The position numbers and the translations under genes were made by a program. Positions 1 to 64,000 of a stretch of DNA of 64,000 nucleotides are shown here, piece after piece. The stretch comes from a virus, in the IMG/VR virus record IMGVR_UViG_3300032083_001406, positions 1 through 64,000 of that record; one strand, given 5' to 3'. Position 1 is the stretch's first letter. The number at the start of each line of letters is the position of its first letter. The notes under the pieces are model-generated. The model saw only the letters and a program-made list of their open reading frames with translations, was not told the origin of the DNA and searched no databases.

Positions 1-126
1 TTTCTTACTTTCACCTTCGGCTAATTCCATTTGTCTTTTATCACGGCCTTCTTTCATATCTTCAGGAGCAAACTCTTCTGCTACTGCCATTTCATAAGGT
101 TCAATTTTAAGAATGTCTTGCCACAT
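1..126 (-). CDS. Tagged microprotein, partial (runs off the left edge)
   Basis: Open reading frame entering the window edge, 42 codons visible with no stop, starting at an ATG preceded by GTGATTATT. The protein begins MWQDILK and continues with an acidic, Met- and Glu-rich stretch. The N-terminal Trp-acid/amide-Asp-Ile-Leu-Lys motif is shared with the next five genes upstream on the same strand, although the remainders are unrelated. No function is recognised. It is the most downstream visible member of this cassette, which is transcribed leftwards and probably continues into capsid genes outside the window. Confidence 0.6.
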   Translation of the reverse strand, partial: MWQDILKIEPYEMAVAEEFAPEDMKEGRDKRQMELAEGESKK

Positions 127-131
127 AATAA

Positions 132-407
132 TCACTTCTCAGATTTAAAATCAGCATTTATTTTTATTAATGAGGTCGTAAATTCTTTGAGAACTTCTAT
201 TACCTCATATGAATCAAGGTCTAACGAACTCATTGGGCGGTGTCCATCAATGGCTTCGCTCATTATATCATGTCCTATTATTTCTAAATGCAAAATTGCT
301 TTTTGTAGTGATTTATACGCAGTTGGTACTTCTTTCATAAAATCAGCACGACTTGTTTTAAATCGAGAGGCTAGGTCATCTTCTTTCTTAATTGTATCTT
401 TCCACAT
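132..407 (-). CDS. Tagged microprotein (91 aa), helical, unknown function
   Basis: Predicted 91-residue protein beginning MWKDTIKK. An ATG nine bases upstream overlaps the previous stop, but the start at 407 is chosen because every gene in this cassette has GATTATTATG immediately before the Trp-containing tag. After the tag the protein is helical and charged, with no recognised domain. It is four bases downstream of the next tagged gene, so the cassette is probably one transcript. It could be an internal virion protein or a scaffold-associated peptide; that is inferred only from the shared tag. Confidence 0.65.
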   Translation of the reverse strand: MWKDTIKKEDDLASRFKTSRADFMKEVPTAYKSLQKAILHLEIIGHDIMSEAIDGHRPMSSLDLDSYEVIEVLKEFTTSLIKINADFKSEK

Positions 408-412
408 AATAA

Positions 413-637
413 TCATTCATCCGAAAATTGAACATCTTTAATTCTTCCTTGACCACCAAAGACGGGTCTTTTAGGAGGTTCTTCAGGATAGTCTTTAAAC
501 AGTTCTCTTAATGTAGCAATAGCCTGTCTTAGACGCTTTTCTTCTGCTTCGTTTAAACTATAACTAAATGCTTTTGATTCTAAATTATTAATCATTCTTA
601 GAATGTCTTGTTCTTTCATTATATTTTTCCATGTCAT
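413..637 (-). CDS. Tagged microprotein (74 aa)
   Basis: Begins MTWKNIMKE after the GGTGATTATTATG leader, whose GGTGA matches an archaeal Shine-Dalgarno sequence. The 74-residue product has a helical N-terminal half (LRMINNLESKAF) and a basic-proline C-terminal part (PEEPPKRPVFGGQG). No domain is recognised. Only the first eight or so residues resemble its neighbours. Confidence 0.65.
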   Translation of the reverse strand: MTWKNIMKEQDILRMINNLESKAFSYSLNEAEEKRLRQAIATLRELFKDYPEEPPKRPVFGGQGRIKDVQFSDE

Positions 638-642
638 AATAA

Positions 643-882
643 TCACCTATTACCTGTTATTCTAACTTTACACCTAAGACAAAACCGACCATATTTATTT
701 TTAAAATACTGATGGTTTCCTCCAGAATGAGGATGTCCGAATTTATCAATAGCAACTTCATTATGAGAATAAGGGTCATGAATCATCTTATCAAATTCTT
801 CCATTGTTAAAGAATCAGTAAATAGATATTTACCATCTTTATCACTTCTTACCTGTGCTTTTATTATATTTTCCCACATCAT
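643..882 (-). CDS. Tagged microprotein (79 aa) with C-terminal Cys/His cluster
   Basis: Begins MMWENIIKAQ, a variant of the tag. The C-terminal half contains HPHSGGNHQYF followed by FCLRCKVR, giving two His and two Cys that could hold one zinc ion. It overlaps the gene downstream by a few bases, as is usual here. The fold is otherwise unknown. A zinc site in a tagged protein suggests the tag is attached to small independent domains rather than being part of one family. Confidence 0.65.
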   Translation of the reverse strand: MMWENIIKAQVRSDKDGKYLFTDSLTMEEFDKMIHDPYSHNEVAIDKFGHPHSGGNHQYFKNKYGRFCLRCKVRITGNR

Positions 883-887
883 ACTAA

Positions 888-1085
888 TCACTCCTTCAAT
901 TTAGCCTCAAGTTCTTTATTCTTTGCTTCGAGATTTTCCTTCTCTTTTAAGTGTTCATTCTCTATCTTATCAATTAGGTCTTTAATCTTCCTAACCACCT
1001 CAATAGGTAATCCTGAATTATTTAGCATATTATCTAAATCTTTTTCTCTCTTATAATCCCCTTTTAGAATATCTTTCCATGTCAT
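888..1085 (-). CDS. Tagged coiled-coil microprotein (65 aa)
   Basis: Begins MTWKDILKGDYK. The start at 1085 is chosen from the tag and the AAGGTGATTATTATG leader; a longer frame exists upstream but adds an unrelated peptide. The C-terminal half is a Glu/Lys-rich heptad repeat (LKEKENLEAKNKELEAKLKE), a clear coiled coil that probably oligomerises. Function unknown. Confidence 0.65.
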   Translation of the reverse strand: MTWKDILKGDYKREKDLDNMLNNSGLPIEVVRKIKDLIDKIENEHLKEKENLEAKNKELEAKLKE

Positions 1086-1095
1086 AATAATCACC

Positions 1096-1338
1096 TTAAA
1101 AACCCATAGCATCTAAATTTTGTTTTAATTGTTGTGCTTTTCTTCTATCAACTTTAGGATGAGTAACTAATTCATCCATAAGCATAGATACTTTCTTTTT
1201 ACTTTCATCTTCATTACCGTAATTACCAGAGTTATATGCTTGATTAAACTTAGTTCTATTACCCATTAATTTATCCATTTCAGTAGTAATGTCGTTAAGC
1301 GACTTAGGGTTAAACTTTAATATGTCTTTCCATGTCAT
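1096..1338 (-). CDS. Tagged microprotein (80 aa), first gene of the tagged cassette
   Basis: Begins MTWKDILKFNPK after the AAGTGATTATTATG leader. The body is polar and helical, with Asn/Lys/Met-rich segments, and no domain is recognised. It is the promoter-proximal gene of the six-gene tagged cassette. The 125-base gap upstream contains a TATA-like stretch (CATATAATTA on the minus strand), a plausible promoter for the group. Confidence 0.65.
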   Translation of the reverse strand: MTWKDILKFNPKSLNDITTEMDKLMGNRTKFNQAYNSGNYGNEDESKKKVSMLMDELVTHPKVDRRKAQQLKQNLDAMGF

Positions 1339-1463
1339 AATAATCACTTTTTCTCAAAAAATGGGCTGGAATTTTTTTGGCACTTGCGTCGATAATTATA
1401 TGTTAATAAATGTATTTCCAGAATAAAAAGTTAATAATGTAATCTTAATAATTAATTGTTAAT

Positions 1464-1742
1464 TTAGAATAGCGTATCTTGTGTTGTTGATTTAGTATTA
1501 TTAGTCTTAATATTATAAACATTAGTTATCTCTGTTTTAAGTATATTTAATTGAGTTTGTATCTTTTTAAGTAGTTTTAATTGTTCTTTATTGTTTAATT
1601 CATCTCTTTTAGTCTTACCTGCATTATTAGCATTTAATCTAACATCTTTCATTAAATCTTCTATTAATTCCTTAACGGTGAGTATATTGCTATTTACTTG
1701 TCTTTCGATACTAGATACTGATTTATTCATAATACCATTCAA
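1464..1742 (-). CDS. Small coiled-coil protein (92 aa), unknown
   Basis: A 92-residue Lys/Asn/Leu-rich protein with long helical segments (LTVKELIEDLMKDV, LKLLKKIQTQLNILK) and a polar Thr/Asn tail. It lacks the WKDILK tag of the cassette downstream. An alternative start at 1730 (MNKSV) is equally possible. AT-rich flanks isolate it from both neighbours. No homologue is recognised. Confidence 0.5.
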   Translation of the reverse strand: MNGIMNKSVSSIERQVNSNILTVKELIEDLMKDVRLNANNAGKTKRDELNNKEQLKLLKKIQTQLNILKTEITNVYNIKTNNTKSTTQDTLF

Positions 1743-2286
1743 ACGTATCGCCCTATTCTAATGTATTTCAAAGATAGATATAAAGGTTGTGGGGGTATAA
1801 CATTTTAACCATATCATTCAAACTAATTAATTCATTATTATTAATTGATGATTAATGCCTTTATTGATGTAATTGATGCCTTTATTATTGGTTATTTATG
1901 CTAAAATGGTCAATAATAAATTATTGATAAAAAAATAAAATTTGGAACAAAGCCATATGGTTGTAAAGAAATTATGAAAGTTGCATAATTAATTTGATTT
2001 AATCGTTTTTAAGCAATAAGGGGCTATTATCTAGAGTATAATAACCTTAATCAGCAATAAATCTATATATATTCAATGTTGCCTATATAGTTACATAACT
2101 GTTTAAAGTCATGTTATGCAACCTGCATTGACATATTAACACCATATGGTTGTTTAATAGAACATTAATATTGTTCTTTCCGATAAATAGTGTTTTATTA
2201 AAAAGGGAGGGAGGGGCTAAAAAAAGGCCGAAACCAAGCAGTTTTTATGGTCTTGCTTAGGACTCGCACGTTTGAGGGTTAAAGGC
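1743..2286. other. AT-rich intergenic region, possible origin or regulatory zone
   Basis: About 540 bases without a convincing gene. It holds a near-duplicate of ATTGATG...CCTTTATT around 1845-1890 and AT-only runs. It also has GTTGCATAA at 1980 and GTTATGCAAC at 2113, two ACCATATGG/GCCATATGG sites (about 1951 and 2143), and GGAGGGGCTA at 2210. The same short motifs recur in the intergenic regions near 5000 and 7100-7800. Replication origin or regulatory function is inference only. Confidence 0.4.
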
Positions 2287-2628
2287 TCAATTCTCTTCCA
2301 AATGAGGGAATTGTTGCTTCAAAGTGTCAATGCACTCTTGAAGGCATAGCCTCGCTCCTTTGTCTGTTTCAGCATTGAACAAAGCACGTTCAAGTGAATA
2401 GAGAGTCAAAAGAGGCATTTTGTCTTGAGAGATAGGAAACGATAAATCCCCACGCTCAAAACCCTGTAATTCATCACAACGGGCAATAAATCGCTCTTTA
2501 TCGAAGTTCTTACCAAAACGGTCTAAAACGCCACAAAGACGTTCAACCATTGACTCATCAGTACCCATTAATTCTTCATTAGCCACAAACTCGGCAAATG
2601 CTTCAAAGTGTTGTGTTGTTAATGACAT
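2287..2628 (-). CDS. Small acidic helical protein (113 aa), unknown
   Basis: Begins MSLTTQHFEAFAEF. Helix-forming and acidic, with no recognised domain. It is last of three closely packed minus-strand genes (3149 to 2287), one base downstream of the 97-residue gene. It probably belongs to an early regulatory transcript that diverges from the paralogue gene at 3305. Its base composition is slightly more GC-rich than the early run. Confidence 0.6.
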   Translation of the reverse strand: MSLTTQHFEAFAEFVANEELMGTDESMVERLCGVLDRFGKNFDKERFIARCDELQGFERGDLSFPISQDKMPLLTLYSLERALFNAETDKGARLCLQECIDTLKQQFPHLEEN

Positions 2629-2922
2629 TTATTCTTCCTCCAGCGTATAACCTTCGGGAGCGATAATAATACCTTTTCCGCCTTCTTCCCATTCACCATG
2701 CCAACGATTCTCTCTAAAAGCCTGTTTAAGTCTAGAAACAACATATCTTCCTCGATTCTCTGCATATTGGCGTTGATTGTGTATCATACCACGACTATGA
2801 GGATGAGTTAAGATATTGAGCATAATGCCCTTATCTAGTTCCAAAGCCATGAATGCTTCTACAACGTGTTTCTGTATTTTGTTCAATTGTTCAATTATTT
2901 CATTTGGGATATATTTCATCAT
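2629..2922 (-). CDS. Small protein (97 aa), unknown, EEE terminus
   Basis: Begins MMKYIPNEIIEQL, with an N-terminal helix, a basic central segment (HSRGMIHNQRQYAENRGR) and the C-terminus TLEEE. The start overlaps the stop of the upstream gene, so translation is probably coupled. The terminal acidic codons double as the purine-rich ribosome-binding stretch for the following gene, a habit repeated throughout this genome. Function unknown. Confidence 0.6.
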   Translation of the reverse strand: MMKYIPNEIIEQLNKIQKHVVEAFMALELDKGIMLNILTHPHSRGMIHNQRQYAENRGRYVVSRLKQAFRENRWHGEWEEGGKGIIIAPEGYTLEEE

Positions 2923-3149
2923 TCTTCACCTACTGCTGTTTGAGTTCCAGAGACAATAGTAGTAACAGCCCTTCGGTCAATTAATACCCTTAGTAGGGAA
3001 TCCATATCAATTTCTAAAGCATAGTATTCTTCACCAGTTGAGGTTTCCCACTTTTGGCATTCTTTCAATGCTTCAATATTTAGGCTGATTTTCACCTTTG
3101 TTTTATCTGTTCTTCGTCTTACATATCCTATTAATTTTGGTTCTTCCAT
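2919..3149 (-). CDS. Small protein (76 aa), unknown
   Basis: Start at 3149 (MEEPKLIGYV) is chosen because GGTGAAAAAC precedes it; the frame is open four codons further. The short beta-rich protein has a basic patch (RRRTDKTKVKISLNIEAL), possibly nucleic-acid binding, though no family is recognised. It is the first gene of a minus-strand trio that diverges from the two-hairpin element and paralogue gene on the other strand. Confidence 0.55.
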   Translation of the reverse strand: MEEPKLIGYVRRRTDKTKVKISLNIEALKECQKWETSTGEEYYALEIDMDSLLRVLIDRRAVTTIVSGTQTAVGEE

Positions 3150-3187
3150 GTTTTTCACCATTTATGAGATTCAATTGGGTTATATAA

Positions 3188-3245
3188 GGTTGTGTCTCAA
3201 AAGCGCACAACCATATGGATGTCTTTGCATCCTCGTTAAGTACCC
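3188..3245 (+). ncRNA. Two-hairpin (kissing-loop) element, copy 1
   Basis: Hairpin 1 has stem GGTTGTG (3188-3194) with CACAACC (3206-3212) and a loop containing CAAA. It is joined by the linker ATAT (3213-3216) to hairpin 2, GGATG-TCTTTG-CATCC (3217-3232), then TTAAGTACCC (3236-3245). A TATA-like GTTATATAA lies just upstream. Stems differ from other copies while loops, linker and tail are conserved. It sits in the leader of the gene at 3305. Confidence 0.6.
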
Positions 3246-3304
3246 TAACCTATTCTAATGAACGGTTTATGGTGAGATTAGTCATCCAATATGGAGGAAT
3301 AAAC

Positions 3305-3814
3305 ATGAATACAGAAAAATGGAACACAAAGAAACAATTAATCGTTGCTTATGTAGAGAACACAGACGTTGGTAGTTTTGCACCAATTGTTATGGGTACT
3401 GTCGCATTAGTCGATGAAGCGCAAACTGATGAAAGCCGACAAACTCTAGTAGAATCTATTAGAGCGATTTTCAAGACAATTGACCCTAATAAGATAAGTG
3501 GAGCCTTTCGTACAGGAAAGCAGCCTACACTTCCCGCTAGTGTCCTTTCAGTTCTAATGACCATTATGGCTACTGTTAATGCAAATCTTCAAGATTTGTT
3601 CAATTCAGACCATATGGCTAACCTTTTGATACCTCACGGTAAATCAAAAGATATGGGCGATTTGTTCTCAGATTCTGAACAATACGCTGAATACGAATCA
3701 AAGCGAATAGAAGCCCGCTTGAATAAGTGGTATCGTTCCAAAATTTGGGATGGTACGCTTAAAGGCTTACAAACACTAAATTTCCCTTCAATGGAGGTTG
3801 AAGAGGAAGAATGA
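3305..3814 (+). CDS. Paralogue A of a three-member early protein family (169 aa)
   Basis: The start at 3305 follows GGAGG by six bases; a longer frame begins inside the two-hairpin element and is rejected. The protein shares a pattern with the products at 6469 and 7838: a D/E-E-S-R...SIRA segment, G-x-(K/R)-(Q/R)-x-(T/S)-(L/I)-P-A, then L(I/L)PHGK and WDGTL near the C-terminus, with an acidic end (EVEEEE). No known domain is recognised. All three genes are preceded by structured non-coding DNA, so a regulatory or abundant nucleic-acid-binding role is possible. A perfect terminator follows. Confidence 0.75.
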   Translation: MNTEKWNTKKQLIVAYVENTDVGSFAPIVMGTVALVDEAQTDESRQTLVESIRAIFKTIDPNKISGAFRTGKQPTLPASVLSVLMTIMATVNANLQDLFNSDHMANLLIPHGKSKDMGDLFSDSEQYAEYESKRIEARLNKWYRSKIWDGTLKGLQTLNFPSMEVEEEE

Positions 3815-3853
3815 TGGCAAATCTCACCATAGGCCACCTTTTAGTCCCAATAT

Positions 3854-3927
3854 GGGGAAAACGACCAATAGAATACGAATTAAAATTTACAATAAAATTA
3901 TTCTGGTCGTTTTCCCCTGTTTTTTTA
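3854..3927 (+). terminator. Strong hairpin terminator with T-run
   Basis: GGGGAAAACGACCA (3854-3867) pairs perfectly over 14 bases with TGGTCGTTTTCCCC (3904-3917), followed by TG and eight T residues. The 36-base loop is AT-rich. It ends the transcript of the paralogue gene at 3305 and separates it from the next two-hairpin element. Confidence 0.8.
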
Positions 3928-3932
3928 AATAA

Positions 3933-3990
3933 GGTTGTATGCAAAGACATACAACCATATGGTAGTCTTTGCTACCTCATTAAGTACCCC
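3933..3990 (+). ncRNA. Two-hairpin (kissing-loop) element, copy 2 (best example)
   Basis: Hairpin 1 is GGTTGTATG (3933-3941), loop CAAAGA, CATACAACC (3948-3956). The linker is ATAT. Hairpin 2 is GGTAG (3961-3965), loop TCTTTG, CTACC (3972-3976). After TCA comes TTAAGTACCCC (3980-3990). The two six-base loops are exact reverse complements. TTTAAATAAGG just upstream is TATA-like. The gene that follows (4008) has no obvious Shine-Dalgarno sequence. Confidence 0.65.
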
Positions 3991-4007
3991 AACAGAATTA
4001 CTTGAAC

Positions 4008-4274
4008 ATGGAATCCCCATTTAAACCAATAAAGAAAGAATTAGGAGACATTGTATTCCAAGACGGAACAGTTTCTGTTACTGAAACATATGTCTTTAAC
4101 AACCACATAGAATTAGAAGATTTACACGACTATCTTAAGTCCCTCAATAATCAAAAATATGAAATTTTAATTCATTTAGACAGAAAAGAAATAGCACTCA
4201 CATATTATGTTAATTACTTTCAACACGTTGAACTCTATCCAGAATTCAAAGTTAAAGGAGATGAAGAAGAATGA
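4008..4274 (+). CDS. Small acidic protein (88 aa), unknown, GDEEE terminus
   Basis: Begins MESPFKPIKKELGD. An in-frame TTG six bases upstream is less likely as the start. The protein is mixed alpha/beta and acidic, ends KVKGDEEE, and overlaps the next gene through ATGA. No family is recognised. The lack of a good ribosome-binding site and the two-hairpin element 18 bases upstream suggest RNA structure may control its translation. Confidence 0.65.
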   Translation: MESPFKPIKKELGDIVFQDGTVSVTETYVFNNHIELEDLHDYLKSLNNQKYEILIHLDRKEIALTYYVNYFQHVELYPEFKVKGDEEE

Positions 4275-4402
4275 GAAAATCAGCAACAACCTCCGTTGAA
4301 GAATTTGCCCTTGACTTTACTATTTGGATTCAAGAAACACATCCAAAGATATTCTTTGACCTACTAGCAGCCTATAATGGAAATAAGGGGGAAGAAGAAT
4401 GA
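4271..4402 (+). CDS. Microprotein (43 aa), unknown
   Basis: ATG overlaps the preceding stop (ATGA). Begins MRKSATTSVEEFALDF, is helical throughout and ends KGEEE. The preceding GGAGATGAAGAAGA serves as its ribosome-binding region. The ATGA overlaps on both sides support real translation, but no function is recognised. Confidence 0.5.
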   Translation: MRKSATTSVEEFALDFTIWIQETHPKIFFDLLAAYNGNKGEEE

Positions 4403-4539
4403 CTCAAGTAATACTCTCAATGGGAGAACATATCAGAATTATAACTGAATTATGTTCTGAATATGACCATAGATATGCAATGCTTTCATGTAAAAAATGT
4501 AAGCCATTAAGAGATGGAAGTCCATTTGGATTAATTTAA
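4399..4539 (+). CDS. Microprotein (46 aa) with CxxC
   Basis: ATG overlaps the previous stop. The protein has an N-terminal amphipathic helix (MTQVILSMGEHIRIITELC) and one CKKC pair, with another Cys upstream, so a zinc site is conceivable but incomplete. It ends within an inverted repeat (TTTGGATT with AATCCAAA, about 4524-4543) that may act as a transcript end. Confidence 0.45.
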   Translation: MTQVILSMGEHIRIITELCSEYDHRYAMLSCKKCKPLRDGSPFGLI

Positions 4540-4549
4540 TCCAAAGTTC

Positions 4550-4910
4550 AGTCATAGAGGACTGATGAATTACCACACTCTATGCAATAGGGGTTTGCCT
4601 AATTAAAAACTCGATACCGAAGGGCTACGGCACTTTTTGTTCATCAATTAGTAATGCCGAGAATGAGCGAGTTCCCCATTTTTTTCCAAAATAACAAACC
4701 GTTCCCTACGGACACAATTAGAGTTATTAGACGCATTTTCGTTGAAGCGGGGCTAAGACTATGTTAGACGTTGAAAGCCATTAACACGAATAAAGGAACA
4801 ACCAGTTATTTAGAACCAAAATCATGTAAGTTACAATCCAAACGATTGAAAGAGCCCCGCCAGTTCAATTTAGTCCTTTTGTAACCTCTGCATGATGGCG
4901 GTTTTTGCAT
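4550..4910 (+). ncRNA. Candidate large structured RNA
   Basis: A 360-base stretch without a gene but with many paired segments: CATAGAG/CTCTATG (4553/4578), AACTCG/CGAGTT (4608/4668) enclosing CGGCA/TGCCG (4628/4655), CCGT/ACGG (4699/4708), and the long-range GCGGGGCT/AGCCCCGC (4747/4853) enclosing CAATC/GATTG. Its 3' end, CCGCCA (4857), can instead pair with TGGCGG (4896) before TTTTT, giving a terminator that excludes the GCGGGGCT pairing. It matches no RNA class I can name. Confidence 0.5.
4857..4906 (+). terminator. Terminator at the end of the structured RNA
   Basis: CCGCCA (4857-4862) pairs with TGGCGG (4896-4901), followed immediately by TTTTT. Four bases of the left arm also belong to the long-range stem with 4747-4754, so the two structures are mutually exclusive. 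Confidence 0.5.
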
Positions 4911-4926
4911 TATTTTTATTTCTTAA

Positions 4927-4994
4927 GGTACACAAAGAAGTACCATATGGTTGTATCAGTTGTTATTGGTCTTTCTGTTAATATACATGATACA
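4927..4994 (+). ncRNA. Two-hairpin element, copy 3 (divergent)
   Basis: Hairpin 1 is GGTAC (4927-4931), loop ACAAAGAA, GTACC (4940-4944), then the ATAT linker and GG. The second hairpin is longer: TGTATCA (4952-4958) with TGATACA (4988-4994), its loop carrying TCTTT (4970-4974), which is complementary to AAAGA in loop 1. The TTAAGTACCC tail is missing. No gene starts directly downstream on this strand. Confidence 0.5.
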
Positions 4995-5017
4995 GGGGGG
5001 GAGGGGCTAAAAAATGA

Positions 5018-5053
5018 AAAAGTACCCCCTCAAGACCTGAATCTTGAGGGGGT
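5018..5053 (-). terminator. Terminator for the minus-strand gene at 5105
   Basis: Read on the minus strand, ACCCCCTCAAG (5053-5043) pairs perfectly with CTTGAGGGGGT (5034-5024), followed by ACTTTTTCATTTTTT. It lies about 50 bases past the stop of the gene ending at 5105. Confidence 0.75.
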
Positions 5054-5104
5054 CGGCATTTGCATGAATAAATTCATACAATTTCAAACATCGAATGTTT
5101 GCAA

Positions 5105-5473
5105 TCAAAGTGTATCTTGATTCAAAAAGTCAAACTTTGCTTTGATTTTCGCAAGTTCTTTCTCTGCTTTGGTCAATGGTTCCGAAACTGGGGACAAATC
5201 AAGAGTTGATTTGAAATTCCATGTTTGGTCTACTTGAACGGCTTCAACTGTGTATTTCTCACGACACACTTCTCTTTTGAGATTTTCCAATTTTACTTGG
5301 TTCTTTCCTCTAACCGTTCCACCTTGACGAACCAATGCAGTTATTTTATCCATTAACCTCATTCGGTGCATATTGTTTTTTTCCTTGCATACTGCAAGAG
5401 CGACGTGCTTTTTTGCATAGCACTTCACTAGTTCTCCAGTTTTCACATTTATTACGTTGTGATGTTCAGACAT
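5105..5473 (-). CDS. Basic protein (122 aa), unknown
   Basis: The start at 5473 (MSEHHNVIN) follows GGAGGTAGTAAT, an excellent ribosome-binding site; an upstream in-frame ATG is less likely. The protein is Lys/Arg-rich with helical segments (LTKAEKELAKIKAKFDFL) and a basic centre (VRQGGTVRGKNQVKLENLKRE), consistent with nucleic-acid binding. It diverges from the gene at 5624, with a two-hairpin element between them. No family recognised. Confidence 0.65.
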   Translation of the reverse strand: MSEHHNVINVKTGELVKCYAKKHVALAVCKEKNNMHRMRLMDKITALVRQGGTVRGKNQVKLENLKREVCREKYTVEAVQVDQTWNFKSTLDLSPVSEPLTKAEKELAKIKAKFDFLNQDTL

Positions 5474-5513
5474 ATTACTACCTCCATCCATAATAATCTA
5501 TTAGGGTATATAG

Positions 5514-5574
5514 GGTGTCGTTATACTTAATTCAAAGCATCACACCATATGGTAATAGGCTTTTGTATATTACC
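5514..5574 (+). ncRNA. Two-hairpin (kissing-loop) element, copy 4
   Basis: Hairpin 1 is GGTGT (5514-5518) with ACACC (5542-5546), its loop containing AAAGC (5534-5538). After the ATAT linker, hairpin 2 is GGTAATA (5551-5557) with TATTACC (5568-5574), its loop containing GCTTT (5559-5563). Stems and loop pair both differ from copy 2 but remain complementary. TATATA lies directly upstream (5507-5512). It is in the leader of the gene at 5624. Confidence 0.6.
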
Positions 5575-5623
5575 TTATATAATATCCAATTATTCTATAA
5601 TTACCTTACAGGAGGTAAAACAA

Positions 5624-6157
5624 ATGGAAGAAAAACCAGAAATAGAAGAAGAAAAGAACAGAAAAGCCACAATGGAAGACGTTGAAGCATTAGCGAAAGA
5701 AATAGGAGTAAGCAAAACAGGATGCTCCTATAATTCATTCACGATTGCTTTAGTGCATTTCATTAACAACCTAATGCAACACACATTAGCGAGTCAAAGC
5801 GTAAACCTTGAATGCCTAAAGATTCTAGTGGGAGAACCTATGTCCACACTTCAAGAAATAGAGACACTTTGGAAGAAACATAGTGATTTGCTCAGGGCAG
5901 AAAAGAAAAGAAAAGAATACTTTGAGAAGGAAGCAGCCAAAATTAATGAAGAGTTAAGACAACTTAGACGTGAAGTGGAAGATTTTCTTAACTCTGAGTT
6001 AGAAAATGCAATCCTCGCTAATGGAATAAAGAGCGAAATGCTTTCTATTGCTAGAGGTCATAGCAATGAAATGTCGTTTTCTGCTATGCTAACAGATGCG
6101 GCATATTCAACCCGTGAAATCTACAAAGGGTTCATCTCAGAAAAGAACCGCAGATAA
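5624..6157 (+). CDS. Coiled-coil early protein (177 aa)
   Basis: The start at 5624 follows AGGAGGTAAAACAA; an upstream frame runs into the two-hairpin element. The N-terminus is very acidic (MEEKPEIEEEKNRK). A segment around VEALAKEIGVSKTGCSY could be a helix-turn-helix. A long central coiled coil follows (LLRAEKKRKEYFEKEAAKINEELRQ and beyond). No family recognised. Its position beside the structured elements suggests a DNA- or RNA-associated role, which is inference. Confidence 0.7.
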   Translation: MEEKPEIEEEKNRKATMEDVEALAKEIGVSKTGCSYNSFTIALVHFINNLMQHTLASQSVNLECLKILVGEPMSTLQEIETLWKKHSDLLRAEKKRKEYFEKEAAKINEELRQLRREVEDFLNSELENAILANGIKSEMLSIARGHSNEMSFSAMLTDAAYSTREIYKGFISEKNRR

Positions 6158-6195
6158 TCGAGTTTAAGGTAAATCAGACTTAATACCTGTGTAAC

Positions 6196-6230
6196 GGGGG
6201 ATAGAGAGTAAATAGGGCTCTCTATCCCCC
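6196..6230 (+). terminator. 13-bp perfect hairpin after the 5624 gene
   Basis: GGGGGATAGAGAG (6196-6208) and CTCTCTATCCCCC (6218-6230) form a perfect 13-base stem with a nine-base loop. There is no T-run on either side, so it may be a transcript end, a processing site or part of the structured RNA directly downstream. Confidence 0.5.
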
Positions 6231-6307
6231 AAATTCGAGGCTGTATTACCTAAAGACCATTACAACCATATGGTTTGCTTTGCCATCGAAGATAAACCTC
6301 GAATTTG
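6230..6307 (+). ncRNA. Two-hairpin element, copy 5, closed by an 11-bp stem
   Basis: CAAATTCGAGG (6230-6240) pairs perfectly with CCTCGAATTTG (6297-6307) and encloses an ACCATATGG core. Hairpin 1 is weak: GGCTGTA (from 6239) with TACAACC (6261-6267), one mismatch, and a loop with AAAG. Hairpin 2 is the short ATGG/CCAT pair, loop with CTTT. The closing stem gives the layout of a three-way junction with two facing loops. No TTAAGTACCC tail. Confidence 0.5.
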
Positions 6308-6318
6308 AAAAAAAAACT

Positions 6319-6421
6319 GAACGAGTCGCTTTCAAACAATGAATTGAACAATTCCTACTTGAACCAGCCTCAAAACAGGGCGTGGCGAGATTATTATTCA
6401 TTGTTTGAAAACGACCCGTTC
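6319..6421. ncRNA. Large stem-loop (24 near-continuous pairs)
   Basis: GAACGAGTCG (6319-6328) plus TTTCAAACAATGAA (6330-6343) pair with TTCATTGTTTGAAA (6397-6410) plus CGACCCGTTC (6412-6421). There is one mismatch and facing one-base interruptions; the loop is 53 bases. It lies past the 3' end of the minus-strand gene at 6469 and after copy 5 of the two-hairpin element. Either strand could carry the functional structure. Confidence 0.55.
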
Positions 6422-6468
6422 GTAAAGAATGGGTGGCCGTTGAGCATTAGCCATCAATTCACCAAAAC

Positions 6469-7017
6469 TCACTCTTCTTCTGATACCTCCATATCAGTAG
6501 AATCGTTTGTTTCGGTTTCCGACTTAACTGGTGCTACCATACCAGTCATGCCGTTTTTGTCGAGAGTTCCATCCCAACGCTTTCCGTTCTTATCTCTAAA
6601 AGCAGAGATAAGATTAGATTCAGCCTTATCTGCAAAATATTGAGCAAAAGACTCTTGGGTGTAGTTTCCGCCAGTTTTACCGTGAGGGAGGATTGTCTCA
6701 AGGATAACAGGGCAAGAATCAATAAGGGCTACAAAGGCAGTATGAACCGCTTTCGCAACAGAATTGACATTTACCATGATTTCTGCTGGAAGGCTTGAAC
6801 GACGACCTTGACGCAATTGCAAGCCTTCGACGTTTTTTACCATAGCACGAATAGAATCCCAAAGGTTTCCACGACTTTCATCGTTGGATGTTTCGGAACG
6901 GCCTTGTTCGGCTTGAAGGGTTACAATAGTACCTATGTTCCCTATATCGTTCATTTTCATAAAAGCCTCAATTGGCTCTAATCTTTCGTTAAATTTATCT
7001 AATGTTAGTTCACTCAT
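6469..7017 (-). CDS. Paralogue B of the three-member early family (182 aa)
   Basis: Start at 7017 (MSELTLDKFNERL) follows GGAAGTGAAACAT. It shares with the products at 3305 and 7838 the segments DESR...LWDSIRA, RQGRRSSLPAE, ILPHGKTGG and KRWDGTLDKNG, followed by an acidic tail (DMEVSEEE). The conserved basic (R/K)-x-G-(R/K)-(R/K)-S-(S/T)-(L/I)-P-A stretch could be a DNA or RNA contact. The gene is flanked by a 12-base inverted repeat (CGTTGAGCATTA at 6438, TAATGCTCAACG at 7064). Its leader carries hairpin 2 plus the TTAAGTACCCC tail. Function unknown. Confidence 0.75.
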   Translation of the reverse strand: MSELTLDKFNERLEPIEAFMKMNDIGNIGTIVTLQAEQGRSETSNDESRGNLWDSIRAMVKNVEGLQLRQGRRSSLPAEIMVNVNSVAKAVHTAFVALIDSCPVILETILPHGKTGGNYTQESFAQYFADKAESNLISAFRDKNGKRWDGTLDKNGMTGMVAPVKSETETNDSTDMEVSEEE

Positions 7018-7095
7018 ATGTTTCACTTCCGTTTGTTTCATGTTTTTTGGTGCGTTTGATGTTTAATGCTCAACGACTGTTCATAGGAAACTCAT

Positions 7096-7128
7096 GGGGT
7101 ACTTAAGGTGGAAACAAAGACTTCCACC
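7096..7128 (-). ncRNA. Half copy of the two-hairpin element (hairpin 2 plus tail)
   Basis: On the minus strand: GGTGGAA (7128-7122), loop with TCTTTG, TTCCACC (7113-7107), then TTAAGTACCCC (7106-7096) directly attached. The stem differs from copies 1 and 2 but loop and tail are identical. No convincing hairpin 1 precedes it. It lies about 80 bases upstream of the paralogue gene starting at 7017. Confidence 0.55.
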
Positions 7129-7837
7129 TAATTATAACCTATTAACTTAACACTATATGGGTATAATATTTTGTACCTACGTCAAAGCCTCATTTTATTA
7201 GGTATATTCCAATTGGGTTTATACAAATAAGTATAGTTATACAATATCGTATAAGATATAACTATACTATAACTAAAGTAAATCATTATTCTAACGCTGT
7301 GGAGGGGCTAGAATAAAACAAAGGTTGAGAAACTGGAGGGTTGTGCAACAGAAGTAGAGAGAAATTAAATATTTCTAATATTCTAATATTCTATACTATA
7401 CTACTACTACTACTATGTGTGTTATTAATTGTTATAGGGATAGGGTGGGAGATAGAGAGAGTAAGAGGGGGCATTAGAATAATAGAATAAAAAATAATGT
7501 TGCGAAAATGACAGTTTCGCAGAGTTATAGCAGGGCTGTGTTGCATAACCTATAATTTAAGCAGACTAGAATAACCTCGCTCAGATTAGAAACATCAGAA
7601 TTTTTTTCTAATAAATATGCTTTGTTAAAATATCAATTAATTTTAATGGGTTTGAATTACACATTGTCAGATTTTTGTGCTGAATCTATTGACAGAATTG
7701 ATTGAACAAAGAAAATACTTTAGAAAGTTTAGAAAGATTAGAATAATCATCTGTTCTGAATCGAATCATTCAATTCATTACTCCTTATATATGGGTAATA
7801 CTTAGGAAGTTTGCCTTCGGGCAGTAGTTGAAAAATT
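7129..7837. other. AT-rich non-coding region, candidate replication origin
   Basis: About 700 bases between divergent genes with no convincing ORF. It holds a perfect 12-base dyad at 7230-7268, the motif GGAGGGGCTA at 7301, repeated TTCTAATA units and a CTA/ACT run around 7370-7420. GTTGCATAAC at 7540 is the exact complement of the sequence at 2113. Composition is extremely AT-rich. Origin function is inferred from divergent flanking genes, dyad and repeats only. Confidence 0.4.
7230..7268. repeat. Perfect 12-bp inverted repeat
   Basis: AGTATAGTTATA (7230-7241) and TATAACTATACT (7257-7268) are exact complements separated by 15 bases. It is the most symmetric element in the divergent intergenic region and a candidate protein-binding site or origin element. 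Confidence 0.6.
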
Positions 7838-8320
7838 ATGGAAGAAATGGACTGGAACAGTTTGAAAATTGAAATAGAAGAATACCTTGAAGCAGATACC
7901 CTACTTGATGGCGGATTACGCCAAATTGTAGAGTTGCACCTTCAAGTTGGAACAGAAAACCCAAATGAGCGAGATGCGGCACACAACGCATTAAAGGCTC
8001 TATTGCGTGGCCGTGATGGAACACCTTTCCGTCGAGGTCAAAAGAGCAGTATTCCTGCCGCAGTTAGAGTTGCAACCGATAGAATTTGTAATGTAGTTAA
8101 TGAGGCTGTATTGTCTTATTACAATCATGACCCTATTATCGGAGCAATCTCCTTTAAACACGCAAAATCTGGTGGAGGAAACTTTGACTCCGCAGACGAA
8201 TTTGCTGCTTCATGGGTTAAGAAAACTCGAAACTCCCTTAACAGTCAATATAAGGCTGGAACTTGGGATGGTTCAGTAGATAGTCTTCTATCCTCTGAAA
8301 CCGTTGAAGAAGAACTTTGA
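7838..8320 (+). CDS. Paralogue C of the three-member early family (160 aa)
   Basis: Begins MEEMDWNSLKIEI. It shares with the products at 3305 and 6469 an arginine-rich FRRGQKSSIPAAV segment, a HAKSGG motif at the position of PHGKTGG, and a WDGSV motif near the C-terminus, with a terminal acidic patch (ETVEEEL). It is slightly shorter than paralogues A and B. The start has no strong Shine-Dalgarno sequence. A terminator follows at 8368. Function unknown; the three copies have diverged strongly, implying an old duplication. Confidence 0.7.
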   Translation: MEEMDWNSLKIEIEEYLEADTLLDGGLRQIVELHLQVGTENPNERDAAHNALKALLRGRDGTPFRRGQKSSIPAAVRVATDRICNVVNEAVLSYYNHDPIIGAISFKHAKSGGGNFDSADEFAASWVKKTRNSLNSQYKAGTWDGSVDSLLSSETVEEEL

Positions 8321-8367
8321 GTATAACTCTAAGTTTGTAATCTAATAAACTGTGTTTATTAGAGGCC

Positions 8368-8404
8368 GAATGGGGGGAGTTTCAGGACTCCCCTCATTCC
8401 TTTT
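8368..8404 (+). terminator. Hairpin terminator after paralogue C
   Basis: GAATG/GGGGAGT (8368-8380) pairs with ACTCCCC/CATTC (8387-8399), with one facing mismatch and a six-base loop, followed by CTTTT. A second small hairpin (CTAATAAAC with GTTTATTAG) lies just upstream at about 8342-8362. Confidence 0.7.
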
Positions 8405-8640
8405 CATGGGAGTTTGTTCGGTAATAAGGTCTTGATACCTCTTTGGTCGTCATATTCTGGTGGTAAGAACAATTGACCTTCCTCCCTCCTTTTTAAATCC
8501 TATTACAGATAATAGGTCTTTGTAGATTTGATGGGTTCGCTGAGCGTCGGACTCCTTAAGTACCCCACCGCCTCTCGGTGATTGTTAATAGTGAATTGTA
8601 TCAAATAACGACATTAAATGTTATTTGTATTCATTCTAAG
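8405..8640. other. Non-coding stretch with motif fragments and hairpins
   Basis: No convincing gene. It contains GGTCTTTG (8515-8522), CCTATTA/TAATAGG (about 8500-8516), CACCG-CCTCT-CGGTG (8568-8582) and the tail motif CTTAAGTACCCC (8557-8568) seen after hairpin 2 of the two-hairpin elements. It may be a degenerate or differently folded member of that RNA family. Confidence 0.4.
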
Positions 8641-8657
8641 ACTTAAACTCTTAATCT

Positions 8658-8742
8658 GTGGGAATATCCGAGTTTGGTCAAAGGAGCAGGGCTTAAACTC
8701 CTGTGCATATTCGCTTCGCAGGTTCAAATCCTGCTTCCCACA
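8658..8742 (+). tRNA. tRNA-Leu (anticodon UAA)
   Basis: Acceptor GTGGGAA (8658-8664) pairs with TTCCCAC (8735-8741), discriminator A, CCA not encoded. The anticodon arm is CAGGG-CTTAAAC-TCCTG with anticodon TAA. The long variable arm is of leucine type, and the T arm is GCAGG-TTCAAAT-CCTGC. It reads TTA, a favoured leucine codon in this AT-rich genome, and opens the 35-kb plus-strand run. Confidence 0.9.
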
Positions 8743-8748
8743 CTTCAT

Positions 8749-8859
8749 GGAGAAGTTGAGCAAAGGTGGCCGTTTTAACGATAAACGATTAATTACCTCC
8801 CCCGTATAATTAATCGTATTGCTCCTTCTCCGCCTATTCCACTCTAAATAAGGAGGTAA
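8749..8859 (+). promoter_or_regulatory. Structured leader of the helicase gene, possible RBS control
   Basis: GGAGAAG-TT-GAGCA (8749-8762) pairs with TGCTC-CTTCTCC (8820-8831). Inside is a perfect 11-base hairpin, ACGATTAATTA (8785-8795) with TAATTAATCGT (8807-8817), whose loop begins CCTCCCCC. TTACCTCC (8793-8800) is exactly complementary to the ribosome-binding site GGAGGTAA (8852-8859) of the gene starting at 8865. The loop could mask that site. Confidence 0.55.
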
Positions 8860-8864
8860 CAATA

Positions 8865-10301
8865 ATGATAACAGGAACAAAACAACAAGAAGAAATATGG
8901 AATGAATTAGAAAATGGAACCGACGATGTAATTGTAAATGCTGGTGCTGGAACTGGTAAGACTTTTACAATCGTTGAAGGTTCAAAGAGAACAAATGGAA
9001 GCAATATGGCTTTCCTTTGTTTTAATAAATCTATTCAAACTGAATTAGCAGAAAGACTTCCAGATAACGTAGTTGCAAAAACATTTCATGCACTTGGATT
9101 TGCGGCACTTCGTTCTGCTGGAATTAAAACAAGAGTAAATAACTATAAAGTAAAGAATATCATTGATGATATTCTAGGTAAAGATTTCAATGCTTTTCCT
9201 TTGGTTAAACTCATTGGACTAGTTAAGGGCTCATTGGTTGATGGTGATGATAAGAAAACTATCTTCCAATTGATTGATAAGTACAATATTAACTTTGAAT
9301 CAGATAGAGAAGAAGAAATGGCTATTAATGCTATTCCTGCTATCTTGACACAATGCCGTCGTAATCTTGCAATGATTGACTTTGATGATATGATTTGGAT
9401 TCCTATTGTGGAAAACTTCCCATTACCTACATTCGATGTTCTATTTGTAGATGAAGCGCAAGACTTCAATGAAATGCAAAGAGAGTTGATTTTTAGATGT
9501 GTGGGTAATAACAGAGTCGTAATTGTAGGGGATAAAAACCAAGCAATTTATGGATTTAGAGGTGCTGACAGTAATTCAATCTCTATTTTTAAGCAAGAAC
9601 TTGAAAGTCGTGGAAGAAAAGTCAAGGAATTTCCTTTGTCTCTAACATGGCGTTGTCCTAAATCGGTTGTTAAAGAAGCAAATCGTTTCGTAGCCGATTT
9701 TGATTGTAAAGAAGATGCTGATGAAGGTCGAGTTATTGTAGATTCGCCCTTTAATCCAAGCGAAGGAGATATGGTTCTATGTAGATATAACGCTCCTTTG
9801 GTAAGTGCTTTTTACGAATTAATTATGCAAGGTAAATCTGCTTATGTTCTAGGTCGAGATATGACTAAAGGGCTAATTAATGCAGTAAATAAGATTACAA
9901 AGAATGGAAATATGGGTTCTGAAGAATTCATGCAATTGCTTGAGCAAGATTTCCATTATAATTATAATCGCTTGCTTAAACTTGACAAAGTAAATCAAGC
10001 GCAATCTCTTGAAGATAAGTACGAATGTATTCGTATCTTTGGTACTAAGGCAACAACTGTTAGCGGTATTATTGCAGAGATTAAAAGAGTCTTTGATGGT
10101 AATGAAAAGGGAGAGATTATGCTTTCTACTGTTCATAAGTCAAAAGGACTTGAAGCAGATAATGTTTATATTCTAGCAACTGAGAGAATGCCTCATCCGA
10201 AGGCTTCTGATATGCAAGAAGAATTAAACATTTGTTATGTGGCTATTACAAGAGCAATTAAGACATTGCATTATTGTGGGCCAAAACCAAATAGTAGGTG
10301 A
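8865..10301 (+). CDS. SF1 DNA helicase, UvrD/Rep type (478 aa)
   Basis: Unwinds DNA using ATP, probably during viral replication or repair. Q-motif region TKQQEEIW, Walker A NAGAGTGKT near residue 30, Walker B VDEAQDF, motif III VGDKNQAIYGFRGAD, motif IV WRCP, motif V STVHKSKGLEADNVY and motif VI YVAITRA are all present in order. It is shorter than full UvrD (about 700 aa) because accessory subdomains are trimmed. AAGGAGGTAACAATA precedes the ATG. It is the first protein gene after tRNA-Leu and its leader is strongly structured. Confidence 0.93.
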   Translation: MITGTKQQEEIWNELENGTDDVIVNAGAGTGKTFTIVEGSKRTNGSNMAFLCFNKSIQTELAERLPDNVVAKTFHALGFAALRSAGIKTRVNNYKVKNIIDDILGKDFNAFPLVKLIGLVKGSLVDGDDKKTIFQLIDKYNINFESDREEEMAINAIPAILTQCRRNLAMIDFDDMIWIPIVENFPLPTFDVLFVDEAQDFNEMQRELIFRCVGNNRVVIVGDKNQAIYGFRGADSNSISIFKQELESRGRKVKEFPLSLTWRCPKSVVKEANRFVADFDCKEDADEGRVIVDSPFNPSEGDMVLCRYNAPLVSAFYELIMQGKSAYVLGRDMTKGLINAVNKITKNGNMGSEEFMQLLEQDFHYNYNRLLKLDKVNQAQSLEDKYECIRIFGTKATTVSGIIAEIKRVFDGNEKGEIMLSTVHKSKGLEADNVYILATERMPHPKASDMQEELNICYVAITRAIKTLHYCGPKPNSR

Positions 10302-10307
10302 ATAAAT

Positions 10308-10478
10308 ATGTATTATGTGATATTGGAAGAAATGAATGAATTTATGGATTGGGCAACTGATGAACAAAAGGTAGAAATGGTAGAATCTTTAATAGAAAAA
10401 TTGTGGGAAAAATGCACAACTGAAATGCAAAAAATTGAATTAGTTTCTATCTTTAGTGATGCGATGGAGGAATTATAA
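10308..10478 (+). CDS. Acidic helical microprotein (56 aa)
   Basis: Starts seven bases after the helicase stop with GGTGAATAAAT before the ATG. Begins MYYVILEEMNEFMDW and is helical, acidic and Met-rich throughout. Its stop overlaps the next ATG (TAATG). No homology recognised. Confidence 0.55.
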   Translation: MYYVILEEMNEFMDWATDEQKVEMVESLIEKLWEKCTTEMQKIELVSIFSDAMEEL

Positions 10479-10783
10479 TGGGTAGTTCACATTATGATAT
10501 TTTACAAGAGAGTGAAAGAATAATTAAGATTTACAATGGACTTGATAACCCTGATTCGGCCTTTGATGAGGCGATGCAAGATGGAAAGGGTCATCTTTAC
10601 AGAATTGACGACAAATTGAGAGTAGCACAAAGATTACTGTATTTGGCTAGAGAATTTATTATAGATGCCAATAAATACCATGACCCAAAAAATCTTGATT
10701 TTGTGAATAGTGATTGGGATAGGTCAAGCCTCATGCAACAGATTCATGATGAAATCGAAAAGATGAAGGAGAAGATAAAATGA
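10478..10783 (+). CDS. Small helical protein (101 aa), unknown
   Basis: Begins MGSSHYDILQESERI. Predicted all-helical, acidic in the first half and basic at the end (IEKMKEKIK). GGAGGAATT precedes the start. It is coupled to both neighbours by stop/start overlap. No domain recognised. Confidence 0.65.
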   Translation: MGSSHYDILQESERIIKIYNGLDNPDSAFDEAMQDGKGHLYRIDDKLRVAQRLLYLAREFIIDANKYHDPKNLDFVNSDWDRSSLMQQIHDEIEKMKEKIK

Positions 10784-10983
10784 TTAAATTTACAAATTGG
10801 TATGGAAAACTTTGGAAAAGAATACTTCCCCATTATTGGGACACCTTTTGGCGTACTCAATATATATATGGTGAACATTGGTGTTGGAATAGTCCACAAA
10901 TGCAACACTTAAAACTAAAAAAAATAGAACAGGATATTTGGGATAATAGTATGAATCATAACTACTATCCTCCTGCGGCTTAA
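10780..10983 (+). CDS. Trp/Tyr-rich small protein (67 aa)
   Basis: Begins MIKFTNWYGKLWKRIL and is unusually rich in Trp, Tyr and His (WYGKLW, HYWDTFWRTQYIYGEHWCW). This suggests a compact aromatic core or membrane-interface peptide rather than a standard enzyme. Overlaps the previous stop by ATGA after GGAGAAGATAAA. Function unknown. Confidence 0.6.
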   Translation: MIKFTNWYGKLWKRILPHYWDTFWRTQYIYGEHWCWNSPQMQHLKLKKIEQDIWDNSMNHNYYPPAA

Positions 10984-10998
10984 ATGGAGATGAATAAA

Positions 10999-11139
10999 AT
11001 GATAAAAAATGAATGGAGAGATATAAGAGAACTAGAATGTGAGTGCGGAATAACGGTCAAATTTAATAATTTGTCAAGTGAAAGTTTCGTAAATGCTGTT
11101 AAAACAAAACAAATGAAGTGCAGGTGTAACAATGCTTGA
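10999..11139 (+). CDS. Zinc-knuckle microprotein (46 aa)
   Basis: Start at 10999 chosen because GGAGATGAATAAA precedes it; two in-frame ATGs upstream lie in that site. CEC near residue 14 and CRC at residues 41-43 give four cysteines suited to one zinc ion. First of many Cys-pair microproteins in this run. Function unknown. Confidence 0.55.
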   Translation: MIKNEWRDIRELECECGITVKFNNLSSESFVNAVKTKQMKCRCNNA

Positions 11140-11314
11140 AGTTAATTTAAAGAGAATGATTAAAAACAATCAAATATATATCGAGGATTTAGAGAATAGA
11201 TGTGAAGCATATAGAAGAATGCTATATGGTAATCAAATACCAGATGAAGTTCTTGATAGTGAATTTGAAGAGATACTGCACGAATTACTACTTGAAAAGG
11301 AAGTGAAACAATGA
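11132..11314 (+). CDS. Small helical protein (60 aa)
   Basis: Begins MLEVNLKRMIKNNQ. Overlaps the previous gene by eight bases. Two predicted amphipathic helices; the C-terminus is acidic then basic (LLEKEVKQ). No family recognised. Confidence 0.55.
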   Translation: MLEVNLKRMIKNNQIYIEDLENRCEAYRRMLYGNQIPDEVLDSEFEEILHELLLEKEVKQ

Positions 11315-11439
11315 ACTGTAAACATCCTAATTTCAAGTATGGTGTAAATGCTCTAGATGAATTAGATGATAATGGTTTAGTTACTGTTTTCTGTCTAGAT
11401 TGTGGAGAAGAAATTAAAATGGCAGTAGTCTGTCGATGA
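11311..11439 (+). CDS. Zinc-binding microprotein (42 aa)
   Basis: ATGA overlap with the preceding gene. Cys/His pair CKH at the N-terminus and CLDC later form a possible zinc ribbon. Beta-rich. Function unknown. Confidence 0.5.
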   Translation: MNCKHPNFKYGVNALDELDDNGLVTVFCLDCGEEIKMAVVCR

Positions 11440-11451
11440 GGAGATGATTGA

Positions 11452-11598
11452 ATGATTGACACAGACAAATACGAAGAACACATGAATTGGTATGAGGATG
11501 GGCGTTGTCCTAAATGCGATGAAACATGGAACATTGATTCCCACGCATGGCGTTGTCCTAATTGTGATACAAAATTGATTGAGAGGGATGAAAGGTGA
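11452..11598 (+). CDS. Zinc-ribbon microprotein (48 aa)
   Basis: Begins MIDTDKYEEHMNWY. Two CPxC knuckles (CPKC and CPNC), each preceded by Arg, give a classic zinc ribbon of rubredoxin-like spacing. GGAGATGATTGA precedes the start. Possibly a nucleic-acid or protein adaptor. Confidence 0.6.
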   Translation: MIDTDKYEEHMNWYEDGRCPKCDETWNIDSHAWRCPNCDTKLIERDER

Positions 11599-11602
11599 TA
11601 AT

Positions 11603-11785
11603 ATGGGTAAAATGAGTCAATTAAATGCCATGTTAAATGATGGTGCATCAACTAATCAAATTGCAGACTGGATATTTAGTTTAAAGGTTCAACGTGGAGA
11701 GAACATTAATGAAGATACTCCTAAGAACTGTCTAGAAACTGCAAAGAGATTTAAGAGAGAATATGAGGTGAAGAAGAATGTTTGA
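11603..11785 (+). CDS. Small protein (60 aa), unknown
   Basis: Start at 11603 (MGKMSQLNAML) follows AGGTGATAAT. An in-frame codon at 11579 is upstream of this ribosome-binding site. It has helical ends and a short loop (QRGENINEDTPKN). It overlaps the MazG-like gene by eight bases and may be co-regulated with it. No family recognised. Confidence 0.6.
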   Translation: MGKMSQLNAMLNDGASTNQIADWIFSLKVQRGENINEDTPKNCLETAKRFKREYEVKKNV

Positions 11786-12101
11786 AAAAGAATGGAATAA
11801 AGTAGCAAAAGAAGTGTATAAAAACGCAGTTAATCATGGATTCTGGAAAGATGAAGTGAATGATGGTGAAAGAATGGCATTAATTCATGCTGAAATTTCA
11901 GAAGCATTAGAAGCACTTCGTCAAAATAATCCTTCTTCAAATAAGATTATTGAGTATAGTAATCTCGAAGAAGAATTAGCAGATGCAGTAATTCGCATTA
12001 TGGATTATGCATTTGGTAAAGATTTAGATATTGCAGGTGCTATATTGGCAAAGATTGAATACAATCAAAGTCGTGAATATATGCATGGTAAATCATTCTG
12101 A
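11778..12101 (+). CDS. MazG-like nucleotide pyrophosphohydrolase (107 aa)
   Basis: Family members hydrolyse (d)NTPs or modified nucleotides to monophosphates using Mg2+. The all-alpha fold signature is visible: ALIHAEISEALEALR followed by EEELADAVIRIMDYA, i.e. the E-x2-E and E-x2-D metal-binding pairs on successive helices. Length is typical for a single-domain phage MazG. In a virus it may trim the nucleotide pool or lower the host alarmone response; the exact substrate cannot be read from sequence. Confidence 0.85.
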   Translation: MFEKEWNKVAKEVYKNAVNHGFWKDEVNDGERMALIHAEISEALEALRQNNPSSNKIIEYSNLEEELADAVIRIMDYAFGKDLDIAGAILAKIEYNQSREYMHGKSF

Positions 12102-12110
12102 GGTGTAAAT

Positions 12111-12257
12111 ATGGATGATACTCAATACAATGATGATGCTGAATACTTATTAAATATGATTCAATCATTTCATTTAGTGTTAAAAGAAAACAAAAACAAA
12201 CCTGTTCGTAAGATAATTGAGGCTTATGAGCAGTATTTCAAATTCCAGTTAGGTTAA
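12111..12257 (+). CDS. Acidic microprotein (48 aa)
   Basis: Begins MDDTQYNDDAEYLL after GAGGTGTAAAT. Helical, acidic at the N-terminus and basic in the middle (KENKNKPVRKII). It ends exactly where an 11-base long-range stem begins. No family recognised. Confidence 0.55.
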   Translation: MDDTQYNDDAEYLLNMIQSFHLVLKENKNKPVRKIIEAYEQYFKFQLG

Positions 12258-12440
12258 GCATTTTTCCTAACGGAAATAGAAGGTTTAAAATTAAAAATAT
12301 TACTAAAAGGTTAGTTGTTTATCCTTTGTTTCGCATGATGTAATGTTTTCCTTCATGGGGTTTATTCAGTAATAACGGAAAAATGCTGACACGCAAGAAG
12401 ATAGTAGTTTCGTGCTACGAATCCGTTCCCCCGCTTTACA
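12257..12440 (+). ncRNA. Candidate structured RNA between genes
   Basis: AGCATTTTTCC (12257-12267) pairs perfectly with GGAAAAATGCT (12377-12387) across 109 bases. The enclosed segment contains AAAGG/CCTTT and CATG/CATG pairs. After the stem, CACG/CGTG encloses a further loop before the ribosome-binding site at 12439. The long gap is exceptional in this otherwise gap-free operon. RNA class unknown. Confidence 0.5.
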
Positions 12441-12449
12441 GGTGATAAT

Positions 12450-12659
12450 ATGATAAACTGGTTAAAAAATTTATTAAGAAAAGAAATATTCCCAAGCAGA
12501 CCAAAGATAATACATTGTCATGTCTGTTTTTTAAAAGCAACTCATACACTAAGAATAATTAGTGAAGAGTTTGGTTCAGAAGAACCAACAGAAATTATAA
12601 TAAAAATATGTGGTGGATGTAATGAAGAAATACATGAAAGATATAATTCATCAGAGTAA
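12450..12659 (+). CDS. Zinc-finger small protein (69 aa)
   Basis: Begins MINWLKNLLRKEIF after ACAGGTGATAAT. CHVC near residue 25 and CGGC near residue 55 form a treble-clef-like pair of knuckles, with an acidic loop between. Function unknown; membrane or protein contact through the aromatic-basic N-terminal helix is conceivable. Confidence 0.6.
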   Translation: MINWLKNLLRKEIFPSRPKIIHCHVCFLKATHTLRIISEEFGSEEPTEIIIKICGGCNEEIHERYNSSE

Positions 12660-12795
12660 TCATAGGTATTACTCTAAAGAATTATTGAATAGAACAATAG
12701 AAAAAGAACAGAAGCGTGTAAGACGTTTCAAAGAATTTGTGGAGTTTGGTATGTCTCCCTATAAAGCATACATGAAATCAAAGGTGAAATTATGA
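12622..12795 (+). CDS. Basic small protein (57 aa)
   Basis: ATG at 12622 lies inside the end of the previous gene in another frame, preceded by GGTGGATGTA. The product is Lys/Arg/Tyr-rich with a helical centre (IEKEQKRVRRFKEFVEF), so nucleic-acid binding is plausible. The 38-base overlap lowers confidence slightly, but the downstream ATGA coupling supports it. Confidence 0.5.
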   Translation: MKKYMKDIIHQSNHRYYSKELLNRTIEKEQKRVRRFKEFVEFGMSPYKAYMKSKVKL

Positions 12796-13076
12796 ATAGA
12801 AATAAAGCAGTAAGAAGAATAAAAGAAATGTTACAAGACCCATATGGTAGTGGTTCAATAGATGCGGTAAAGGCACTATTTCAAGCACTAATGCATTGTG
12901 GTGTAGGATATACAGATAATAGAAAGGATAGGAAAAGTTCAAACTTCGGTTGCCTTGATTTAGGTAATCATGAAGCACTAATGACTGTTCTAACAGATAG
13001 AAATACTATTAGAGAATTAGTTCGCCAATACTATTATAAGTTTGATAAAGAAGTATATGGAGATGAGGAAGAATGA
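12792..13076 (+). CDS. Small protein (94 aa), GDEEE terminus
   Basis: Begins MNRNKAVRRIKEML. Helical, with a central Cys-containing segment (FGCLDLGNHEALM) and the C-terminus EVYGDEEE, whose codons form the ribosome-binding stretch of the next gene. No family recognised. Confidence 0.65.
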   Translation: MNRNKAVRRIKEMLQDPYGSGSIDAVKALFQALMHCGVGYTDNRKDRKSSNFGCLDLGNHEALMTVLTDRNTIRELVRQYYYKFDKEVYGDEEE

Positions 13077-13735
13077 ATATATTTGCATTATCAAGATGTC
13101 CAGTAGAATCAGCACAACAAATGTTAGATAAACACGTTGTCAAAATGCCAACAGAAACTTGTCAAATGTTGCATACTAATCAATTGTATTTCATATACAA
13201 AGGAATTTATGGTGTTGAGCCTTCTCTTAAAGACTTGAAGGTGTTTCATACAGAAAGTAATTCACATCTAATGAAACCTGCAATGTTAAATCATCCCAGT
13301 ACAATATGGGCTAGACAATCTGCTAAGAATTTTTCTTGGTTGTTTGAACATGGTATTGCTCTTTGTGATGAATATACTCATAGGTATGGTAAAAAACATG
13401 GTGCTAAAGAAAGAATTCTAATGACTCATTTTCAAAATGAAACCAAACCTAATTGGCCTCATAGTGGATTAACTCCTGTAACTATTGCTATGTTAGATAA
13501 ATATAGATTAGATGAGAAGCAATATTCACAAAGAAATCCTAATTGGACAGGTTGGGACTTTGTAATCGACAGTTATCGACATTATTACCTTGAAGGTAAA
13601 TGGCGATTTGCTGAATGGAGAATGGATAGAAGACCAGATTGGTTTCCAACCAATCAATATGAAATTAAATACAATGAGTGGGCATCAGCATTCAATAAAA
13701 ATCATGGTGCAAATATAAAATTAATGGAAGTGTAA
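13073..13735 (+). CDS. Conserved phage protein of the MNIF...DKHVVKM type (220 aa)
   Basis: The N-terminus MNIFALSRCPVESAQQMLDK followed by HVVKMPTETCQML matches a group of hypothetical proteins I recognise from many marine phages. They share HP-x-x-x-WAR and a later W-x-x-x-H...CDEYTHRYGK; here HPSTIWARQSAKNFSWLFEH and CDEYTHRYGKKH are visible. Conserved His, Asp, Glu and Arg residues suggest an enzyme, and some relatives are loosely labelled DNA glycosylase-like. That label is not secure, so no activity is assigned. Confidence 0.7.
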   Translation: MNIFALSRCPVESAQQMLDKHVVKMPTETCQMLHTNQLYFIYKGIYGVEPSLKDLKVFHTESNSHLMKPAMLNHPSTIWARQSAKNFSWLFEHGIALCDEYTHRYGKKHGAKERILMTHFQNETKPNWPHSGLTPVTIAMLDKYRLDEKQYSQRNPNWTGWDFVIDSYRHYYLEGKWRFAEWRMDRRPDWFPTNQYEIKYNEWASAFNKNHGANIKLMEV

Positions 13736-13737
13736 AA

Positions 13738-13989
13738 ATGTTTAATAATATAGAACAAAAGACAATTGAAATATTGAAGAAGAAATACGGGTCGGTTCAC
13801 GACCCTGTTGAGTCTTTAGAGAAGGAAGTAGGATTAGCAAATGCTAATGAGTATATGCAAGCATCTTTGGAGTTGTTTCAAGAAAATCCTAATTCTACTA
13901 ACTATAACTATGTGATTTCTACTATGTTGGTTTATCAATATTGGAATCAAAAAGCAACGAAGGAATTTATTTTAACGGAGGAATTCTGA
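13738..13989 (+). CDS. Small acidic helical protein (83 aa)
   Basis: Begins MFNNIEQKTIEILKKKYG, two bases after the previous stop. All-helical prediction, acidic. Ends KATKEFILTEEF, with GGAGGAATTC forming the next ribosome-binding site. No family recognised. Confidence 0.6.
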   Translation: MFNNIEQKTIEILKKKYGSVHDPVESLEKEVGLANANEYMQASLELFQENPNSTNYNYVISTMLVYQYWNQKATKEFILTEEF

Positions 13990-14265
13990 ATGTGCGAAGT
14001 ATGTGATGGTAAAGGATATACATTAGAAGCAGACTACAATCATGATGTAATGATGAAAGTAGAATGTATGAACTGTAAAGCAGAAGAAGCATTTCTAGAA
14101 TTTCTAGAAGTAGAAGTAAGAGATGTTTTAGTTAATTGTAGTGTTCAAAAACTAGCAGAGCAAATGGCTTCTGCTATTGTTAAGAATAATACAAATAATA
14201 CTGAACGATTGCAGATGTTAGTTCAAGTAAAGAACATACCTGCGCTATTAGCATATGTTCAGTAA
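13990..14265 (+). CDS. Zinc-finger protein (91 aa), DnaJ-like knuckles
   Basis: N-terminal CEVCDGKGYT resembles the CxxCxGxG repeats of DnaJ zinc fingers, followed by CMNC around residue 27. The remainder is a helical, acidic domain. It may be an adaptor that uses one zinc knuckle pair. tRNA-Arg follows directly. Confidence 0.65.
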   Translation: MCEVCDGKGYTLEADYNHDVMMKVECMNCKAEEAFLEFLEVEVRDVLVNCSVQKLAEQMASAIVKNNTNNTERLQMLVQVKNIPALLAYVQ

Positions 14266-14272
14266 ATATAAT

Positions 14273-14347
14273 GGGCGTATGGTGTAATGGATAGCATTTT
14301 GGCCTTCTAAGCCGAAGATACGGGTTCGATTCCTGTTACGCCCACCA
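14273..14347 (+). tRNA. tRNA-Arg (anticodon UCU), CCA encoded
   Basis: Acceptor GGGCGTA (14273-14279) pairs with TACGCCC (14337-14343), discriminator A, then encoded CCA (14345-14347). Anticodon stem TTGGC/GCCGA, loop CTTCTAA, anticodon TCT reading AGA. T arm CGGG-TTCGATT-CCTG. AGA is the dominant arginine codon of the viral genes, so the tRNA probably supports translation. It lies inside the operon, so it must be cut from a long transcript. Confidence 0.93.
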
Positions 14348-14366
14348 AATTCAAGGAGAAATAAAT

Positions 14367-14594
14367 ATGATAGATTATAAAAAAATGTTTGATACATTAA
14401 AAGAAGAAATAGAAAAAGTCTTAAGACAAGACATAAGAATAATGGGAAGTTGTGCTGATGAAAAATGGTTTCATAAGAAACAATTGAGAGAAATAGCACA
14501 ATTAATTTCCTTACCAGAATTTTCCCCTGCTGAACTTAACGGATTAGAATATGTTTGGGATGGGGAAATAGTAGAAGTAGATTTATGGGAATGA
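14367..14594 (+). CDS. Small acidic protein (75 aa)
   Basis: Begins MIDYKKMFDTLKEEI after AAGGAGAAATAAAT, 19 bases past the tRNA. Helical N-terminal half, acidic and Trp-containing C-terminus (EYVWDGEIVEVDLWE). Overlaps the next gene by ATGA. No family recognised. Confidence 0.6.
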   Translation: MIDYKKMFDTLKEEIEKVLRQDIRIMGSCADEKWFHKKQLREIAQLISLPEFSPAELNGLEYVWDGEIVEVDLWE

Positions 14595-14857
14595 TAAATA
14601 TGAATATAGCAGAAAAAAGAAAAGCAGTAGAATTTAGAATAGTAGACGATGAAGAATTACCTCCCATTGTTATTACTATGAACAAAGAAGATGAACCGCA
14701 AGTATTGATTAATACATATCATCGAATATGGATTTCTCTCCAGAGAAAACTTATTTGCGGCATTATCGACGTATTGCCTGAAAAGTTAGACATGATACTT
14801 TCGGGCTTTTTGACTGAACAACGTCAATACGAAAAAATGGACAAGGAGATGCTTTGA
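14591..14857 (+). CDS. Small mixed-fold protein (88 aa)
   Basis: ATG at 14591 overlaps the preceding stop; a second ATG at 14600 is possible. Product begins MINMNIAEKRKAVEF, with a beta-rich acidic centre and helical C-terminus. No family recognised. Confidence 0.6.
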   Translation: MINMNIAEKRKAVEFRIVDDEELPPIVITMNKEDEPQVLINTYHRIWISLQRKLICGIIDVLPEKLDMILSGFLTEQRQYEKMDKEML

Positions 14858-14881
14858 TTGCATTTGTCCAGAAATAAAAAC

Positions 14882-14953
14882 ATGACACAACCCCAACAAA
14901 TAGTAACGCTTAAGTGGCACAAGTATATGGAAGAACAGAGAGTGATAATATGA
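14882..14953 (+). CDS. Possible 23-aa peptide coupled to the ubiquitin-like gene
   Basis: Short frame beginning MTQPQQIVTLKWHKYMEEQR whose TGA overlaps the ATG of the ubiquitin-like gene. The preceding ribosome-binding site is poor. It may be a leader peptide that couples translation, or chance. Confidence 0.25.
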   Translation: MTQPQQIVTLKWHKYMEEQRVII

Positions 14954-15156
14954 TAACACTAACAATTTTGAATGAGACAGGACACACTACCCTCTCCTTG
15001 ACGGAGAGCGAAGTAATTGAACAAATTGATACGCACCCTACGCATTGGGTCTTTATTGACGGCGAGATGGTATCTAGAGAGCAAATCAAAGAATTGGCTT
15101 GGGATGACGTTACAAGCGTCGATTTAACCCCTGCTATTGTCGGAGGACATTATTGA
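14950..15156 (+). CDS. Ubiquitin-like / ThiS-MoaD-like beta-grasp protein with GG-HY tail (68 aa)
   Basis: Start at 14950 follows GAGTGATAAT. The small protein has the beta-grasp order: two N-terminal strands (MITLTILN, HTTLSL), a helix (SEVIEQI), the VFIDGEMV strand, and DDVTSVDLTPAIVGGHY at the end. The last part matches the C-terminus of sulfur carriers and ubiquitin-like modifiers (DGDEV..LPPVAGG pattern). The di-glycine is followed by His-Tyr, so a protease must expose it before an E1-like enzyme can activate it. Both an E1/ThiF homologue (20195) and a JAMM protease (21500) are in the same operon. Family assignment is by pattern; sulfur carrier versus protein modifier is unresolved. Confidence 0.65.
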   Translation: MITLTILNETGHTTLSLTESEVIEQIDTHPTHWVFIDGEMVSREQIKELAWDDVTSVDLTPAIVGGHY

Positions 15157-15186
15157 GTAATTCAATAATACTAGCCACTATCTTTT

Positions 15187-15225
15187 GGGGAGAGAAATCG
15201 TTGGGGGTTTCTCTCCCCTTTTTTT
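15187..15225 (+). terminator. Strong terminator after the ubiquitin-like gene
   Basis: GGGGAGAGAAA (15187-15197) pairs perfectly with TTTCTCTCCCC (15208-15218), loop of ten bases, then seven T residues. It splits the early run into two transcripts, or attenuates expression of the reductase and everything after it. Confidence 0.85.
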
Positions 15226-15241
15226 GTCATTGTTGATTAAT

Positions 15242-15619
15242 ATGGATTTAAAGAATTTTATATCAGAAGAAGCCTTATCAATGATGATGACAATTAATGG
15301 GTGGAAATTACTTTCACCTATCGTTATTGAAGATTATGCTGTATTTAAAGCAGATTTTTATGACGATGAACAAATTATAGCAGTAAGTCCTAAAGGTTCG
15401 CAGATAAGAAGTTTAGGCAAAACCGTCTTAAAATACAAAGACGAAATATTCTATTCCATATCCGAACTATTTTTGAGGTTCGGACAAGACTCAATACAAT
15501 CCTTCAATGAATGGCAATTTATAGAAGAAAAAGAATGGGTTGTATTTAAAAATGGTGAATGGACACATTCATTTACCACATTAAATAAATTGCCGAAAAC
15601 AACTAAATTGAGGTGTTAA
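15242..15619 (+). CDS. Small protein (125 aa), unknown
   Basis: Start at 15242 (MDLKNFISEEALSMM), first gene after the terminator; an upstream frame runs through the terminator. Beta-rich second half with many aromatics. GGTGTTAAT at its end serves the reductase gene. No family recognised. Confidence 0.6.
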   Translation: MDLKNFISEEALSMMMTINGWKLLSPIVIEDYAVFKADFYDDEQIIAVSPKGSQIRSLGKTVLKYKDEIFYSISELFLRFGQDSIQSFNEWQFIEEKEWVVFKNGEWTHSFTTLNKLPKTTKLRC

Positions 15620-15620
15620 T

Positions 15621-17480
15621 ATGACAACAGAAAAAGAAATACTATCAGACATTACAGTACACATGAAATACGCTAGATATGATGAATCTATATCAAGAAG
15701 AGAAACATGGAAAGAAATCGTAACTAGAAATATGAATATGCATATTAAATCATATCCTGATTTAGAAACCGAAATTGTCAATGTTTATGATAATTTTGTA
15801 TTAACCAAGAAGGTATTACCTTCTATGCGCTCAATGCAATTTGGAGGAAAGCCAATTGAAATTTCTCCTAATCGAGTTTATAATTGTGCTTATCTACCAA
15901 TTGATTCCATTACATCTTTTTCAGAAAGTATGTTTCTATTACTTGGTGGAACAGGTGTAGGTTATTCTGTTCAAAGACATCATATAGAAGAACTGCCTGA
16001 AATTAAGCAACCTAATCCTAATAGAACTCGTAGATATTTAATCGCAGATTCAATAGAAGGTTGGGCTGATTCAGTAAGGATTCTTTTAGAATGTTATACA
16101 GGTATTCGTTCTTCAAGTCCAGTATTCGATTATTCCGATATTAGACCTAAAGGTTCTTTATTAAAGACTAGTGGGGGTAAAGCCCCAGGATTTCAACCTT
16201 TAAGAGAGTGTTTAGTTAAAGTTGAAGGTATTCTTCAAAATATACCAATAGGTGAGAAACTTCGTTCCATTCAAGTTCATGACATTATGTGCCATTTGGC
16301 TGATGCTGTTCTTGCAGGTGGAATTAGAAGGGCGGCTATGATTAGTTTATTCTCTGCTGACGACGTTGAAATGATTTCATCTAAATCTGGCAATTGGTGG
16401 GAAAATAGCCCACAAAGAGGTAGAGCCAATAATTCAGCAGTTATTTTAAGACATAGAGTAACTAAACAGTTCTTTATGGAACTATGGGAAAGAATTCAAC
16501 TAAGTGGCTCTGGAGAGCCTGGAATTTACTTTTCTAACGATAAAGACTGGGGAACTAACCCTTGTTGCGAAATTGCACTACGACCATATCAATTCTGTAA
16601 TTTAACTGAAGTTAATGCTTCAAATGTTACTGACCAATTTGATTTAGAAGCAAGAGTTAAAGCGGCTTCTTTCCTAGGAACGCTTCAAGCGGGATATACT
16701 GATTTCCACTATCTACGAGAGATTTGGCAGAAGAATAGTGAAAAGGATTCTTTATTGGGTGTATCAATGACTGGTATTGCTTCAAATGTTGTAGAACATT
16801 TAGATTTGGAAATGGCTGCTTTTGCTGCTAAAATGGAAAATAAGAGAGTTGCAGAACTTATTGGTATTAACCAAGCAAGTCGTGTAACTTGTGTTAAACC
16901 CGCAGGAACTACTTCTCTAGTTTTAGGTACTTCTAGTGGTATTCATGCTTGGCACGATAAGTATTATATTCGTAGAATTAGAGTAGGAAAGAATGAAGCA
17001 ATTTATTCTTATCTTTCTGAAAATCATCCAGACTTAGTAGAAGATGAATATTTTAATCCTGCTGAACAAGCAGTAATTAGTATTCCTCAGAAAGCCCCAA
17101 AGGATGCTATTATTAGGACTGAAAACGTTTTTGATTTATTAGAGCGTGTAAAGAACTTTAGCATTCGTTGGGTAAGAACTGGTCATAAAGACGGTTTAAA
17201 TACTCACAATGTTTCAGCAACAATTTCTATTAAGGAAAAAGAATGGGATGATGTTGGTGAATGGATGTGGATGAATAGACATTATTACAATGGCTTATCT
17301 GTATTGCCTTATGATGGTGGTACATACAAACAAGCCCCATTTGAAACTATTTCTAAGAAAGAATACGATGAATTGGCTTCAAAGTTATCTGAAATTGATT
17401 TAACTCAAGTTATTGAGAATCAAGATAATACTAACCTAACAGGCGAACTAGCGTGTGCAGGTGGTCAATGTGAAATCTAA
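15621..17480 (+). CDS. Ribonucleotide reductase, adenosylcobalamin-dependent monomeric type (619 aa)
   Basis: Makes deoxyribonucleotides from ribonucleotides for viral DNA synthesis. Resembles the monomeric class II (RTPR/NrdJ) enzymes: VYNCAYLP carries one redox cysteine, NPCCEIALRP with QFCNLTEVN is the active-site Cys-x-Glu loop, GVSMTGI follows, and the C-terminus CAGGQCEI is the CxGGxC pair that re-reduces the active site. No second subunit or radical-activase gene is nearby, which fits B12 dependence. About 120 residues shorter than the Lactobacillus enzyme. Cofactor class is from family knowledge. Confidence 0.85.
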   Translation: MTTEKEILSDITVHMKYARYDESISRRETWKEIVTRNMNMHIKSYPDLETEIVNVYDNFVLTKKVLPSMRSMQFGGKPIEISPNRVYNCAYLPIDSITSFSESMFLLLGGTGVGYSVQRHHIEELPEIKQPNPNRTRRYLIADSIEGWADSVRILLECYTGIRSSSPVFDYSDIRPKGSLLKTSGGKAPGFQPLRECLVKVEGILQNIPIGEKLRSIQVHDIMCHLADAVLAGGIRRAAMISLFSADDVEMISSKSGNWWENSPQRGRANNSAVILRHRVTKQFFMELWERIQLSGSGEPGIYFSNDKDWGTNPCCEIALRPYQFCNLTEVNASNVTDQFDLEARVKAASFLGTLQAGYTDFHYLREIWQKNSEKDSLLGVSMTGIASNVVEHLDLEMAAFAAKMENKRVAELIGINQASRVTCVKPAGTTSLVLGTSSGIHAWHDKYYIRRIRVGKNEAIYSYLSENHPDLVEDEYFNPAEQAVISIPQKAPKDAIIRTENVFDLLERVKNFSIRWVRTGHKDGLNTHNVSATISIKEKEWDDVGEWMWMNRHYYNGLSVLPYDGGTYKQAPFETISKKEYDELASKLSEIDLTQVIENQDNTNLTGELACAGGQCEI

Positions 17481-17817
17481 TAGGGCTTTAAGAAATATAA
17501 CCTATGATGAGTTTAAAGCCTACGTTGTAATCAACGTAGATATGTTTTCTGATGAATCTAGAGTTAGATTGAATCATACGTTTAAAGTATGTGAAAATAC
17601 CCTTGATGAAAGTGAAAAGAAGAGAAGATTATATGACGTTTTATATCGCCATTGTCTTTGGGATGTTGAAGAAGCCAAAGAGGAAGGGTTTATAATGTTC
17701 TTAGAACGAGAGTTAAAGGAAGCAAAGGATATGTTTTCTTATTACAAAAATAATAAATTAGAATTAGGAGAGAATAAAAATGAAAGAAAAAAATCCAGAG
17801 TATGTGGCAAGTCATAG
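17470..17817 (+). CDS. Small protein (115 aa), GTG start
   Basis: Begins inside the end of the reductase gene. GTG at 17470 is chosen because GGTGG lies eight bases upstream; other GTG codons at 17455 and 17461 are possible. Helical and charged (EVKEAKEEG-like, FLERELKEAKDMFSYY). No family recognised. Its last 38 bases overlap the next gene. Confidence 0.55.
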   Translation: MKSNRALRNITYDEFKAYVVINVDMFSDESRVRLNHTFKVCENTLDESEKKRRLYDVLYRHCLWDVEEAKEEGFIMFLERELKEAKDMFSYYKNNKLELGENKNERKKSRVCGKS

Positions 17818-17947
17818 AAGTTATGGTAAAAGAGTCGCTACTCGATGTAGAATATGTGGGGGTCAATTATTGATTCCCGAAGAAATAAAAAATGAAGTGC
17901 ATGAATCTTGCGAAAGCAAGGTTAATGATAAATTATTTATGATGTGA
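17780..17947 (+). CDS. Zinc-binding microprotein (55 aa)
   Basis: Begins MKEKNPEYVASHRSYG after TTAGGAGAGAATAAAA. CRIC near residue 24 and HESC near residue 45 form a CxxC...HxxC zinc site. The N-terminal region is basic. Function unknown. Confidence 0.6.
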   Translation: MKEKNPEYVASHRSYGKRVATRCRICGGQLLIPEEIKNEVHESCESKVNDKLFMM

Positions 17948-17951
17948 TAAT

Positions 17952-19190
17952 ATGAATGAATTAATTATAGAAATACCGAAGCCCGACGATTCTAGAGATG
18001 TCCTAGTAGCAAAGATTTATTCTGATAGTTTTACTATGCCTACAAGAACGATTAAATCAAACAGAGTTAATAATGCTAAAGACCCAATTAATGCGGGAAT
18101 AACGCAGTTATTTAATACTTCAATTTTTCCTAGAAGGGCTAGGCGTGGTCGCTATAGTTATGACCGCAATTATAATATGTTTGATTTTAATATTCATAAC
18201 GATTTCAATCTATTTCTTACCATAGGTTCTTTACCTATTCTTGTTGAGCGTAAAGGTAGTAGAATGTTTCTAAATGGATTAGAACATAGTAAGAAAAGCA
18301 TTTGTCAAGTATTGGCTAGAGTTACATATAAATCTATTTTTGATAGTAATACTAGTACTTTATTATCTATTATGCATAAATATCTACAAATACCCGAAAA
18401 CATTCGACACGTTATGGAGAATAGATTCCCTTATTATTTTTATGAAAGGTGGGAAAAGACAGAAGTTGTTCTTAATGTAGAACAGATTAGTTCAGATGAA
18501 TTTGCAATTGAGATTTCTGATGGTCTTTGGGGTACTATTAATACTAAAGACCTCAATACTATGTGTAATTCTTATATGTTTAACTCTAAAAGAGGTAACT
18601 GGCATGATTTAAAACCTGAGACTCTTTATGAGAGGTTAATCGGTAGAGAACCTTCTGAATCCGAACTTAAAGTAATGAAAGAGTTTCTGAAGCAAAATAG
18701 ACATGGTGATATTGTTGAAGTTAGAGCAATGGAATTACTTAAGGAAGTAGAAGTTAAATACTCAAACATCAAGGTAGAATATGATGAAGAAAAACATCCT
18801 AAAGTTATGTATGTTCGTGGTAAAGGTTATGATTGGCAGATTAAACCTACTAGATTTAAAGGCGGTGGAACTCAAGACGTTCAAAGTTTCGTTTGGCAAA
18901 AGTTTCCACAACTGGCATATAATTCCGCAGGAAAACCAATTCTTGACGAAGAAGGTAAACACATTAAAATAACAGGTGCAGGAGTTTGGTCTGGGCCAAT
19001 TTGTATTGATAACTTACAAAGTGGTTCTTCATTAGGCGACCAATTTGTTGCAAGAGCATTAGCATTCCTTAATGATGTAATTACAGTTGCTAGAGTACAT
19101 ACAATTAAAAGTTACTTAGTTACTGAACCAGATACTTGTAGAAATAAAGATGTAACAATACTAATAAATGGTGAGAAAAATGAAATGTGA
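17952..19190 (+). CDS. Large early protein (412 aa), unknown function
   Basis: Begins MNELIIEIPKPDD after TGTGATAAT. I do not recognise the family. Visible features are an arginine-rich segment near residue 60 (FPRRARRGRYSY), aromatic-rich strands, and a glycine-rich C-terminal part (RFKGGGTQDVQSF, KITGAGVWSGPICID, LQSGSSLGDQFVARALAFL). It lies between the reductase and TFB genes and overlaps TFB by 11 bases, suggesting coupled expression. Possible roles include DNA binding or transcription, but none is supported. Confidence 0.75.
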   Translation: MNELIIEIPKPDDSRDVLVAKIYSDSFTMPTRTIKSNRVNNAKDPINAGITQLFNTSIFPRRARRGRYSYDRNYNMFDFNIHNDFNLFLTIGSLPILVERKGSRMFLNGLEHSKKSICQVLARVTYKSIFDSNTSTLLSIMHKYLQIPENIRHVMENRFPYYFYERWEKTEVVLNVEQISSDEFAIEISDGLWGTINTKDLNTMCNSYMFNSKRGNWHDLKPETLYERLIGREPSESELKVMKEFLKQNRHGDIVEVRAMELLKEVEVKYSNIKVEYDEEKHPKVMYVRGKGYDWQIKPTRFKGGGTQDVQSFVWQKFPQLAYNSAGKPILDEEGKHIKITGAGVWSGPICIDNLQSGSSLGDQFVARALAFLNDVITVARVHTIKSYLVTEPDTCRNKDVTILINGEKNEM

Positions 19191-20034
19191 TGAATGTGGT
19201 TGTAGAGAATTTGCATTAAATGAAAGGCTAGGAGAACGAGAATGTTCTGATTGTGGCTTAATCCAAGTCTATGAAGCATTTGAAGAAAGTGTTTCTTTAA
19301 TTAAAGATGGTAAGTTGATAAGAAACCCAGATAATAATACATTAGGTTCTATAATAACAGGGAAAGGTTCTTATAAATATACTAGAGGCGGATTGAGTAA
19401 TACTAGAGATAGTAATATCCAAAAGGCCGTAATTATGGGAAATATGCTTTTAGCCAAGTTAGGTTTCTCTTCTCTAAAAAGAGAGTTTGAAGCCATGTAT
19501 ATTTCTTTGTATAGAAAACACATATTCAAATCTTCTCAATTAGAGATTAGAGTAAGTGGTATTACATATATTCTTTTAGAAGAAAATGCAACACCAGTTA
19601 AGGTTAAAGAAATTTGTCAAGAATACGATTGTTCTATTAAGTTAGTTAATAGAATGATTAAGGCAATAAGAAAGGTTAGGAAACCAGTAATGCGAGATAA
19701 TTCCCTCTTTAAGTTTAAGAGAGAACTTAGTAAAATTACTGATGATTTAGCGTTTCATGCTAAAGCAGTTGAAGTGTATGAATACTTTGAAACTATTATA
19801 AGTCAAACTACTTTTAATAAAGGTAAGACTTATAATGCTAGTATCTGTTGGATTGCAGTAAATATGTTCAACTGGTTTAGTTTAAACAGAGAAATGATTT
19901 CAAACAGTACTGATTTTAGTACTGTTGCTATTTGGCGGCAAAGTAAATCAATTGTTAATTTAATTGGTTTAGATAATGTCAAGGACATAAAGGGAAAGAC
20001 CTTTGAACAATTATTAAATATAAAGGAGAAATAA
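19180..20034 (+). CDS. Transcription factor B (TFIIB homologue, 284 aa)
   Basis: Bridges TBP-bound TATA DNA and the archaeal RNA polymerase. Start at 19180 follows GGTGAGAAAA. The N-terminal zinc ribbon uses Cys3, Cys6, Cys22 and Cys25 (CDEC, CSDC). A linker and then two cyclin-like repeats follow, the first around LLAKLGFSSLKREFEAMY...ITYILLEENATPVKVKEICQ. Length is close to archaeal TFB (about 300 aa). A viral TFB could redirect the host polymerase to viral promoters. It lacks an obvious copy of the usual B-finger consensus, so initiation properties may differ. Confidence 0.88.
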   Translation: MKCDECGCREFALNERLGERECSDCGLIQVYEAFEESVSLIKDGKLIRNPDNNTLGSIITGKGSYKYTRGGLSNTRDSNIQKAVIMGNMLLAKLGFSSLKREFEAMYISLYRKHIFKSSQLEIRVSGITYILLEENATPVKVKEICQEYDCSIKLVNRMIKAIRKVRKPVMRDNSLFKFKRELSKITDDLAFHAKAVEVYEYFETIISQTTFNKGKTYNASICWIAVNMFNWFSLNREMISNSTDFSTVAIWRQSKSIVNLIGLDNVKDIKGKTFEQLLNIKEK

Positions 20035-20036
20035 AT

Positions 20037-20198
20037 ATGAGAAAAGATAAAGCAATTAATGACGTACAATGTTTAGAATGCAGAAGTTATTCATTAGTGC
20101 ATTGGAAACCAACAGATACAAATTGTAAATGTATAGAATGTAATAAAGAATATGGAATGGATTTTATTCAGTTTGTTAGAGAAGGTGGATTAGAATGA
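20037..20198 (+). CDS. Zinc-ribbon microprotein (53 aa) coupled to the E1-like gene
   Basis: Begins MRKDKAINDVQCLEC. CLEC near residue 12 and a CKCIEC cluster near residue 34 make a zinc ribbon. Its TGA overlaps the ATG of the E1/ThiF-like gene, so the two are translationally coupled. It could be an adaptor for that enzyme or an independent factor. Confidence 0.6.
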   Translation: MRKDKAINDVQCLECRSYSLVHWKPTDTNCKCIECNKEYGMDFIQFVREGGLE

Positions 20199-20752
20199 GA
20201 AAAGTACTAATTATAGGAGCAGGTGGTATTGGGTCATTTTTGATTCAGAACTTAGATAAAGTCGGAATGTATGATATTACAGTTGCAGACCCCGATAAGG
20301 TTGAACAAAAGAATTTGACATATCAAAACTTTACAAAAGGACACGTTGGACAGAATAAGGCTTTAGTTATGAGAGATAGTTATGAATCTGTCAAACACGC
20401 AAATACATTCCCAATTCTTTCAGAGAAACAAATGCAAGGTTATGACTTGGTTATGTGCTGTGTAGACAACTTGGGAGTAAGACGCACGTTATACAACACA
20501 AGTATTAAATGGCTCGACCTTAGAGCGCAAGGTAGGAATGCGGCGTTTATTTCATCGTATTCCGACCCAATGCTTTATGATAGTCTATTAGCAGGAGATG
20601 ATAGAAGTTACAGTTGTCAAGGTGATTCATGGGATGGAACAAATAAGAATGTTCAATTCATGCAAATTGCTATTGCAGGACTAGGCGCACAATGGGCGCA
20701 AAAATTCTTTAATGAAGAAGAAGTAAAAGATTTCATTATGATAAACATATAA
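20195..20752 (+). CDS. E1/ThiF-like ATP-binding (adenylating) enzyme (185 aa)
   Basis: Family members adenylate the C-terminal glycine of ubiquitin-like proteins or sulfur carriers. The nucleotide loop GAGGIG (residues 8-13), Asp32/Asp34, K-x-x-x-x-NL-x-x-Q (to Gln44) and G-x-x-KA (52-56) match the ThiF/E1 signature. A cysteine in SYSCQG near residue 145 could be a catalytic thiol. At 185 residues it is a minimal adenylation domain, shorter than ThiF/MoeB (about 250), with no separate catalytic-cysteine or ubiquitin-fold domain. Likely partner is the GG-HY protein at 14950. Confidence 0.83.
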   Translation: MRKVLIIGAGGIGSFLIQNLDKVGMYDITVADPDKVEQKNLTYQNFTKGHVGQNKALVMRDSYESVKHANTFPILSEKQMQGYDLVMCCVDNLGVRRTLYNTSIKWLDLRAQGRNAAFISSYSDPMLYDSLLAGDDRSYSCQGDSWDGTNKNVQFMQIAIAGLGAQWAQKFFNEEEVKDFIMINI

Positions 20753-20765
20753 GGAGATGAAAAAT

Positions 20766-21497
20766 ATGGTAAAAACATGGACAACAGAAGAAAAAGCATT
20801 TTTAACAATGCACTTGAATAAGAAGCCTAAACAAATTGTGAAGAGATTTCACACTAAGTTTGGAGAAGATAGAACATATCAATCTATATACGGTATGGTT
20901 AATACCCTAAGAAAGAATGTTCTTAAACAACCACTAAAGAAGAATAGTATGAAGGTTACAATTGAGAAACCAGTTAAGACTAGAAAGCCTAGAAAAACAG
21001 GCTATTCCTCAAAAAGATGGACTAAGAATGAAGATAACTACCTTAGTGAAATATCTTCTTTAGATGAGTTAAAAACAGCATCTAAACAAATGGGCAGGTC
21101 TTTAACAGCACTAAAGAATAGATTCTATGGAAAAGGATATTCATTCAAGAAGAATGAATTGAAGCAACAGTCAAACTCTGTTGATAGAAAGAAATCTAAT
21201 CTAAAATTAGCGGCCGATAAGTTGGCTCAATTACTAGAACAAAAGAAAGAAGATATTAATGTTCTTAGAAATAAGAACTCTTTGTTAGAAGCAAAATGTT
21301 TAACTCTAACTCAAGAGATTGAAAGGATGAATCAATCTTGGGCTAAGAAGTTTGAAGAATATACTATTGAAGTAGACCAGATTACTAGGCAAAAGATTGC
21401 AGAAGCAAGAAAGGAAAGACTCTCATGGAGAGAGCGTCGTAAAATAAAGAAAGCGAGCAAACTACAAAAGAAATTAGATAAACTAAATGGTGAATAA
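20766..21497 (+). CDS. Myb/SANT-like DNA-binding protein with coiled coil (243 aa)
   Basis: Start at 20766 follows AAGGAGATGAAAAAT. Two tandem three-helix units: KTWTTEEKAFLTMHL...YQSIYGMVNTLRKN and KRWTKNEDNYLSEIS...LTALKNRFYGKGYS. Both have the W...E(E/D)..L pattern of SANT/Myb or GcrA-like modules. A long basic coiled coil follows (KLAQLLEQKKEDINVLRNKN onward) and the end is very Lys-rich. Probably a dimeric DNA-binding regulator. It sits between the E1-like and JAMM genes; a link to that pathway is unproven. Confidence 0.7.
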   Translation: MVKTWTTEEKAFLTMHLNKKPKQIVKRFHTKFGEDRTYQSIYGMVNTLRKNVLKQPLKKNSMKVTIEKPVKTRKPRKTGYSSKRWTKNEDNYLSEISSLDELKTASKQMGRSLTALKNRFYGKGYSFKKNELKQQSNSVDRKKSNLKLAADKLAQLLEQKKEDINVLRNKNSLLEAKCLTLTQEIERMNQSWAKKFEEYTIEVDQITRQKIAEARKERLSWRERRKIKKASKLQKKLDKLNGE

Positions 21498-21499
21498 AT

Positions 21500-22069
21500 A
21501 TGATAACATACGAAGAAGAAATGAAAAACAGACGAGCCTATGTGAAATTCAGTCTTGAAGATACTTGGGCTAGACGACAACTATGGGAAAATAAAGAAAC
21601 TAACCTTGAGTCTTTTGCTCAACAGCCTTTCTTTGATGCTATTTGGGAAATGTCTACTAGAATTCTACCTAATCTTGAAGTACAAGTAGTTATTGATGAT
21701 AATGACAATTGTTTCGTATCATCGGGTTCAAGTGGTTTTGTCTCTTTTATGCAAGACCCAGTAGGAATGAAATTACCTATTAAATGTTGGATTCATACTC
21801 ATCCATTTGGTCGTGCTTATTTTAGCGGAACTGATTGGAATACTGTCAATATTTGGCAAAAGAATATGAAAGAAGCATATGTACTTGGTGGATATGAACA
21901 CTTTGGATTTTGGCAGAATACCGACCCTAATGTTCTAGTTATTCAAGAAAGTAATTTAGGTGAACAACATATTCAACATCAATTTGAAAAAAAATGTTCA
22001 TGTTGGACTGATTCGGGAACACCTCCCGTTGAATGGATTTGTGAGAATTGTCAGGAGGAAGAAGAATGA
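21500..22069 (+). CDS. JAMM/MPN+ metalloprotease with C-terminal zinc knuckles (189 aa)
   Basis: Zinc peptidases of this family cleave after the C-terminal glycine of ubiquitin-like proteins. The motif H99-x-H101-P-x6-S109-x-x-D112 (WIHTHPFGRAYFSGTD) is complete, and a Glu upstream (candidate Glu50) could be the catalytic acid. Cys166, Cys168, Cys181 and Cys184 form an extra C-terminal zinc site, ending in a four-Glu tail. In this operon it could remove His-Tyr from the ubiquitin-like protein at 14950 or cut conjugates. Phage tail-assembly JAB proteins are a second possibility, but this gene is in the early operon. Confidence 0.85.
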   Translation: MITYEEEMKNRRAYVKFSLEDTWARRQLWENKETNLESFAQQPFFDAIWEMSTRILPNLEVQVVIDDNDNCFVSSGSSGFVSFMQDPVGMKLPIKCWIHTHPFGRAYFSGTDWNTVNIWQKNMKEAYVLGGYEHFGFWQNTDPNVLVIQESNLGEQHIQHQFEKKCSCWTDSGTPPVEWICENCQEEEE

Positions 22070-22353
22070 ATACTAAACAAAATTTTAGAACAATTAAGAA
22101 TGGGCATTCTTGGGCATATAAACGGCAAGAAATAGCATTCCCAAAAGATGATTTAACTGTTACTGAAAGAACTCAACGCCATAAGTCTAATCATCCTAAT
22201 GATAAGAACGAAAGAAAGGTTAAAGGGATAACTTGGTCTAAAAGAACTCAAAGAGATAAGGACTTGGATGAGTTTCATAAGAATCATATTTGGACTTATA
22301 CGGATAGAACCATGAAAAAGAAGTGGGTATTTATAGGAAGTGAAGAAGAATGA
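22066..22353 (+). CDS. Basic small protein (95 aa), EEE terminus
   Basis: Start at 22066 (MNTKQNFRTIKNG) overlaps the JAMM stop through ATGA. Very Lys/Arg-rich with repeated RTQR-like motifs, followed by an acidic end (IGSEEE). Probably binds nucleic acid or is disordered. No family recognised. Confidence 0.6.
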   Translation: MNTKQNFRTIKNGHSWAYKRQEIAFPKDDLTVTERTQRHKSNHPNDKNERKVKGITWSKRTQRDKDLDEFHKNHIWTYTDRTMKKKWVFIGSEEE

Positions 22354-22532
22354 GAACATTAAATATACATACATTAAAAGAAAGTTTGAAAACTAAACCT
22401 AGAGAATCTCTGTTAAGAATAACACTTATTATTCTCGACGAATATGAAAAGGCTCTTGATATGTTAGATGAACTTTATGGTAAGATTGATGAAATGTCCA
22501 ACATTGTAACTTCATTGGAGGAAGAAGAATGA
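22350..22532 (+). CDS. Coiled-coil small protein (60 aa)
   Basis: Begins MRTLNIHTLKESLK. Predicted helix throughout the second half with heptads (EYEKALDMLDELYGKIDEM), ending SLEEEE. Coupled to both neighbours by ATGA overlaps. Function unknown. Confidence 0.6.
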   Translation: MRTLNIHTLKESLKTKPRESLLRITLIILDEYEKALDMLDELYGKIDEMSNIVTSLEEEE

Positions 22533-22690
22533 AGTGTTTAATTTGTAAAGAAGTTCGAGGAAATAGAATAGCAGTAATCTCTTGTTCTGGTAAAAGCGTT
22601 TGTATGAAATGTCTCCCAGAAGTAATTGATTCTTTTCTCTATTTAAGAGAATGGTCTAAAGGAATGAAAAAGAAATATAAGGAGGACTAA
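22529..22690 (+). CDS. Zinc-binding microprotein (53 aa)
   Basis: CLIC at residues 3-6, a Cys in SCSGK, and CMKC near residue 31 form a zinc ribbon; a basic helix follows (REWSKGMKKKYKED). Located directly upstream of the co-chaperonin gene. Function unknown. Confidence 0.6.
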   Translation: MKCLICKEVRGNRIAVISCSGKSVCMKCLPEVIDSFLYLREWSKGMKKKYKED

Positions 22691-22692
22691 CT

Positions 22693-22911
22693 ATGAAAGC
22701 AATTGGTAATTATATTATTGTGCAACAATATGAAGAACGAGTTAATGGAATACTTGTCAAAGAAAATAATGTAGGTATTGTTGTAGATGGTGCTAATGAG
22801 CATGGGTCTTTAGTAGGAAAGAAAGTAATCTTTTCTACAATGAAACATATTGAAGAATACGGTGAATATAAGTTTATTCATAAGGATTATGTTTTGGCGG
22901 TGATTGAATGA
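22693..22911 (+). CDS. GroES-like co-chaperonin (72 aa, shortened)
   Basis: Caps the chaperonin cavity during folding. IGNYIIVQQYEERVNGILV corresponds to the first strand and mobile loop of GroES, with ILV in place of the usual IVL contact. VGIVVDGAN, VGKKVIFS and YKFIHKDYVLAVIE match the remaining barrel strands and the conserved end. It is about 20 residues shorter than bacterial GroES, the roof hairpin probably being lost. GGAGGACTAACT precedes the start, and the gene overlaps the GroEL-like gene by ATGA, as in a groESL operon. Confidence 0.8.
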   Translation: MKAIGNYIIVQQYEERVNGILVKENNVGIVVDGANEHGSLVGKKVIFSTMKHIEEYGEYKFIHKDYVLAVIE

Positions 22912-24422
22912 TATTATTTGGAGATGAAGTAAAAAAGAAATTAATGGAAGGAATAAATCTTGTAGCAGATACAGTTAAACCAACTTTGGGGCCACAGGCT
23001 AAAACTGTTATTTTACAGGGTAATCCTCCAGTTGTAATTAATGATGGAGTAACTATTACTAAGTACGTTAATAACGATGACCCATTCATTCAGATGGGAA
23101 TTCAGTTAGTACAGGATATTGCTTCAAAGGCTCAAGATACTTCTGGTGATGGAACTACTACTGCTTGCGTTTTAGCACAAGCATTATGTAATAATATTCT
23201 AGAACTAGAAGAACTTTATAATCTACATCAACTTAAGTTAGAACTATTAACTGCTTCAATGAAAGTAACTAGATTCTTAAAAGAAAAGGCTACTGAAATT
23301 GATGAAGATAATGTATATGATATTGCTATGATTGCTTCTAACAATGATGCTGATATGGCTTCTATTATTAGTGAAGCAGTAAAGACTGTTGGTAAAGAAG
23401 GCATTGTTGCTTTAGAAGAATCTAAATCTAACAAGACTTATCTTGAAGTAAAGGAAGGTATTGAACTTGATGAAGGATATTTAAGTCATCTTATGGCTAA
23501 TACTGAAAACGGTGAAACAGTATTCGAGAATCCTTTGATATTTATGTCAAATCTTTCTATACGAAACTTTCAAGATATACTTCCAGTATTAGAAATATCT
23601 TCTGCACAAAGCAGACCTCTTCTAATTATGTGTAAAGGAATGGAAGGTTCAGCATTGAATAATTTAATTGCTAATGTAATGGCAAATACAATTCAATGTG
23701 CGGCTATTCTTGCACCTAACTTTGGTGATGCTCAAATTGATGAATTGGGAGATATTTGTTCTCTAGTTGGTGGTAAAGTATTAACTGCTGAATCTAAGGA
23801 TGACCCACAGTTAGTTTCATTAACAGAACTAGGAAGTTGTTCAAAGGTTATGGTGTCGAAAGAGAAAACTATTCTGATTGGCGGAGAAGGTAATACAGAC
23901 GGTAAAATCGCTCAACTGCGTGGAACTATCGAAGAAGCAAAAGGTATGGATAGAGCAAGGCTCAAGCGTCGTTTAGCACGATTAGCAGGTGGAGTCGCCG
24001 TTATTCATGTTGGTGCAGGTTCAACCGTTGAACTTAGAGAAACTAAGGAAAGATTAGATGATGCCCTAAATGCAACTAAATCTGCATTAAAGGGAGGAAT
24101 TATTATTGGTGGCGGTAAGTCATTGTATAATGCACGTAAGGCTCTTGACTTAGAAGTAACTGGAGATTATCTAGTTTACAAATCATTAACTGCTCCTTTT
24201 ATGACATTAGTAAATAATGCAGGTTTGGATTTAGAAAGATATACAGTATCAGTAGATGACGAATATGATATGGGAATTGATATGGTTTCTGGTAATGAAG
24301 TTAATTTAAGGGAAGCAGGTATCTTTGACCCATTGTTAGTTACACTAGGCAGTTTCGATGCGGCTATGTCTATTGCTAATCTTTTCCTAACTACTGATGT
24401 TGCAGTATTATCGGGTGAATAA
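22908..24422 (+). CDS. Group I chaperonin, GroEL-like (504 aa)
   Basis: ATP-driven protein-folding ring, probably serving capsid or replication proteins. Equatorial motifs TLGPQAKTV, NDGVTI, DTSGDGTTTA (with the catalytic Asp) and DDALNATK (with the second catalytic Asp) are intact, as is the GGIIIGGG segment. The apical domain is more diverged. It is about 40 residues shorter than GroEL and lacks the GGM tail. Group I rather than thermosome-type, consistent with Marine Group II hosts, which carry GroEL; that link is family knowledge. Confidence 0.92.
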   Translation: MILFGDEVKKKLMEGINLVADTVKPTLGPQAKTVILQGNPPVVINDGVTITKYVNNDDPFIQMGIQLVQDIASKAQDTSGDGTTTACVLAQALCNNILELEELYNLHQLKLELLTASMKVTRFLKEKATEIDEDNVYDIAMIASNNDADMASIISEAVKTVGKEGIVALEESKSNKTYLEVKEGIELDEGYLSHLMANTENGETVFENPLIFMSNLSIRNFQDILPVLEISSAQSRPLLIMCKGMEGSALNNLIANVMANTIQCAAILAPNFGDAQIDELGDICSLVGGKVLTAESKDDPQLVSLTELGSCSKVMVSKEKTILIGGEGNTDGKIAQLRGTIEEAKGMDRARLKRRLARLAGGVAVIHVGAGSTVELRETKERLDDALNATKSALKGGIIIGGGKSLYNARKALDLEVTGDYLVYKSLTAPFMTLVNNAGLDLERYTVSVDDEYDMGIDMVSGNEVNLREAGIFDPLLVTLGSFDAAMSIANLFLTTDVAVLSGE

Positions 24423-24424
24423 GT

Positions 24425-24547
24425 ATGGAAGATAGACTAATAAATGTATGTGCTGATGCTATTACACTTCTTCATGTTCTAGGTCATCCTGATATAGCAA
24501 ACACATTACAAAAGAGAATTAATAAGATAATGGGGCTGAATCAATGA
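24425..24547 (+). CDS. Helical microprotein (40 aa)
   Basis: Begins MEDRLINVCADAITLLHVLG two bases after the chaperonin stop. Predicted as two short helices. ATGA overlap with the next gene supports translation. Function unknown. Confidence 0.5.
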   Translation: MEDRLINVCADAITLLHVLGHPDIANTLQKRINKIMGLNQ

Positions 24548-24945
24548 AGGAAAGAGCAATTACTGTTACATTACCTGCACCACATAAAGCACAAATAAAA
24601 TGTCCTATTTGTAAAGGAAACAAATGTATTGTCTGTAATATGACAGGTTCATTAAAGATTGATGTTGCACCAAAGATTCCAATTCAAAGAGCACATATTA
24701 TTAAATATGTTTTTGAGAATATGCATTCTGTTGCAAATGAATTAACTCTTAAGTATGGGCTTGTTCCAGAAATAGGAACTAAAGAAGTATTAGAAATTAA
24801 TGGTGGTCAATTTGAAATAGTACAGGTATCATCTTTGGGTGGTTCTTGTTGGATTGTTAATCGACTAGATGAATTAGACACGCCAAGATATTTTACCTCA
24901 ATAAAAGAATTGAATAAATTTAAGGAGGGATGGATGCTTGAGTGA
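24544..24945 (+). CDS. Zinc-finger protein (133 aa)
   Basis: CPICKGNKCIVCNMTG near residues 20-35 gives CxxC...CxxC knuckles with DnaJ-like glycines. A mixed alpha/beta domain follows (IIKYVFENMHSVANEL, QFEIVQVSSLGGSCWIV). No enzyme family is recognised; possibly a chaperonin- or DNA-linked adaptor given its position. Confidence 0.65.
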   Translation: MKERAITVTLPAPHKAQIKCPICKGNKCIVCNMTGSLKIDVAPKIPIQRAHIIKYVFENMHSVANELTLKYGLVPEIGTKEVLEINGGQFEIVQVSSLGGSCWIVNRLDELDTPRYFTSIKELNKFKEGWMLE

Positions 24946-25147
24946 TGAATTTGATACAATAGGTAGAATTGTTAGAGATACTAACAATGAAATCTTAGTT
25001 AAGAAAGGAACCTACTGGAATGTAGAAGTCCTAGATATTAGGTGGTTTAGTAATGATAAGCCTAGCCGAAAAGGTATTCGTATGAATATGAAAGAAGCAA
25101 AATTACTATATGATTTTTTAAGGAGAGAGTTTAATGAAGAGAACTAG
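24938..25147 (+). CDS. Small protein (69 aa), TTG start
   Basis: No in-frame ATG at the beginning. TTG at 24938 lies seven bases after GGAGGGATGG, so a TTG start is strongly indicated. Beta-rich first part and a helical end (MKEAKLLYDFLRREF), a layout echoed by the 89-residue product at 32381 (WLKMHFNTKEARYICDKL). The two may be distant relatives. Function unknown. Confidence 0.6.
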   Translation: MSDEFDTIGRIVRDTNNEILVKKGTYWNVEVLDIRWFSNDKPSRKGIRMNMKEAKLLYDFLRREFNEEN

Positions 25148-25424
25148 AATAAGTGAAGTACAAGCAAAGAATGCTTTAAGAAAGGCTAATCCCGATAGAC
25201 AATATTCTTATGGGTCAGTCCCTAAGTTTATGACTTTCTCTGGTAGATTAGTTGATTTATTTGCTTTTCATGTAGAAAGGAGAATGAAAAAACCTGCGAA
25301 TAGTGGAAGAGGTTGTAGAGTTCCACCTGAACATATTGAAATATGTTTTGCAGAATTACAATCAAAGATATATGAACTTATATTACAAACAGAAAAAAAC
25401 TTATACGGAGATGAAGAAGAATGA
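25134..25424 (+). CDS. Small basic protein (96 aa), histone-like helices, GDEEE terminus
   Basis: Begins MKRTRISEVQAKNALRKANP. A basic N-terminal helix, a long central helix (SGRLVDLFAFHVERRMKK) and a third helix (IEICFAELQSKIYELILQ) are visible, recalling a histone-fold-like arrangement, but this is weak. It ends NLYGDEEE, whose codons double as the ribosome-binding stretch for the next gene. Confidence 0.6.
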   Translation: MKRTRISEVQAKNALRKANPDRQYSYGSVPKFMTFSGRLVDLFAFHVERRMKKPANSGRGCRVPPEHIEICFAELQSKIYELILQTEKNLYGDEEE

Positions 25425-25792
25425 ATTTTAATAAACTATATTTAATAGCAAATGATGATAAGAAGTTTGCCGCATGGTGCAAAGAAAAAAGAAAGAAACT
25501 AACTGGAGAATTGCAGACTGAATTTTTCAATAACCATGTTCAAGATATAAGATATGGGAATTATTTTGCTAGGGCTACATTTATTTGCTATTGGGAAATA
25601 CAATTAAGTACATATCTAACAAGATTAGCACCTGCTATAACTCAAGCAACTCTAATTTCTATTAGAGAAAAGTTAATTATCCAAGATAAAATGGAAGATG
25701 CAGAAGTAGTATCTTTAATGATGACTAACTTTCTAAGACTATTACAGAGGTTAGATGATGAAGAACAGAGGTTAGATGATGAACAAGAATGA
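25421..25792 (+). CDS. Helical protein (123 aa), short tandem repeat at the end
   Basis: Begins MNFNKLYLIANDDKKF. Mostly helical, basic in the first third. The C-terminus contains a small in-frame tandem duplication (QRLDDEEQRLDDE) encoded by a direct repeat of about 20 bases. No family recognised. Confidence 0.6.
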   Translation: MNFNKLYLIANDDKKFAAWCKEKRKKLTGELQTEFFNNHVQDIRYGNYFARATFICYWEIQLSTYLTRLAPAITQATLISIREKLIIQDKMEDAEVVSLMMTNFLRLLQRLDDEEQRLDDEQE

Positions 25793-26006
25793 ATGGCTCT
25801 ATTTAGCGAATGCTATGTGGAAATATGCAGAACAACACAACGGAAAACTAGGTAGCCTACTGAAAGAACTAGTAAAAACAATAAATAAAAACATGGAAGT
25901 GATTATAGATGACAATGAGACAATTAACGAGAATGATGGAAGCAAGCGAGTTTATGACTCCAACTCAAGCAGTAACATTCCTTTCGAGGGAACTGGTGAA
26001 TTTTGA
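25776..26006 (+). CDS. Small protein (76 aa) overlapping the ligase gene
   Basis: Begins MMNKNEWLYLANAMWKYA. The first 45 residues look like a real helical domain. The last 30 are Ser/Asn-rich and overlap the ligase start in another frame by 98 bases. The overlap is unusually long for this genome, so the C-terminal part may be low-constraint. Confidence 0.5.
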   Translation: MMNKNEWLYLANAMWKYAEQHNGKLGSLLKELVKTINKNMEVIIDDNETINENDGSKRVYDSNSSSNIPFEGTGEF

Positions 26007-27432
26007 AGATAAAGAAACAGTATTTAGTATTCTTTCTCTTGAGTTAGAAACTAATAATATTGGTTTAGCAAAAGCAAAGAAGTGGATGGCTAATATCTTT
26101 GACGTATTTGAAGAAGAGATTACTTCCGAATACGACTACTATGGTGATTTAGGAGAAGCAATGTATCAATTAAATAATAAAGATACTAGTAATAACTATA
26201 CAGTTAAGGGCTTTAAGAGACTACTAGAATTAGATTGTTCTAATATGACTTCATCCTCTTTCACTACTATTAGTGGTTGCGTTCAAGAAATGAATAATGT
26301 AGAACTCAAGTGGTTTGTTAGATACTGGTTAAGAACTACTAGGAATGGCATTAAAGAAGCAACACTACAAAAGGTATTGGCTAGATTTTACAATAAGAAA
26401 CTAAAGGATGTTAAAACCCATTGTAACTTTAATAAAATTAGTGATGTGGTTTCTTTCTATGAAAGAAATGTTGAACCTCCTGTTAATCTTACTTATGGTA
26501 AATTCATCAAGCCTATGCTTGCTAAAGAAATACCCACTAAAGATTGGCCTACTAACTTTGTTGTTGATTATAAGTATGATGGTAATAGATACCAGATTCA
26601 TATTGAACAAGATAAGGTTATGATTTTTAATAGGAAAGGTAAAATAGTAACTCAACAATTTCCTGATGTAGTAGAATTAGTTCAACAATATGAAGTTAAT
26701 ACTGCTATCCTTGATGGAGAAATATATCCAATTAATGAAGATGATTCTCCTGCTGAACACAAACTAATGGGAACAAGAGTACATTCAAAGAATGTTCAAG
26801 AGGCTATGGAAAGAGTTAAAGTAAAGTGGGTAATCTTTGATTGCCTCATGATTAATGGTGAAACTACTATGAACATGACTTATACTGAAAGACTAGATAA
26901 GATGAAAGACTTACCTAATCAAGCACATAGAATTACAGAAGGAGACATTATGGCATTTTATAACGATGCTATTAATGAAGGCTTTGAAGGTATCATTGTC
27001 AAAGATGCTTCATTACCCTATGAATCAAATAAGCGTAGTAAGGGTTGGGCTAAGTATAAACCACCACGAATTGATTTAGATGTTGTTATTATCTCTGCTA
27101 AATATGGAGATGGTAGAAACTCCGATAAGTTTGCTACGTTTGAAATTGCAGTTAAATCAGATAATGGATTTATGAGTATTGGTAATATTGGAAGCGGTTT
27201 TACTGATATGCAATTAGTATCATTAACTAATACTCTAAGAAAGAATGTTGAATCATTTAAGGGTGGTAAATATAGTTTCTTACCTAGAGTAGTATTAGAA
27301 ATTACTGCTGACTTAGTTACTAGAGATAGTAAAGGAAACCTTTCTCTTAGGTTTCCTAGAATGAAAAGAATAAGAGAAGATAAATTCGTAAGTGATATTA
27401 ATACGGATAAAGATATGGAGAGATTAGAATGA
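25909..27432 (+). CDS. ATP-dependent DNA ligase, archaeal type (507 aa)
   Basis: Seals nicks at Okazaki fragments. An N-terminal helical DNA-binding domain occupies about residues 1-200. The nucleotidyltransferase domain has motif I Y-K222-YDGNR with the adenylated lysine, DGEIYPIN (motif III region), VIFDCLMING, EGIIVKDA (motif IV) and KGWAKYKPP (motif V). The C-terminal OB fold ends RFPRMKRIREDK (motif VI region). Length fits archaeal LigA-type enzymes (about 550). The start is uncertain by two codons. Confidence 0.93.
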   Translation: MTMRQLTRMMEASEFMTPTQAVTFLSRELVNFEDKETVFSILSLELETNNIGLAKAKKWMANIFDVFEEEITSEYDYYGDLGEAMYQLNNKDTSNNYTVKGFKRLLELDCSNMTSSSFTTISGCVQEMNNVELKWFVRYWLRTTRNGIKEATLQKVLARFYNKKLKDVKTHCNFNKISDVVSFYERNVEPPVNLTYGKFIKPMLAKEIPTKDWPTNFVVDYKYDGNRYQIHIEQDKVMIFNRKGKIVTQQFPDVVELVQQYEVNTAILDGEIYPINEDDSPAEHKLMGTRVHSKNVQEAMERVKVKWVIFDCLMINGETTMNMTYTERLDKMKDLPNQAHRITEGDIMAFYNDAINEGFEGIIVKDASLPYESNKRSKGWAKYKPPRIDLDVVIISAKYGDGRNSDKFATFEIAVKSDNGFMSIGNIGSGFTDMQLVSLTNTLRKNVESFKGGKYSFLPRVVLEITADLVTRDSKGNLSLRFPRMKRIREDKFVSDINTDKDMERLE

Positions 27433-27824
27433 CATTCAGAACAGATTACATAGCAGATGCAAAAGGTAGGGTTTACAAAATTAAAGACTTAAATAGAAAG
27501 CAAGTGGGATTCTTTATCCAAGAACAATATCATTTTGTTCAAATGGTTAGAACTAGATTAGAAAGCCTACATGAGAGACTATTTGAAATAAGACAATCAG
27601 AAGGCAGTACTAAACCAAAAACAAATACTAATCAAAAGTTAGTCAAAGAATTGAAACTTAAGAAGTATATTGCTACATTAGATTTAGGTAAAATTAAAGA
27701 CGATTCAGTTGTTCGTGAAAATATTAGATTGAAAACAATTCTTTCTTTAGTAAAGAATGCAGTAAGTGAAGAAGCAGACCATTCTTTTATCTTAAACTTA
27801 CTAAATCAAGGAAGTGATGAGTAA
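27429..27824 (+). CDS. Helical basic protein (131 aa), unknown
   Basis: Begins MTFRTDYIADAKGRVYK. A short beta N-terminus precedes long charged helices (QMVRTRLESLHERLFEIRQ, KNAVSEEADHSF). Directly downstream of ligase by ATGA. No family recognised. Confidence 0.65.
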   Translation: MTFRTDYIADAKGRVYKIKDLNRKQVGFFIQEQYHFVQMVRTRLESLHERLFEIRQSEGSTKPKTNTNQKLVKELKLKKYIATLDLGKIKDDSVVRENIRLKTILSLVKNAVSEEADHSFILNLLNQGSDE

Positions 27825-28282
27825 TGTTTAAAGTAGGTGATATGGTATTAATAGATATGGTAACATATATTATTTCTAAAATAGAAAATGATGTTGCTCA
27901 CTTAAAAGACATAGTTAATCCTAAAGGCAGACCTAAGCAAATGAGCGTAGAATACTTACCTTACTTTGACCAAGATGGAAAATATGTAGTTCCACAAAGA
28001 AAGAAAGTAGGAAAGTTTAATGTTTCTGGAAAGATTTCTTTGAGGGCTATGGTTAAAGAATATACTGATATGCCAGTATCTAGAGACTTTATTGGATTTC
28101 TCAAACTTTGGTTAGAAGGAGCAATAGAAGATTTAGTGGTTGGTGCGGAAGATAATGCTAATAAGAAAGAACAATCTACAATTACTGCGGCTCATTTATT
28201 TTGGTGGGAAATGCATCCTTCTCAAACAACAGAAGGCTATTGGCCTAATCAAATCAAACACATGAGGGATATTAATGAATGA
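27824..28282 (+). CDS. Protein (152 aa), unknown, possible histone-like helices
   Basis: Begins MFKVGDMVLIDMVTYIISKI, a small beta barrel-like start, then a lysine-rich segment. The C-terminal helices (SRDFIGFLKLWLEGAIEDLV, AEDNANKKEQSTITAAHLFWWEM) resemble a histone-fold pattern. If real, the protein could bind DNA or the replisome. Confidence in this fold is low. Confidence 0.6.
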   Translation: MFKVGDMVLIDMVTYIISKIENDVAHLKDIVNPKGRPKQMSVEYLPYFDQDGKYVVPQRKKVGKFNVSGKISLRAMVKEYTDMPVSRDFIGFLKLWLEGAIEDLVVGAEDNANKKEQSTITAAHLFWWEMHPSQTTEGYWPNQIKHMRDINE

Positions 28283-28658
28283 AGATGAGTTTCTAGTTTT
28301 TCTAGAAGAGAATCAAGTAGCGACAGAATTTATCTTTAATACAGATAGAGAACTTTCTCAACAAGAAGCGACTGTATTTAGATTAGCAACACAGGCGTTC
28401 TTAACTTCTCAAGGTATTCTTCTTTTAGATTTTCAAGCGATGGGATATATTTATCCTGCTGATTCATCACAATTTTCATTCTTTGAGAATGATGTTGTGT
28501 ATGAATTAGATTATAGGTATATGTTTCATTTTATTATAGGGATAGATGCGAAGGAACATACATCAGTAATTAAAAGACTACTAGAATTAGGACTGGAAGA
28601 TGTTAATGTAGAACACAAATACATTGATTGCAAACTAATAGAACCGAGAGGTGAATAA
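28275..28658 (+). CDS. Protein (127 aa), unknown
   Basis: Begins MNEDEFLVFLEENQVATEF. Acidic mixed alpha/beta protein with no recognised motifs. Overlaps the previous gene by eight bases and ends one base before the next ATG. Confidence 0.6.
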   Translation: MNEDEFLVFLEENQVATEFIFNTDRELSQQEATVFRLATQAFLTSQGILLLDFQAMGYIYPADSSQFSFFENDVVYELDYRYMFHFIIGIDAKEHTSVIKRLLELGLEDVNVEHKYIDCKLIEPRGE

Positions 28659-29057
28659 ATGTTTTCAAAGGATATGTTAATAGGTATTATGCTTAGTTCA
28701 TCTAAGTTTGATTTACATTTGAGCAGTTGTTCTAAATCTAAGATAGGATATAGAGTTAGGTTAAGACTAAACATCAGAGGTTCGGAAGATTTCCTTTTAG
28801 CAGTAAATCGTTCTTTGCTTCAATATGAAGTAGGGAGTCTGTATAAAGCGGAAGAACATAAATCTAGACCTCGCCCTATCCTTCAAATAGGGGGTATTAT
28901 TAATTTGTATAAACTATCACTATTAATTCCAGACAATCTACCAGATTTAAGGAACGAATGGGGTAATATTAAAGAAGCAATTGATATTGTTTCTAATAAA
29001 GAGCACCTTTCCTTAGAAGGAATGGAAAGGTTATTTAAAATAAAAGGTGTAGCATAA
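28659..29057 (+). CDS. Homing-endonuclease-like helical protein (132 aa), uncertain
   Basis: Begins MFSKDMLIGIMLSSSKFDLH. The segment KSKIGYRVRLRLNIRGSEDFLLAVNRSLLQYEV recalls the beta-hairpin and spacing of a LAGLIDADG-like half domain (...FLxxIxxxL), but the acidic LAGLIDADG helix is not visible. I treat it as unknown with that possibility. Directly upstream of the AAA protein, TAATG overlap. Confidence 0.5.
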   Translation: MFSKDMLIGIMLSSSKFDLHLSSCSKSKIGYRVRLRLNIRGSEDFLLAVNRSLLQYEVGSLYKAEEHKSRPRPILQIGGIINLYKLSLLIPDNLPDLRNEWGNIKEAIDIVSNKEHLSLEGMERLFKIKGVA

Positions 29058-29917
29058 TGGGATTAACCAACATGAAAAAGAATAGACCAATACTAATTAC
29101 AGGAAAAACAGGAACGGGTAAATCTACAAAAGCAAAAACATTTGTAGATGACCCTTTAGTTTTTCATGCGAATGATATTGAAGTAAAAGATATTTTTTCA
29201 ATTGATATTAATAGAGGTATCATTATAGAAGATGTTCATTACAAACCTCGTAAAGATGATATTCTTTATGTTGTTAGAAATTATAAAGGTCAAGTAGTAT
29301 TGACTTCTATTAATGAAAAAAGTGTTCCTAAAGAGATAAAAAGCCTTTGTCAAATCAAAAGAGCAGGTTCTAAGAAGTTTCTTAGAGAATCTATAAAAGA
29401 ACTTGCACCTAGAAGTGAGGAACCCTTTACATTTGAAAGAGATACTTATTCATTAGTAATGGATTATCTTAAATTATCTGATAGGGATTTAGTGGCTAAG
29501 TTATTGTTATATAACAAACCATCTGATACTCAAATACTTTCATGGTTATGTGAAAATATGCATCCTAACAAATTAATATTTATTGATGGCGTAGTTAAGA
29601 GAAGATGGAGTCAAAGATACTTTTATGAAATGTTAGGTTATGTTCATAATGGTAATTCCTTTGGTAGAATAACTATGCCAAAGAGAGGAACATATTCAAA
29701 GATTCCTTATCTATCAAGAAGATTAGGAATAAAGAATTCAGATACTAGGATTCTAAAACAACTTCTTCAAGATGATGATTTTAAAAAGCACACAATGAAG
29801 AAACTAAATAATGGTGATTGCCGAATACTGGGTCTAGGCGAAAAACCAAGAAAAAGAAAAACAGACCCTATTAGGTTAGAAATAAAAAACCTAAGCGAAT
29901 ACTTTAATGGTGAATAA
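29057..29917 (+). CDS. AAA-type P-loop protein, possible clamp-loader partner (286 aa)
   Basis: Walker A GKTGTGKST near residue 16 and a Walker B-like GIIIEDVHY near residue 54 are visible. No sensor or arginine-finger consensus is clear. The C-terminal two-thirds is helical and basic, ending KRKTDPIRLEIKNLSEY. One 69-residue gene separates it from the RFC small subunit, so a degenerate clamp-loader large subunit is a reasonable inference, similar in idea to the T4 gp44/gp62 pair. A DnaA- or DnaC-like loader is an alternative. Confidence 0.65.
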   Translation: MGLTNMKKNRPILITGKTGTGKSTKAKTFVDDPLVFHANDIEVKDIFSIDINRGIIIEDVHYKPRKDDILYVVRNYKGQVVLTSINEKSVPKEIKSLCQIKRAGSKKFLRESIKELAPRSEEPFTFERDTYSLVMDYLKLSDRDLVAKLLLYNKPSDTQILSWLCENMHPNKLIFIDGVVKRRWSQRYFYEMLGYVHNGNSFGRITMPKRGTYSKIPYLSRRLGIKNSDTRILKQLLQDDDFKKHTMKKLNNGDCRILGLGEKPRKRKTDPIRLEIKNLSEYFNGE

Positions 29918-29918
29918 T

Positions 29919-30128
29919 ATGGTAGGAATAAGTAGAGAAGAAATGATTAAAAGAAGAATAATGCCTGTATTACAAGATGGTGCAGAACTATGTTCAGCAG
30001 ACATTGTTATGGTTCTAAAGAATAGTGGTATGCATTGGGTTCCTAATAGTTGGCAACTCACTAATATACTTAAAAGACTTAATCTAAGATGTAGAAAAAT
30101 TAATAAATTAAATTACTGGAGGATATAA
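29919..30128 (+). CDS. Winged-helix-like small protein (69 aa)
   Basis: Start at 29919 (MVGISREEMIKR) follows GGTGAATAAT. Helix-helix-turn pattern with basic C-terminal strand (RRIMPVLQDG, SADIVMVLKNSG, LKRLNLRCRKINKLNYW) resembles a minimal winged helix. A similar layout is seen in the 82-residue product at 36643. Lies between the two clamp-loader-like genes. Confidence 0.6.
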   Translation: MVGISREEMIKRRIMPVLQDGAELCSADIVMVLKNSGMHWVPNSWQLTNILKRLNLRCRKINKLNYWRI

Positions 30129-30130
30129 AT

Positions 30131-31042
30131 ATGTTATGGACAGAAAAATATAGACCATCTAAATTAAGTGATATTGTAGGACAAGAACACTTTATAATGG
30201 ATGCAGAAACTTGGGTTGAAGGAAAAGATATGCCAAACATTCTTCTTTATGGAAGAGCAGGTTTAGGCAAAACTGCGGCAGGTTTAGCATTAGCAAAATC
30301 TATATTAGGAGATAATGCATCTGATAACTTCTTTGAAGTAAATGCATCTGATGATAGAAGATTAGAAACAGTTAGAACTACAATCAAAGGTATCGCTCAA
30401 AGCGGTACAATTGGTGATGTACCATTTAGAATTATATTACTTGATGAGATGGGAGGAATGACGAATGATGCTCAAAGCGCACTTAAAAGAATCATGGAAA
30501 GATATGCGAACAATGTTCGTTTTATTATTACTTGTAATGATAGAAATAGAATTATCTTTCCACTTCAAAGTAGATGTGCAAACTATCATTTTAAACCACT
30601 CTCTAATGAATCCATTTTACAGGTAATCAAGGGAATCTTAAGTAACGAAAACATTAATCGCTTTAGTGATGAAGAGTTGATACCCTTTATATATTCGATG
30701 AATGGTGATATGCGTAGAGCGATTACCGAAATTCAAGCGGCTAAATCCTCGAATATCACGCTTAGAAAACAAAGCGATATGAATTTAGAAGAATATATGA
30801 AAATAATTAATATGATAATTAATAAAAATACAAACGTCTTATCTCAACTTCATGACATGATTTACGGTGGTAGGTCTGTTCGTGAGATATGTATGGGATT
30901 ACATGATAGTATTATCAAAGCAGAAGGAATTGAGACAAATGTTAAATTTAAATTCCTTAGAACAATTGGCGAAAGCGAATACCGTTCAACCACTATGACT
31001 CCAAGAGTATTGGTTTCATGGTTAGTCGGTCAATTAATTTGA
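30131..31042 (+). CDS. Replication factor C small subunit (clamp loader ATPase, 303 aa)
   Basis: Opens PCNA and loads it on primed DNA. The N-terminal TEKYRPSKLSDIVGQE RFC box, Walker A GRAGLGKT (residues 41-48), EVNASDDRR, Walker B LLDEMGGM, the sensor FIITCNDRNRI and the SRC motif LQSRCANY with its arginine finger are all present. The C-terminal collar is shorter than in cellular RFC-S (about 320). Partner candidates are the AAA protein at 29057 and the clamp at 34195. Confidence 0.95.
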   Translation: MLWTEKYRPSKLSDIVGQEHFIMDAETWVEGKDMPNILLYGRAGLGKTAAGLALAKSILGDNASDNFFEVNASDDRRLETVRTTIKGIAQSGTIGDVPFRIILLDEMGGMTNDAQSALKRIMERYANNVRFIITCNDRNRIIFPLQSRCANYHFKPLSNESILQVIKGILSNENINRFSDEELIPFIYSMNGDMRRAITEIQAAKSSNITLRKQSDMNLEEYMKIINMIINKNTNVLSQLHDMIYGGRSVREICMGLHDSIIKAEGIETNVKFKFLRTIGESEYRSTTMTPRVLVSWLVGQLI

Positions 31043-31079
31043 CAAAACAAAAAAATAAAAAAAAATCGGAAGTGAAAAA

Positions 31080-32300
31080 ATGAATGATGAAATGAAAACA
31101 GAAATAGAAAAGAGCGCACAATATATTGAAATGTCGGTTGAAGATGCAACCAAGAAGTTTCAATCTATTTGTGAAGAGAATGATGTTGAAACAACAGCAG
31201 ATTTGGCAAAGGGACTTTGGCGAAACTATGTTGCTCAATTTAGACGACAAAAGAAAGTAACTGCAAGTAATGGCGGTTCATCAACTGGTGGACTAGTTAA
31301 AGCGGCATTTGGTTTCTTTATATCTTTAGAAGCACCTAGAGATATGATGTCATGGAATAGAAATAAAGCAAAGGAAGAATATTTGCGAAATAACGATAAA
31401 GCCCTTGAAGAAGGATTTGTTGCTGTTGCTACTGAAAATGCTTTGGGTAAGTGGGTTATCTCACGTTATCACAAGAATGAGTATCAAGAGAAGATTGTAA
31501 GTAATTTACCAGAAGGCGCAGAAGAATTAGAAGATGGAACTATGATTATCCCACTAGATAGTCAAGCAACATATATGTCTGGTTCAACTAATAAGAATTA
31601 TGGTAAGCCTCTTCCATTAGAACAATTCCGCCGAAGTGGATTGTTTTACGGTTCAATTGATGGTGGAGAAAAGAAATTATACAATTTCTCATATAAGAAT
31701 CAACCTGCTATTGATTTCGCACCTAATTGCTTTGAATGGATTTACTTTGCTTGTATTCCTAGTGAAGATGGTTCTGCTATCTATGGAATGACTAAGACTA
31801 CATTAAACAGCCTTGTGAAGCATTCTGATACTAACCCCGAAGCAGATAATTATGAAGATGTTTCAGGATTTGACTTTGAACAATGTTTAGTAGATAACTT
31901 ATCTAGCCATTTGGTTCCATTGGTTGAAGTTGATAGAGCACATATTCAAAGACAAACATTACCTTCTAAGGAACGATTTATCGTTACTGATGGAACTGTT
32001 TGTAATATGAACATGAGTCCAACTTCAAATGGTAATCGAATCATTAACATTACTGACTTGAATGCTGAATTTGACTATGATGGTGATTCTAACATGACTA
32101 CTTGTTGGGTTCCAAACCATTTGGTTATTGATTTCGGCATTGGTTCTTCTATTATTGTTATTGGAAGAACATCACAAAGAATTGTTGATGGTGAAGCAGA
32201 CCCAGTTACAATCAATGTAGCAGGTCTTTATGTAGTCCAAAGAACAGGTTCTCCTGTTGAAGTGGATGAAATCGTTGAAGAAAACCTTGATTGGTTCTGA
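31080..32300 (+). CDS. Probable single-stranded DNA-binding protein, RPA/OB-fold type (406 aa)
   Basis: Likely coats ssDNA during replication. The N-terminal helical region is followed by an AAFGFFISLEAPRDMM strand segment and a C-terminal beta-rich domain ending in VIVIGRTSQRIVDGE and TINVAGLYVV, an OB-like strand pattern. The last residues EVDEIVEENLDWF form an acidic tail with a terminal aromatic, a hallmark of SSBs such as T7 gp2.5 that recruit replication partners. Position between clamp loader and recombinase supports this. Family assignment is by pattern only. Confidence 0.68.
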   Translation: MNDEMKTEIEKSAQYIEMSVEDATKKFQSICEENDVETTADLAKGLWRNYVAQFRRQKKVTASNGGSSTGGLVKAAFGFFISLEAPRDMMSWNRNKAKEEYLRNNDKALEEGFVAVATENALGKWVISRYHKNEYQEKIVSNLPEGAEELEDGTMIIPLDSQATYMSGSTNKNYGKPLPLEQFRRSGLFYGSIDGGEKKLYNFSYKNQPAIDFAPNCFEWIYFACIPSEDGSAIYGMTKTTLNSLVKHSDTNPEADNYEDVSGFDFEQCLVDNLSSHLVPLVEVDRAHIQRQTLPSKERFIVTDGTVCNMNMSPTSNGNRIINITDLNAEFDYDGDSNMTTCWVPNHLVIDFGIGSSIIVIGRTSQRIVDGEADPVTINVAGLYVVQRTGSPVEVDEIVEENLDWF

Positions 32301-32380
32301 TACGTTAGCCTTGAGCGTGTAATTGTTGGCGCATTGAATGACAATCAAATAGGTGCAAAGCCTATAAAAGAGGAATTATT

Positions 32381-32650
32381 ATGACGACAGATTTAAAAGA
32401 AGAGAGATTTCTTTTGAAAGGTGATGCCTACATTGTTGATATGGCAAATGTAGACTTCTTAACTTGGAGAAAGAATGAAAAAGAAAATGGAACTTATTGG
32501 CTTAAAATGCATTTCAATACGAAAGAAGCGAGATACATTTGCGATAAGTTGGAATTAGCAACTATTATAATGGCATGGACAAAAATGCATGGTAAAGAAT
32601 TAGATATAAATATAGATGAATTAGGTGATAGTTATGGGACTAACAGATAA
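32381..32650 (+). CDS. Small protein (89 aa), unknown
   Basis: Begins MTTDLKEERFLLKGDAY after GAGGAATTATT; CCTATAAAAG about 20 bases upstream is TATA-like, and the 80-base gap before it may hold an internal promoter. Beta start, then WLKMHFNTKEARYICDKL, resembling the 69-residue product at 24938. Function unknown. Confidence 0.6.
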   Translation: MTTDLKEERFLLKGDAYIVDMANVDFLTWRKNEKENGTYWLKMHFNTKEARYICDKLELATIIMAWTKMHGKELDINIDELGDSYGTNR

Positions 32651-33443
32651 AAAGGTAGCAGATAAAAGTACAAATTTTGGTAAAAAGCAAGAACAATTTA
32701 ACTCACGTTTTGCGGAGTTAATGGCAGAGAAAAGAAAGGAAAAGAAAAGTAGATTAGTTTTAGGTGTTTGGGGAATCCCTAAATGTGGTAAAACAGGTAT
32801 TGCTTTGGATTTTCCAGATAGAAACATATACGTTTTAGATTGGGATAGAGGCGTTGAATCTACATGGATTGAACATCATGATGCTACTGAACGTATTCAA
32901 GTTTTTAATCCGATTGAAATGAATGATGACAATGCAATTGATATTGTTAAGTCTGAAAACAATTCACATGACTTTGTACGTTATGTTCGTGATAAGATTA
33001 GTGAAGGAGATAAACCTATCTTTGTAATGGATGGAGTAGATACATGGTTTGAAAAATGTATTTACAAAGTCAATCCTAATCCTACTGTTGTAACTAAAAT
33101 GATGCCATTCCAATATGGTGCTAGAAACAAAACTTTTTATCATCTATTGGAAGCAATCTATAACTTAGATTGTGATATTATTTATATTACTCACGAAATA
33201 GAAAAGTATGTAGATAATACTCCAACAGGAGTACAACCCGCTTGGAAAGATTGGGGTGGTAAACTAGAACAAGAGATACATTGTTTTAGAAAGAAGGTTA
33301 AAGGAGAAATACAATATATTGCCGAACTAATTGGTTCTAGAACTAATGGTAATATGGTTGGGACTCGTTGGGTTATCCGTGAAGGACAACCGCCTAATAT
33401 CGTTTGGAACGGTATTAGTGAATTAAAGGAAGGTAAAATATAA
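32634..33443 (+). CDS. RecA/RadA-like ATPase, Sak4 type (269 aa)
   Basis: Start at 32634 follows GGTGATAGTT. Walker A GIPKCGKTGIALDF near residue 45, YVLDWDRG after the next strand, and Walker B PIFVMDGVDTWFEK fit the compact RecA-fold ATPases (AAA_24/Sak4) used by phages in strand annealing or recombination. It lacks the long N- and C-terminal domains of RadA. Its location between SSB and clamp genes suggests recombination-dependent replication or repair. Exact activity not provable here. Confidence 0.78.
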   Translation: MGLTDKKVADKSTNFGKKQEQFNSRFAELMAEKRKEKKSRLVLGVWGIPKCGKTGIALDFPDRNIYVLDWDRGVESTWIEHHDATERIQVFNPIEMNDDNAIDIVKSENNSHDFVRYVRDKISEGDKPIFVMDGVDTWFEKCIYKVNPNPTVVTKMMPFQYGARNKTFYHLLEAIYNLDCDIIYITHEIEKYVDNTPTGVQPAWKDWGGKLEQEIHCFRKKVKGEIQYIAELIGSRTNGNMVGTRWVIREGQPPNIVWNGISELKEGKI

Positions 33444-33455
33444 GGAGAAGATAAT

Positions 33456-34190
33456 ATGAAAATAGAATATAAATTAGTAGAAATTACGAAAAAAGATAAA
33501 GTAGACTTTATGCAGGGCAATAGAAGTGTGAATAAACCTATGGTAAATAAAATCATAAAAAGCATGGAAAGATGGGGAGTTCTCACTTGCATTACTGTTC
33601 TGAAAGATAAAAAGAAATATGTTATTGTCGATGGACAACATAGATATACTGCGGCGATGGAATTAGGTTTAACTATTCCTGCAATTGTTATCCCTAAAGA
33701 TAGTATGAAGGTTATTATTGATTTGAACACAATTCAAAAGAGTTGGAGTCTAGAGAACTATGCAGACTTCTTTTGTTCAGATAAGAAGTTATCCATGCCA
33801 TATGAAACTTTAAAGACATTTAAAGAAAATTCTGGTCTAAACTATACTGCGGCAATTAGAATATGTTCTAAAGGAGGATTGCCTCAATTCAAGAAGGGTA
33901 ATCTAGTATTAGATAATATGGAGTTTGCAGATATGTTTATGTCTTATTTAAATGATATATCTGAATATGTGCCGTTTGCTAAACACGCTAGATTTATTGA
34001 TGGCTATATTAGGATAGTTAAGAATGATAATTATTCTCATGCTAGAATGATTAAAAAGTTAAAACTTAACGATAGAAGGCAATCCTTCTCTATGGATGGA
34101 ACTTCAAAGCCTAACTCATATGGAAAACTAATGCAAGACATCTATAATATGCAACAATCAAGAAACCTTGTTATGTTTCATAAGTGGTGA
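33456..34190 (+). CDS. ParB/Srx-like domain protein (244 aa)
   Basis: The N-terminal domain contains VIVDGQHRYTAAMELG, the ParB-type D-G-(Q/N)-H-R motif that binds CTP, nucleotide or DNA. It is preceded by NRSVNKPMVNKIIKSMERWG, which fits the family. A C-terminal helical region of about 130 residues could bind DNA. There is no ParA neighbour, so partition is unlikely; a role in replication control or as a nuclease is possible. AAGGAGAAGATAAT precedes the start. Confidence 0.78.
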   Translation: MKIEYKLVEITKKDKVDFMQGNRSVNKPMVNKIIKSMERWGVLTCITVLKDKKKYVIVDGQHRYTAAMELGLTIPAIVIPKDSMKVIIDLNTIQKSWSLENYADFFCSDKKLSMPYETLKTFKENSGLNYTAAIRICSKGGLPQFKKGNLVLDNMEFADMFMSYLNDISEYVPFAKHARFIDGYIRIVKNDNYSHARMIKKLKLNDRRQSFSMDGTSKPNSYGKLMQDIYNMQQSRNLVMFHKW

Positions 34191-34194
34191 AAAA

Positions 34195-34962
34195 ATGAAA
34201 TTCGCAGTTAATACAAAGGTAATGATAGAAGCATTGGAAAGTATTCAAGGTAAAGGAAAGTATTTGACTTCATCGGGTTTTACTAATAATTCTATGGGTC
34301 TTAATTTTCTAATGAAGTTAAGTGGTAATACACTTTCTATTTGGAATGGAGATACCACCTTTGCAATGAATATTAATCTAGAAGTAATAGGTGCAGAAGA
34401 TGGCGAGTTTATTGGTAATGGTAAAACTATTGTGCCGTATCTTAAGAAATACGGAGAACTAACTTCCTTTGTTGTTGAAGATTACTTAACAGTAGGTTCA
34501 GGAACAAAGAAGGCTAGTATTGCTAGAGTTATTAATCATCCTAACATGGATGCTTTAATTAGACTACAAGGAATGTTAGCACATATTAATCATGTAGAAG
34601 AATTAACTGAACTTCCTAAGTTTGGTAAATCAGAATACGAAGGAGCATTTATACTCAATCAAAAAGTATTCTCTGATTGTATCTCTTCATGTGAATTAGC
34701 AAATCATGGTGCATTTAAATTAGATTATAACGGTGAAGTTGTAGTCTTTTCAAGTGGACTTAACATACAAAATCAATATGAAGAAACAATAACACCTTCT
34801 TCATGTTTTGGAGAAGAAGCAACATTAGAATATAGTGGGCCACTACATAAGTTCTTTAAGAATAATTCAGACATTACATTTTATGTAAAGGATGAATTCC
34901 CACTATTGCTTGTTGCTGAAGATAGGATGATAATTAAAGCACCCTTTTCGGCAGGTAATTAA
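34195..34962 (+). CDS. PCNA-like sliding clamp (255 aa)
   Basis: Ring that tethers the polymerase. Start at 34195 follows GGTGAAAAA. Length matches PCNA (about 245). MKFAVNTKVMIEALESI resembles the first strand and helix, and ITFYVKDEFPLLLVAEDRMIIKAPF matches the conserved C-terminal strands (x-E-F-P-L-x-L near the end). The middle is diverged. Directly upstream of polymerase and close to the loader, as expected. Confidence 0.82.
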   Translation: MKFAVNTKVMIEALESIQGKGKYLTSSGFTNNSMGLNFLMKLSGNTLSIWNGDTTFAMNINLEVIGAEDGEFIGNGKTIVPYLKKYGELTSFVVEDYLTVGSGTKKASIARVINHPNMDALIRLQGMLAHINHVEELTELPKFGKSEYEGAFILNQKVFSDCISSCELANHGAFKLDYNGEVVVFSSGLNIQNQYEETITPSSCFGEEATLEYSGPLHKFFKNNSDITFYVKDEFPLLLVAEDRMIIKAPFSAGN

Positions 34963-34963
34963 A

Positions 34964-36646
34964 ATGATAATAAGTAAACTAGATACAGGAAAGCATATCT
35001 ATACATCGTATAGAAAGGATGGAAAGAAGATTGAGAATATAGAAGAGTTTAAGCCCTACTTCTATATTCTCAATTCAGAAGTTCAACCTAAGTATTACAA
35101 ACCTTCTAAGTATTTAACTAGAGAGTTTGAATATGAAGAAGGAGATTGGGTCAATCTTCAAAAGCAAAAACTAACTAAAGTATATGTAGATAATTCTTAT
35201 GATATGCATATTGCTAAGAAATCTTTTCATAAAACTTATGAAGCAGATGTATCTTATACCTTTAGATTTGCAGTAGATAAATTAGCAGTATTACCAGAAT
35301 ATGAAATGCATAAATGGTATTGGGATATGGAATGGCAACAAGGTGGAGAACATCATGATGAAATCACCACTATTGTAGCGTATGATAATTATGATAAGAA
35401 GTATTACCAATGGGTTTGGTTTCCTAATGAAATAGACTATAATCTTGTTGATAGTCCTATTAATAAAGATGAAAAACAAATAGGAAGAAAATATACATTT
35501 GATAATGAAAAAGATATGATTCAATCCTTTATGACAACAATGGCTGTAAAAGACCCTGATATGTTAATTGCTTGGTTTGGGTTGAAATTCGATTTACCTA
35601 AACTCCTTGAACGTGCGTGTGCTTTGGGATTGAACCCCACTATCATATCGCCAATTAATATCGTTAAGGGTGTTAAGAAGGTCAAGGATGGCTTTAGATT
35701 CAAGTATGGTGAAAATGGGTTCGGTGCTATCGAACAGCCGATAGGAGGCCGCATAACCCTCAATTTAGACCTTGCTTTTGAACGTCAATGGAATGATTCA
35801 CAAAGAGGAACATTACCATCAATGTCTTTAAATTATATTTCTGAATCAGTTTTAGGTAAAGAAAAGTTAGTTAGTGAGAAATTTCCTGACCCTAACGAGT
35901 TTTATCGTAGAGCATGGTTAGAAGATACTGAAACGTATTTGAAGTATGCTTTAGTGGATGTCGAGTTAATGGTTGAAATTGATGAATTAAATTATTGTAG
36001 TGAAGCAATTATAGCATTACAAAGATTATTGATTGCACCATTTAGTGCTTGTTTTTATGCTAGTCATATGGGTTCAATCTATTTTATGCGTAATGCAGAA
36101 TGGATTGCTCCTACTGGAGAAAAGGTAGATAAGCGTCAAGAATATGATGGTGCTATGATTTATGACCCATTAAGTGAAGGAACAAACGGATTACATCTTA
36201 ATGTAGCCGCTTTTGATTTTGCAGGGCTATATCCTAGTATGATGATTTCAAGGAACATTTCATGGGAAACTAAATCAAATGAGCCTACTGAATTTGGTGC
36301 TAATCTATCTACTCCTAGAGACTTTAGTATTAGTGATAAGAAACAAATGTTGTATTATAAAACTGATAAGTTGGGTCTATTACCTAGAGCAGTTCTTGAT
36401 TTGAAAGAGTTGCGAAATGAATATAAGCGACTTATGAGAAAGGCAAGAGATGAGGATAACAAATCAGAATATGTTAAGTGGAATAACAATCAAATGGCAG
36501 TAAAGCGATTAATGGCATCTTTTTATGGCATTGTTGCTTTTCAAGGATTTGGTTGGGCTGATGTAGATTTAGCCGCTAGTATTACTGCTAGTGCTAGAGA
36601 AGCAATTCGTTTAGCCGCATTTAAAGCAAAGGAGATGGAAGAATGA
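34964..36646 (+). CDS. DNA polymerase B, N-terminal part: exonuclease and motifs A and B (560 aa)
   Basis: Replicative polymerase, first half. Exo I is W-D121-M-E123, Exo II WFGLKFDLPKL and Exo III YLKYALVDVELM, so proofreading residues are present. Polymerase motif A is DFAGLYPSMM and motif B KRLMASFYGIVAFQGF. The gene then ends after SAREAIRLAAFKAKEMEE, before motif C. The C-terminal part lies 690 bases downstream (37338). The two presumably assemble, as in Methanothermobacter. The end overlaps the next ATG by ATGA, so this is not a simple frameshift. Confidence 0.92.
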   Translation: MIISKLDTGKHIYTSYRKDGKKIENIEEFKPYFYILNSEVQPKYYKPSKYLTREFEYEEGDWVNLQKQKLTKVYVDNSYDMHIAKKSFHKTYEADVSYTFRFAVDKLAVLPEYEMHKWYWDMEWQQGGEHHDEITTIVAYDNYDKKYYQWVWFPNEIDYNLVDSPINKDEKQIGRKYTFDNEKDMIQSFMTTMAVKDPDMLIAWFGLKFDLPKLLERACALGLNPTIISPINIVKGVKKVKDGFRFKYGENGFGAIEQPIGGRITLNLDLAFERQWNDSQRGTLPSMSLNYISESVLGKEKLVSEKFPDPNEFYRRAWLEDTETYLKYALVDVELMVEIDELNYCSEAIIALQRLLIAPFSACFYASHMGSIYFMRNAEWIAPTGEKVDKRQEYDGAMIYDPLSEGTNGLHLNVAAFDFAGLYPSMMISRNISWETKSNEPTEFGANLSTPRDFSISDKKQMLYYKTDKLGLLPRAVLDLKELRNEYKRLMRKARDEDNKSEYVKWNNNQMAVKRLMASFYGIVAFQGFGWADVDLAASITASAREAIRLAAFKAKEMEE

Positions 36647-36891
36647 GTAGAAGTAACTTTAACTTAAAGATTAAAAAACAAATTAGAAAAATATTGCCCA
36701 ACTTAGAAGATATGCAACCTTTTACTGCATCTGAATTAAAAGGTATGCTATACGATAATGGGGTAACTAATACCACTACTACACAATTAGGAGGCTTAAT
36801 TAAAAAGTTTGCTAAAACTGATGGTTATGGTAATTGGAAATTAAAAGCAGATTGGAGGAATATTCTTGAACAAGAAAACAGTCGTTATTGA
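36643..36891 (+). CDS. Winged-helix-like small protein inside the split polymerase (82 aa)
   Basis: Starts at the ATGA overlap with PolB-N. Basic helices (LKIKKQIRKILPNL, TASELKGMLYDNG, QLGGLIKKFAKTDGYGNWKL) suggest a winged helix. First of four small genes inserted between the polymerase halves. Function unknown. Confidence 0.6.
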   Translation: MSRSNFNLKIKKQIRKILPNLEDMQPFTASELKGMLYDNGVTNTTTTQLGGLIKKFAKTDGYGNWKLKADWRNILEQENSRY

Positions 36892-37030
36892 AGTATCATA
36901 TGATACTGATGAAACATGGGAAGAAACATATAAAGAAGTAAAAGAAATACTTCAGATGATGAACAATCTCAAAAGAAATGCAGTAATCAAATCTATTAAA
37001 GGTGATAATGATGATGATGGACAAAACTAA
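36866..37030 (+). CDS. Microprotein (54 aa), TTG start
   Basis: TTG at 36866 follows GGAGGAATATTC. Product begins (M)NKKTVVIEVSYDTDETWEE, with a beta strand then a helix, and an Asp-rich end. Overlaps both neighbours. No family recognised. Confidence 0.5.
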   Translation: MNKKTVVIEVSYDTDETWEETYKEVKEILQMMNNLKRNAVIKSIKGDNDDDGQN

Positions 37031-37142
37031 CGAACTGCTAGAAGAATTGCTCGCTATGATAGCAAAGTCAAATAAGATATTAATGATGGTAAATATCGTA
37101 AACATAGCAACCATTATAACAATAGTAACGGTGATATTATGA
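37008..37142 (+). CDS. Single-pass membrane microprotein (44 aa)
   Basis: Four successive ATG codons start here after GGTGATA; any may be used. The N-terminal half is an acidic helix (DKTNELLEELLAMI). The C-terminal half is very hydrophobic (ILMMVNIVNIATIITIVTVI), a probable transmembrane segment. Overlaps the next gene by ATGA. Function unknown. Confidence 0.5.
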   Translation: MMMMDKTNELLEELLAMIAKSNKILMMVNIVNIATIITIVTVIL

Positions 37143-37333
37143 GTAAAGAAATAAAAGAATTAAAAGAAGAGGTTAAAAACCTTAAGCAAATAATCAAGAG
37201 ACTTGAAGTAGAAATAGATGAAATATGTAATTCTAATGTAACTATTCATTCTCTTAATAAGGATATGAAAATCATTAAACAGGAACTGATGAAGTATTCT
37301 GAAGGAAAACTGTATTTTGAAAACGCTTGGTGA
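37139..37333 (+). CDS. Coiled-coil small protein (64 aa)
   Basis: Begins MSKEIKELKEEVKNLKQ; nearly all coiled coil, with Glu/Lys heptads. Last of the four genes inserted in PolB; its end carries the GGTGATATA ribosome-binding site for PolB-C. It might bridge the polymerase halves, but nothing in the sequence proves it. Confidence 0.6.
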   Translation: MSKEIKELKEEVKNLKQIIKRLEVEIDEICNSNVTIHSLNKDMKIIKQELMKYSEGKLYFENAW

Positions 37334-37337
37334 TATA

Positions 37338-38225
37338 ATGAAAGTAGTTTATGGACATACAGATTCTATCTATGTTCAGATTGATTCTATCGAAAAGGCT
37401 GAACAGTCAATCAAAGAGATTGAAGCATCAGTTAGAGAACATTTTCCTAATGTATTGGGATTGGAAGAACACCCAGTTGTTCTCGAATTTGAAAAGTATT
37501 ATTCTGCATTGGGAGTAGGAACGACAAAGAATAGAAATGCAGGTTTAGTATCATGGGAAGATGGAGTTTGGCTTAAGGAGCCTAAGTTCACTATGACTGG
37601 TTTTACTGCTAAAAGAGTAAGTGAGACTAAACTAGCAAAGGATGTCCAAACCACAGTATTAAAAATGTGGGTTGGGCAAAAGGATATAAAATCTATCAAT
37701 AAATATTTATCTGATAAATATAATGATGTAATAAATGGTAAGTTAGAAACTCCTGACATCATTAAAAGAAGTAGATTGAGAGAAGATAGAGTTCTTCTAA
37801 AATGTCCAGAATGTAATAAGAAACACCATCTTAAAGAATGTATTAAGATTAAGTGGTGTGATAAGTGTGGAACTGAAACAGAGCAATTTGTTACATTTAC
37901 ACACAAAAGACCTGCTATCGGTTCGGGTATCGCAGGTATTCTTTATGCTTGGGAAAGATTAAATATGACCTTTGATGACTCGTATTTATATCTGAAGGTA
38001 AAGGATGTGCATGATACATATACTCATCCTTTGACAAAAGTTCAAAGAAATGTAGATTATGTGTCTGCTACAACCTATGAGGATTTTGCAGATTATACTC
38101 CCGATTATAAACACTATGCAGAACAGATAGTAAAGAAGGCCGAACCTATTTATCGAGCAATGAATTGGGAAGTATCTTCTATAAGAACAGGAAAAATACA
38201 AATGAAATTAGACGAATGGTGGTAA
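37338..38225 (+). CDS. DNA polymerase B, C-terminal part: motif C and thumb (295 aa)
   Basis: Start at 37338 (MKVVYGHTDS) follows GGTGATATA. Motif C is Y-G-H-T-D-S with the catalytic Asp, reached within ten residues of the start. GTTKNRNAGLVSWEDG corresponds to the KKRY region. A zinc-knuckle insertion, CPECNKKHHLKECIKIKWCDKCG, sits near residue 160 in the thumb; I know no equivalent in standard archaeal PolB. The C-terminus ends YRAMNWEVSSIRTGKIQMKLDEW. Cannot work without the N-terminal half at 34964. Confidence 0.9.
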   Translation: MKVVYGHTDSIYVQIDSIEKAEQSIKEIEASVREHFPNVLGLEEHPVVLEFEKYYSALGVGTTKNRNAGLVSWEDGVWLKEPKFTMTGFTAKRVSETKLAKDVQTTVLKMWVGQKDIKSINKYLSDKYNDVINGKLETPDIIKRSRLREDRVLLKCPECNKKHHLKECIKIKWCDKCGTETEQFVTFTHKRPAIGSGIAGILYAWERLNMTFDDSYLYLKVKDVHDTYTHPLTKVQRNVDYVSATTYEDFADYTPDYKHYAEQIVKKAEPIYRAMNWEVSSIRTGKIQMKLDEWW

Positions 38226-38226
38226 T

Positions 38227-39132
38227 ATGAACGACGATGAAAAATATAATGCGGTGATTTCTTCTATGAAGGAATTCACTTACAAATGGAAACCCGAAAA
38301 TTATGATGACCCATCGAAACCAATCCTAAAGATAACTAAATCTTCTTTGGGAAGTTTTGATTGGTGTCCGAAAAAGTATGAGTTTTCTTACAGGCAAAGA
38401 TTACCTCAAGACCAAACGGAGGCTATGTTGAAAGGAACGGTACTTCACAATCATAGAGAGGACTTCTTTAATACCTTTGATATTAAGAAAGCAGAAAAGA
38501 TGAACAATAGTGAAGTATTAGAATACTGCACTAGTTTAATGCCTGTTGATGATTACTATGATATTTCATTGACAGTAGCATCGCTTGAAGCACAAAGATT
38601 TATTGAAGCAAGAACAGAAAATAAGATAGATGAATATCTTCCAGTATGTAATGAAGGAAAGTTTGATGCAGAAATTACAATACCTGCAAATACCAATCCT
38701 AAATTTCCTCTAAGTAGAGACTATGTAATTCATATTCAAGGAATTATTGATAGAATATTTAAAGAGAATGGAGGATTAGTTCCATTTGAATACAAAACTG
38801 GTGGATGGAAAGATTGGAAGAAAACTTCTATGCGTAAAGAAATGGCATTCTATGAATTGTTATTGATTAATGCGCCCGATGAAGTTATGATTAAGAATGG
38901 ATTAGACCCTAATGATAAAGTAACTCATTGGGGTTGGTATTATCCTGCGGCAAATTACATTTATGCAGAACCTAGAAAAACTAGGTCAATGACTTCTGTT
39001 ATGAATAACATCGCTAAACTAATTCACCACTATGAAAAGGATATGTTTCCTGCAAAATACTTCTATAAGACTTGCGCTCATTGTTCTTTCTTTGGTATTT
39101 GTGATGAAGCACAGGATGATTCATGGGTTTGA
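38227..39132 (+). CDS. Cas4/RecB-like PD-(D/E)XK exonuclease with Fe-S cysteines (301 aa)
   Basis: ITKSSLGSFDWCPKKYEFSYR is the characteristic N-terminal S...C-P-x-x-Y/F segment. KGTVLHNHREDFF gives the His motif; GIIDRIFKE, PFEYKTGG and the following KEMAFYELLL form the D-(E)xK and Q/E motifs. YKTCAHCSFFGICDEA supplies three more cysteines for a 4Fe-4S cluster. Family members resect or process DNA ends. Not linked to any CRISPR array here; it lies between polymerase and primase, so it is probably part of replication or recombination. Confidence 0.88.
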   Translation: MNDDEKYNAVISSMKEFTYKWKPENYDDPSKPILKITKSSLGSFDWCPKKYEFSYRQRLPQDQTEAMLKGTVLHNHREDFFNTFDIKKAEKMNNSEVLEYCTSLMPVDDYYDISLTVASLEAQRFIEARTENKIDEYLPVCNEGKFDAEITIPANTNPKFPLSRDYVIHIQGIIDRIFKENGGLVPFEYKTGGWKDWKKTSMRKEMAFYELLLINAPDEVMIKNGLDPNDKVTHWGWYYPAANYIYAEPRKTRSMTSVMNNIAKLIHHYEKDMFPAKYFYKTCAHCSFFGICDEAQDDSWV

Positions 39133-39136
39133 TATT

Positions 39137-39508
39137 ATGAAAGAACTTATAGAAAAAAAAGTATTGGCAAAGAATTGGACATTCAATGAAATTTCTAACC
39201 TAACTGAAACTATCAATTTAATATCCAATGACATTTATTCAGAAATGACATTAATTGAAAGATTTAAAATGATAGAAGATGTAAGAATTAAAGAAACTTA
39301 TGTAGGTCAATTATATACAGATGTGTTAAGAGAGATGGTTCAAATATCTCTTAAGGCAGAAGTAGCAGGAACAATTAAACAATTATTAAATACAGCAACA
39401 GTAAATTTTGGGGGAAATAAAAATGAAATATCCGAGAGAAGTATGGGCGGGAAGCCACATAAAGAACGCACCACAGATGAGAAGAAAGATAGTCTTGACA
39501 AAGAATGA
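39137..39508 (+). CDS. Helical protein (123 aa), unknown
   Basis: Start at 39137 (MKELIEKKVLAKNW); an earlier in-frame codon lies inside the Cas4-like gene. All-helical prediction, with a basic hydrophilic tail (GGKPHKERTTDEKKDSLDKE) that overlaps the primase start. No family recognised; may be a small primase-linked subunit given its place. Confidence 0.55.
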   Translation: MKELIEKKVLAKNWTFNEISNLTETINLISNDIYSEMTLIERFKMIEDVRIKETYVGQLYTDVLREMVQISLKAEVAGTIKQLLNTATVNFGGNKNEISERSMGGKPHKERTTDEKKDSLDKE

Positions 39509-40463
39509 TTATATTTCTTTTGTTAAAGTACAGAATAATAGAACAAACGTATATACTACTGTCTATGATTTTGAGCACTTTAGCGAAACTGCGAAGATTG
39601 AATCTTCTGTAATATTGAATAGAATATTTCTAGACTTTGATGGACATGAAGGAGATTTAAATAATGCTTATCGTGATATTAAAGTTGTCATGGATTGGGT
39701 AATGGAGAAAGACATTATGCATACTTTATTCTTTTCAGGAAGAGGATTTCATTTATTCTTAGATGGAAAAGAAACTGATAGCATTAGAAACATTCAAGCA
39801 TATTTCAAAGAGGTTAAGAAGATGTTAATTTCAAAGGTTGGTAAAGATATAACTTTAGATGATAGAGTTGGTCAAACAACTCGTTTGAGAAGAATTCCAA
39901 ATACTGTTAATATGTCATCAGCAGATAAGAATGGTAATCCTCTTTTCTGCATACCTTTGATGTATGATGACCTATCTTTACCTCTTAACGAATTGATGAC
40001 ATTAGCATCCAAACCTAGAAATATTCCTTTTAAAAAGGTCGGCTCTATCAAGGTAGAGTTTCCTGAACAACCCCCCATAGAAGCCGTTGAAGGGGAAGTT
40101 ACCGTACCGTCTTACGAAGGTAAATTGCCATTATTGCCATGTTTACATAATGCAGTAATGAGCGAGAATCCTTCGCATATGGCGAGAGCATACCTTGTTT
40201 CTTGGTATAGGGATTTATTGACTGGAAGAACAAATTTGATTTCTAGAGAAGATAAAGACAAAGTATTGAATATGGTTGTTGAAGAAATCAAAACTGTTTT
40301 TGGTGAAAAAGAAAACGTATGGTTAGATTGGGATGAAGGCGAAACTAGAAAACACGCTAGATTTACCGTTCATGGAAATTACAATACTCCCTTTTGTGAT
40401 AAGTTAATATCGGAAGGATATTGTGTAGGAAAATGTTGGAGGTTCCCTCATGTTAATAATTGA
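39423..40463 (+). CDS. Archaeo-eukaryotic primase, PriS-like (346 aa)
   Basis: Synthesises primers. Start at 39423 follows GGGGGAAATAAAA. Motif I FL-D71-F-D73-G, motif II FFSGRGFHLFLDG (S-G-x-G-x-H) and the downstream RLRRIPNTVNM are diagnostic. A short C-terminal region includes FTVHGNYNTPFCDKLISEGYCVG-like cysteines around residues 325-340. No PriL subunit is recognised. Overlaps the XPF-like gene by 14 bases. Confidence 0.88.
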   Translation: MKYPREVWAGSHIKNAPQMRRKIVLTKNDYISFVKVQNNRTNVYTTVYDFEHFSETAKIESSVILNRIFLDFDGHEGDLNNAYRDIKVVMDWVMEKDIMHTLFFSGRGFHLFLDGKETDSIRNIQAYFKEVKKMLISKVGKDITLDDRVGQTTRLRRIPNTVNMSSADKNGNPLFCIPLMYDDLSLPLNELMTLASKPRNIPFKKVGSIKVEFPEQPPIEAVEGEVTVPSYEGKLPLLPCLHNAVMSENPSHMARAYLVSWYRDLLTGRTNLISREDKDKVLNMVVEEIKTVFGEKENVWLDWDEGETRKHARFTVHGNYNTPFCDKLISEGYCVGKCWRFPHVNN

Positions 40464-41145
40464 TTCAAGAGAAAAGAAAGGTTCTAAGTTAGTACACTTA
40501 GTAGAAGATAAAGCAAAAAGACTGAACATACAAATGGAAAAGAAGTGGCTAGAAATAGGCGATTATGTATTTGATAATGTTTGCTTTGAAGCAAAGTCTG
40601 TTCAAGACTTTATTGGTTCTGTAATGTCTAAAAGACTATGGACTCAATTAGATAACATGGATAGGCATTATCATACTAATGTAGTAATTATTTATGGTGA
40701 TTTAGAAGAAGCAATATATAATATTGTTGAACATTCACAAAGTAAATTACCACCCCATGCTAGAAAGATAATGATGAGAAATAAATTTCTAGGAGCATTG
40801 GGTCGAATAACATTAGATATGGATGCGAAACCATTTTGGGTTCATAGTGAAGAAGAAGCATCTTCTATCATTACTGCAATATGTAAAATGCAACCAATCA
40901 AAAGAGATAATATTAGGCCACAGGTCTTTAAACGAGTATCTACTGATGATTTGAGATTAGATTTATTAACAAGTATAAAAGGTGTATCCTATAAAAAAGC
41001 AAAGTTACTCATTGATAACTTTGGGTCTGTTATGGAAATAGGAGAACAAACTAGTTTTGAAATACAAAAACTAGAAGGGTTTGGAAAAGTATTAGCAGAC
41101 AGAATAATCAATGTATTAAATTCAGAAATGAAGGTGAAAATATGA
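40450..41145 (+). CDS. XPF/ERCC4-type structure-specific nuclease with helix-hairpin-helix (231 aa)
   Basis: Cuts branched DNA. IIDSREKKG starts the nuclease domain; LEIGDYVF and CFEAKSVQDFIGSV provide the G-D-Y and E-x-K active-site segments (ERKxxxD-like). The C-terminus has two helix-hairpin-helix units, LTSIKGVSYKKAKLLIDNFG and IQKLEGFGKVLADRIINVL. No helicase domain, so like short archaeal XPF. Begins inside the primase end. Confidence 0.92.
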   Translation: MLIIDSREKKGSKLVHLVEDKAKRLNIQMEKKWLEIGDYVFDNVCFEAKSVQDFIGSVMSKRLWTQLDNMDRHYHTNVVIIYGDLEEAIYNIVEHSQSKLPPHARKIMMRNKFLGALGRITLDMDAKPFWVHSEEEASSIITAICKMQPIKRDNIRPQVFKRVSTDDLRLDLLTSIKGVSYKKAKLLIDNFGSVMEIGEQTSFEIQKLEGFGKVLADRIINVLNSEMKVKI

Positions 41146-42593
41146 ATGAAGAATATGAAGAAGAAGAATATGAAGCAATATTTGAAGAAAGGGCAGTAGT
41201 ATCTGAATCCTTACCTAGAGTGGTAAGAGACTTTCAGAAGTCAGCAGTAGAAGTATCTCACTATAATGAGATACCTGCGGCTATATCTTTCTTTAATATC
41301 TTAGGGCAAATAAGTAAAGACTTTGTGCAAATACCTAAAGGAAGAAATATCTTAGATAGTAGAATCCACTTTTGTTGGATTCAGACATCTGGTACTGGTA
41401 AGTCTACCTTATACAATTTTATTGGGCCAATTGCTAAAAGTGTATTTAAAAAGATTAATGAAGATGGTAGTCATCCTAGAGCAGTTAGAAACGATATTGC
41501 TATCCCAAAAGTATTTGATACGTTTTCATTGACAGATTATACCGATGCTTCTTTAATTGGTTATTATAAAAAAGGTCAAGATGAAGATGGTGATGAATCG
41601 TGGGAAAGAATTGCAGGGGCTTTAGAAGGAAGTGGATTAGCACATTGGGATGAATTTGAATATTCTGGTGTGTTTAAAGCAACCCAACATAAAGAAAGTT
41701 CTATTGTATATTTGAATACTTTAATGAATACATTAGCAGGGGAGTCTTGGGTTATTACTAAGAAACTTAAAGAAGGAGATGTCATGGAATGTTTTTCTGA
41801 AAGGTCAGTATTAGCAATGACTTATTGCCCTAAGAACCTAGAAGATGTAATGGCAGAAAAAGGTGTTCTACAAAGAATGTTATGTTATGTTTGGGAAGTC
41901 CCTCCTTATATTCAAGATAAGATGAGAAGAGAACAAATTGCTTTAGCAGGAACATATGTCGAAGTTACCCAACCTATCGAAAGATTTGCTAATGCTTTCT
42001 ATAATATCTATTCAGAAGTTAAGACTAGGTTTGAAGAAGTAGGGCGTAATCCATTAGATACAATGACCTATGCTCAAGGATTTAACGATGTATTATTATT
42101 AGAATATGAGAGTATGCACAATTTCATTCAATCTGAGAGAAGTGAGGTTAAAGACATCGCAGGTAACTTTACTACTAGATTGATGGAAACATTGATGAAA
42201 TTGAGCGTATTATGTTCAGTTGCAGAAAGTCCTTCCATTACAGATAAAAGCAAAAAATTCATTGTAACTGGTAATAATGTCCGTCAAGCGGCGGCTATTG
42301 TCCGACAATGTTATAGCACATTAGTTGAGTGGTTGAATCGTAGCCTACGCACCCGACGCAAGCAGACTCATGAAAAGAGCGCACTTTCAGTATTTATCAA
42401 AGTATATGCAGAAATGGATAAAGATGAAGATGGGTTCATTAGTAAGAAGAAATACTTAGATGAAGTTCAAAAAGAAAGTAAAAAGAGCAGACCCAGTATT
42501 TATAATTATTTTAAGACAATATCGCATATGTTCGGACAAGAAAAAGTTGGGCGTTCAGTATTTGTAAAATATATAGGAGAGGAAAAAGAATGA
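41142..42593 (+). CDS. AAA+/P-loop ATPase, candidate replicative helicase (483 aa)
   Basis: Walker A QTSGTGKST near residue 87; a probable Walker B around GLAHWDEFEYS near residue 170; Arg residues in LEDVMAEKGVLQRM resemble the arginine-finger region. The C-terminus includes a likely winged helix (DEDGFISKKKYLDEV...SRPSIYNYF). The pattern recalls DUF3987/primase-helicase or MCM-type viral helicases. In a replisome lacking any other hexameric helicase it is the best candidate. Family not certain. Confidence 0.68.
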   Translation: MNEEYEEEEYEAIFEERAVVSESLPRVVRDFQKSAVEVSHYNEIPAAISFFNILGQISKDFVQIPKGRNILDSRIHFCWIQTSGTGKSTLYNFIGPIAKSVFKKINEDGSHPRAVRNDIAIPKVFDTFSLTDYTDASLIGYYKKGQDEDGDESWERIAGALEGSGLAHWDEFEYSGVFKATQHKESSIVYLNTLMNTLAGESWVITKKLKEGDVMECFSERSVLAMTYCPKNLEDVMAEKGVLQRMLCYVWEVPPYIQDKMRREQIALAGTYVEVTQPIERFANAFYNIYSEVKTRFEEVGRNPLDTMTYAQGFNDVLLLEYESMHNFIQSERSEVKDIAGNFTTRLMETLMKLSVLCSVAESPSITDKSKKFIVTGNNVRQAAAIVRQCYSTLVEWLNRSLRTRRKQTHEKSALSVFIKVYAEMDKDEDGFISKKKYLDEVQKESKKSRPSIYNYFKTISHMFGQEKVGRSVFVKYIGEEKE

Positions 42594-42811
42594 AATATGA
42601 AAACACATACCTTGTCTTTGAGGTATCAAAAGGCCCAAAAGTAATAATTGAATCATTAGACACCTATGGTGCAGATGGTTGGGAATGTTGTTCTATGCTA
42701 ACAGTAGCAGGGAATAATATTGTTTGCTTTTTAAAGCGTCGAATTGATGTTGAAGAAGAAAAGACAGATAAAGAAACAGAAAAGATTTCCAAACTTTGGT
42801 CGCAGGATTGA
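42590..42811 (+). CDS. Small protein (73 aa), unknown
   Basis: Begins MKYENTYLVFEVSKGPKVI. Beta-rich with the WECCSMLTVAGNNIVCFLKR pattern typical of short DUF4177-like phage proteins, then an acidic/basic tail. No activity assigned. Confidence 0.6.
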   Translation: MKYENTYLVFEVSKGPKVIIESLDTYGADGWECCSMLTVAGNNIVCFLKRRIDVEEEKTDKETEKISKLWSQD

Positions 42812-42816
42812 TTTAA

Positions 42817-43410
42817 ATGTCAGTATTGGCTATTGATTTAGAGACTAAGAATATGTCTCATGATATTGGTGGTTTTGGAAATACCCATATGTTTCAAGTA
42901 TCTACTGTTGCTACTTGGGATGGAAAGAATGGAACAGTATATGTTGATGAACCAGTAGATAACTTTGCTAAGTCTGGTCATGTAATTAAATCTATTAGAG
43001 AACTCAAGTATGATTTAGATGACCATTTACAAAAGGGTGGAGTATTGTTAGGACATAACATTGCTTCATTTGATTTAGCGATTCTTAGAGATTCAGTTGA
43101 TATTCATTGTATACATAAGTATTTAGATGAAAAGAAGTATATTGACACTAGTAGAATTTTAAATAAAGAACATGGAGAAAGGTTCCCACTAAGTAATTTA
43201 GTTAAATGTACTATGGATGACTTTAAACTCATGGATAGTGCAGATGCTCCTAAATTATGGAAGATGGGTCAATATGATGAAGTAGTTGAGTATTGTATGA
43301 AAGATACTCAATTAGTTTATGACCTTTGGAAGTATGGTCAAGATAACGGAATTGTTAAGGCATTTTCTGTTGATAAAGAAGAGTTTGTTGAATTGGAGGT
43401 GAATTGGTAA
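42817..43410 (+). CDS. DEDD 3'-5' exonuclease (197 aa)
   Basis: RNase H-like exonuclease. Exo I IDLETK, Exo II GHNIASFDLAIL and Exo III CMKDTQLVYDLW (DEDDy with Tyr four before Asp not strictly placed) are all visible. Distinct from the proofreading domain in PolB-N, so it may trim DNA ends or RNA. Shorter than PolB-associated domains. Its stop overlaps the next ATG. Confidence 0.82.
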   Translation: MSVLAIDLETKNMSHDIGGFGNTHMFQVSTVATWDGKNGTVYVDEPVDNFAKSGHVIKSIRELKYDLDDHLQKGGVLLGHNIASFDLAILRDSVDIHCIHKYLDEKKYIDTSRILNKEHGERFPLSNLVKCTMDDFKLMDSADAPKLWKMGQYDEVVEYCMKDTQLVYDLWKYGQDNGIVKAFSVDKEEFVELEVNW

Positions 43411-43562
43411 TGGAAGGCTGGGATTGGTTCTTTCTTATTATTTTCTTAGTAGTTCTCATGCTACTCTTCTTCGCCGCATTTGGTGGTAGAAATATCACCG
43501 ATGAAAGCGTTGAAGATTATATGAGAAGGCTAATGCAAAATAAAGGCGAAGGGCAACAATGA
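43410..43562 (+). CDS. Single-pass membrane microprotein (50 aa)
   Basis: TAATG overlap with the exonuclease gene and GGAGGTGAATT upstream. The N-terminal segment WFFLIIFLVVLMLLFFAAF is a strong transmembrane helix; the tail is hydrophilic and helical. Function unknown; near the end of the early run. Confidence 0.65.
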   Translation: MEGWDWFFLIIFLVVLMLLFFAAFGGRNITDESVEDYMRRLMQNKGEGQQ

Positions 43563-43702
43563 CATTAAAACAAAAGTGTTGCTATTGTGGAGTTAATACT
43601 TTAGCGAAGCGTTTAGTTGGATTCTATGTGGGTTCAACTGAACAAATTAAACTTTGGGAATGTCGAGAATGTTTTAAGATTTGGTCTGTAAAGACTGATT
43701 GA
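43559..43702 (+). CDS. Zinc-ribbon microprotein (47 aa), last gene of the early run
   Basis: ATGA overlap. CCYC at residues 7-10 and CREC near residue 36 form a zinc ribbon. Immediately followed by a terminator. Function unknown. Confidence 0.6.
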   Translation: MTLKQKCCYCGVNTLAKRLVGFYVGSTEQIKLWECRECFKIWSVKTD

Positions 43703-43746
43703 GAGGCGAGGTAACTTAATTGTTGCCTCGCCTCAATTTTTTTTTT
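43703..43746 (+). terminator. Main early-operon terminator between convergent gene blocks
   Basis: GAGGCGAGGTAAC (43703-43715) pairs with GTTGCCTCGCCTC (43722-43734), one G-T pair, loop of six, then AA and ten T residues. It ends the 35-kb plus-strand run just before the convergent late block. Confidence 0.9.
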
Positions 43747-43753
43747 AAATTTT

Positions 43754-43831
43754 TTAATCGCCAATTGTGGCTAACCATGTTGCAAGAAATCCACCGACAA
43801 AGGCTATAATACCTAATATACACAATTCCAT
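43754..43831 (-). CDS. Tiny membrane peptide (25 aa), last late gene
   Basis: Begins MELCILGIIAFVGGFLATWL five bases after the stop of the upstream gene. Almost entirely a transmembrane helix with a GGxxxxxW pattern. May be a lysis or membrane peptide, or a chance frame; supported only by placement and composition. Confidence 0.4.
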   Translation of the reverse strand: MELCILGIIAFVGGFLATWLATIGD

Positions 43832-43836
43832 GTTAA

Positions 43837-44031
43837 TCACGAATTGTGCCAATTAGTAATTTCTGTCTGAGTTGGTGGAGTAGAATAAACATTGCTCGGC
43901 CAGTTGGCTAAATTTAATTTAATTGTTCTAATGCCGTTTTCATCTATTGATTTAAATATTGAAGGTGATAAATCTGTCCAATCAACTAAGGGATAATTAG
44001 TTTCTAAAAAATCTTTCATACAAGCCATCAT
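43837..44031 (-). CDS. Small tail-fibre-associated protein (64 aa)
   Basis: Begins MMACMKDFLETNYPLVDW. The C-terminus YSTPPTQTEITNWHNS has the P-x-x-T-Q-x-E-I pattern common in short phage proteins encoded beside tail fibres (XkdW-like). Follows the fibre gene by ATGA overlap. May assist fibre folding. Confidence 0.55.
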   Translation of the reverse strand: MMACMKDFLETNYPLVDWTDLSPSIFKSIDENGIRTIKLNLANWPSNVYSTPPTQTEITNWHNS

Positions 44032-45311
44032 GCCACCTTCCTTATTGTAAATGCAGTATATTGTGGATTATTAGCAGATTGAGGGTCAGAACTTCCAGTA
44101 GCAAGAAATTCTGTATTAGCACCAGACCAAACAATATATCCACTTAATTTAATAACAGTATCTCCTGTTGTTTTGATAGTAGCAGTAGTAAATTGAGAAA
44201 ATCTAACTACTGCATTTAAAGTAATAATAGTTCTATTATAAGCATATTTATTATGTTGGTTTCCGTCGCCTATTGATAAATCGAATTCTAATTGTGCATT
44301 AGCGGTGTCTCCAAGAAAATATCCATAAAGATTAACTTCAAAAATACCTGCGCCTTTTAAGGTAATATTTTCTCCTGAAAAGGTAACTGAGTTAGTATCT
44401 TCGGCATATGCTGTAAAATCACCACTTGTAAAAGTATATCTTGAACCAGTAGATAATGATTTATCGTTCGTTAATCCGTATCTTACTAATGTATTTGTTA
44501 CTGCTAAACTACCATTTTCTGTAATTCTAGTATCTTGACCAGTATCATCAGTAAAGAATAAAGCATTGGGTATTTCGTTTTTTACCCAAAGTTGTCCTAG
44601 TGATGCAGTATCACTAGCAGCAGAACTTTGTTCTTTAATAAATAACTGATTGTCTAATTTTAATCCATTAACTCTTCCACCAACATCTGCATTAATATAA
44701 AATGCTAAGGTATCAACTCCCCCATCATTGACATAGAATTCCATATCTTTATCTGATTCCTTTGCTCTAATTTGAGCATCTCCAGCATTACTAAATATTT
44801 CCAAAGATTCTGTATATCCAGAATTATCTCTACCAACACTTAATGTATTAGCGGCTTTTTCAGTTGTAAAGAATTGAACCCTTCTAGCACCATTAGATGT
44901 AGTTGAAGAATATTCTAACATAGCAATAATAGTATCTCCCGCAGTAAATTGTGCTACTCTATTAGTTGCAGTAGGAACTCTTAATCTAACTACATTCGAT
45001 GAATCTACTACAATTAAATAATAACTATTATCTGATGTTGCAGTAAAAGCGGCGGCATTAAATGTAGTTTGGGAGGCAGAATACTTTTTTCCATCTCTAA
45101 AGTATTGCCCTGCCGCTACTGTAATAATAGGGTCAGAAGAACTTTGTGTAATATTAAAACCGTTTGTAGTTTTAATTGCGTAGTTTCCTTTTGACATTTG
45201 ATTTAATGCTTTAATGATTCCCGAATGTGGGAAATCTACTAAGTCATCAATTTGTCCAAATGTAATCCCTGTTCCTTCTGTACTAATAAAAAATGGGTTG
45301 TTATCTGCCAT
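44028..45311 (-). CDS. Tail fibre / receptor-binding protein (427 aa)
   Basis: Probably binds the host surface. The N-terminal part has short beta-helical-like segments (GYAIKTTNGFN-like, ITVAAGQYFRDGKKYS) and a Ser/Thr/Ala-rich body. The C-terminal 130 residues (YTFTSGDFTAYAEDTNSVTF to TAFTIRKV) are beta-rich and fit a C1q/jelly-roll-type trimer head. The last 60 kb-scale late genes converge here, the usual position of the fibre. Family assignment by pattern. Confidence 0.7.
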   Translation of the reverse strand: MADNNPFFISTEGTGITFGQIDDLVDFPHSGIIKALNQMSKGNYAIKTTNGFNITQSSSDPIITVAAGQYFRDGKKYSASQTTFNAAAFTATSDNSYYLIVVDSSNVVRLRVPTATNRVAQFTAGDTIIAMLEYSSTTSNGARRVQFFTTEKAANTLSVGRDNSGYTESLEIFSNAGDAQIRAKESDKDMEFYVNDGGVDTLAFYINADVGGRVNGLKLDNQLFIKEQSSAASDTASLGQLWVKNEIPNALFFTDDTGQDTRITENGSLAVTNTLVRYGLTNDKSLSTGSRYTFTSGDFTAYAEDTNSVTFSGENITLKGAGIFEVNLYGYFLGDTANAQLEFDLSIGDGNQHNKYAYNRTIITLNAVVRFSQFTTATIKTTGDTVIKLSGYIVWSGANTEFLATGSSDPQSANNPQYTAFTIRKVA

Positions 45312-45312
45312 A

Positions 45313-45663
45313 TTATTCCACCTCTAATAAGAAAAAGACTTCTAAATTTTCATTTGATGCAAATGGCCCGATTCCATCAAAATTAACTCTTGCTAATAAA
45401 TTATTAGACGAATCTAAGATACCATATTCTCTAATTACTTTACCTGTCATACTAGCAGATGAACCTTGAAAAACCGCTTGAACTTCTACTACATTAGTGT
45501 CTGATTTTATCGCATTGAATACTGAAGTTGCAGTAGTTAATGCAACATCTAAGGTTGTTGCGGCAGGACTAGTTGAATTGCCACCTTGACCAATTTTTCC
45601 ACTATTAATAGCAGTACCTTGTATATATGTAGCGACTAATTCTTTTAATTTATCTGTAATCAT
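45313..45663 (-). CDS. Tail tip / fibre-attachment protein (116 aa)
   Basis: Begins MITDKLKELVATYIQGTA. A glycine- and Ser-rich beta protein with VIREYGILDSSNNLLARVNF, like the short proteins that connect fibres to a hub. Overlaps the hub gene end. Function inferred from location. Confidence 0.6.
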   Translation of the reverse strand: MITDKLKELVATYIQGTAINSGKIGQGGNSTSPAATTLDVALTTATSVFNAIKSDTNVVEVQAVFQGSSASMTGKVIREYGILDSSNNLLARVNFDGIGPFASNENLEVFFLLEVE

Positions 45664-48600
45664 TCTAATTCCTCATCAAGTAAAGTAGTGTATGAAAGGC
45701 TCCCACCTAACGCTCCTAGAGGCGAGGTTTCCGTATTTAATGGTATCGAGAAACCTAATGGGAATCCAGTTGTAGGGAAAGTTTTCTTTCTAATTAACAC
45801 CCTTAAGCCTTTAACTTTCATATCTTCTAAAAAGTCCAGACTCTCTGATTCTTTAAAAGATTGATTTCTTACCTTAGAATTAATATTTTTATTATCTATT
45901 AATAATTCAGCAAACCTATCTTCTAATCCTTTACTATATTTACCCAGTTCTAAAACCATCAATCCAGTTAATAGGTATTCTATTTGTAATACCATGTAAT
46001 GATTTAAAGGAATGTTTTCTCTAGGTATTTCTAAACCAATAATATCCCCTACTTTTATTTGAGATATGTTTTCATGTCCAACAGTTACCTTAAGTTTTTT
46101 ATTTTTGGCAGAATGCAATCTAAGCAATTTAGAGGCTTCTTTATTTACATCTTCTTGAGTAGTTAATTTATCCTCAAATACTTCTAAAGCCTTCAATCCT
46201 TTTTCGTTAATGCTTCTTATATCTTTTCTAGTTTTCTTATGATTACGGCCATATACTGTAATTTGATTATAGAAGTTAAACATATTTTTAGATTCTTCAA
46301 AGTCATATATTTGATATTTGCCAGTTTCATTAAGAACAATGCCCTTATAGAAAGTAGCGTCATTTCTATTCTTAATCTTGAACACTTCGTTTTCTTCAAA
46401 TAGTGTCATATCTTTTTGTTCTAATAGATAATTAATTGCAGAGAATAAATCAACACCTTGATAATTGGGTGCTAAGAATAAAGGATAGTCGTCATTTGTC
46501 ATTTCAAATTCAATATTATTTTCTTCTAATAGTTCATTAATTAAATCTTCAGTTTCGTTTGCTATTGTAGCAGTTGTTCCAATACAGGCTCTTGTTGGGG
46601 TTATTTTTAAATTGTCAAATACCTGTATTGTAAAGGTTTGGCTTAAAGATACTATCCCTTTACAGAAAAATGGCTTTGAAATATTGCTTATTGCTGGCGT
46701 TGTTGTTTTCTCTTGAGTTCTAACATTAAGATTTATTTTTTTACCATTTTCACCATCGGTGGCATATAATGGATAGTCATTATCCCCAGTAAATAGTTCG
46801 CTGTATATTTTAGTATTATCCCTTATAATTAAGTGGTCATCGGTAGTTTGCTTATCAGTATCTAACATAACATACATAGATAAAAATGCTTCATTTTCGT
46901 GTAAGTTAGATATACCACTTTGATACAAGTATGAAGATTTTATATTATAAGTTTTATCTTCATCCATCACTTTAGTATATCTGCTTGATAATTTATTAAA
47001 AGTAATCTCTTCTGGACTAAAATCATACATACATACTTCATTAGGTTGCATGATTCTATATGCTCTATCATCAGTCAATTCTTTATCTGTTATTAAGATA
47101 TGAGTTTCGTGATTACTTGGGTCTATTTCATGTGAAACAACATAAACAATATCTTCTGGAAATCGTTCATTCATGTACGTTACTCCAGTTTCAGTTCCAG
47201 TAGTTCCTAAAATAGCATCTTTTTCCATAACCAAATAACAACCAGTTAAATCCATAAACTGCAAAAATTCATTTTTACCATCTACATCTAATGTGTTTTT
47301 TCTTAAGTTACCATTTGAAGATGCAATAGTGGCATTATCGGTTCTACTACTAGTATCAATCCATAATCTACATTTAAATCCTAAAATTATACCATCTACT
47401 GCAAAGGGAATACTATCTGCGTGATTCTCTGCGCTTGTATCTCCGACATGAGTAAAGTCTTTAAAATGATTACCACTTTTAACAGTAAAGAAATTATCAG
47501 GAGATATTGCGAATTCAGCACCAGTAGTTAAAACATCCGAAACATTTCCTTTTTCTAGTTTATACTTACCTCCATCTCGTATATCATATCTATTTAAGGC
47601 AACTGCCATAGTTCCTTCATAGTAGTCATTATCATTGTCAAGACTAGTTATCATATTACCAAAGACTCTACATTCAGAAGTAGTAGCAGTAGTTCCCGAT
47701 ATTCCAGTTATTCCCGCTTTACTGAAAGGTAAAATTATTTCAGAATCAGTTGGCAAAGAAACAGGATTTGACCCATCAAAACCATTTCCTTGTGTTTTAA
47801 AGAATTTAGACTCATCTGGCATAACCGCCCCAAGATGTTTTCTACTTACATTAATAGCCCTACCAGCAGGTAAGAAATTTTCTCCTTTAAATGGAGTTTC
47901 AGGATTCCATGCAAGTGCTTCTACTGATTTATAAATAGTTCCAGAAGAAAGAACTACATTACTTCCAGAAATGCTAGTATATTTAACATCTGCTGAAAAG
48001 GTGTGAATGTTAGAAGTAGTAGGAGTAGAAGCATTATTTACCTGACCTATTAAGTTACCTTCATCATCTATTAATTTATCTCCATTTGCTAATGCTATAC
48101 TTCCTGTAAATGTTATTTTGTTTCTATCCCCGCTATTATGTTGAGTAGTAGTAGCACCGACATCTATATTTCCCACGCTAGTATTATTAAAGAAATGGAA
48201 ATCTATATTAGGAGATGCGGCTATTCTACTTTCTAATTCCTTTTCAGGGTTAAACGGATTATACAAAAAATCAAAACACATTTCTGTGAGCCTCATCATA
48301 CCTACTCTTTTAATATTATTAGTAAAATCAGAGGTACTGATAGGAACGGTTTGATAATTAATGTCTTGTAGTTTGATTCTATTACCACTATTATCGTCTA
48401 AAGTATTATCTTTTATTGAAGTGTTCTCAATCAAGTGTAAATTATAATTAGTTATGTCCTTAGTTCCATTAAATAGACTATCTTTTCTTAGGGAAGAATA
48501 AGGTAAAACGTCAGAATTAATATATAAAAATAACCTATGATATGAATTATCTATGTTTTTAATAGCGTTTTTTCTATGTATTAATTTGTCAGACTCCACC

Positions 48601-51600
48601 AATATTCTAGTTCTTTCTATATCTGTATGAAATACTGTGTCTGCAAACATAGAACCTAATACATCTACTTGTCCTCTTTCATCGTAAGGCCAATGTTTAT
48701 CGGCAGTATTGGTTTGACCTCTAGAAACTAAATTGGAAGTAGCAGTTTTAGGTTTAAACTGATAAGTTTCGCTCAAGTAATTTATTAAGGATGTTCTTCC
48801 AGAATAAGTGTTTTGTTGATAATTAGGAGTGGAACCGATAATAATTCCAGCAATGTCATTAGAATAATTAAAATTCCCTAATGCTAATGAATTCAATTTG
48901 TAATATGGTTGCCCAAACTTTTTAAATATATCTTCATCGGTACTGTGTGGATTAACGTGATTTAAAGGCACTACCCCAGTTGAAGTAATTTTAGGATGGG
49001 GGCTAGAAATAATTTTTCCTCCCCATAAATGCTTACCATTGACAAATCCTAATTCTTGAATATTATGACTTATAGTATAAATAGTTTCATCGGCACTATA
49101 ATCAGCATCTCTATCTAAATGCAATTCAACTGAAGTATTATTATGAGTATTAGTTTTCAATATATATCTTAATATCCCCATAAAAACATAAGCCCCACTA
49201 TCTAGTTTAAATATAGGTTCTCCTATTTTTAATGTTTTCCAACTATCTGCTCCAGTATTTGTTATTAAAATATTTTTTGAAATACTACTTCCTCTAGCGG
49301 CTAAAGTAACATTAGTAGATACTGCGGAATTATCACCAGTATTAGTAAATTTAGGAATTTTTCTCCCTAATGTAATAGGAATATATGGTGCTAATTCTAT
49401 TTCAGTAATGCTATCTTTACTATTTACATTTACTATTTCAAAATCAATTAAAGTATTTACAGTATCAAAAGAAGAATTAGCCTCACTTCCTATCTCATCT
49501 TTGAATTTTGCTTGGAAAGCATTATCGTTATTAATAGATACAGGACTATTAATATGATAGCCAATTGCTTTTGGATTAGTATTGATACTACTTCCAACTA
49601 AATCATTTCCTTCTGAACCATCAGACATAGTAATTTGCTTACCGCTTGTAAAGTAAACACCCTTTCCAGCAGAGCCAGTTAATGAAGTGGGATTAACAGT
49701 AGTTAAATGAGATGAGCCTAATGCTTTATTAAACATATAATTTTTATCTGTTTCCATATAAATTGCTTCGCTGTTTAATTTTGTCAAAGATGGTGTAATT
49801 ACCAATCTTCTTTTTGAAGCACCATGAGTAGAAATACCAGTAACTTCACCAATATAACCGTTTTCGCTAAATATTCTTGTTCCTTCAACAGAAGGGTCAT
49901 TATCAAATGTTTGTGCGCCTGAAATTTTAATATCGGTATCTATTTGAGTAGCATTTAAGGCAACAGAATGAGTAGTTCCTGCTTTTATATTTGCTAGAGT
50001 ATTATACGGACTTAGGGTAGAATAAATAATATCTTCTGAAAAAGCAGTATCTTTATTAATAATTGGCCCAAATAATTTACTAATATCGCTACGACCATTT
50101 AATTCTACAAAGTTCTGTGAATCTTCTTTATAAGAACTTATCTTTTCTATTGTCCCTGTAAATCTTTCTACCTCAATAGAATACGAGCCTAACGAATATC
50201 TTAGCGAAGAGTCGCCTGAATAGGACTGAGAATTAGAACTTAATGTAATCAATCCATGTCTAGCATCAACCGCAGTAACAGTTGATTCTAAAGATTCCAT
50301 ATCTTTAGACTGAGTTTTAACATACAATTCATCAGTCCTTCCATCTAATAAATTAAACGTAGTTAGAATAGTATTGTCTTGATAATTATACGCTCTTCTT
50401 TGTAATGTTCCTGTTAGTGAAGTTAAACTAGTAGATGTAGTAAAAACAGATTCGGTTTCTAATCTACTGTATTCTTCAAACGTAATAGTAGTAGTGGTAA
50501 TTGCACTACAAATAATAATTCTAGTACCTATTCTTATTTCATCTCCTACATTAATAAAGTCCCGCACATCAGAATAATCAGTAACTATGTTATATTGCCT
50601 ACTAGAAATATGGGAACCTAATGTAACTTTCATATCAACAAATTCATTTAAATCTCCAGTAAATACTCTATGCCTAACTCGATATTTATCAAATTCAGTA
50701 ATCTTTGTAGTTAGCATTCTACTAGGATTAAGTATTTTAGTTTCACAATATCCGCCACGATTTCCAACAGATTGTTCTAATTTATTATCTAATACATTAT
50801 CTAATACATTTACCTTTGTTGGAGAGTAGTCATAATGTAAGTATCTAATTGGGCCTTCTGTTAAAATAGTAGAAGTTCCGACGACTTTATCATCAGAATC
50901 CCTTCTAGCATTTGGAAATATCTTATCATAATCAGTATTAACATTCAAAACAGTATTTCCTTCATTTGAAGTATTAGAAACATCCAATGTTTTAAGATTA
51001 TCAGTTAATGTTAATTGCATAGTATATTTACTATAATCTAATATTTTATTAGAAAATGCTTGTTCGGTAACAAAAACTCTTTGTTCTGAAAGATGGTCTA
51101 CTGTTGTAGTAACACCATCGGTCTTTTGAAGTCTTAAGTGGTATTTTGTATTGTGGTCTAGTTCTCCTTTTTTATTTAAAGAAGTATCTAATAAATAAAA
51201 CAAAGGTGATGAAACTACTAATGCTGCTTTTAATTCATTCTTAATTCCTGCCGAAAAAGCAATTGCTTTTGTAGTTTTAATTGGCCCTTTAAACACCATA
51301 AACTCAGTATCTTTAGGGATTTCTTTTCCTAAAGGCGGAGTAAATTCAAAAGCATCACCTACAACATCTTCTGTTATAATATCAGTAACTTTAGCAAAAT
51401 GATGTTTTAAATGATTATCTGAATGAACTAATACAAAGTAATAGTAATCACTATCATAATTTCCACCAGTCAATTGAATTCCAGTAGAAGTAACTGAATC
51501 AAAACATTTTATTCTAAAACCTTTTGTATTTTCTAAATTATATCTAGGCGTATTTGCACTAGAAGCACCTACTTCCACAAAAGTTTCACTTGATGTAGAA

Positions 51601-51740
51601 TCATCTGGATAAATTAAAGTAAAGAGCCTTTCAGAATCAGTAAATGAACTGTTAGATTCTACTAAAGGATTAGTAGGAGTATTAAATCCTGTTGCACTAC
51701 CGAATGTAGTTTCTCCTTTCTGAAATACTACGGTTGCCAT
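45660..51740 (-). CDS. Giant tail hub / tip protein (2026 aa)
   Basis: Longest gene in the window. Most of the length is repeated beta-rich, Ser/Thr/Asn-rich sequence with many DxD and NxT segments. Around residues 1720-1930 the sequence EDLINELLEENNIEFEMTN, LFSAINYLLEQKDMTLFEENEVF and YNQITVYGRNHKK resembles the hub (gp27-like or Tal) domains of long tails. An RKDIRSINEKG segment and a C-terminal strand-rich tail follow. Probably forms the distal tail structure through which DNA passes. No peptidase or lysozyme motif was seen. Confidence 0.72.
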   Translation of the reverse strand: MATVVFQKGETTFGSATGFNTPTNPLVESNSSFTDSERLFTLIYPDDSTSSETFVEVGASSANTPRYNLENTKGFRIKCFDSVTSTGIQLTGGNYDSDYYYFVLVHSDNHLKHHFAKVTDIITEDVVGDAFEFTPPLGKEIPKDTEFMVFKGPIKTTKAIAFSAGIKNELKAALVVSSPLFYLLDTSLNKKGELDHNTKYHLRLQKTDGVTTTVDHLSEQRVFVTEQAFSNKILDYSKYTMQLTLTDNLKTLDVSNTSNEGNTVLNVNTDYDKIFPNARRDSDDKVVGTSTILTEGPIRYLHYDYSPTKVNVLDNVLDNKLEQSVGNRGGYCETKILNPSRMLTTKITEFDKYRVRHRVFTGDLNEFVDMKVTLGSHISSRQYNIVTDYSDVRDFINVGDEIRIGTRIIICSAITTTTITFEEYSRLETESVFTTSTSLTSLTGTLQRRAYNYQDNTILTTFNLLDGRTDELYVKTQSKDMESLESTVTAVDARHGLITLSSNSQSYSGDSSLRYSLGSYSIEVERFTGTIEKISSYKEDSQNFVELNGRSDISKLFGPIINKDTAFSEDIIYSTLSPYNTLANIKAGTTHSVALNATQIDTDIKISGAQTFDNDPSVEGTRIFSENGYIGEVTGISTHGASKRRLVITPSLTKLNSEAIYMETDKNYMFNKALGSSHLTTVNPTSLTGSAGKGVYFTSGKQITMSDGSEGNDLVGSSINTNPKAIGYHINSPVSINNDNAFQAKFKDEIGSEANSSFDTVNTLIDFEIVNVNSKDSITEIELAPYIPITLGRKIPKFTNTGDNSAVSTNVTLAARGSSISKNILITNTGADSWKTLKIGEPIFKLDSGAYVFMGILRYILKTNTHNNTSVELHLDRDADYSADETIYTISHNIQELGFVNGKHLWGGKIISSPHPKITSTGVVPLNHVNPHSTDEDIFKKFGQPYYKLNSLALGNFNYSNDIAGIIIGSTPNYQQNTYSGRTSLINYLSETYQFKPKTATSNLVSRGQTNTADKHWPYDERGQVDVLGSMFADTVFHTDIERTRILVESDKLIHRKNAIKNIDNSYHRLFLYINSDVLPYSSLRKDSLFNGTKDITNYNLHLIENTSIKDNTLDDNSGNRIKLQDINYQTVPISTSDFTNNIKRVGMMRLTEMCFDFLYNPFNPEKELESRIAASPNIDFHFFNNTSVGNIDVGATTTQHNSGDRNKITFTGSIALANGDKLIDDEGNLIGQVNNASTPTTSNIHTFSADVKYTSISGSNVVLSSGTIYKSVEALAWNPETPFKGENFLPAGRAINVSRKHLGAVMPDESKFFKTQGNGFDGSNPVSLPTDSEIILPFSKAGITGISGTTATTSECRVFGNMITSLDNDNDYYEGTMAVALNRYDIRDGGKYKLEKGNVSDVLTTGAEFAISPDNFFTVKSGNHFKDFTHVGDTSAENHADSIPFAVDGIILGFKCRLWIDTSSRTDNATIASSNGNLRKNTLDVDGKNEFLQFMDLTGCYLVMEKDAILGTTGTETGVTYMNERFPEDIVYVVSHEIDPSNHETHILITDKELTDDRAYRIMQPNEVCMYDFSPEEITFNKLSSRYTKVMDEDKTYNIKSSYLYQSGISNLHENEAFLSMYVMLDTDKQTTDDHLIIRDNTKIYSELFTGDNDYPLYATDGENGKKINLNVRTQEKTTTPAISNISKPFFCKGIVSLSQTFTIQVFDNLKITPTRACIGTTATIANETEDLINELLEENNIEFEMTNDDYPLFLAPNYQGVDLFSAINYLLEQKDMTLFEENEVFKIKNRNDATFYKGIVLNETGKYQIYDFEESKNMFNFYNQITVYGRNHKKTRKDIRSINEKGLKALEVFEDKLTTQEDVNKEASKLLRLHSAKNKKLKVTVGHENISQIKVGDIIGLEIPRENIPLNHYMVLQIEYLLTGLMVLELGKYSKGLEDRFAELLIDNKNINSKVRNQSFKESESLDFLEDMKVKGLRVLIRKKTFPTTGFPLGFSIPLNTETSPLGALGGSLSYTTLLDEELE

Positions 51741-52873
51741 TATACATCAATCTCCTCGAATCTTAAATATAATAAAGTATTATCTAAACTAGGTAATAGA
51801 GTTTCTCTATTTGTAAAACTATTTTTAGGTATTCCTTGAATAGATAACTCATGCATTTCTCCCATAAATTGTTTATTAACTATTGCTGAATTAGCACCAG
51901 TAGCACCATCACCAGTAGCACCAATATAACTATCAAATTTCTCAAATGCAAATGTACCAGTATTGGCATGAGTTGAATTTAATACTCTTTTACCATTTAA
52001 ATAAATGCATATTCTATTAGGATTCTCAAATAAGGTGCAAGCAATGTGATATGTATTATTAATGTAAGAAGCATCCTTCCTTGAACGAATATATACTCTT
52101 GTTCCATTACTCAACGTAGGAGAATATGAGGCGTTAAGAGTTATGCTAGTTGTGCCTGTAACTGATGCGATAGTACCAAGTGAAGTGAATGTAAAACCAT
52201 CCCGTATGAATACCTCCTGACCCGCATGACATTGGTTTTCAAAGGAACCCGACAAACCGATTACAGCACCACTATGGGAGGTGGTCGATGAGAGGAAGTC
52301 GTGTGTCTTTCTACCATTAATATCAAATCCATCAATATCACTAGATGAACCCCATTTGAACATAGAATCCTCATTAGCAGTAATTACAGCACTAGTTGTA
52401 GTAAAAGTATTTGAAACTCCACCTATGCTCATATCTACTTTAATTTTATATTCAGCAGGTTGATTCTCATTATACGTTGTTGCATTTAAAAGCGATACTG
52501 AAAAGTTAGGACTTGAAAATATTCTCATTTCATGTGTTAATCTTCCACCTGCAACTGGTAAATATAATTCACTTTGATAATTAGTAGGAGTCGATTGATG
52601 ACTACTTGATGGCATTATCTTTTTACTAGCAGTAAAAGAAGGAATAGTGCCACTTGCACTTTGCCTACCAAATCCATTTATATCATAAGGAGTAACAATG
52701 GATTCAAAAGTAAAAGACCCTTCATGTGCAAATAGCCCAAAAGCAGTATCAGTAGAAGTATCTCCGTCTGATTCAGTATCGGGAATATTATCAGAATAAT
52801 CTAGTTTAACAAATCCATTACACATAACAGGGAATACAAGACTCCTTTTCTTACCTGCTAGAATAGTGTACAT
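51740..52873 (-). CDS. LamG / concanavalin-like tail protein (377 aa)
   Basis: Probable carbohydrate- or surface-binding virion protein. SFTFESIVTPYDINGFGRQ and YHIACTLFENPNRICIYLNGKRV with ...MGEMHELSIQGIPK are typical LamG strands (W/Y-H-x-A...I-Y-x-N-G). Overlaps the hub gene by one base and lies just downstream of a tail protein. GAGGAGATTG lies before the next gene. Adhesion role is inferred from the fold. Confidence 0.75.
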   Translation of the reverse strand: MYTILAGKKRSLVFPVMCNGFVKLDYSDNIPDTESDGDTSTDTAFGLFAHEGSFTFESIVTPYDINGFGRQSASGTIPSFTASKKIMPSSSHQSTPTNYQSELYLPVAGGRLTHEMRIFSSPNFSVSLLNATTYNENQPAEYKIKVDMSIGGVSNTFTTTSAVITANEDSMFKWGSSSDIDGFDINGRKTHDFLSSTTSHSGAVIGLSGSFENQCHAGQEVFIRDGFTFTSLGTIASVTGTTSITLNASYSPTLSNGTRVYIRSRKDASYINNTYHIACTLFENPNRICIYLNGKRVLNSTHANTGTFAFEKFDSYIGATGDGATGANSAIVNKQFMGEMHELSIQGIPKNSFTNRETLLPSLDNTLLYLRFEEIDV

Positions 52874-52883
52874 TTATTTCACC

Positions 52884-53522
52884 TTAAGGAGCAACTTGAG
52901 CAGATTGGAATTCTAAACTAAAACTAATTTCATATGATTCTGAATTGATGTCGAAACTAAAAGAGCGAATAAATCCAGTTAATCCAGTATCGGTTTGGAC
53001 ATCAGGGTAAGTTGATATTTTAGCAGGAACTCCTTCATTGTCTCCTTTACCATTATCTCCCCTTGAAGCAAAATTAAATGGTATATTAGTACCATCTTCT
53101 CTAGTAGATGAATCAGATAATCCAGCCCTATATGCGTGGTCATCATCAACTAAAGAAGGATATAGAATAACTAATTCAGAGAATGCTTGGCTTTTAGCCA
53201 AACTAGTAGAATCAACTCCTGATGCAATCATTTGTGCTACTTCATGAGCAGAATACTTTCTAGTAACATCAGTACCATCAATTGTTTTAGTAATTAATGT
53301 ATCTAATATAATACCTTGTATACTAACTGATTTATCCGCCATACCTAAATCTAATGCGGCAGTAATTGATTCACCAGTAGCAATTCCAGATAAAGGAACT
53401 GGGAACGCAGGAATAGTCTTAGTTACTGAAACAGAAACGCTAGTTACATTTAATGGAATAACATTCTTAGTTAAGTCACTTCCACTATTATTTTGTGTCT
53501 TTAAATATACAAATGTTGTCAT
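52884..53522 (-). CDS. Tail protein (212 aa), distal-tail-like position
   Basis: Begins MTTFVYLKTQNNSGSDLTK. Beta-rich, with strands such as VSIQGIILDTLI and FIRSFSFDINSESYEISFSLEFQ near the end. It follows the tape measure directly, where long-tailed phages encode distal tail proteins. Assignment by position and beta content. Confidence 0.6.
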   Translation of the reverse strand: MTTFVYLKTQNNSGSDLTKNVIPLNVTSVSVSVTKTIPAFPVPLSGIATGESITAALDLGMADKSVSIQGIILDTLITKTIDGTDVTRKYSAHEVAQMIASGVDSTSLAKSQAFSELVILYPSLVDDDHAYRAGLSDSSTREDGTNIPFNFASRGDNGKGDNEGVPAKISTYPDVQTDTGLTGFIRSFSFDINSESYEISFSLEFQSAQVAP

Positions 53523-53526
53523 TTAA

Positions 53527-55305
53527 TCACCCTAATGTTCTAGAAGAAGTTCTTCTGTTAATTTTATTATTTACCATGTTTCCAATCTTATCAGCAATAC
53601 GTCTTAGTTCTGCATCGGAGGTATCTCTAGCATTAATTGTAATGTTTATAGTATTTCCTCCAGAGGAAGCGGCAACCATTTTCTTTGAATCTCTATTTGA
53701 ATGAACTCTAGCACCTTTAGGTAAATTAACTAATTCTGGGCCTTTTTCTCCAACAACTGTCATTCCACCTTTAGCAACTCCACCTTCTGCCATAAATGGT
53801 AAATTACCTGTTATCTGTTTCATAAGCCATGCCCCAAACGCATACAAGGCGGCAAAACCTAAAGCAACAAGTAATACAGGCATTGCATAAATAGCAACCA
53901 ATTGAGCAATCTGAATAGCAAGAGTTTTTACAGCCCAAGCAATAAAATATATTTTAGCAAACTTTACTAATATTTTAAATGCATTTTCTCTGAATTTTTC
54001 ACTAAATAATAATAGTCCAATATTGTCTATAACTGTATAGAATGTCCCAACTAATAAAGCACCTAAACCTTTAAGTGCTACTAAAGCCAAGTTCCACACT
54101 ATTAATAATGCACCGTCTATTAGAGTCATTAAGTGTTCCAATACCGCTTCATAATCCCCTGTAATAAATGCTCCTATTAATCCAAAGAAAGCACCCACCA
54201 TAGTTAGTGCAGTATAAAACATCTCAGTTATTAAATCAATCCCTCCAAAACTCTTGAATATTTCAAATACATCATATGCTGCTTTCATGAATACTAATAA
54301 TCCCATAAAGACAAACATAGACATAATTAACATTTTGAATAAGAACTTAAAAACTACTCTTACTGTTTTTGCTAACTTTAACATGAATAGTTGGTATTTA
54401 ATTGTCATTTTTCCATAGAAAAGTACGGTGGCTTGCCAACCCCTCCTAATTAAATTAGTTTTCTTATCAAATTTTAACTGTTCTTTAATAGCCCTACCAA
54501 TATTCTTAAGTTTACCTGTCATACTAATGAATCCACGTTCTCTAAAACCTACATTTTGAGCCGTTTTAAATACATTTTTTAATCTCTCTTTGCGAGTAAC
54601 TCCGCCAGTAACTCTACCTTTTTTCTCTGTAAGAGCATCAAGTGTTATTTGAGCCTGTTTTTGACCTTGAGGCGTTGATAATGCTTCTTTACCAAAAGTT
54701 TCTTCCATTCTTTTAGCCTTCATAAAAGCGTTTTGACGTTCTTTAAATAAATCCCTTTGTACGTTTCCTTTCTTAATCAATTCATCTAAACCTGCGGCCA
54801 TCGCTTCATTAGCCTTTGCCCCTTCAAGAACTGCTTTAGCATATGCAAGAGTTCCTTTTATTGCGCTTTCTTGTTCGGTGGTATATGCAGTAATATCGGC
54901 AAGTTGTTCTTCAAAAAATGGGTCGCCTTTTAAAAGACTTTCTTCTGCTCTTTTTTTTATTTTATCTAGTTCATCCAGTTCTTTCTTTAAAGTTTGAAAT
55001 GCCGATACTTGCTTTACTACTGTCTGATTTGAGGCTGCTTGTGCGGCCATATTATCTTTTGACCGCTTTTCCATCATTCCCAGAATACCTAGATATGCTC
55101 TGAATTTGTTTTGAATAGCCCACAATGGACTTCCCGAAACTAATCGACTGAAAATATTCCAATTTCTACCTGCGCCTGCAAAACTGTTAGCGGATTGAAG
55201 AATTGTTTTTGTAAGTCCTTCAAATTCAATTGGGGCTCTTTCAACAACTGTATTTAAATCACCAATAGCACTTGCTAAGTTCTTTATTTCAGTTTCTGCG
55301 CCTAT
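53527..55305 (-). CDS. Tape measure protein (592 aa), non-ATG start
   Basis: Sets tail length. Coiled coils fill about residues 80-200, several hydrophobic segments follow (LFKMLIMSMFVFMGLLVF, LITEMFYTALTMVGAFFG, FIAWAVKTLAIQIAQLVAIYAM), and the C-terminal MAEGGVAKGGMTVVGEKGPELV motif is typical of tape measures. Coding-quality sequence continues about 60 codons upstream of the first TTG (55125) to a stop at 55318. The best start is ATA at 55305, six bases after GGGGGT. A -1 frameshift from the previous gene at GGGGGTTT is the alternative. Confidence 0.82.
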   Translation of the reverse strand: MGAETEIKNLASAIGDLNTVVERAPIEFEGLTKTILQSANSFAGAGRNWNIFSRLVSGSPLWAIQNKFRAYLGILGMMEKRSKDNMAAQAASNQTVVKQVSAFQTLKKELDELDKIKKRAEESLLKGDPFFEEQLADITAYTTEQESAIKGTLAYAKAVLEGAKANEAMAAGLDELIKKGNVQRDLFKERQNAFMKAKRMEETFGKEALSTPQGQKQAQITLDALTEKKGRVTGGVTRKERLKNVFKTAQNVGFRERGFISMTGKLKNIGRAIKEQLKFDKKTNLIRRGWQATVLFYGKMTIKYQLFMLKLAKTVRVVFKFLFKMLIMSMFVFMGLLVFMKAAYDVFEIFKSFGGIDLITEMFYTALTMVGAFFGLIGAFITGDYEAVLEHLMTLIDGALLIVWNLALVALKGLGALLVGTFYTVIDNIGLLLFSEKFRENAFKILVKFAKIYFIAWAVKTLAIQIAQLVAIYAMPVLLVALGFAALYAFGAWLMKQITGNLPFMAEGGVAKGGMTVVGEKGPELVNLPKGARVHSNRDSKKMVAASSGGNTINITINARDTSDAELRRIADKIGNMVNNKINRRTSSRTLG

Positions 55306-55307
55306 GA

Positions 55308-55523
55308 TTAAACCCCCTTAGCCGACCTTTTTGCTTTATCTATTTCCTCTGCTTTAAGTTGTTCAATAGTAGAATGAACATTCAATAAGTCTTTAACTAG
55401 ACTTACTGGCATTTTATACACTTCTAACGGACTAATAGATAGTGCGCTAGAAAGAGTATAAACCATAATTAACGAAATTGTTTTAGGGTTTGCTTTTTTT
55501 CCTTTTAAAGCATCCCTAATCAT
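55308..55523 (-). CDS. Tail assembly chaperone, second part (71 aa)
   Basis: Begins MIRDALKGKKANPKTI, all-helical with SISPLEVYKMPVSLVKDLLNV, like the T-type half of tail chaperones. Overlaps the first chaperone by ATGA instead of a clear slip site. Ends AAG GGG GTT TAA, where the tape-measure frame begins one base back. Chaperones bind the tape measure before tube assembly. Confidence 0.65.
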   Translation of the reverse strand: MIRDALKGKKANPKTISLIMVYTLSSALSISPLEVYKMPVSLVKDLLNVHSTIEQLKAEEIDKAKRSAKGV

Positions 55524-55912
55524 TCGTTTTTTCCTTCATCCTCCTGCATCATCATCATTGGATTTGGAAGGATTTCTTTAATCTGATTTCCTACATAATG
55601 GCTTAATCTAAGCATATCAATTGTTGATAATGAGGGTTCTGTCTTTGAGATGAAATTCTCAACCATATAGCGGTACATCGCATTTAAGTCAAGGTCTACC
55701 GATTGTGTGCGTGAATCAATCTTCATCACGCTATTCAAGGCTTTCTCGGCTTCAAGCCATGTGGGTTCTTTAACCCATACCTTGAGGTATTCTTCGCTTT
55801 CGGGTGCTACTTTAATATAATGTAGCGTAGGCTCTTGTAGTGCAAATAATACACTCTTATCTGTAATAACTTTTTTATCGTTTAACATTTCATCCACCTT
55901 CAAAACCAACAA
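55520..55912 (-). CDS. Tail assembly chaperone, first part (130 aa)
   Basis: Begins MLVLKVDEMLNDKKVITDKS. Two-domain helical protein; DLNAMYRYMVENFISKTEPSLS and LRLSHYVGNQIKEI match the layout of G-type chaperones between tube and tape measure. Ends with an acidic stretch (QEDEGKNE). Function from position and size. Confidence 0.65.
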   Translation of the reverse strand: MLVLKVDEMLNDKKVITDKSVLFALQEPTLHYIKVAPESEEYLKVWVKEPTWLEAEKALNSVMKIDSRTQSVDLDLNAMYRYMVENFISKTEPSLSTIDMLRLSHYVGNQIKEILPNPMMMMQEDEGKNE

Positions 55913-55937
55913 ACAAACAAACGGTGTTGGTGGAATA

Positions 55938-56045
55938 TTATTCTAACTTAGACTTCTTTGGAGTTTCTTTAACCTCTTTAGGCTCAGTTTTTTTCGGCTT
56001 TTTAGCCAATTCTTCTTTAAGACGAAGTTTATCATACTTATCCAT
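55938..56045 (-). CDS. Lys/Glu-rich microprotein (35 aa)
   Basis: Begins MDKYDKLRLKEELAKKPKKT and is nearly all charged residues, ending KKSKLE. It lies between the tube and chaperone genes, four bases after the tube gene. May be a disordered assembly peptide. Too short for homology. Confidence 0.45.
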   Translation of the reverse strand: MDKYDKLRLKEELAKKPKKTEPKEVKETPKKSKLE

Positions 56046-56049
56046 AGAA

Positions 56050-57696
56050 TCACCCCTGTAAAATCCAATGTGTTCTAACTTCACAAGTATTTAGATTTCT
56101 TGGCATTATAGTTCCTTCGATAGTAATTGCCCCTTTATCATCTGGAATTGTAATATTTGCAGAACTTAAGAAGTAATCTTGGAACTTTAGTAGGATTTGC
56201 TCATTAAGAGTTCCGTCTGGAGCATTCTTATCAAATTGTAAAGTAACAAGATTACTTGCCCCTTCTTCTGTTTGGTCGAGAAGTTCTTCAAATAATTGAT
56301 TATCTGTAATCATAGCAGTAAATGAAATTTCATAAGTTCTTTGAGCAGGGATAGCCTCCTTAATTCCTTTATCCCCTGCACCAATAAATCTTTTATCTTG
56401 TAAGTTATTATTGATAGTTAATGTCATGTTTGTAATCTTAAGGAATTGTTGTCCGAAGATAGTGAATGAACCGCTTGAAAAGAAGAAAGGTTCAAGAGAT
56501 TCTTCTCCTGTTGCCGTTAATGTATTTGAACCACTTCCAAAGTTAAACAAATCAGCATTATCATCTACACCTGCACGACCTTCATAAGCCTCACCTGTCT
56601 TTAATTTATGAACTGCTCTAGAGTTTAAATCTAAAGTCATCTTAACTTCTTCATTTTCATTTGCTGTCATTGTTAAAGTATTTACTCGATTACCTCTAGC
56701 AATACGAACAAAGTTATGTGATTCTGTTGCTAATGTCATATCTCCCGTTCTATGTGGAGTAGTCGCTTCTAGTTTACTTATATTTTGTTCTAATCCAAAC
56801 GAAGGTAATTCTTCACCATTTGCTTCTCCAAATGTATATTTAATTGGGTTTGTTAGAACACCGCTTGCATTATATTCTGGTAATGTTAATAGTGCCATAT
56901 GTGCAGCAGTATCTTGATTTGCTACTGGTGGAATCATAAAAGTAGAATCCTTTGCAGTTCTATAAAAGATTGGCCCTGTTGATGTAAAACCTGTAATGTT
57001 ATCACCAAATGCCTTTGCGGCTGCATTTTCTCCAATATCCAAATAATGAACATTGTTTGCATGAGCAGTATACGGTGGGGTTGCAGGGTCTAAAGAAGAA
57101 CTTCCAGTAAAGGTTGCATTAATTTGTGTGCATTTACCTAAAGCATAATAAAGCCATGTTCCTTGATTAGCCATTAATGCTAAATTGCCACCACTAGCAG
57201 TTTCAATACCTTTGTATTGATGAGTAAAGTTTCTTGAGCCACCAAGAGAAAGATTTAATTGTTTCATTTCAACTTCTAGATTAGGGAACGCTGATGTTTC
57301 TAAAAGACCTAACCAATTATCTGCACTTAATCGTGCAATAGAACCTGTAAGAGTAGAAGGAGCAGGTGCGCCATATCCTCTAATAACAATAAAATCTGTT
57401 GCATCCTGAATTGTTCCAATAGTATGAGCAGGTGAAATAGTGAATGCAGTTTCGCTATTAGCAGTAATAACGTGAGTAGAAAGAGGTTCAGTTGGAGAAA
57501 CATCATGGTCGTATAAATCAATAACACAACCAACGTATAGATTTTGTACCATTCTTACGTTATCTGTCCAAAGAGCATCAGCAACTAAATTAGTCGCTGT
57601 TGAGCCTGAATTATTTAATATGATTTTTAAATCCAATTCTGGTATCATTGTTAAACTTGCGCCGCTTCCTAAAAATATATCTGTGTTTATTGCCAT
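56050..57696 (-). CDS. Major tail tube protein (548 aa)
   Basis: Begins MAINTDIFLGSGASLTMIPE. The C-terminal 180 residues (FFFSSGSFTIFGQQFLKITN, LQDKRFIGAGDKGIKEAIPAQ, ISFTAMITDNQLFEEL, ITIEGTIMPRN) show the beta-sandwich pattern of phage tube proteins. The gene lies between tail terminator and chaperones, the canonical place. It is larger than usual tubes, so an extra surface domain (about residues 60-350) is likely. A sheath is less likely because no second tube gene follows. Confidence 0.75.
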   Translation of the reverse strand: MAINTDIFLGSGASLTMIPELDLKIILNNSGSTATNLVADALWTDNVRMVQNLYVGCVIDLYDHDVSPTEPLSTHVITANSETAFTISPAHTIGTIQDATDFIVIRGYGAPAPSTLTGSIARLSADNWLGLLETSAFPNLEVEMKQLNLSLGGSRNFTHQYKGIETASGGNLALMANQGTWLYYALGKCTQINATFTGSSSLDPATPPYTAHANNVHYLDIGENAAAKAFGDNITGFTSTGPIFYRTAKDSTFMIPPVANQDTAAHMALLTLPEYNASGVLTNPIKYTFGEANGEELPSFGLEQNISKLEATTPHRTGDMTLATESHNFVRIARGNRVNTLTMTANENEEVKMTLDLNSRAVHKLKTGEAYEGRAGVDDNADLFNFGSGSNTLTATGEESLEPFFFSSGSFTIFGQQFLKITNMTLTINNNLQDKRFIGAGDKGIKEAIPAQRTYEISFTAMITDNQLFEELLDQTEEGASNLVTLQFDKNAPDGTLNEQILLKFQDYFLSSANITIPDDKGAITIEGTIMPRNLNTCEVRTHWILQG

Positions 57697-57726
57697 GCTT
57701 AATCTCTCCTTTCCTTTACAAACTTA

Positions 57727-58236
57727 CTAAGGGAGTGTTAATGCGAATCTTTTTGCTTCAATGTTTAATTTATATCCGAATAATCGTTTTGCTCGGTCAT
57801 TACTTTCGCTTCTAGAACCTAAAAAGATTTGATTGAATTTACTTCCATCACTTGCGGTATATCCACGACGACCTCGCTCAATTGCATGACGGGCAATCAA
57901 GTATAAAGCCCTTAGCCTATCTCGGCCAAAATTTGAGTCCGTTCCTGCTCTTTCATCATGAATAGTCCTAATGTGCATAGTAAAACCATATGTTTCATGT
58001 CTAACATCAAAATGAACAGTAGGGTATTCTATGCTTTGACTATCCTCAAAGAAGATAATTACATCCTTTGAAGATAAATCATATCTCATTCCTTTTCCTT
58101 TTTCTAATGTTCTAACATCAACAAAATTAGGAGTAGCAACATGGGAAGAACTAACTGTTCCAGCCGATTGTAGCGTTGAAGCAGATGATGACCAATTGCT
58201 AGAAACTAAATCAATTAAAAGGCTGACTTCATCAAT
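57727..58236 (-). CDS. Tail terminator / neck protein (169 aa), ATT start
   Basis: Caps the tail tube. The first ATG (58089) would leave out 49 codons of coding-quality sequence upstream (DEVSLLIDLVSSNWSSSAS... to VRTLEKGKGMRYDL), a stretch typical of tail terminators. GGAGGT followed by ATCGTT places ATT at 58236 at ideal spacing, so AUU initiation is proposed. The rest (VIIFFEDSQSIEYPTVHFDV, GRDRLRALYLIARHAIERG, FGYKLNIEAKRFALTL) has the expected strand-helix-strand order. Confidence 0.72.
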   Translation of the reverse strand: MDEVSLLIDLVSSNWSSSASTLQSAGTVSSSHVATPNFVDVRTLEKGKGMRYDLSSKDVIIFFEDSQSIEYPTVHFDVRHETYGFTMHIRTIHDERAGTDSNFGRDRLRALYLIARHAIERGRRGYTASDGSKFNQIFLGSRSESNDRAKRLFGYKLNIEAKRFALTLP

Positions 58237-58433
58237 AACGATACCTCCTTTGTAAATTCTTTTGAAATATAATTTGCATATGCTTTTCCAGCATTATCCA
58301 TTAATTCTTCTTCACTAAAACTAACATCATAGCCTAGTATCATAGATAATTCTTTCATTGCTAATTGTCTCTCTTGTTCTATTTTAAGAAACTCTTGGAA
58401 TTTCTTAGTGCTAATATTAATATTTTTAAGCAT
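58215..58433 (-). CDS. Small neck protein (72 aa)
   Basis: Start at 58433 (MLKNINISTKKFQEFLK) follows GGGTTGATATT. Helical and charged; the C-terminus overlaps the proposed ATT start of the tail terminator. May be the tail-completion or neck-passage protein usually encoded here. Not recognised by sequence. Confidence 0.6.
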   Translation of the reverse strand: MLKNINISTKKFQEFLKIEQERQLAMKELSMILGYDVSFSEEELMDNAGKAYANYISKEFTKEVSLLMKSAF

Positions 58434-58437
58434 AATA

Positions 58438-59742
58438 TCAACCCAAGAAATAAACAATATCCGATTTACCAGATAAAATATCCAACGCTTCCTTTCTTAA
58501 TATATCATATTTTTCTTTCAATGATATATTACCGCCAGTTTCAGCAATTAGAATAGTTTGGTCATCATGTCTTAGTATTTCAGCCGCCACTAATTTAGTA
58601 GCCGCTTCATGAATAGCCGCAGGTACTCTATTATCTCCTGCAATATATGAAACAATAATAGAATTTTGAGTATGATAAGGATAATCTTGTAAGAAGAATA
58701 CTTTACCTTCTTCTCCAATAGTCCAGAAAGAACCTAATCTTTTAAGGTTCTGCTTATCTGTAAATCCACTTACAGTACAAAGGGTAGGGATAGAAGTATT
58801 TGTTGCAGTAAATAAAACAGTATCGCTCATAGAACCAGTAGTAGTATGACTTAGAACAACAGTAGTTGAATCAGTAATAGAACTTATTGTTGCAGATGAA
58901 TTGATATTTGTCCCTGCAACTGCCATTCCTACAATTAATTTACTAGAATCCTGAACTGTTAAGTTTGTTGTAGTTCCTGATGCTGAACAAGTTTGTTGAA
59001 CTTTTACTTTAATTGTGCAATCAGAACCATCTTCTCCTGCTAATAAAGAAGAAATAAATATCTCTTTTGAGTTCTCAGTATTCTTATGAGCATAAAAGAA
59101 ATCTGAAATGTTTCTACTATTAACTATTAATTCTTTAGCCGCAGTAGCACCAGTAAATTGTGCAGTTGGTGAAGGGAATTGTTCATTTACTAAAGAAACA
59201 ATTTCATTAGCAGTTGTCTTTTCTCCAAAAGAAGTATTAAATTCTGTGTTTTGTAAAGAACCTGCATCTTCTGAAAGCATTTCAAAAGAAGTTCCGCTAT
59301 TTGGTAATTCTAATACTATTGAATAAATATCTCTATAATTTTCAAGTAGTTCTATCTTCGCTTGAGCAGATGCTAATTCAATATAACTACTTCCTTGCCA
59401 AACCTGAAGAGAAACAATCTTTCTTACCTTCATCATTGAAAGTTGAATATAGCCTACATATCCTCCATAATATGCTCTTGCTGGATGCCTAATGAATTCA
59501 AAGTTATGATATTCATTTTGAGTAATTATTGGTCGGAAGGAACGCTTTACTTTGTCGTCTATCATCCCTTCTACACGCTTAATGATAGAACCGACCTGTG
59601 ATTGAGAGGGGTTAGTAGAGTCTGAAAATGCTGAAACTTGAAGTAAATCAGAAACTGCGCCTTTATCAGTATAAAAACCAGTACCGCTTGAGTAGTCTAC
59701 ATTGATTGTTGTATAATCACTTGGCGAGCGAACTGTTCCCAT
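58438..59742 (-). CDS. Head-tail connector with inserted beta domain (434 aa)
   Basis: The N-terminal part (LLQVSAFSDSTNPSQSQVGS, IIKRVEGMIDDKVKRSFRP) and C-terminal part (VPAAIHEAATKLVAAEILRHD) resemble gp6/gp15-type connectors, which are usually about 120-180 aa. Between them are extra beta segments, including LTVQDSSKLIVGMAVAGTNI followed by SSATISSITDSTTVVLSHTT, an Ig-like or adhesin-like insert of the phage-surface type. Links the portal to the tail. The insertion may decorate the neck. Confidence 0.72.
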   Translation of the reverse strand: MGTVRSPSDYTTINVDYSSGTGFYTDKGAVSDLLQVSAFSDSTNPSQSQVGSIIKRVEGMIDDKVKRSFRPIITQNEYHNFEFIRHPARAYYGGYVGYIQLSMMKVRKIVSLQVWQGSSYIELASAQAKIELLENYRDIYSIVLELPNSGTSFEMLSEDAGSLQNTEFNTSFGEKTTANEIVSLVNEQFPSPTAQFTGATAAKELIVNSRNISDFFYAHKNTENSKEIFISSLLAGEDGSDCTIKVKVQQTCSASGTTTNLTVQDSSKLIVGMAVAGTNINSSATISSITDSTTVVLSHTTTGSMSDTVLFTATNTSIPTLCTVSGFTDKQNLKRLGSFWTIGEEGKVFFLQDYPYHTQNSIIVSYIAGDNRVPAAIHEAATKLVAAEILRHDDQTILIAETGGNISLKEKYDILRKEALDILSGKSDIVYFLG

Positions 59743-59746
59743 AATA

Positions 59747-61534
59747 TCACCTCAATGCTCTTTTAATAACTCTTACGTTCTTTCTGAATTTATTAATCAT
59801 AGTATTGAATTTACCTAATAAATTTACAGGTACTCTTGGATTATCTTCATCAGAAGAAACCTTTTTACTTCTTGACCTTCCAGTTCTTAAAAGTGCTTTC
59901 ATGCCTTGATTGAACTTTCTATAATTCATAACTTCCCATTTACTTCTATCAACATCGAATGTTATTTTGTTTATTTGTGTTAAGTCATTAATTGGATTTT
60001 GTAATTTAATATCCAACCAATGAAGTAGTTCTGTAAGGGTTTTATCATCAACAGTATTTCCTTCTTTTGTTGCGTCATCAAATAAAGTACCTAGAGTTCC
60101 TTTTTTACCATCGGCTCTGATATATTCTGTATCTCTTATTACTTTTTGTTCAGTATATTCTTCAAGCATATCTTGATAAAAGGAATCTATTATTTCAGTA
60201 CTTTCGTCTTTATTCATTAATTTTAATTGACTAAGCGGCCTTACTCTATCTATTTCTGAAGTTATTTTTAGATACTCTTCCTGTAATTTATCTTTTTTAC
60301 TTTCATCTTTATTATTAATTACTTCTTCTCGTTTTTCTTTTTGCTTAGCCTGAAGTTTTGTCTTATTAAAGCCTAATTTTCTCATCATAGTACCAACAAC
60401 AACTGATTGAGATGCTTTTATAAATTCGTTAATTTTATCTCTATTTTCCCTAGCCCAACTATCATAAGTTTGTTCTGGATATTTATTATTAATTTCTTTT
60501 ATTTCTTCATCACTTGCTTTTTGAGTTTCCTTTTCTTTTTTCTTTTTCTTCTTCTCTTCTATTTTTTTATGTAGAGGTTGTAAGAATACTTCTACCATGT
60601 TCGTCTTAAATGCCCCACCATTGAAATAGGCAAGAGCCTCTTGAATACTTTCAAACTCATCGTAATCAAGCATTCTTTTAATCTGCTCAACATTCTGTGT
60701 ATCAAGGTCATCTTCTTCTTTTAATCCGAAGGTTTCTTTTTTAGTTTTCTTTTTAGAAATAGAACCATAGGCAGTTTTAACTCCCGTTCCTTTAGCAGTA
60801 GCAGAACCAGTAGTATCTCTTATTCCTACTAACTCTTTAAGTTTCTTTTCTTTAACATCTAATAATGCCTCATCAAAAACAATAGATGTAAGTTCACTTC
60901 CATCAAAGTATGCTTTAGTAGCACTTTTAAAATATTCAAATATTTCGTTATCACTACCTAATCCTTTTGAAAGTTCTGATAATATTTCTTTTTCTTTAGG
61001 AGTAGCACCCATTGGTTGTTCTTCGGAAACGACTATTTTTCTATCTTTACCTTCACCTTCTTGAGTAATATCTCTTTGCATTTCTCTTTGAATAGGTTGT
61101 ATTTCAGTAATAAAAGCATCATCAAGTAACTTATTTAATGGCTCATCTTGAATTAATTTAACAAATATACTTGGCATACCGCCTTTAGCAGTAGTATCTT
61201 CACCAATGTTTCTAGGTTTAATTTGCTTCTTACTAACACTTGCATCAGTCATTAACTCGTTGAAGGTTTCTTTTAAGAGTTTTAAGTATCTTTCTTTAGT
61301 TTCTGCATCTGCGAGTTCTTGATTTAATGATACTGGGGGCTTTACCAAATTAGAAATTTTAAGATATTCTCCATTTAAATCTGGAGAACCACTAGTAGGT
61401 TTCTTATTCTCAATATTATAGAATAAGAAATTATAATAGTTTCTTAATAAAAAATTCCTATTAACTTTAAGGGTATTTTTATCCTTAGTCTTAATAGTAA
61501 ATTCAGTTTGCCCTTCATTACTCACATTAACCAC
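59747..61534 (-). CDS. Lys/Glu-rich virion or assembly protein (595 aa), GTG start
   Basis: Start GTG at 61534 (a second GTG at 61525 is possible). Long charged coiled-coil segments (KKIEEKKKKKKEKETQKASDE, KQKEKREEVINNKDESKKDK) and many disordered stretches; the C-terminus is basic (RTGRSRSKKVSSDEDN, FRKNVRVIKRALR). It could be an internal scaffold or a DNA-associated virion protein. I do not recognise it. It lies between internal proteins and the connector. Confidence 0.65.
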   Translation of the reverse strand: MVNVSNEGQTEFTIKTKDKNTLKVNRNFLLRNYYNFLFYNIENKKPTSGSPDLNGEYLKISNLVKPPVSLNQELADAETKERYLKLLKETFNELMTDASVSKKQIKPRNIGEDTTAKGGMPSIFVKLIQDEPLNKLLDDAFITEIQPIQREMQRDITQEGEGKDRKIVVSEEQPMGATPKEKEILSELSKGLGSDNEIFEYFKSATKAYFDGSELTSIVFDEALLDVKEKKLKELVGIRDTTGSATAKGTGVKTAYGSISKKKTKKETFGLKEEDDLDTQNVEQIKRMLDYDEFESIQEALAYFNGGAFKTNMVEVFLQPLHKKIEEKKKKKKEKETQKASDEEIKEINNKYPEQTYDSWARENRDKINEFIKASQSVVVGTMMRKLGFNKTKLQAKQKEKREEVINNKDESKKDKLQEEYLKITSEIDRVRPLSQLKLMNKDESTEIIDSFYQDMLEEYTEQKVIRDTEYIRADGKKGTLGTLFDDATKEGNTVDDKTLTELLHWLDIKLQNPINDLTQINKITFDVDRSKWEVMNYRKFNQGMKALLRTGRSRSKKVSSDEDNPRVPVNLLGKFNTMINKFRKNVRVIKRALR

Positions 61535-62175
61535 TTAGCCCAAGCCGCACCTTTTTGAATTGCTGAACCTAATCCTAATCCGCTTTGTGGCGGTTCATAA
61601 CTTGTTTGGCCTGTTTGTGGGTCAATCCAATATGGTCGGCCATAACCATCAGTTCCCGAAGGAGGAACAGGATAACCCGAACCATTACTTACTGCGCCTT
61701 GCATTTGTTGATATTGTTGAGTTTGTCCTGTTAATCCAGCAATAGCCATACCTGCTGTTGGGGCGGCCATACCTCCTGAGAAGCCTTGAGATTCTAGGTA
61801 CTGCTGTTTTGCCATCTTTCTTTGATTAACTATTTCTGTGTTAATTGCCGAATCTAATAAGTTCTTTAAATCTAAGTCAATATTTTCTTGAGTAATCCTT
61901 TCAAACTCTCTCATACTTTCTGAATCGACTTTCATTCTGTTAGTAGTAGAATCTTGAACAAATGCTAATTTACCTAACATTTGACTCATTACTCTTTCCA
62001 ATACATCTTCCATTAGTTTTTCTAATGATTTAAAGAATTGTTCTCCATGATATTGAAAGAACTCTTCAACGTGATTTTCTTGCAAAGATAACAGATTATT
62101 TACTGTTTTGAAATTTGCTTCGCCTTGTTGTTGAACTGCTCCTAAAACCGTTCCATTACTTGTTCCCCATACCAT
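61522..62175 (-). CDS. Virion-associated protein with helical and Gly/Gln-rich parts (217 aa)
   Basis: Begins MVWGTSNGTVLGAVQQQGE. Helical first half (FFKSLEKLMEDVLERVMSQM), then a Gly/Gln/Pro/Tyr-rich low-complexity tail (GQTQQYQQMQGAVSNGSGYP) with a WIDPQTGQTSYEPP-like turn. Likely a structural or scaffolding protein. No family recognised. Overlaps the next gene by 13 bases. Confidence 0.6.
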   Translation of the reverse strand: MVWGTSNGTVLGAVQQQGEANFKTVNNLLSLQENHVEEFFQYHGEQFFKSLEKLMEDVLERVMSQMLGKLAFVQDSTTNRMKVDSESMREFERITQENIDLDLKNLLDSAINTEIVNQRKMAKQQYLESQGFSGGMAAPTAGMAIAGLTGQTQQYQQMQGAVSNGSGYPVPPSGTDGYGRPYWIDPQTGQTSYEPPQSGLGLGSAIQKGAAWAKWLM

Positions 62176-62177
62176 GT

Positions 62178-62840
62178 CTATTCCTCCTTTTGATTAACTA
62201 AAAAGTCTAACTTCAAAGTAATTGCTTTTAGTTCCGTTGTTAGCCGCAATACTTCGGCCTCCTTCGACTCATCTTCTGATAGCGTGGGTGGCTTTATAAT
62301 ATATCCTACTGACGACAGGGCGATAATATCTTCCATAGATAAAGCATAAATTGGCCCACTTTTCATTAATTGAGGCATTTTAGGCTTAGGAATAAATCTT
62401 TTGAAATCTAATCCGTGTTCATCTGCTAATATTTCTTGTTGTAGCATTTCTAATTGTTTATGATAAGCGGCGTGTTTAGGACAATAAGTTCCTCTTAATG
62501 GCCTTCCACGTTCTACTCTATCTAAAGGAATAGGTGGTCGCAAATAATCTCCTGCTTCCCAAATGTGATGCATTCCACATACTACGCATCTTTCTTTAAG
62601 ATTAAATTTATATCCATACTTAATAAATAATAGTTTCTTCTTCTCTGGAACTAATACCTTATGTAGTTCTTTTAGTTTCTTTTTAGGTTTGAAATTATCA
62701 AACTTATATTCTTCTATTACTCCACTTGCTCTTGCCTGTTGTAATTTAGGCAAAAATCTATTTGGTGCGTTCTGACCAATCGTATTACCGACTGGTGTTC
62801 CATTTGTTCCTACTTGCTGTATAATGTTGTTCTGATACAT
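62178..62840 (-). CDS. Zinc-binding virion-region protein (220 aa)
   Basis: Start at 62840 (MYQNNIIQQVGTNG) after GGACTATTGATTATT; a TTG start nine bases up is possible. CVVCGMHHIWEAGDYLR plus YCPKHAAYHKQ gives a Cys2/Cys-His zinc site near residues 80-130. A basic N-terminal half and acidic C-terminal helix flank it. Directly downstream of the GTPase gene. May be a partner or an internal virion protein. Not recognised. Confidence 0.65.
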   Translation of the reverse strand: MYQNNIIQQVGTNGTPVGNTIGQNAPNRFLPKLQQARASGVIEEYKFDNFKPKKKLKELHKVLVPEKKKLLFIKYGYKFNLKERCVVCGMHHIWEAGDYLRPPIPLDRVERGRPLRGTYCPKHAAYHKQLEMLQQEILADEHGLDFKRFIPKPKMPQLMKSGPIYALSMEDIIALSSVGYIIKPPTLSEDESKEAEVLRLTTELKAITLKLDFLVNQKEE

Positions 62841-62845
62841 AATAA

Positions 62846-63508
62846 TCAATAGTCCTTTATCATTGTAAACACACCTTGATAAACTGCTTCGGGTTCTGAT
62901 TTAGCCGATACAATATATTTGTGTGTTGGAATTCCTACATCATTTAACTTTTGCATTCCATATTTAAATGGTTCAAAGATAGGATGCTTTTCAATAGGTA
63001 AATCACTTTTATGTTTTTCTCCCCATATATCATACTTATTAGCCCAAATAGAAACTGCTAATGGATAGTCTGCTTCTTTCTTCTTTTTACCAGTAGGCCA
63101 TCTTTCACTAACAATTGTATCTACTAAAAACTTCCATGCTACTTGATGGTCTAAATTACCACCTTTATCTAAATGTCTATGGTCGATTAAAAAAATAATA
63201 TATTTTACTTTTCTAGTTTGCATATCTTTAGCCCATTCTTTCCAGTATATTGCTTCTCCACCAATATCAGAAGTTTTTAAAGTATTCATCTCACCATCTA
63301 ATTTAATTGACTTTCTAGTGGCTCTATGACGACCAACAGTTCTTTTCTGTATTGTTGGCACTTCTCCCCTAGTTCTTAATTGATGGTGTAAAGTAGTTTT
63401 ACCTACCATTGTTGCACCATAGACACCAAAGTTAATAGCATGAATTTTCTTATAAAAACCAATTACTGCTTCTGTAACAACAACTGCAAATCCTGCTAGT
63501 AATGACAT
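62846..63508 (-). CDS. Ras/Arf/SRPRB-like small GTPase (220 aa)
   Basis: N-terminal hydrophobic segment (LLAGFAVVVTEAVIGF, residues 3-18) may anchor it to a membrane. Then G1 G31ATMVGKT38, G3 D81IGG84, G4 N157KYD160 and G5 SAK (201-203) are all in place, which defines a GTPase of the SRPRB/Arf-like group. Switch-I threonine candidates lie in LRTRGEVPTIQKRT. Surrounded by virion genes. What a GTPase does in virion assembly or entry is unknown; GTP-driven packaging or membrane contact are only guesses. Confidence 0.85.
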   Translation of the reverse strand: MSLLAGFAVVVTEAVIGFYKKIHAINFGVYGATMVGKTTLHHQLRTRGEVPTIQKRTVGRHRATRKSIKLDGEMNTLKTSDIGGEAIYWKEWAKDMQTRKVKYIIFLIDHRHLDKGGNLDHQVAWKFLVDTIVSERWPTGKKKKEADYPLAVSIWANKYDIWGEKHKSDLPIEKHPIFEPFKYGMQKLNDVGIPTHKYIVSAKSEPEAVYQGVFTMIKDY

Positions 63509-63517
63509 ATAATAACC

Positions 63518-63733
63518 TCAATGCCATAATGATTTCAAATAACTAATTAAAGAACCCATAATATTGATGTCAAAGACACCCATAATATTCCCAATCAGAA
63601 ATGCCGACAATGTTGCACAACTGCCCCAAAATATCAGTCTCATCTTAACAAAAAACATATCCGCAGAATGCGCTCTTTGCTGATTATAAGCATAATCAGA
63701 ATCGCTAAAGCCTAACCAATCTGATACTACCAT
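63518..63733 (-). CDS. Small membrane protein (71 aa)
   Basis: Begins MVVSDWLGFSDSDYAYN. Two hydrophobic segments (LIFWGSCATLSAFLIGNIMGVF and IMGSLISYL) suggest membrane insertion or a hairpin. Directly upstream of the GTPase gene; a membrane-linked pair with it is possible. Confidence 0.6.
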   Translation of the reverse strand: MVVSDWLGFSDSDYAYNQQRAHSADMFFVKMRLIFWGSCATLSAFLIGNIMGVFDINIMGSLISYLKSLWH

Positions 63734-63741
63734 TTACTCAC

Positions 63742-63996
63742 CTATTGCAATTGGGTCAAGAAATCAGAAGAAACTACGTTTTCTGTTTCATATGACTGTG
63801 CAATAGGCGGCATTCCAGTATAAGGTGAAAGGTTGTATGATTTAGCAGTATCTTGAAGTTTCTTTCGTTGTTCTTCATCTCTTGCCATTCTAGCCCAATA
63901 AGCAGTAATTTTACGGTCTAATAGCCAAAGTTCAATCTTATCATTTAATGATAAGTCAAATAATGCTTTCATGCACATAATAGTTCCTACTGTCAT
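63742..63996 (-). CDS. Small late protein (84 aa) at the right edge
   Basis: Begins MTVGTIMCMKALFDLS; an internal start at 63978 (MCMKALF) after GTAGGAACTATT is also plausible. Helical first half and a polar end. The reading frame cannot be checked beyond the window, so the true start could lie outside. Function unknown; belongs to the late run. Confidence 0.55.
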   Translation of the reverse strand: MTVGTIMCMKALFDLSLNDKIELWLLDRKITAYWARMARDEEQRKKLQDTAKSYNLSPYTGMPPIAQSYETENVVSSDFLTQLQ

Positions 63997-64000
63997 AAGA

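Follow-up and report, generated by a model that had tools for sequence, protein, structure and literature searches.

The sequence analyzed here, called the window in the following, comprises 64,000 nucleotides of an IMG/VR virus record that is itself a 65.6-kb piece of a genome. We assign it to a magrovirus-like tailed virus of the order Magrovirales, based on gene content and layout; the hosts are presumed to be marine Poseidoniales archaea. Magrovirales genomes are described as 90–110 kb in size, with clusters of replication and morphogenesis genes and with a TFB in the family (PMC10768690), and relatives of the window virus reach 84–97 kb. The window matches the traits of this order, as it encodes its own family B DNA polymerase, an ATP ligase, GroEL/GroES and, by a weak match, TFB, and has the replication cluster on one strand and the morphogenesis cluster on the other (PMC10768690). 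The virus also encodes genes for tRNA-Leu and tRNA-Arg.

On the plus strand, among replication and chaperonin genes and opposite the tail genes, lie a ubiquitin-like protein (Ubl; 14950..15156), an E1/ThiF enzyme (20195..20752) and a JAMM protease (21500..22069). An ORF check confirmed all three reading frames as the initial annotation had placed them, while its label 'early operon' was deduced from the position on the replication strand. Three further genes on this strand accompany the trio. A 100-aa protein of unassigned function (14555..14857), present in 53 of 53 loci, is the conserved neighbor directly upstream of Ubl. A 412-aa core protein (17952..19190) is encoded between Ubl and E1, and a TFB-like transcription factor with a zinc ribbon (19168..20034; weak Zn_Ribbon_TF match; 66/66 loci) is the conserved neighbor just upstream of E1. 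We regard the 100-aa protein and the TFB-like factor as context and not as parts of the system described below.

The three proteins of the trio and a candidate fourth

The Ubl is a 68-residue protein ending in TPAIVGG followed by HY, and its identification draws on the ORF, family alignments, a structural model, Foldseek comparisons and the tails of its relatives. Throughout the family, translation starts at the ATG at 14950; the alternative GTG at 14914 falls in non-conserved sequence. The AF2 model has the topology β-β-α-β-β-(short helix)-β, with low confidence for the GGHY end, and in Foldseek searches against the PDB its best matches are mostly ubiquitin, NEDD8, SUMO and ISG15 (E about 2e-3, TM-scores 0.4–0.5). 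The protein thus models as a ubiquitin-type β-grasp fold with moderate structural scores; the β-grasp of the initial annotation is borne out by the model and by Foldseek, and its VGGHY end by the reading frame. The Foldseek list of viral matches also includes models of tip attachment protein J. On the sequence level, profile searches with the window protein gave no convincing match, with no ThiS, MoaD or SAMP hit in Pfam or NCBIfam, and none of these Pfam families matched any of 54 Ubl family members. We therefore do not class it as a SAMP, even though it may work in a SAMP-like manner. The Pfam family PinA matches 30 of the 54 members (best E=1.4e-4). No relatives were found in cultured phages, and a scan of some 85,000 species genomes yielded just three contigs with one, all from a single MAG labelled Altibacter, which we read as viral contamination. 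Lastly, the Ubl is strikingly poor in lysine (2.1% versus 8.1%), as expected for a modifier that avoids tagging itself; this feature, like the 412-aa core protein with its invariant cysteine, is missing from the initial annotation.

The E1 is a minimal adenylating domain of 185 residues, recognized by Pfam ThiF above the cut-off (E=5e-20), by profile matches in the PDB, which include Cap2 and the ThiF-type chain 9egc, and by its conservation. It carries the GxGGxG motif and the key residues D32, D34, N40, Q44, K55 and D91, of which the motif, D32, K55 and D91 are conserved among the relatives. The 'full' ThiF/E1 signature that it was first credited with holds for the domain as a whole, but not in every detail: the arginine of the NxxRQ motif is replaced by Tyr43, and the zinc-binding CxxC pair is absent. 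As the tyrosine is found in 96 of 96 sequences and in 158 further ones, this is a family-wide variant in a domain that overall still matches ThiF. Cys141 is invariant and is a candidate for the thioester-forming catalytic cysteine, a residue that only conjugating E1s have, with an ambiguous alignment to the known catalytic cysteines.

The JAMM metalloprotease (189 aa; HTHPFGRAYFSGTD) is identified by profiles, conservation, an AF2 model and Foldseek. It has all catalytic residues in the form E...HxH...x7-S-xx-D, and E60, H99, H101, S109 and D112 are invariant in 93–94 distinct relatives. The window protein alone matches Prok-JAB only weakly (E=0.014); 50 of 53 family members match this profile, with a best value of 4e-5. 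The family profile recovers AMSH-like proteases from the PDB (AMSH-LP, E=3.5e-4), and Foldseek ranks Rpn11, AMSH and PfJAMM1 first for the model, with E-values of 0.008 and weaker. We conclude that the protein is predicted to adopt the MPN fold. Of the features noted initially, the catalytic center is invariant, whereas the protein's own zinc knuckle (C166/C168/C181/C184) is confined to the window virus and its close relatives; an acidic C-terminus is found in nearly the whole family.

The 412-aa protein is present in 64 of 64 loci and has a single invariant cysteine, Cys351, which is retained in 90 of 90 representatives within the motif W.GPICIDN...S.GDQ. The core of this motif, GPICID, resembles the E2 active-site pattern G.[IV]C[IL]D, and judging by this motif the protein may have an E2-like role. 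Profile comparisons with E2 proteins, hhalign included, yielded no significant similarity, and a statistical proof as an E2 failed. The earlier statement that no E2 is visible may accordingly be wrong, with this protein as the candidate and with no certain E2 or E3 at the locus.

Conservation of the trio and the variable Ubl tail

Across related viruses, the trio is a core module: in every locus that holds all three genes, they lie on the same strand with Ubl first, E1 second and JAMM third, and Ubl and JAMM occur in 29 of 29 near-full records (84–97 kb). Each apparent loss of Ubl is explained by the end of a contig or locus, which disposes of relatives truly devoid of Ubl. The conservation that the initial annotation named as a check is found in all complete loci, and among relatives with adequate flanking sequence none keeps E1 and JAMM without a GG-tailed protein. 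With a median dN/dS of 0.12 over 18 pairs, the genes are under purifying selection, which, together with the synteny in every complete locus, rules out chance ORFs.

The C-terminus of Ubl follows a distinct pattern of PAIVGG and a variable tail. GG is present in 122 of 122 distinct Ubl/E1 pairs and is followed by 0–9 freely varying residues; a tree of 113 shows at least 67 changes of the exact tail. Roughly one Ubl in five has no residues after GG, and in 24 distinct Ubl/JAMM pairs with such a tail-less Ubl, JAMM is nevertheless intact. Trimming of the tail can therefore not be its sole job.

A proposed modification cycle and its rivals

Building on the gene identities, predicted folds, active-site conservation, co-conservation, synteny, purifying selection and tail pattern described above, we propose that the virus probably encodes a compact cycle of ubiquitin-like modification of its own, with SAMP-like conjugation and deconjugation, a reading to which we assign a probability of roughly 60%. 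Where a tail exists, JAMM would cut the variable residues after GG and expose ...AIVGG, whose carboxylate would be adenylated by the small E1 with ATP, as its family and its intact motif suggest. The activated Ubl could then be handed on, possibly via Cys141 of E1, Cys351 of the 412-aa protein or both, and attached to host or viral proteins at lysines or other nucleophilic groups. Finally, JAMM would reverse the link, which would explain its integrity in viruses with a GG-ending Ubl. A virus-encoded cycle had been suggested from the outset, and it is well supported by the fold, the active sites, the synteny and the PAIVGG pattern with its variable tail; the trimming of HY by JAMM, with which it was thought to begin, is a step that we infer. 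In its broadest form, which we offer tentatively as a possibility, the modifier, the minimal E1, the 412-aa protein as a new family of cysteine-dependent E2-like proteins and the JAMM deconjugase would form a self-contained cascade, a core function of magroviruses that modifies host transcription or defense proteins during infection of Poseidoniales.

Several points speak against conjugation: the E1 lacks its usual arginine, the TM-scores of the Ubl are moderate and no E2 or E3 is certain. Moreover, sulfur transfer by proteins of the SAMP and Urm1 type can rely on the same set of parts, and the sulfur steps could fall to host enzymes. The main rival is a pure sulfur carrier, in which GG, exposed by JAMM and adenylated by E1, is converted to the thiocarboxylate by a sulfur donor of the host, and Ubl passes the sulfur on to a product such as tRNA or a cofactor, after the models of QbsE/QbsD and CysO/Mec or of Urm1 and TtuB in tRNA thiolation. 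Known sulfur-carrier operons do contain these three parts (PMC1779556), a link to tRNA thiolation is common among archaeal Ubl proteins (PMC2948915), and the virus has tRNA genes of its own. We still consider a pure carrier unlikely, as genes for rhodanese, PAPS reductase or ATP_bind_3 (TtuA-like PP-loop) were not found in 30 records in which the controls were positive, none of the annotated conserved neighbors is a sulfur-metabolism gene, and JAMM stays intact where Ubl needs no trimming.

Quite improbable, in our view, is a counter-system, in which Ubl and E1 act as decoys and JAMM strips the host's SAMP off proteins of the virus or of the host itself. Archaeal hosts do use SAMPs (PMC4895103), and Borgs, a group of archaeal elements, carry many putative deSAMPylases that are proposed to act against host tagging (PMC12660748); yet strict co-conservation and intact active sites in all complete loci fit a working cycle better than decoys, and in sequence the viral Ubl matches none of the known Ubl families. 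More improbable still is a function in tail or virion assembly, with JAMM processing Ubl during particle assembly like the λ tail proteins K (JAB) and I (Ubl). Phages already use this pair in tail assembly (PMC1779556), and the protein J models among the Foldseek matches would suit such a role. The location of the trio in the replication cluster, with the tail genes on the other strand (PMC10768690), argues against it and rules it out as the leading idea; furthermore, λ has no E1 partner, the viral Ubl is free-standing, and a domain search found no NlpC/P60 match in the viral JAMM.

Relation to known systems

If the proposed cycle is real, one of the abundant groups of archaeal viruses in the ocean possesses its own complete and reversible cycle of protein tagging, which all genomes examined have retained. 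It would offer a minimal system of three or four small proteins for the study of ubiquitin-like conjugation, and a counterpart to both host SAMPylation and bacterial anti-phage Ubl systems. To our knowledge, it would be the first closed ubiquitin-like cycle in a virus of archaea; we found no earlier report of it in the literature covered, which does not extend to the three main magrovirus papers.

A viral parallel in gene arrangement comes from crAss-like phages (crAss001 gp76/gp77, DAC15 gp051/gp050), tailed viruses with adjacent E1 and JAMM genes. The E1 profiles match with an hhalign probability of 97.6% over 97 columns, crAss001 and DAC15 have a glycine at the arginine position and thus likewise lack the arginine, and the JAMM carries HxH...FFSGTD. 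These proteins, by contrast, are larger and multi-part (336–414 aa), belong to viruses of bacterial hosts and have no detectable Ubl in their neighborhood. A 'TAIVGG' in the N-terminus of the crAss001 E1 was rejected as a trace of Ubl, since the DAC15 E1 does not have it and no Ubl is detectable. Likewise, the jumbo phage PhiXhv-12 has an E1, with no Ubl or JAB match among its neighbors.

In QbsE/QbsD and CysO/Mec, pairs encoded in biosynthetic operons, the residues that follow GG in the carrier are removed by a JAMM protease, and the E1 is of the ThiF type. At the viral locus, neither a biosynthetic operon nor a sulfur donor is seen. Related bacterial anti-phage systems are those of the Bil/Bub type and the CBASS proteins Cap2/Cap3. 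Modifier, E1 and JAB are also encoded together in bacterial Ubl/E1/JAB operons, some of which include E2-like proteins (Iyer et al. 2006), whereas the viral trio consists of separate minimal proteins among core replication-strand genes, with an E2 only suspected. The tail proteins I (Ubl) and K (JAB + NlpC/P60) of λ and T1 share the combination of Ubl and JAB in tailed viruses, but come without E1, in a tail-gene context and as fused domains (PMC1779556).

Archaea already conjugate proteins via SAMP, UbaA and JAMM (PMC4895103). The SAMP system, with the SAMPs, the E1 UbaA and the JAMM proteases of Haloferax and Pyrococcus, shares with the viral one a β-grasp protein with a GG end, an E1 of the MoeB/ThiF type, a JAMM protease, the archaeal setting and the lack of a certain E2 or E3. 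Unlike it, the viral system is encoded by a virus in one syntenic cluster, its modifier matches neither MoaD, ThiS nor SAMP and has variable residues after GG, and its E1 consists of no more than a 185-aa domain, in which tyrosine replaces arginine and the zinc CxxC pair is missing; a possible cysteine transfer protein accompanies these parts.

The Ubl/E1/JAMM module and its viral context

Three plus-strand genes of the window encode a 68-residue ubiquitin-like protein (Ubl, 14950-15156), a 185-residue minimal ThiF/E1 protein (E1, 20195-20752) and a 189-residue JAMM metalloprotease (JAMM, 21500-22069). The initial annotation, which had proposed a modifier cycle encoded by the virus itself, placed these ORFs exactly where we find them, and had raised the question of whether the trio is conserved among related viruses. 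This is the case: among IMG/VR stretches with confirmed relatives (372 for E1, 199 for Ubl), the one-strand order Ubl, E1, JAMM is constant in complete loci (142/142 and 125/125), as is the order including a 412-residue protein (63/63), these three sets overlapping in their contigs, and each absent module gene coincides with a contig or locus end. Records of 84-97 kb invariably have one Ubl gene and a JAMM gene (29/29 each), and the gene set is retained both in a deep lineage with approximately 50% identical Ubl and in one whose Ubl ends in PGMQGG followed by GNQ. In one of these 29 records, JAMM lies in two adjacent pieces (L067/L140, G013:C1:24095-24698), reflecting a frameshift or an assembly error.

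The IMG/VR virus record containing the window comprises 65.6 kb. The window encodes an ATP-dependent DNA ligase, a family B DNA polymerase, an SF1 helicase, a tail tube protein and a group I chaperonin, with a GroES-like ORF at 22693-22911 (by inspection) and a weak TFIIB zinc-ribbon match. This gene set, the size of the relatives (84-97 kb) and the window's two opposite gene blocks agree with what ICTV describes for Aoguangviridae and Magrovirales, which are associated with marine Poseidoniales archaea (PMC10768690; PMC12999244); MGII viruses of the same kind, with GroEL-type chaperonins, were described by Nishimura et al. (PMC5332604). The window also carries tRNA-Leu(TAA) (8658-8743) and tRNA-Arg(TCT) (14273-14347), the latter also found in another magrovirus (PMC5628999). 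Adjoining Ubl is a ribonucleotide reductase (15621-17480; B12-dependent type by inspection), with homologs in just 40 of 58 eligible loci, whereas its neighbours are fully conserved. Between Ubl and E1, a 55-residue Cys-rich, zinc-ribbon-like protein (17780-17947) is present in 64/64 loci and is a possible partner of the cycle. Three contigs (L170-L172) of a GTDB MAG, Altibacter sp. EAC109, encode the archaeal-virus Ubl, probably through viral contamination.

Features of the encoded proteins

While no profile library convincingly recognizes Ubl, its AF2 model (pLDDT 83, C-terminal end low-confidence) supports the beta grasp suggested initially, with strands 2-6 and 13-17, helix 19-28, strands 32-36 and 39-41, helix 43-46 and strand 56-61. 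Its best PDB matches in Foldseek are mostly ubiquitin, NEDD8, SUMO and ISG15, with moderate scores, and the viral library yields both ubiquitins of giant viruses and models of phage tip protein J. Over 18 pairs, a median dN/dS of 0.12 indicates purifying selection on the family. In Pfam, 30 of 54 members weakly match T4 PinA, a Lon inhibitor (Inhibitor_I24; best E 1.4e-4); PinA could be a beta grasp, or the match could be chance.

E1 matches Pfam ThiF at 5e-20, and its family profile matches the solved E1 structures 9egc (1.9e-9) and UBA5 (5.8e-9), as well as CBASS Cap2, NEDD8 E1, MccB, Uba4 and MoeB. Across 96 distinct relatives, G8, G10, G11, G13, D32, D34, N40, Q44, K55, D91, R110, R114 and C141 vary little or not at all, and Tyr43 replaces the usual Arg of the NxxRQ motif in all members. 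The family lacks the zinc-binding CxxC pair; C141, although ambiguously aligned, is the best candidate for a catalytic Cys.

The window JAMM alone matches Prok-JAB weakly (E=0.014), but 50 of 53 family members match Prok-JAB, and the family profile matches AMSH-like proteases. The structures nearest to its AF2 model (pLDDT 84, pTM 0.81) are Rpn11, AMSH/Sst2, CsRpn11, PfJAMM1 and CSN5, with modest scores, and E60, H99, H101, S109 and D112 are invariant in the family. The C-terminal zinc knuckle noted initially is indeed present, but limited to the window virus and its nearest kin.

The 412-residue core protein (17952-19190), found between Ubl and E1 in 64/64 loci, belongs to no known family. 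Its single invariant Cys351 (90/90 distinct representatives) lies in W.GPICIDN...S.GDQ..AR...ND, where GPICID is followed by N or Q and then ...GDQ. The motif is similar to the G.ICLDIL active site of E2s, and HPxNS...GVCIDN occurs in one lineage. Profile searches gave no link to E2s; hhalign against five E2 sequences places the Cys on the E2 Cys, but with a score ranking only third of 42 control families. We regard a possible E2-like function as a lead, not a result.

A proposed conjugation cycle and its rivals

In 122 distinct Ubl/E1 pairs, Ubl ends in GG, mostly as AIVGG, with AVVGG and GMQGG as rare variants; after GG come 0 (25), 1 (14), 2 (75; HY in the window) or 3-9 (8) residues. Mapped onto a 113-row E1 tree, the tail shows a minimum of 67 changes in exact sequence and of 9 in length class, but GG shows none, the pattern expected of a tail that is cleaved off or disregarded. 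Trimming cannot be the whole task of JAMM, because 24 distinct Ubl/JAMM pairs combine an unbroken JAMM motif with a Ubl that has no residues after GG; taking Ubl off substrates would be a natural candidate for its further role.

We favour, at a probability of about 0.6, a cycle of conjugation and deconjugation over a pure sulfur carrier, given this retention of JAMM beside tailless Ubl, a search of 30 records that found no rhodanese, PAPS reductase or ATP_bind_3 gene (controls positive), and a lysine depletion that suits a modifier: the Ubl family contains 2.1% lysine, the lowest among 30 families compared in these viruses (window genes overall 8.1%), and position 3 alone has lysine in more than 2 of 54 members. 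A pure sulfur carrier, whose remaining steps host enzymes could supply, is unlikely, even if archaeal Ubl proteins may serve both routes (PMC2948915). Still less probable is that the module counters host tagging, a rival suggested by the many putative deSAMPylases of Borg elements (PMC12660748). As to targets of the favoured conjugation cycle, Haloferax SAMP2 promotes TBP2 turnover (PMC4895103) and a viral TFB-like gene (19168-20034) adjoins the module, so that host transcription is an attractive guess, but no more.

Relation to known systems

Literature surveyed, with incomplete coverage, does not mention a Ubl system in magroviruses; earlier annotation is possible. CrAss-like phages have a related E1-JAMM pair with no detectable Ubl, adjacent in crAss001 (L167, 4256-6654) and DAC15 (L168, 4551-6660) and annotated as metalloprotease/ThiF or hypothetical; both E1s have Gly where most have Arg. 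By analogy, the viral module would work like SAMP and the bacterial Ubl/E1/JAB operons (PMC1779556). We do not file it under SAMP, as Ubl lacks a sequence match to those families.
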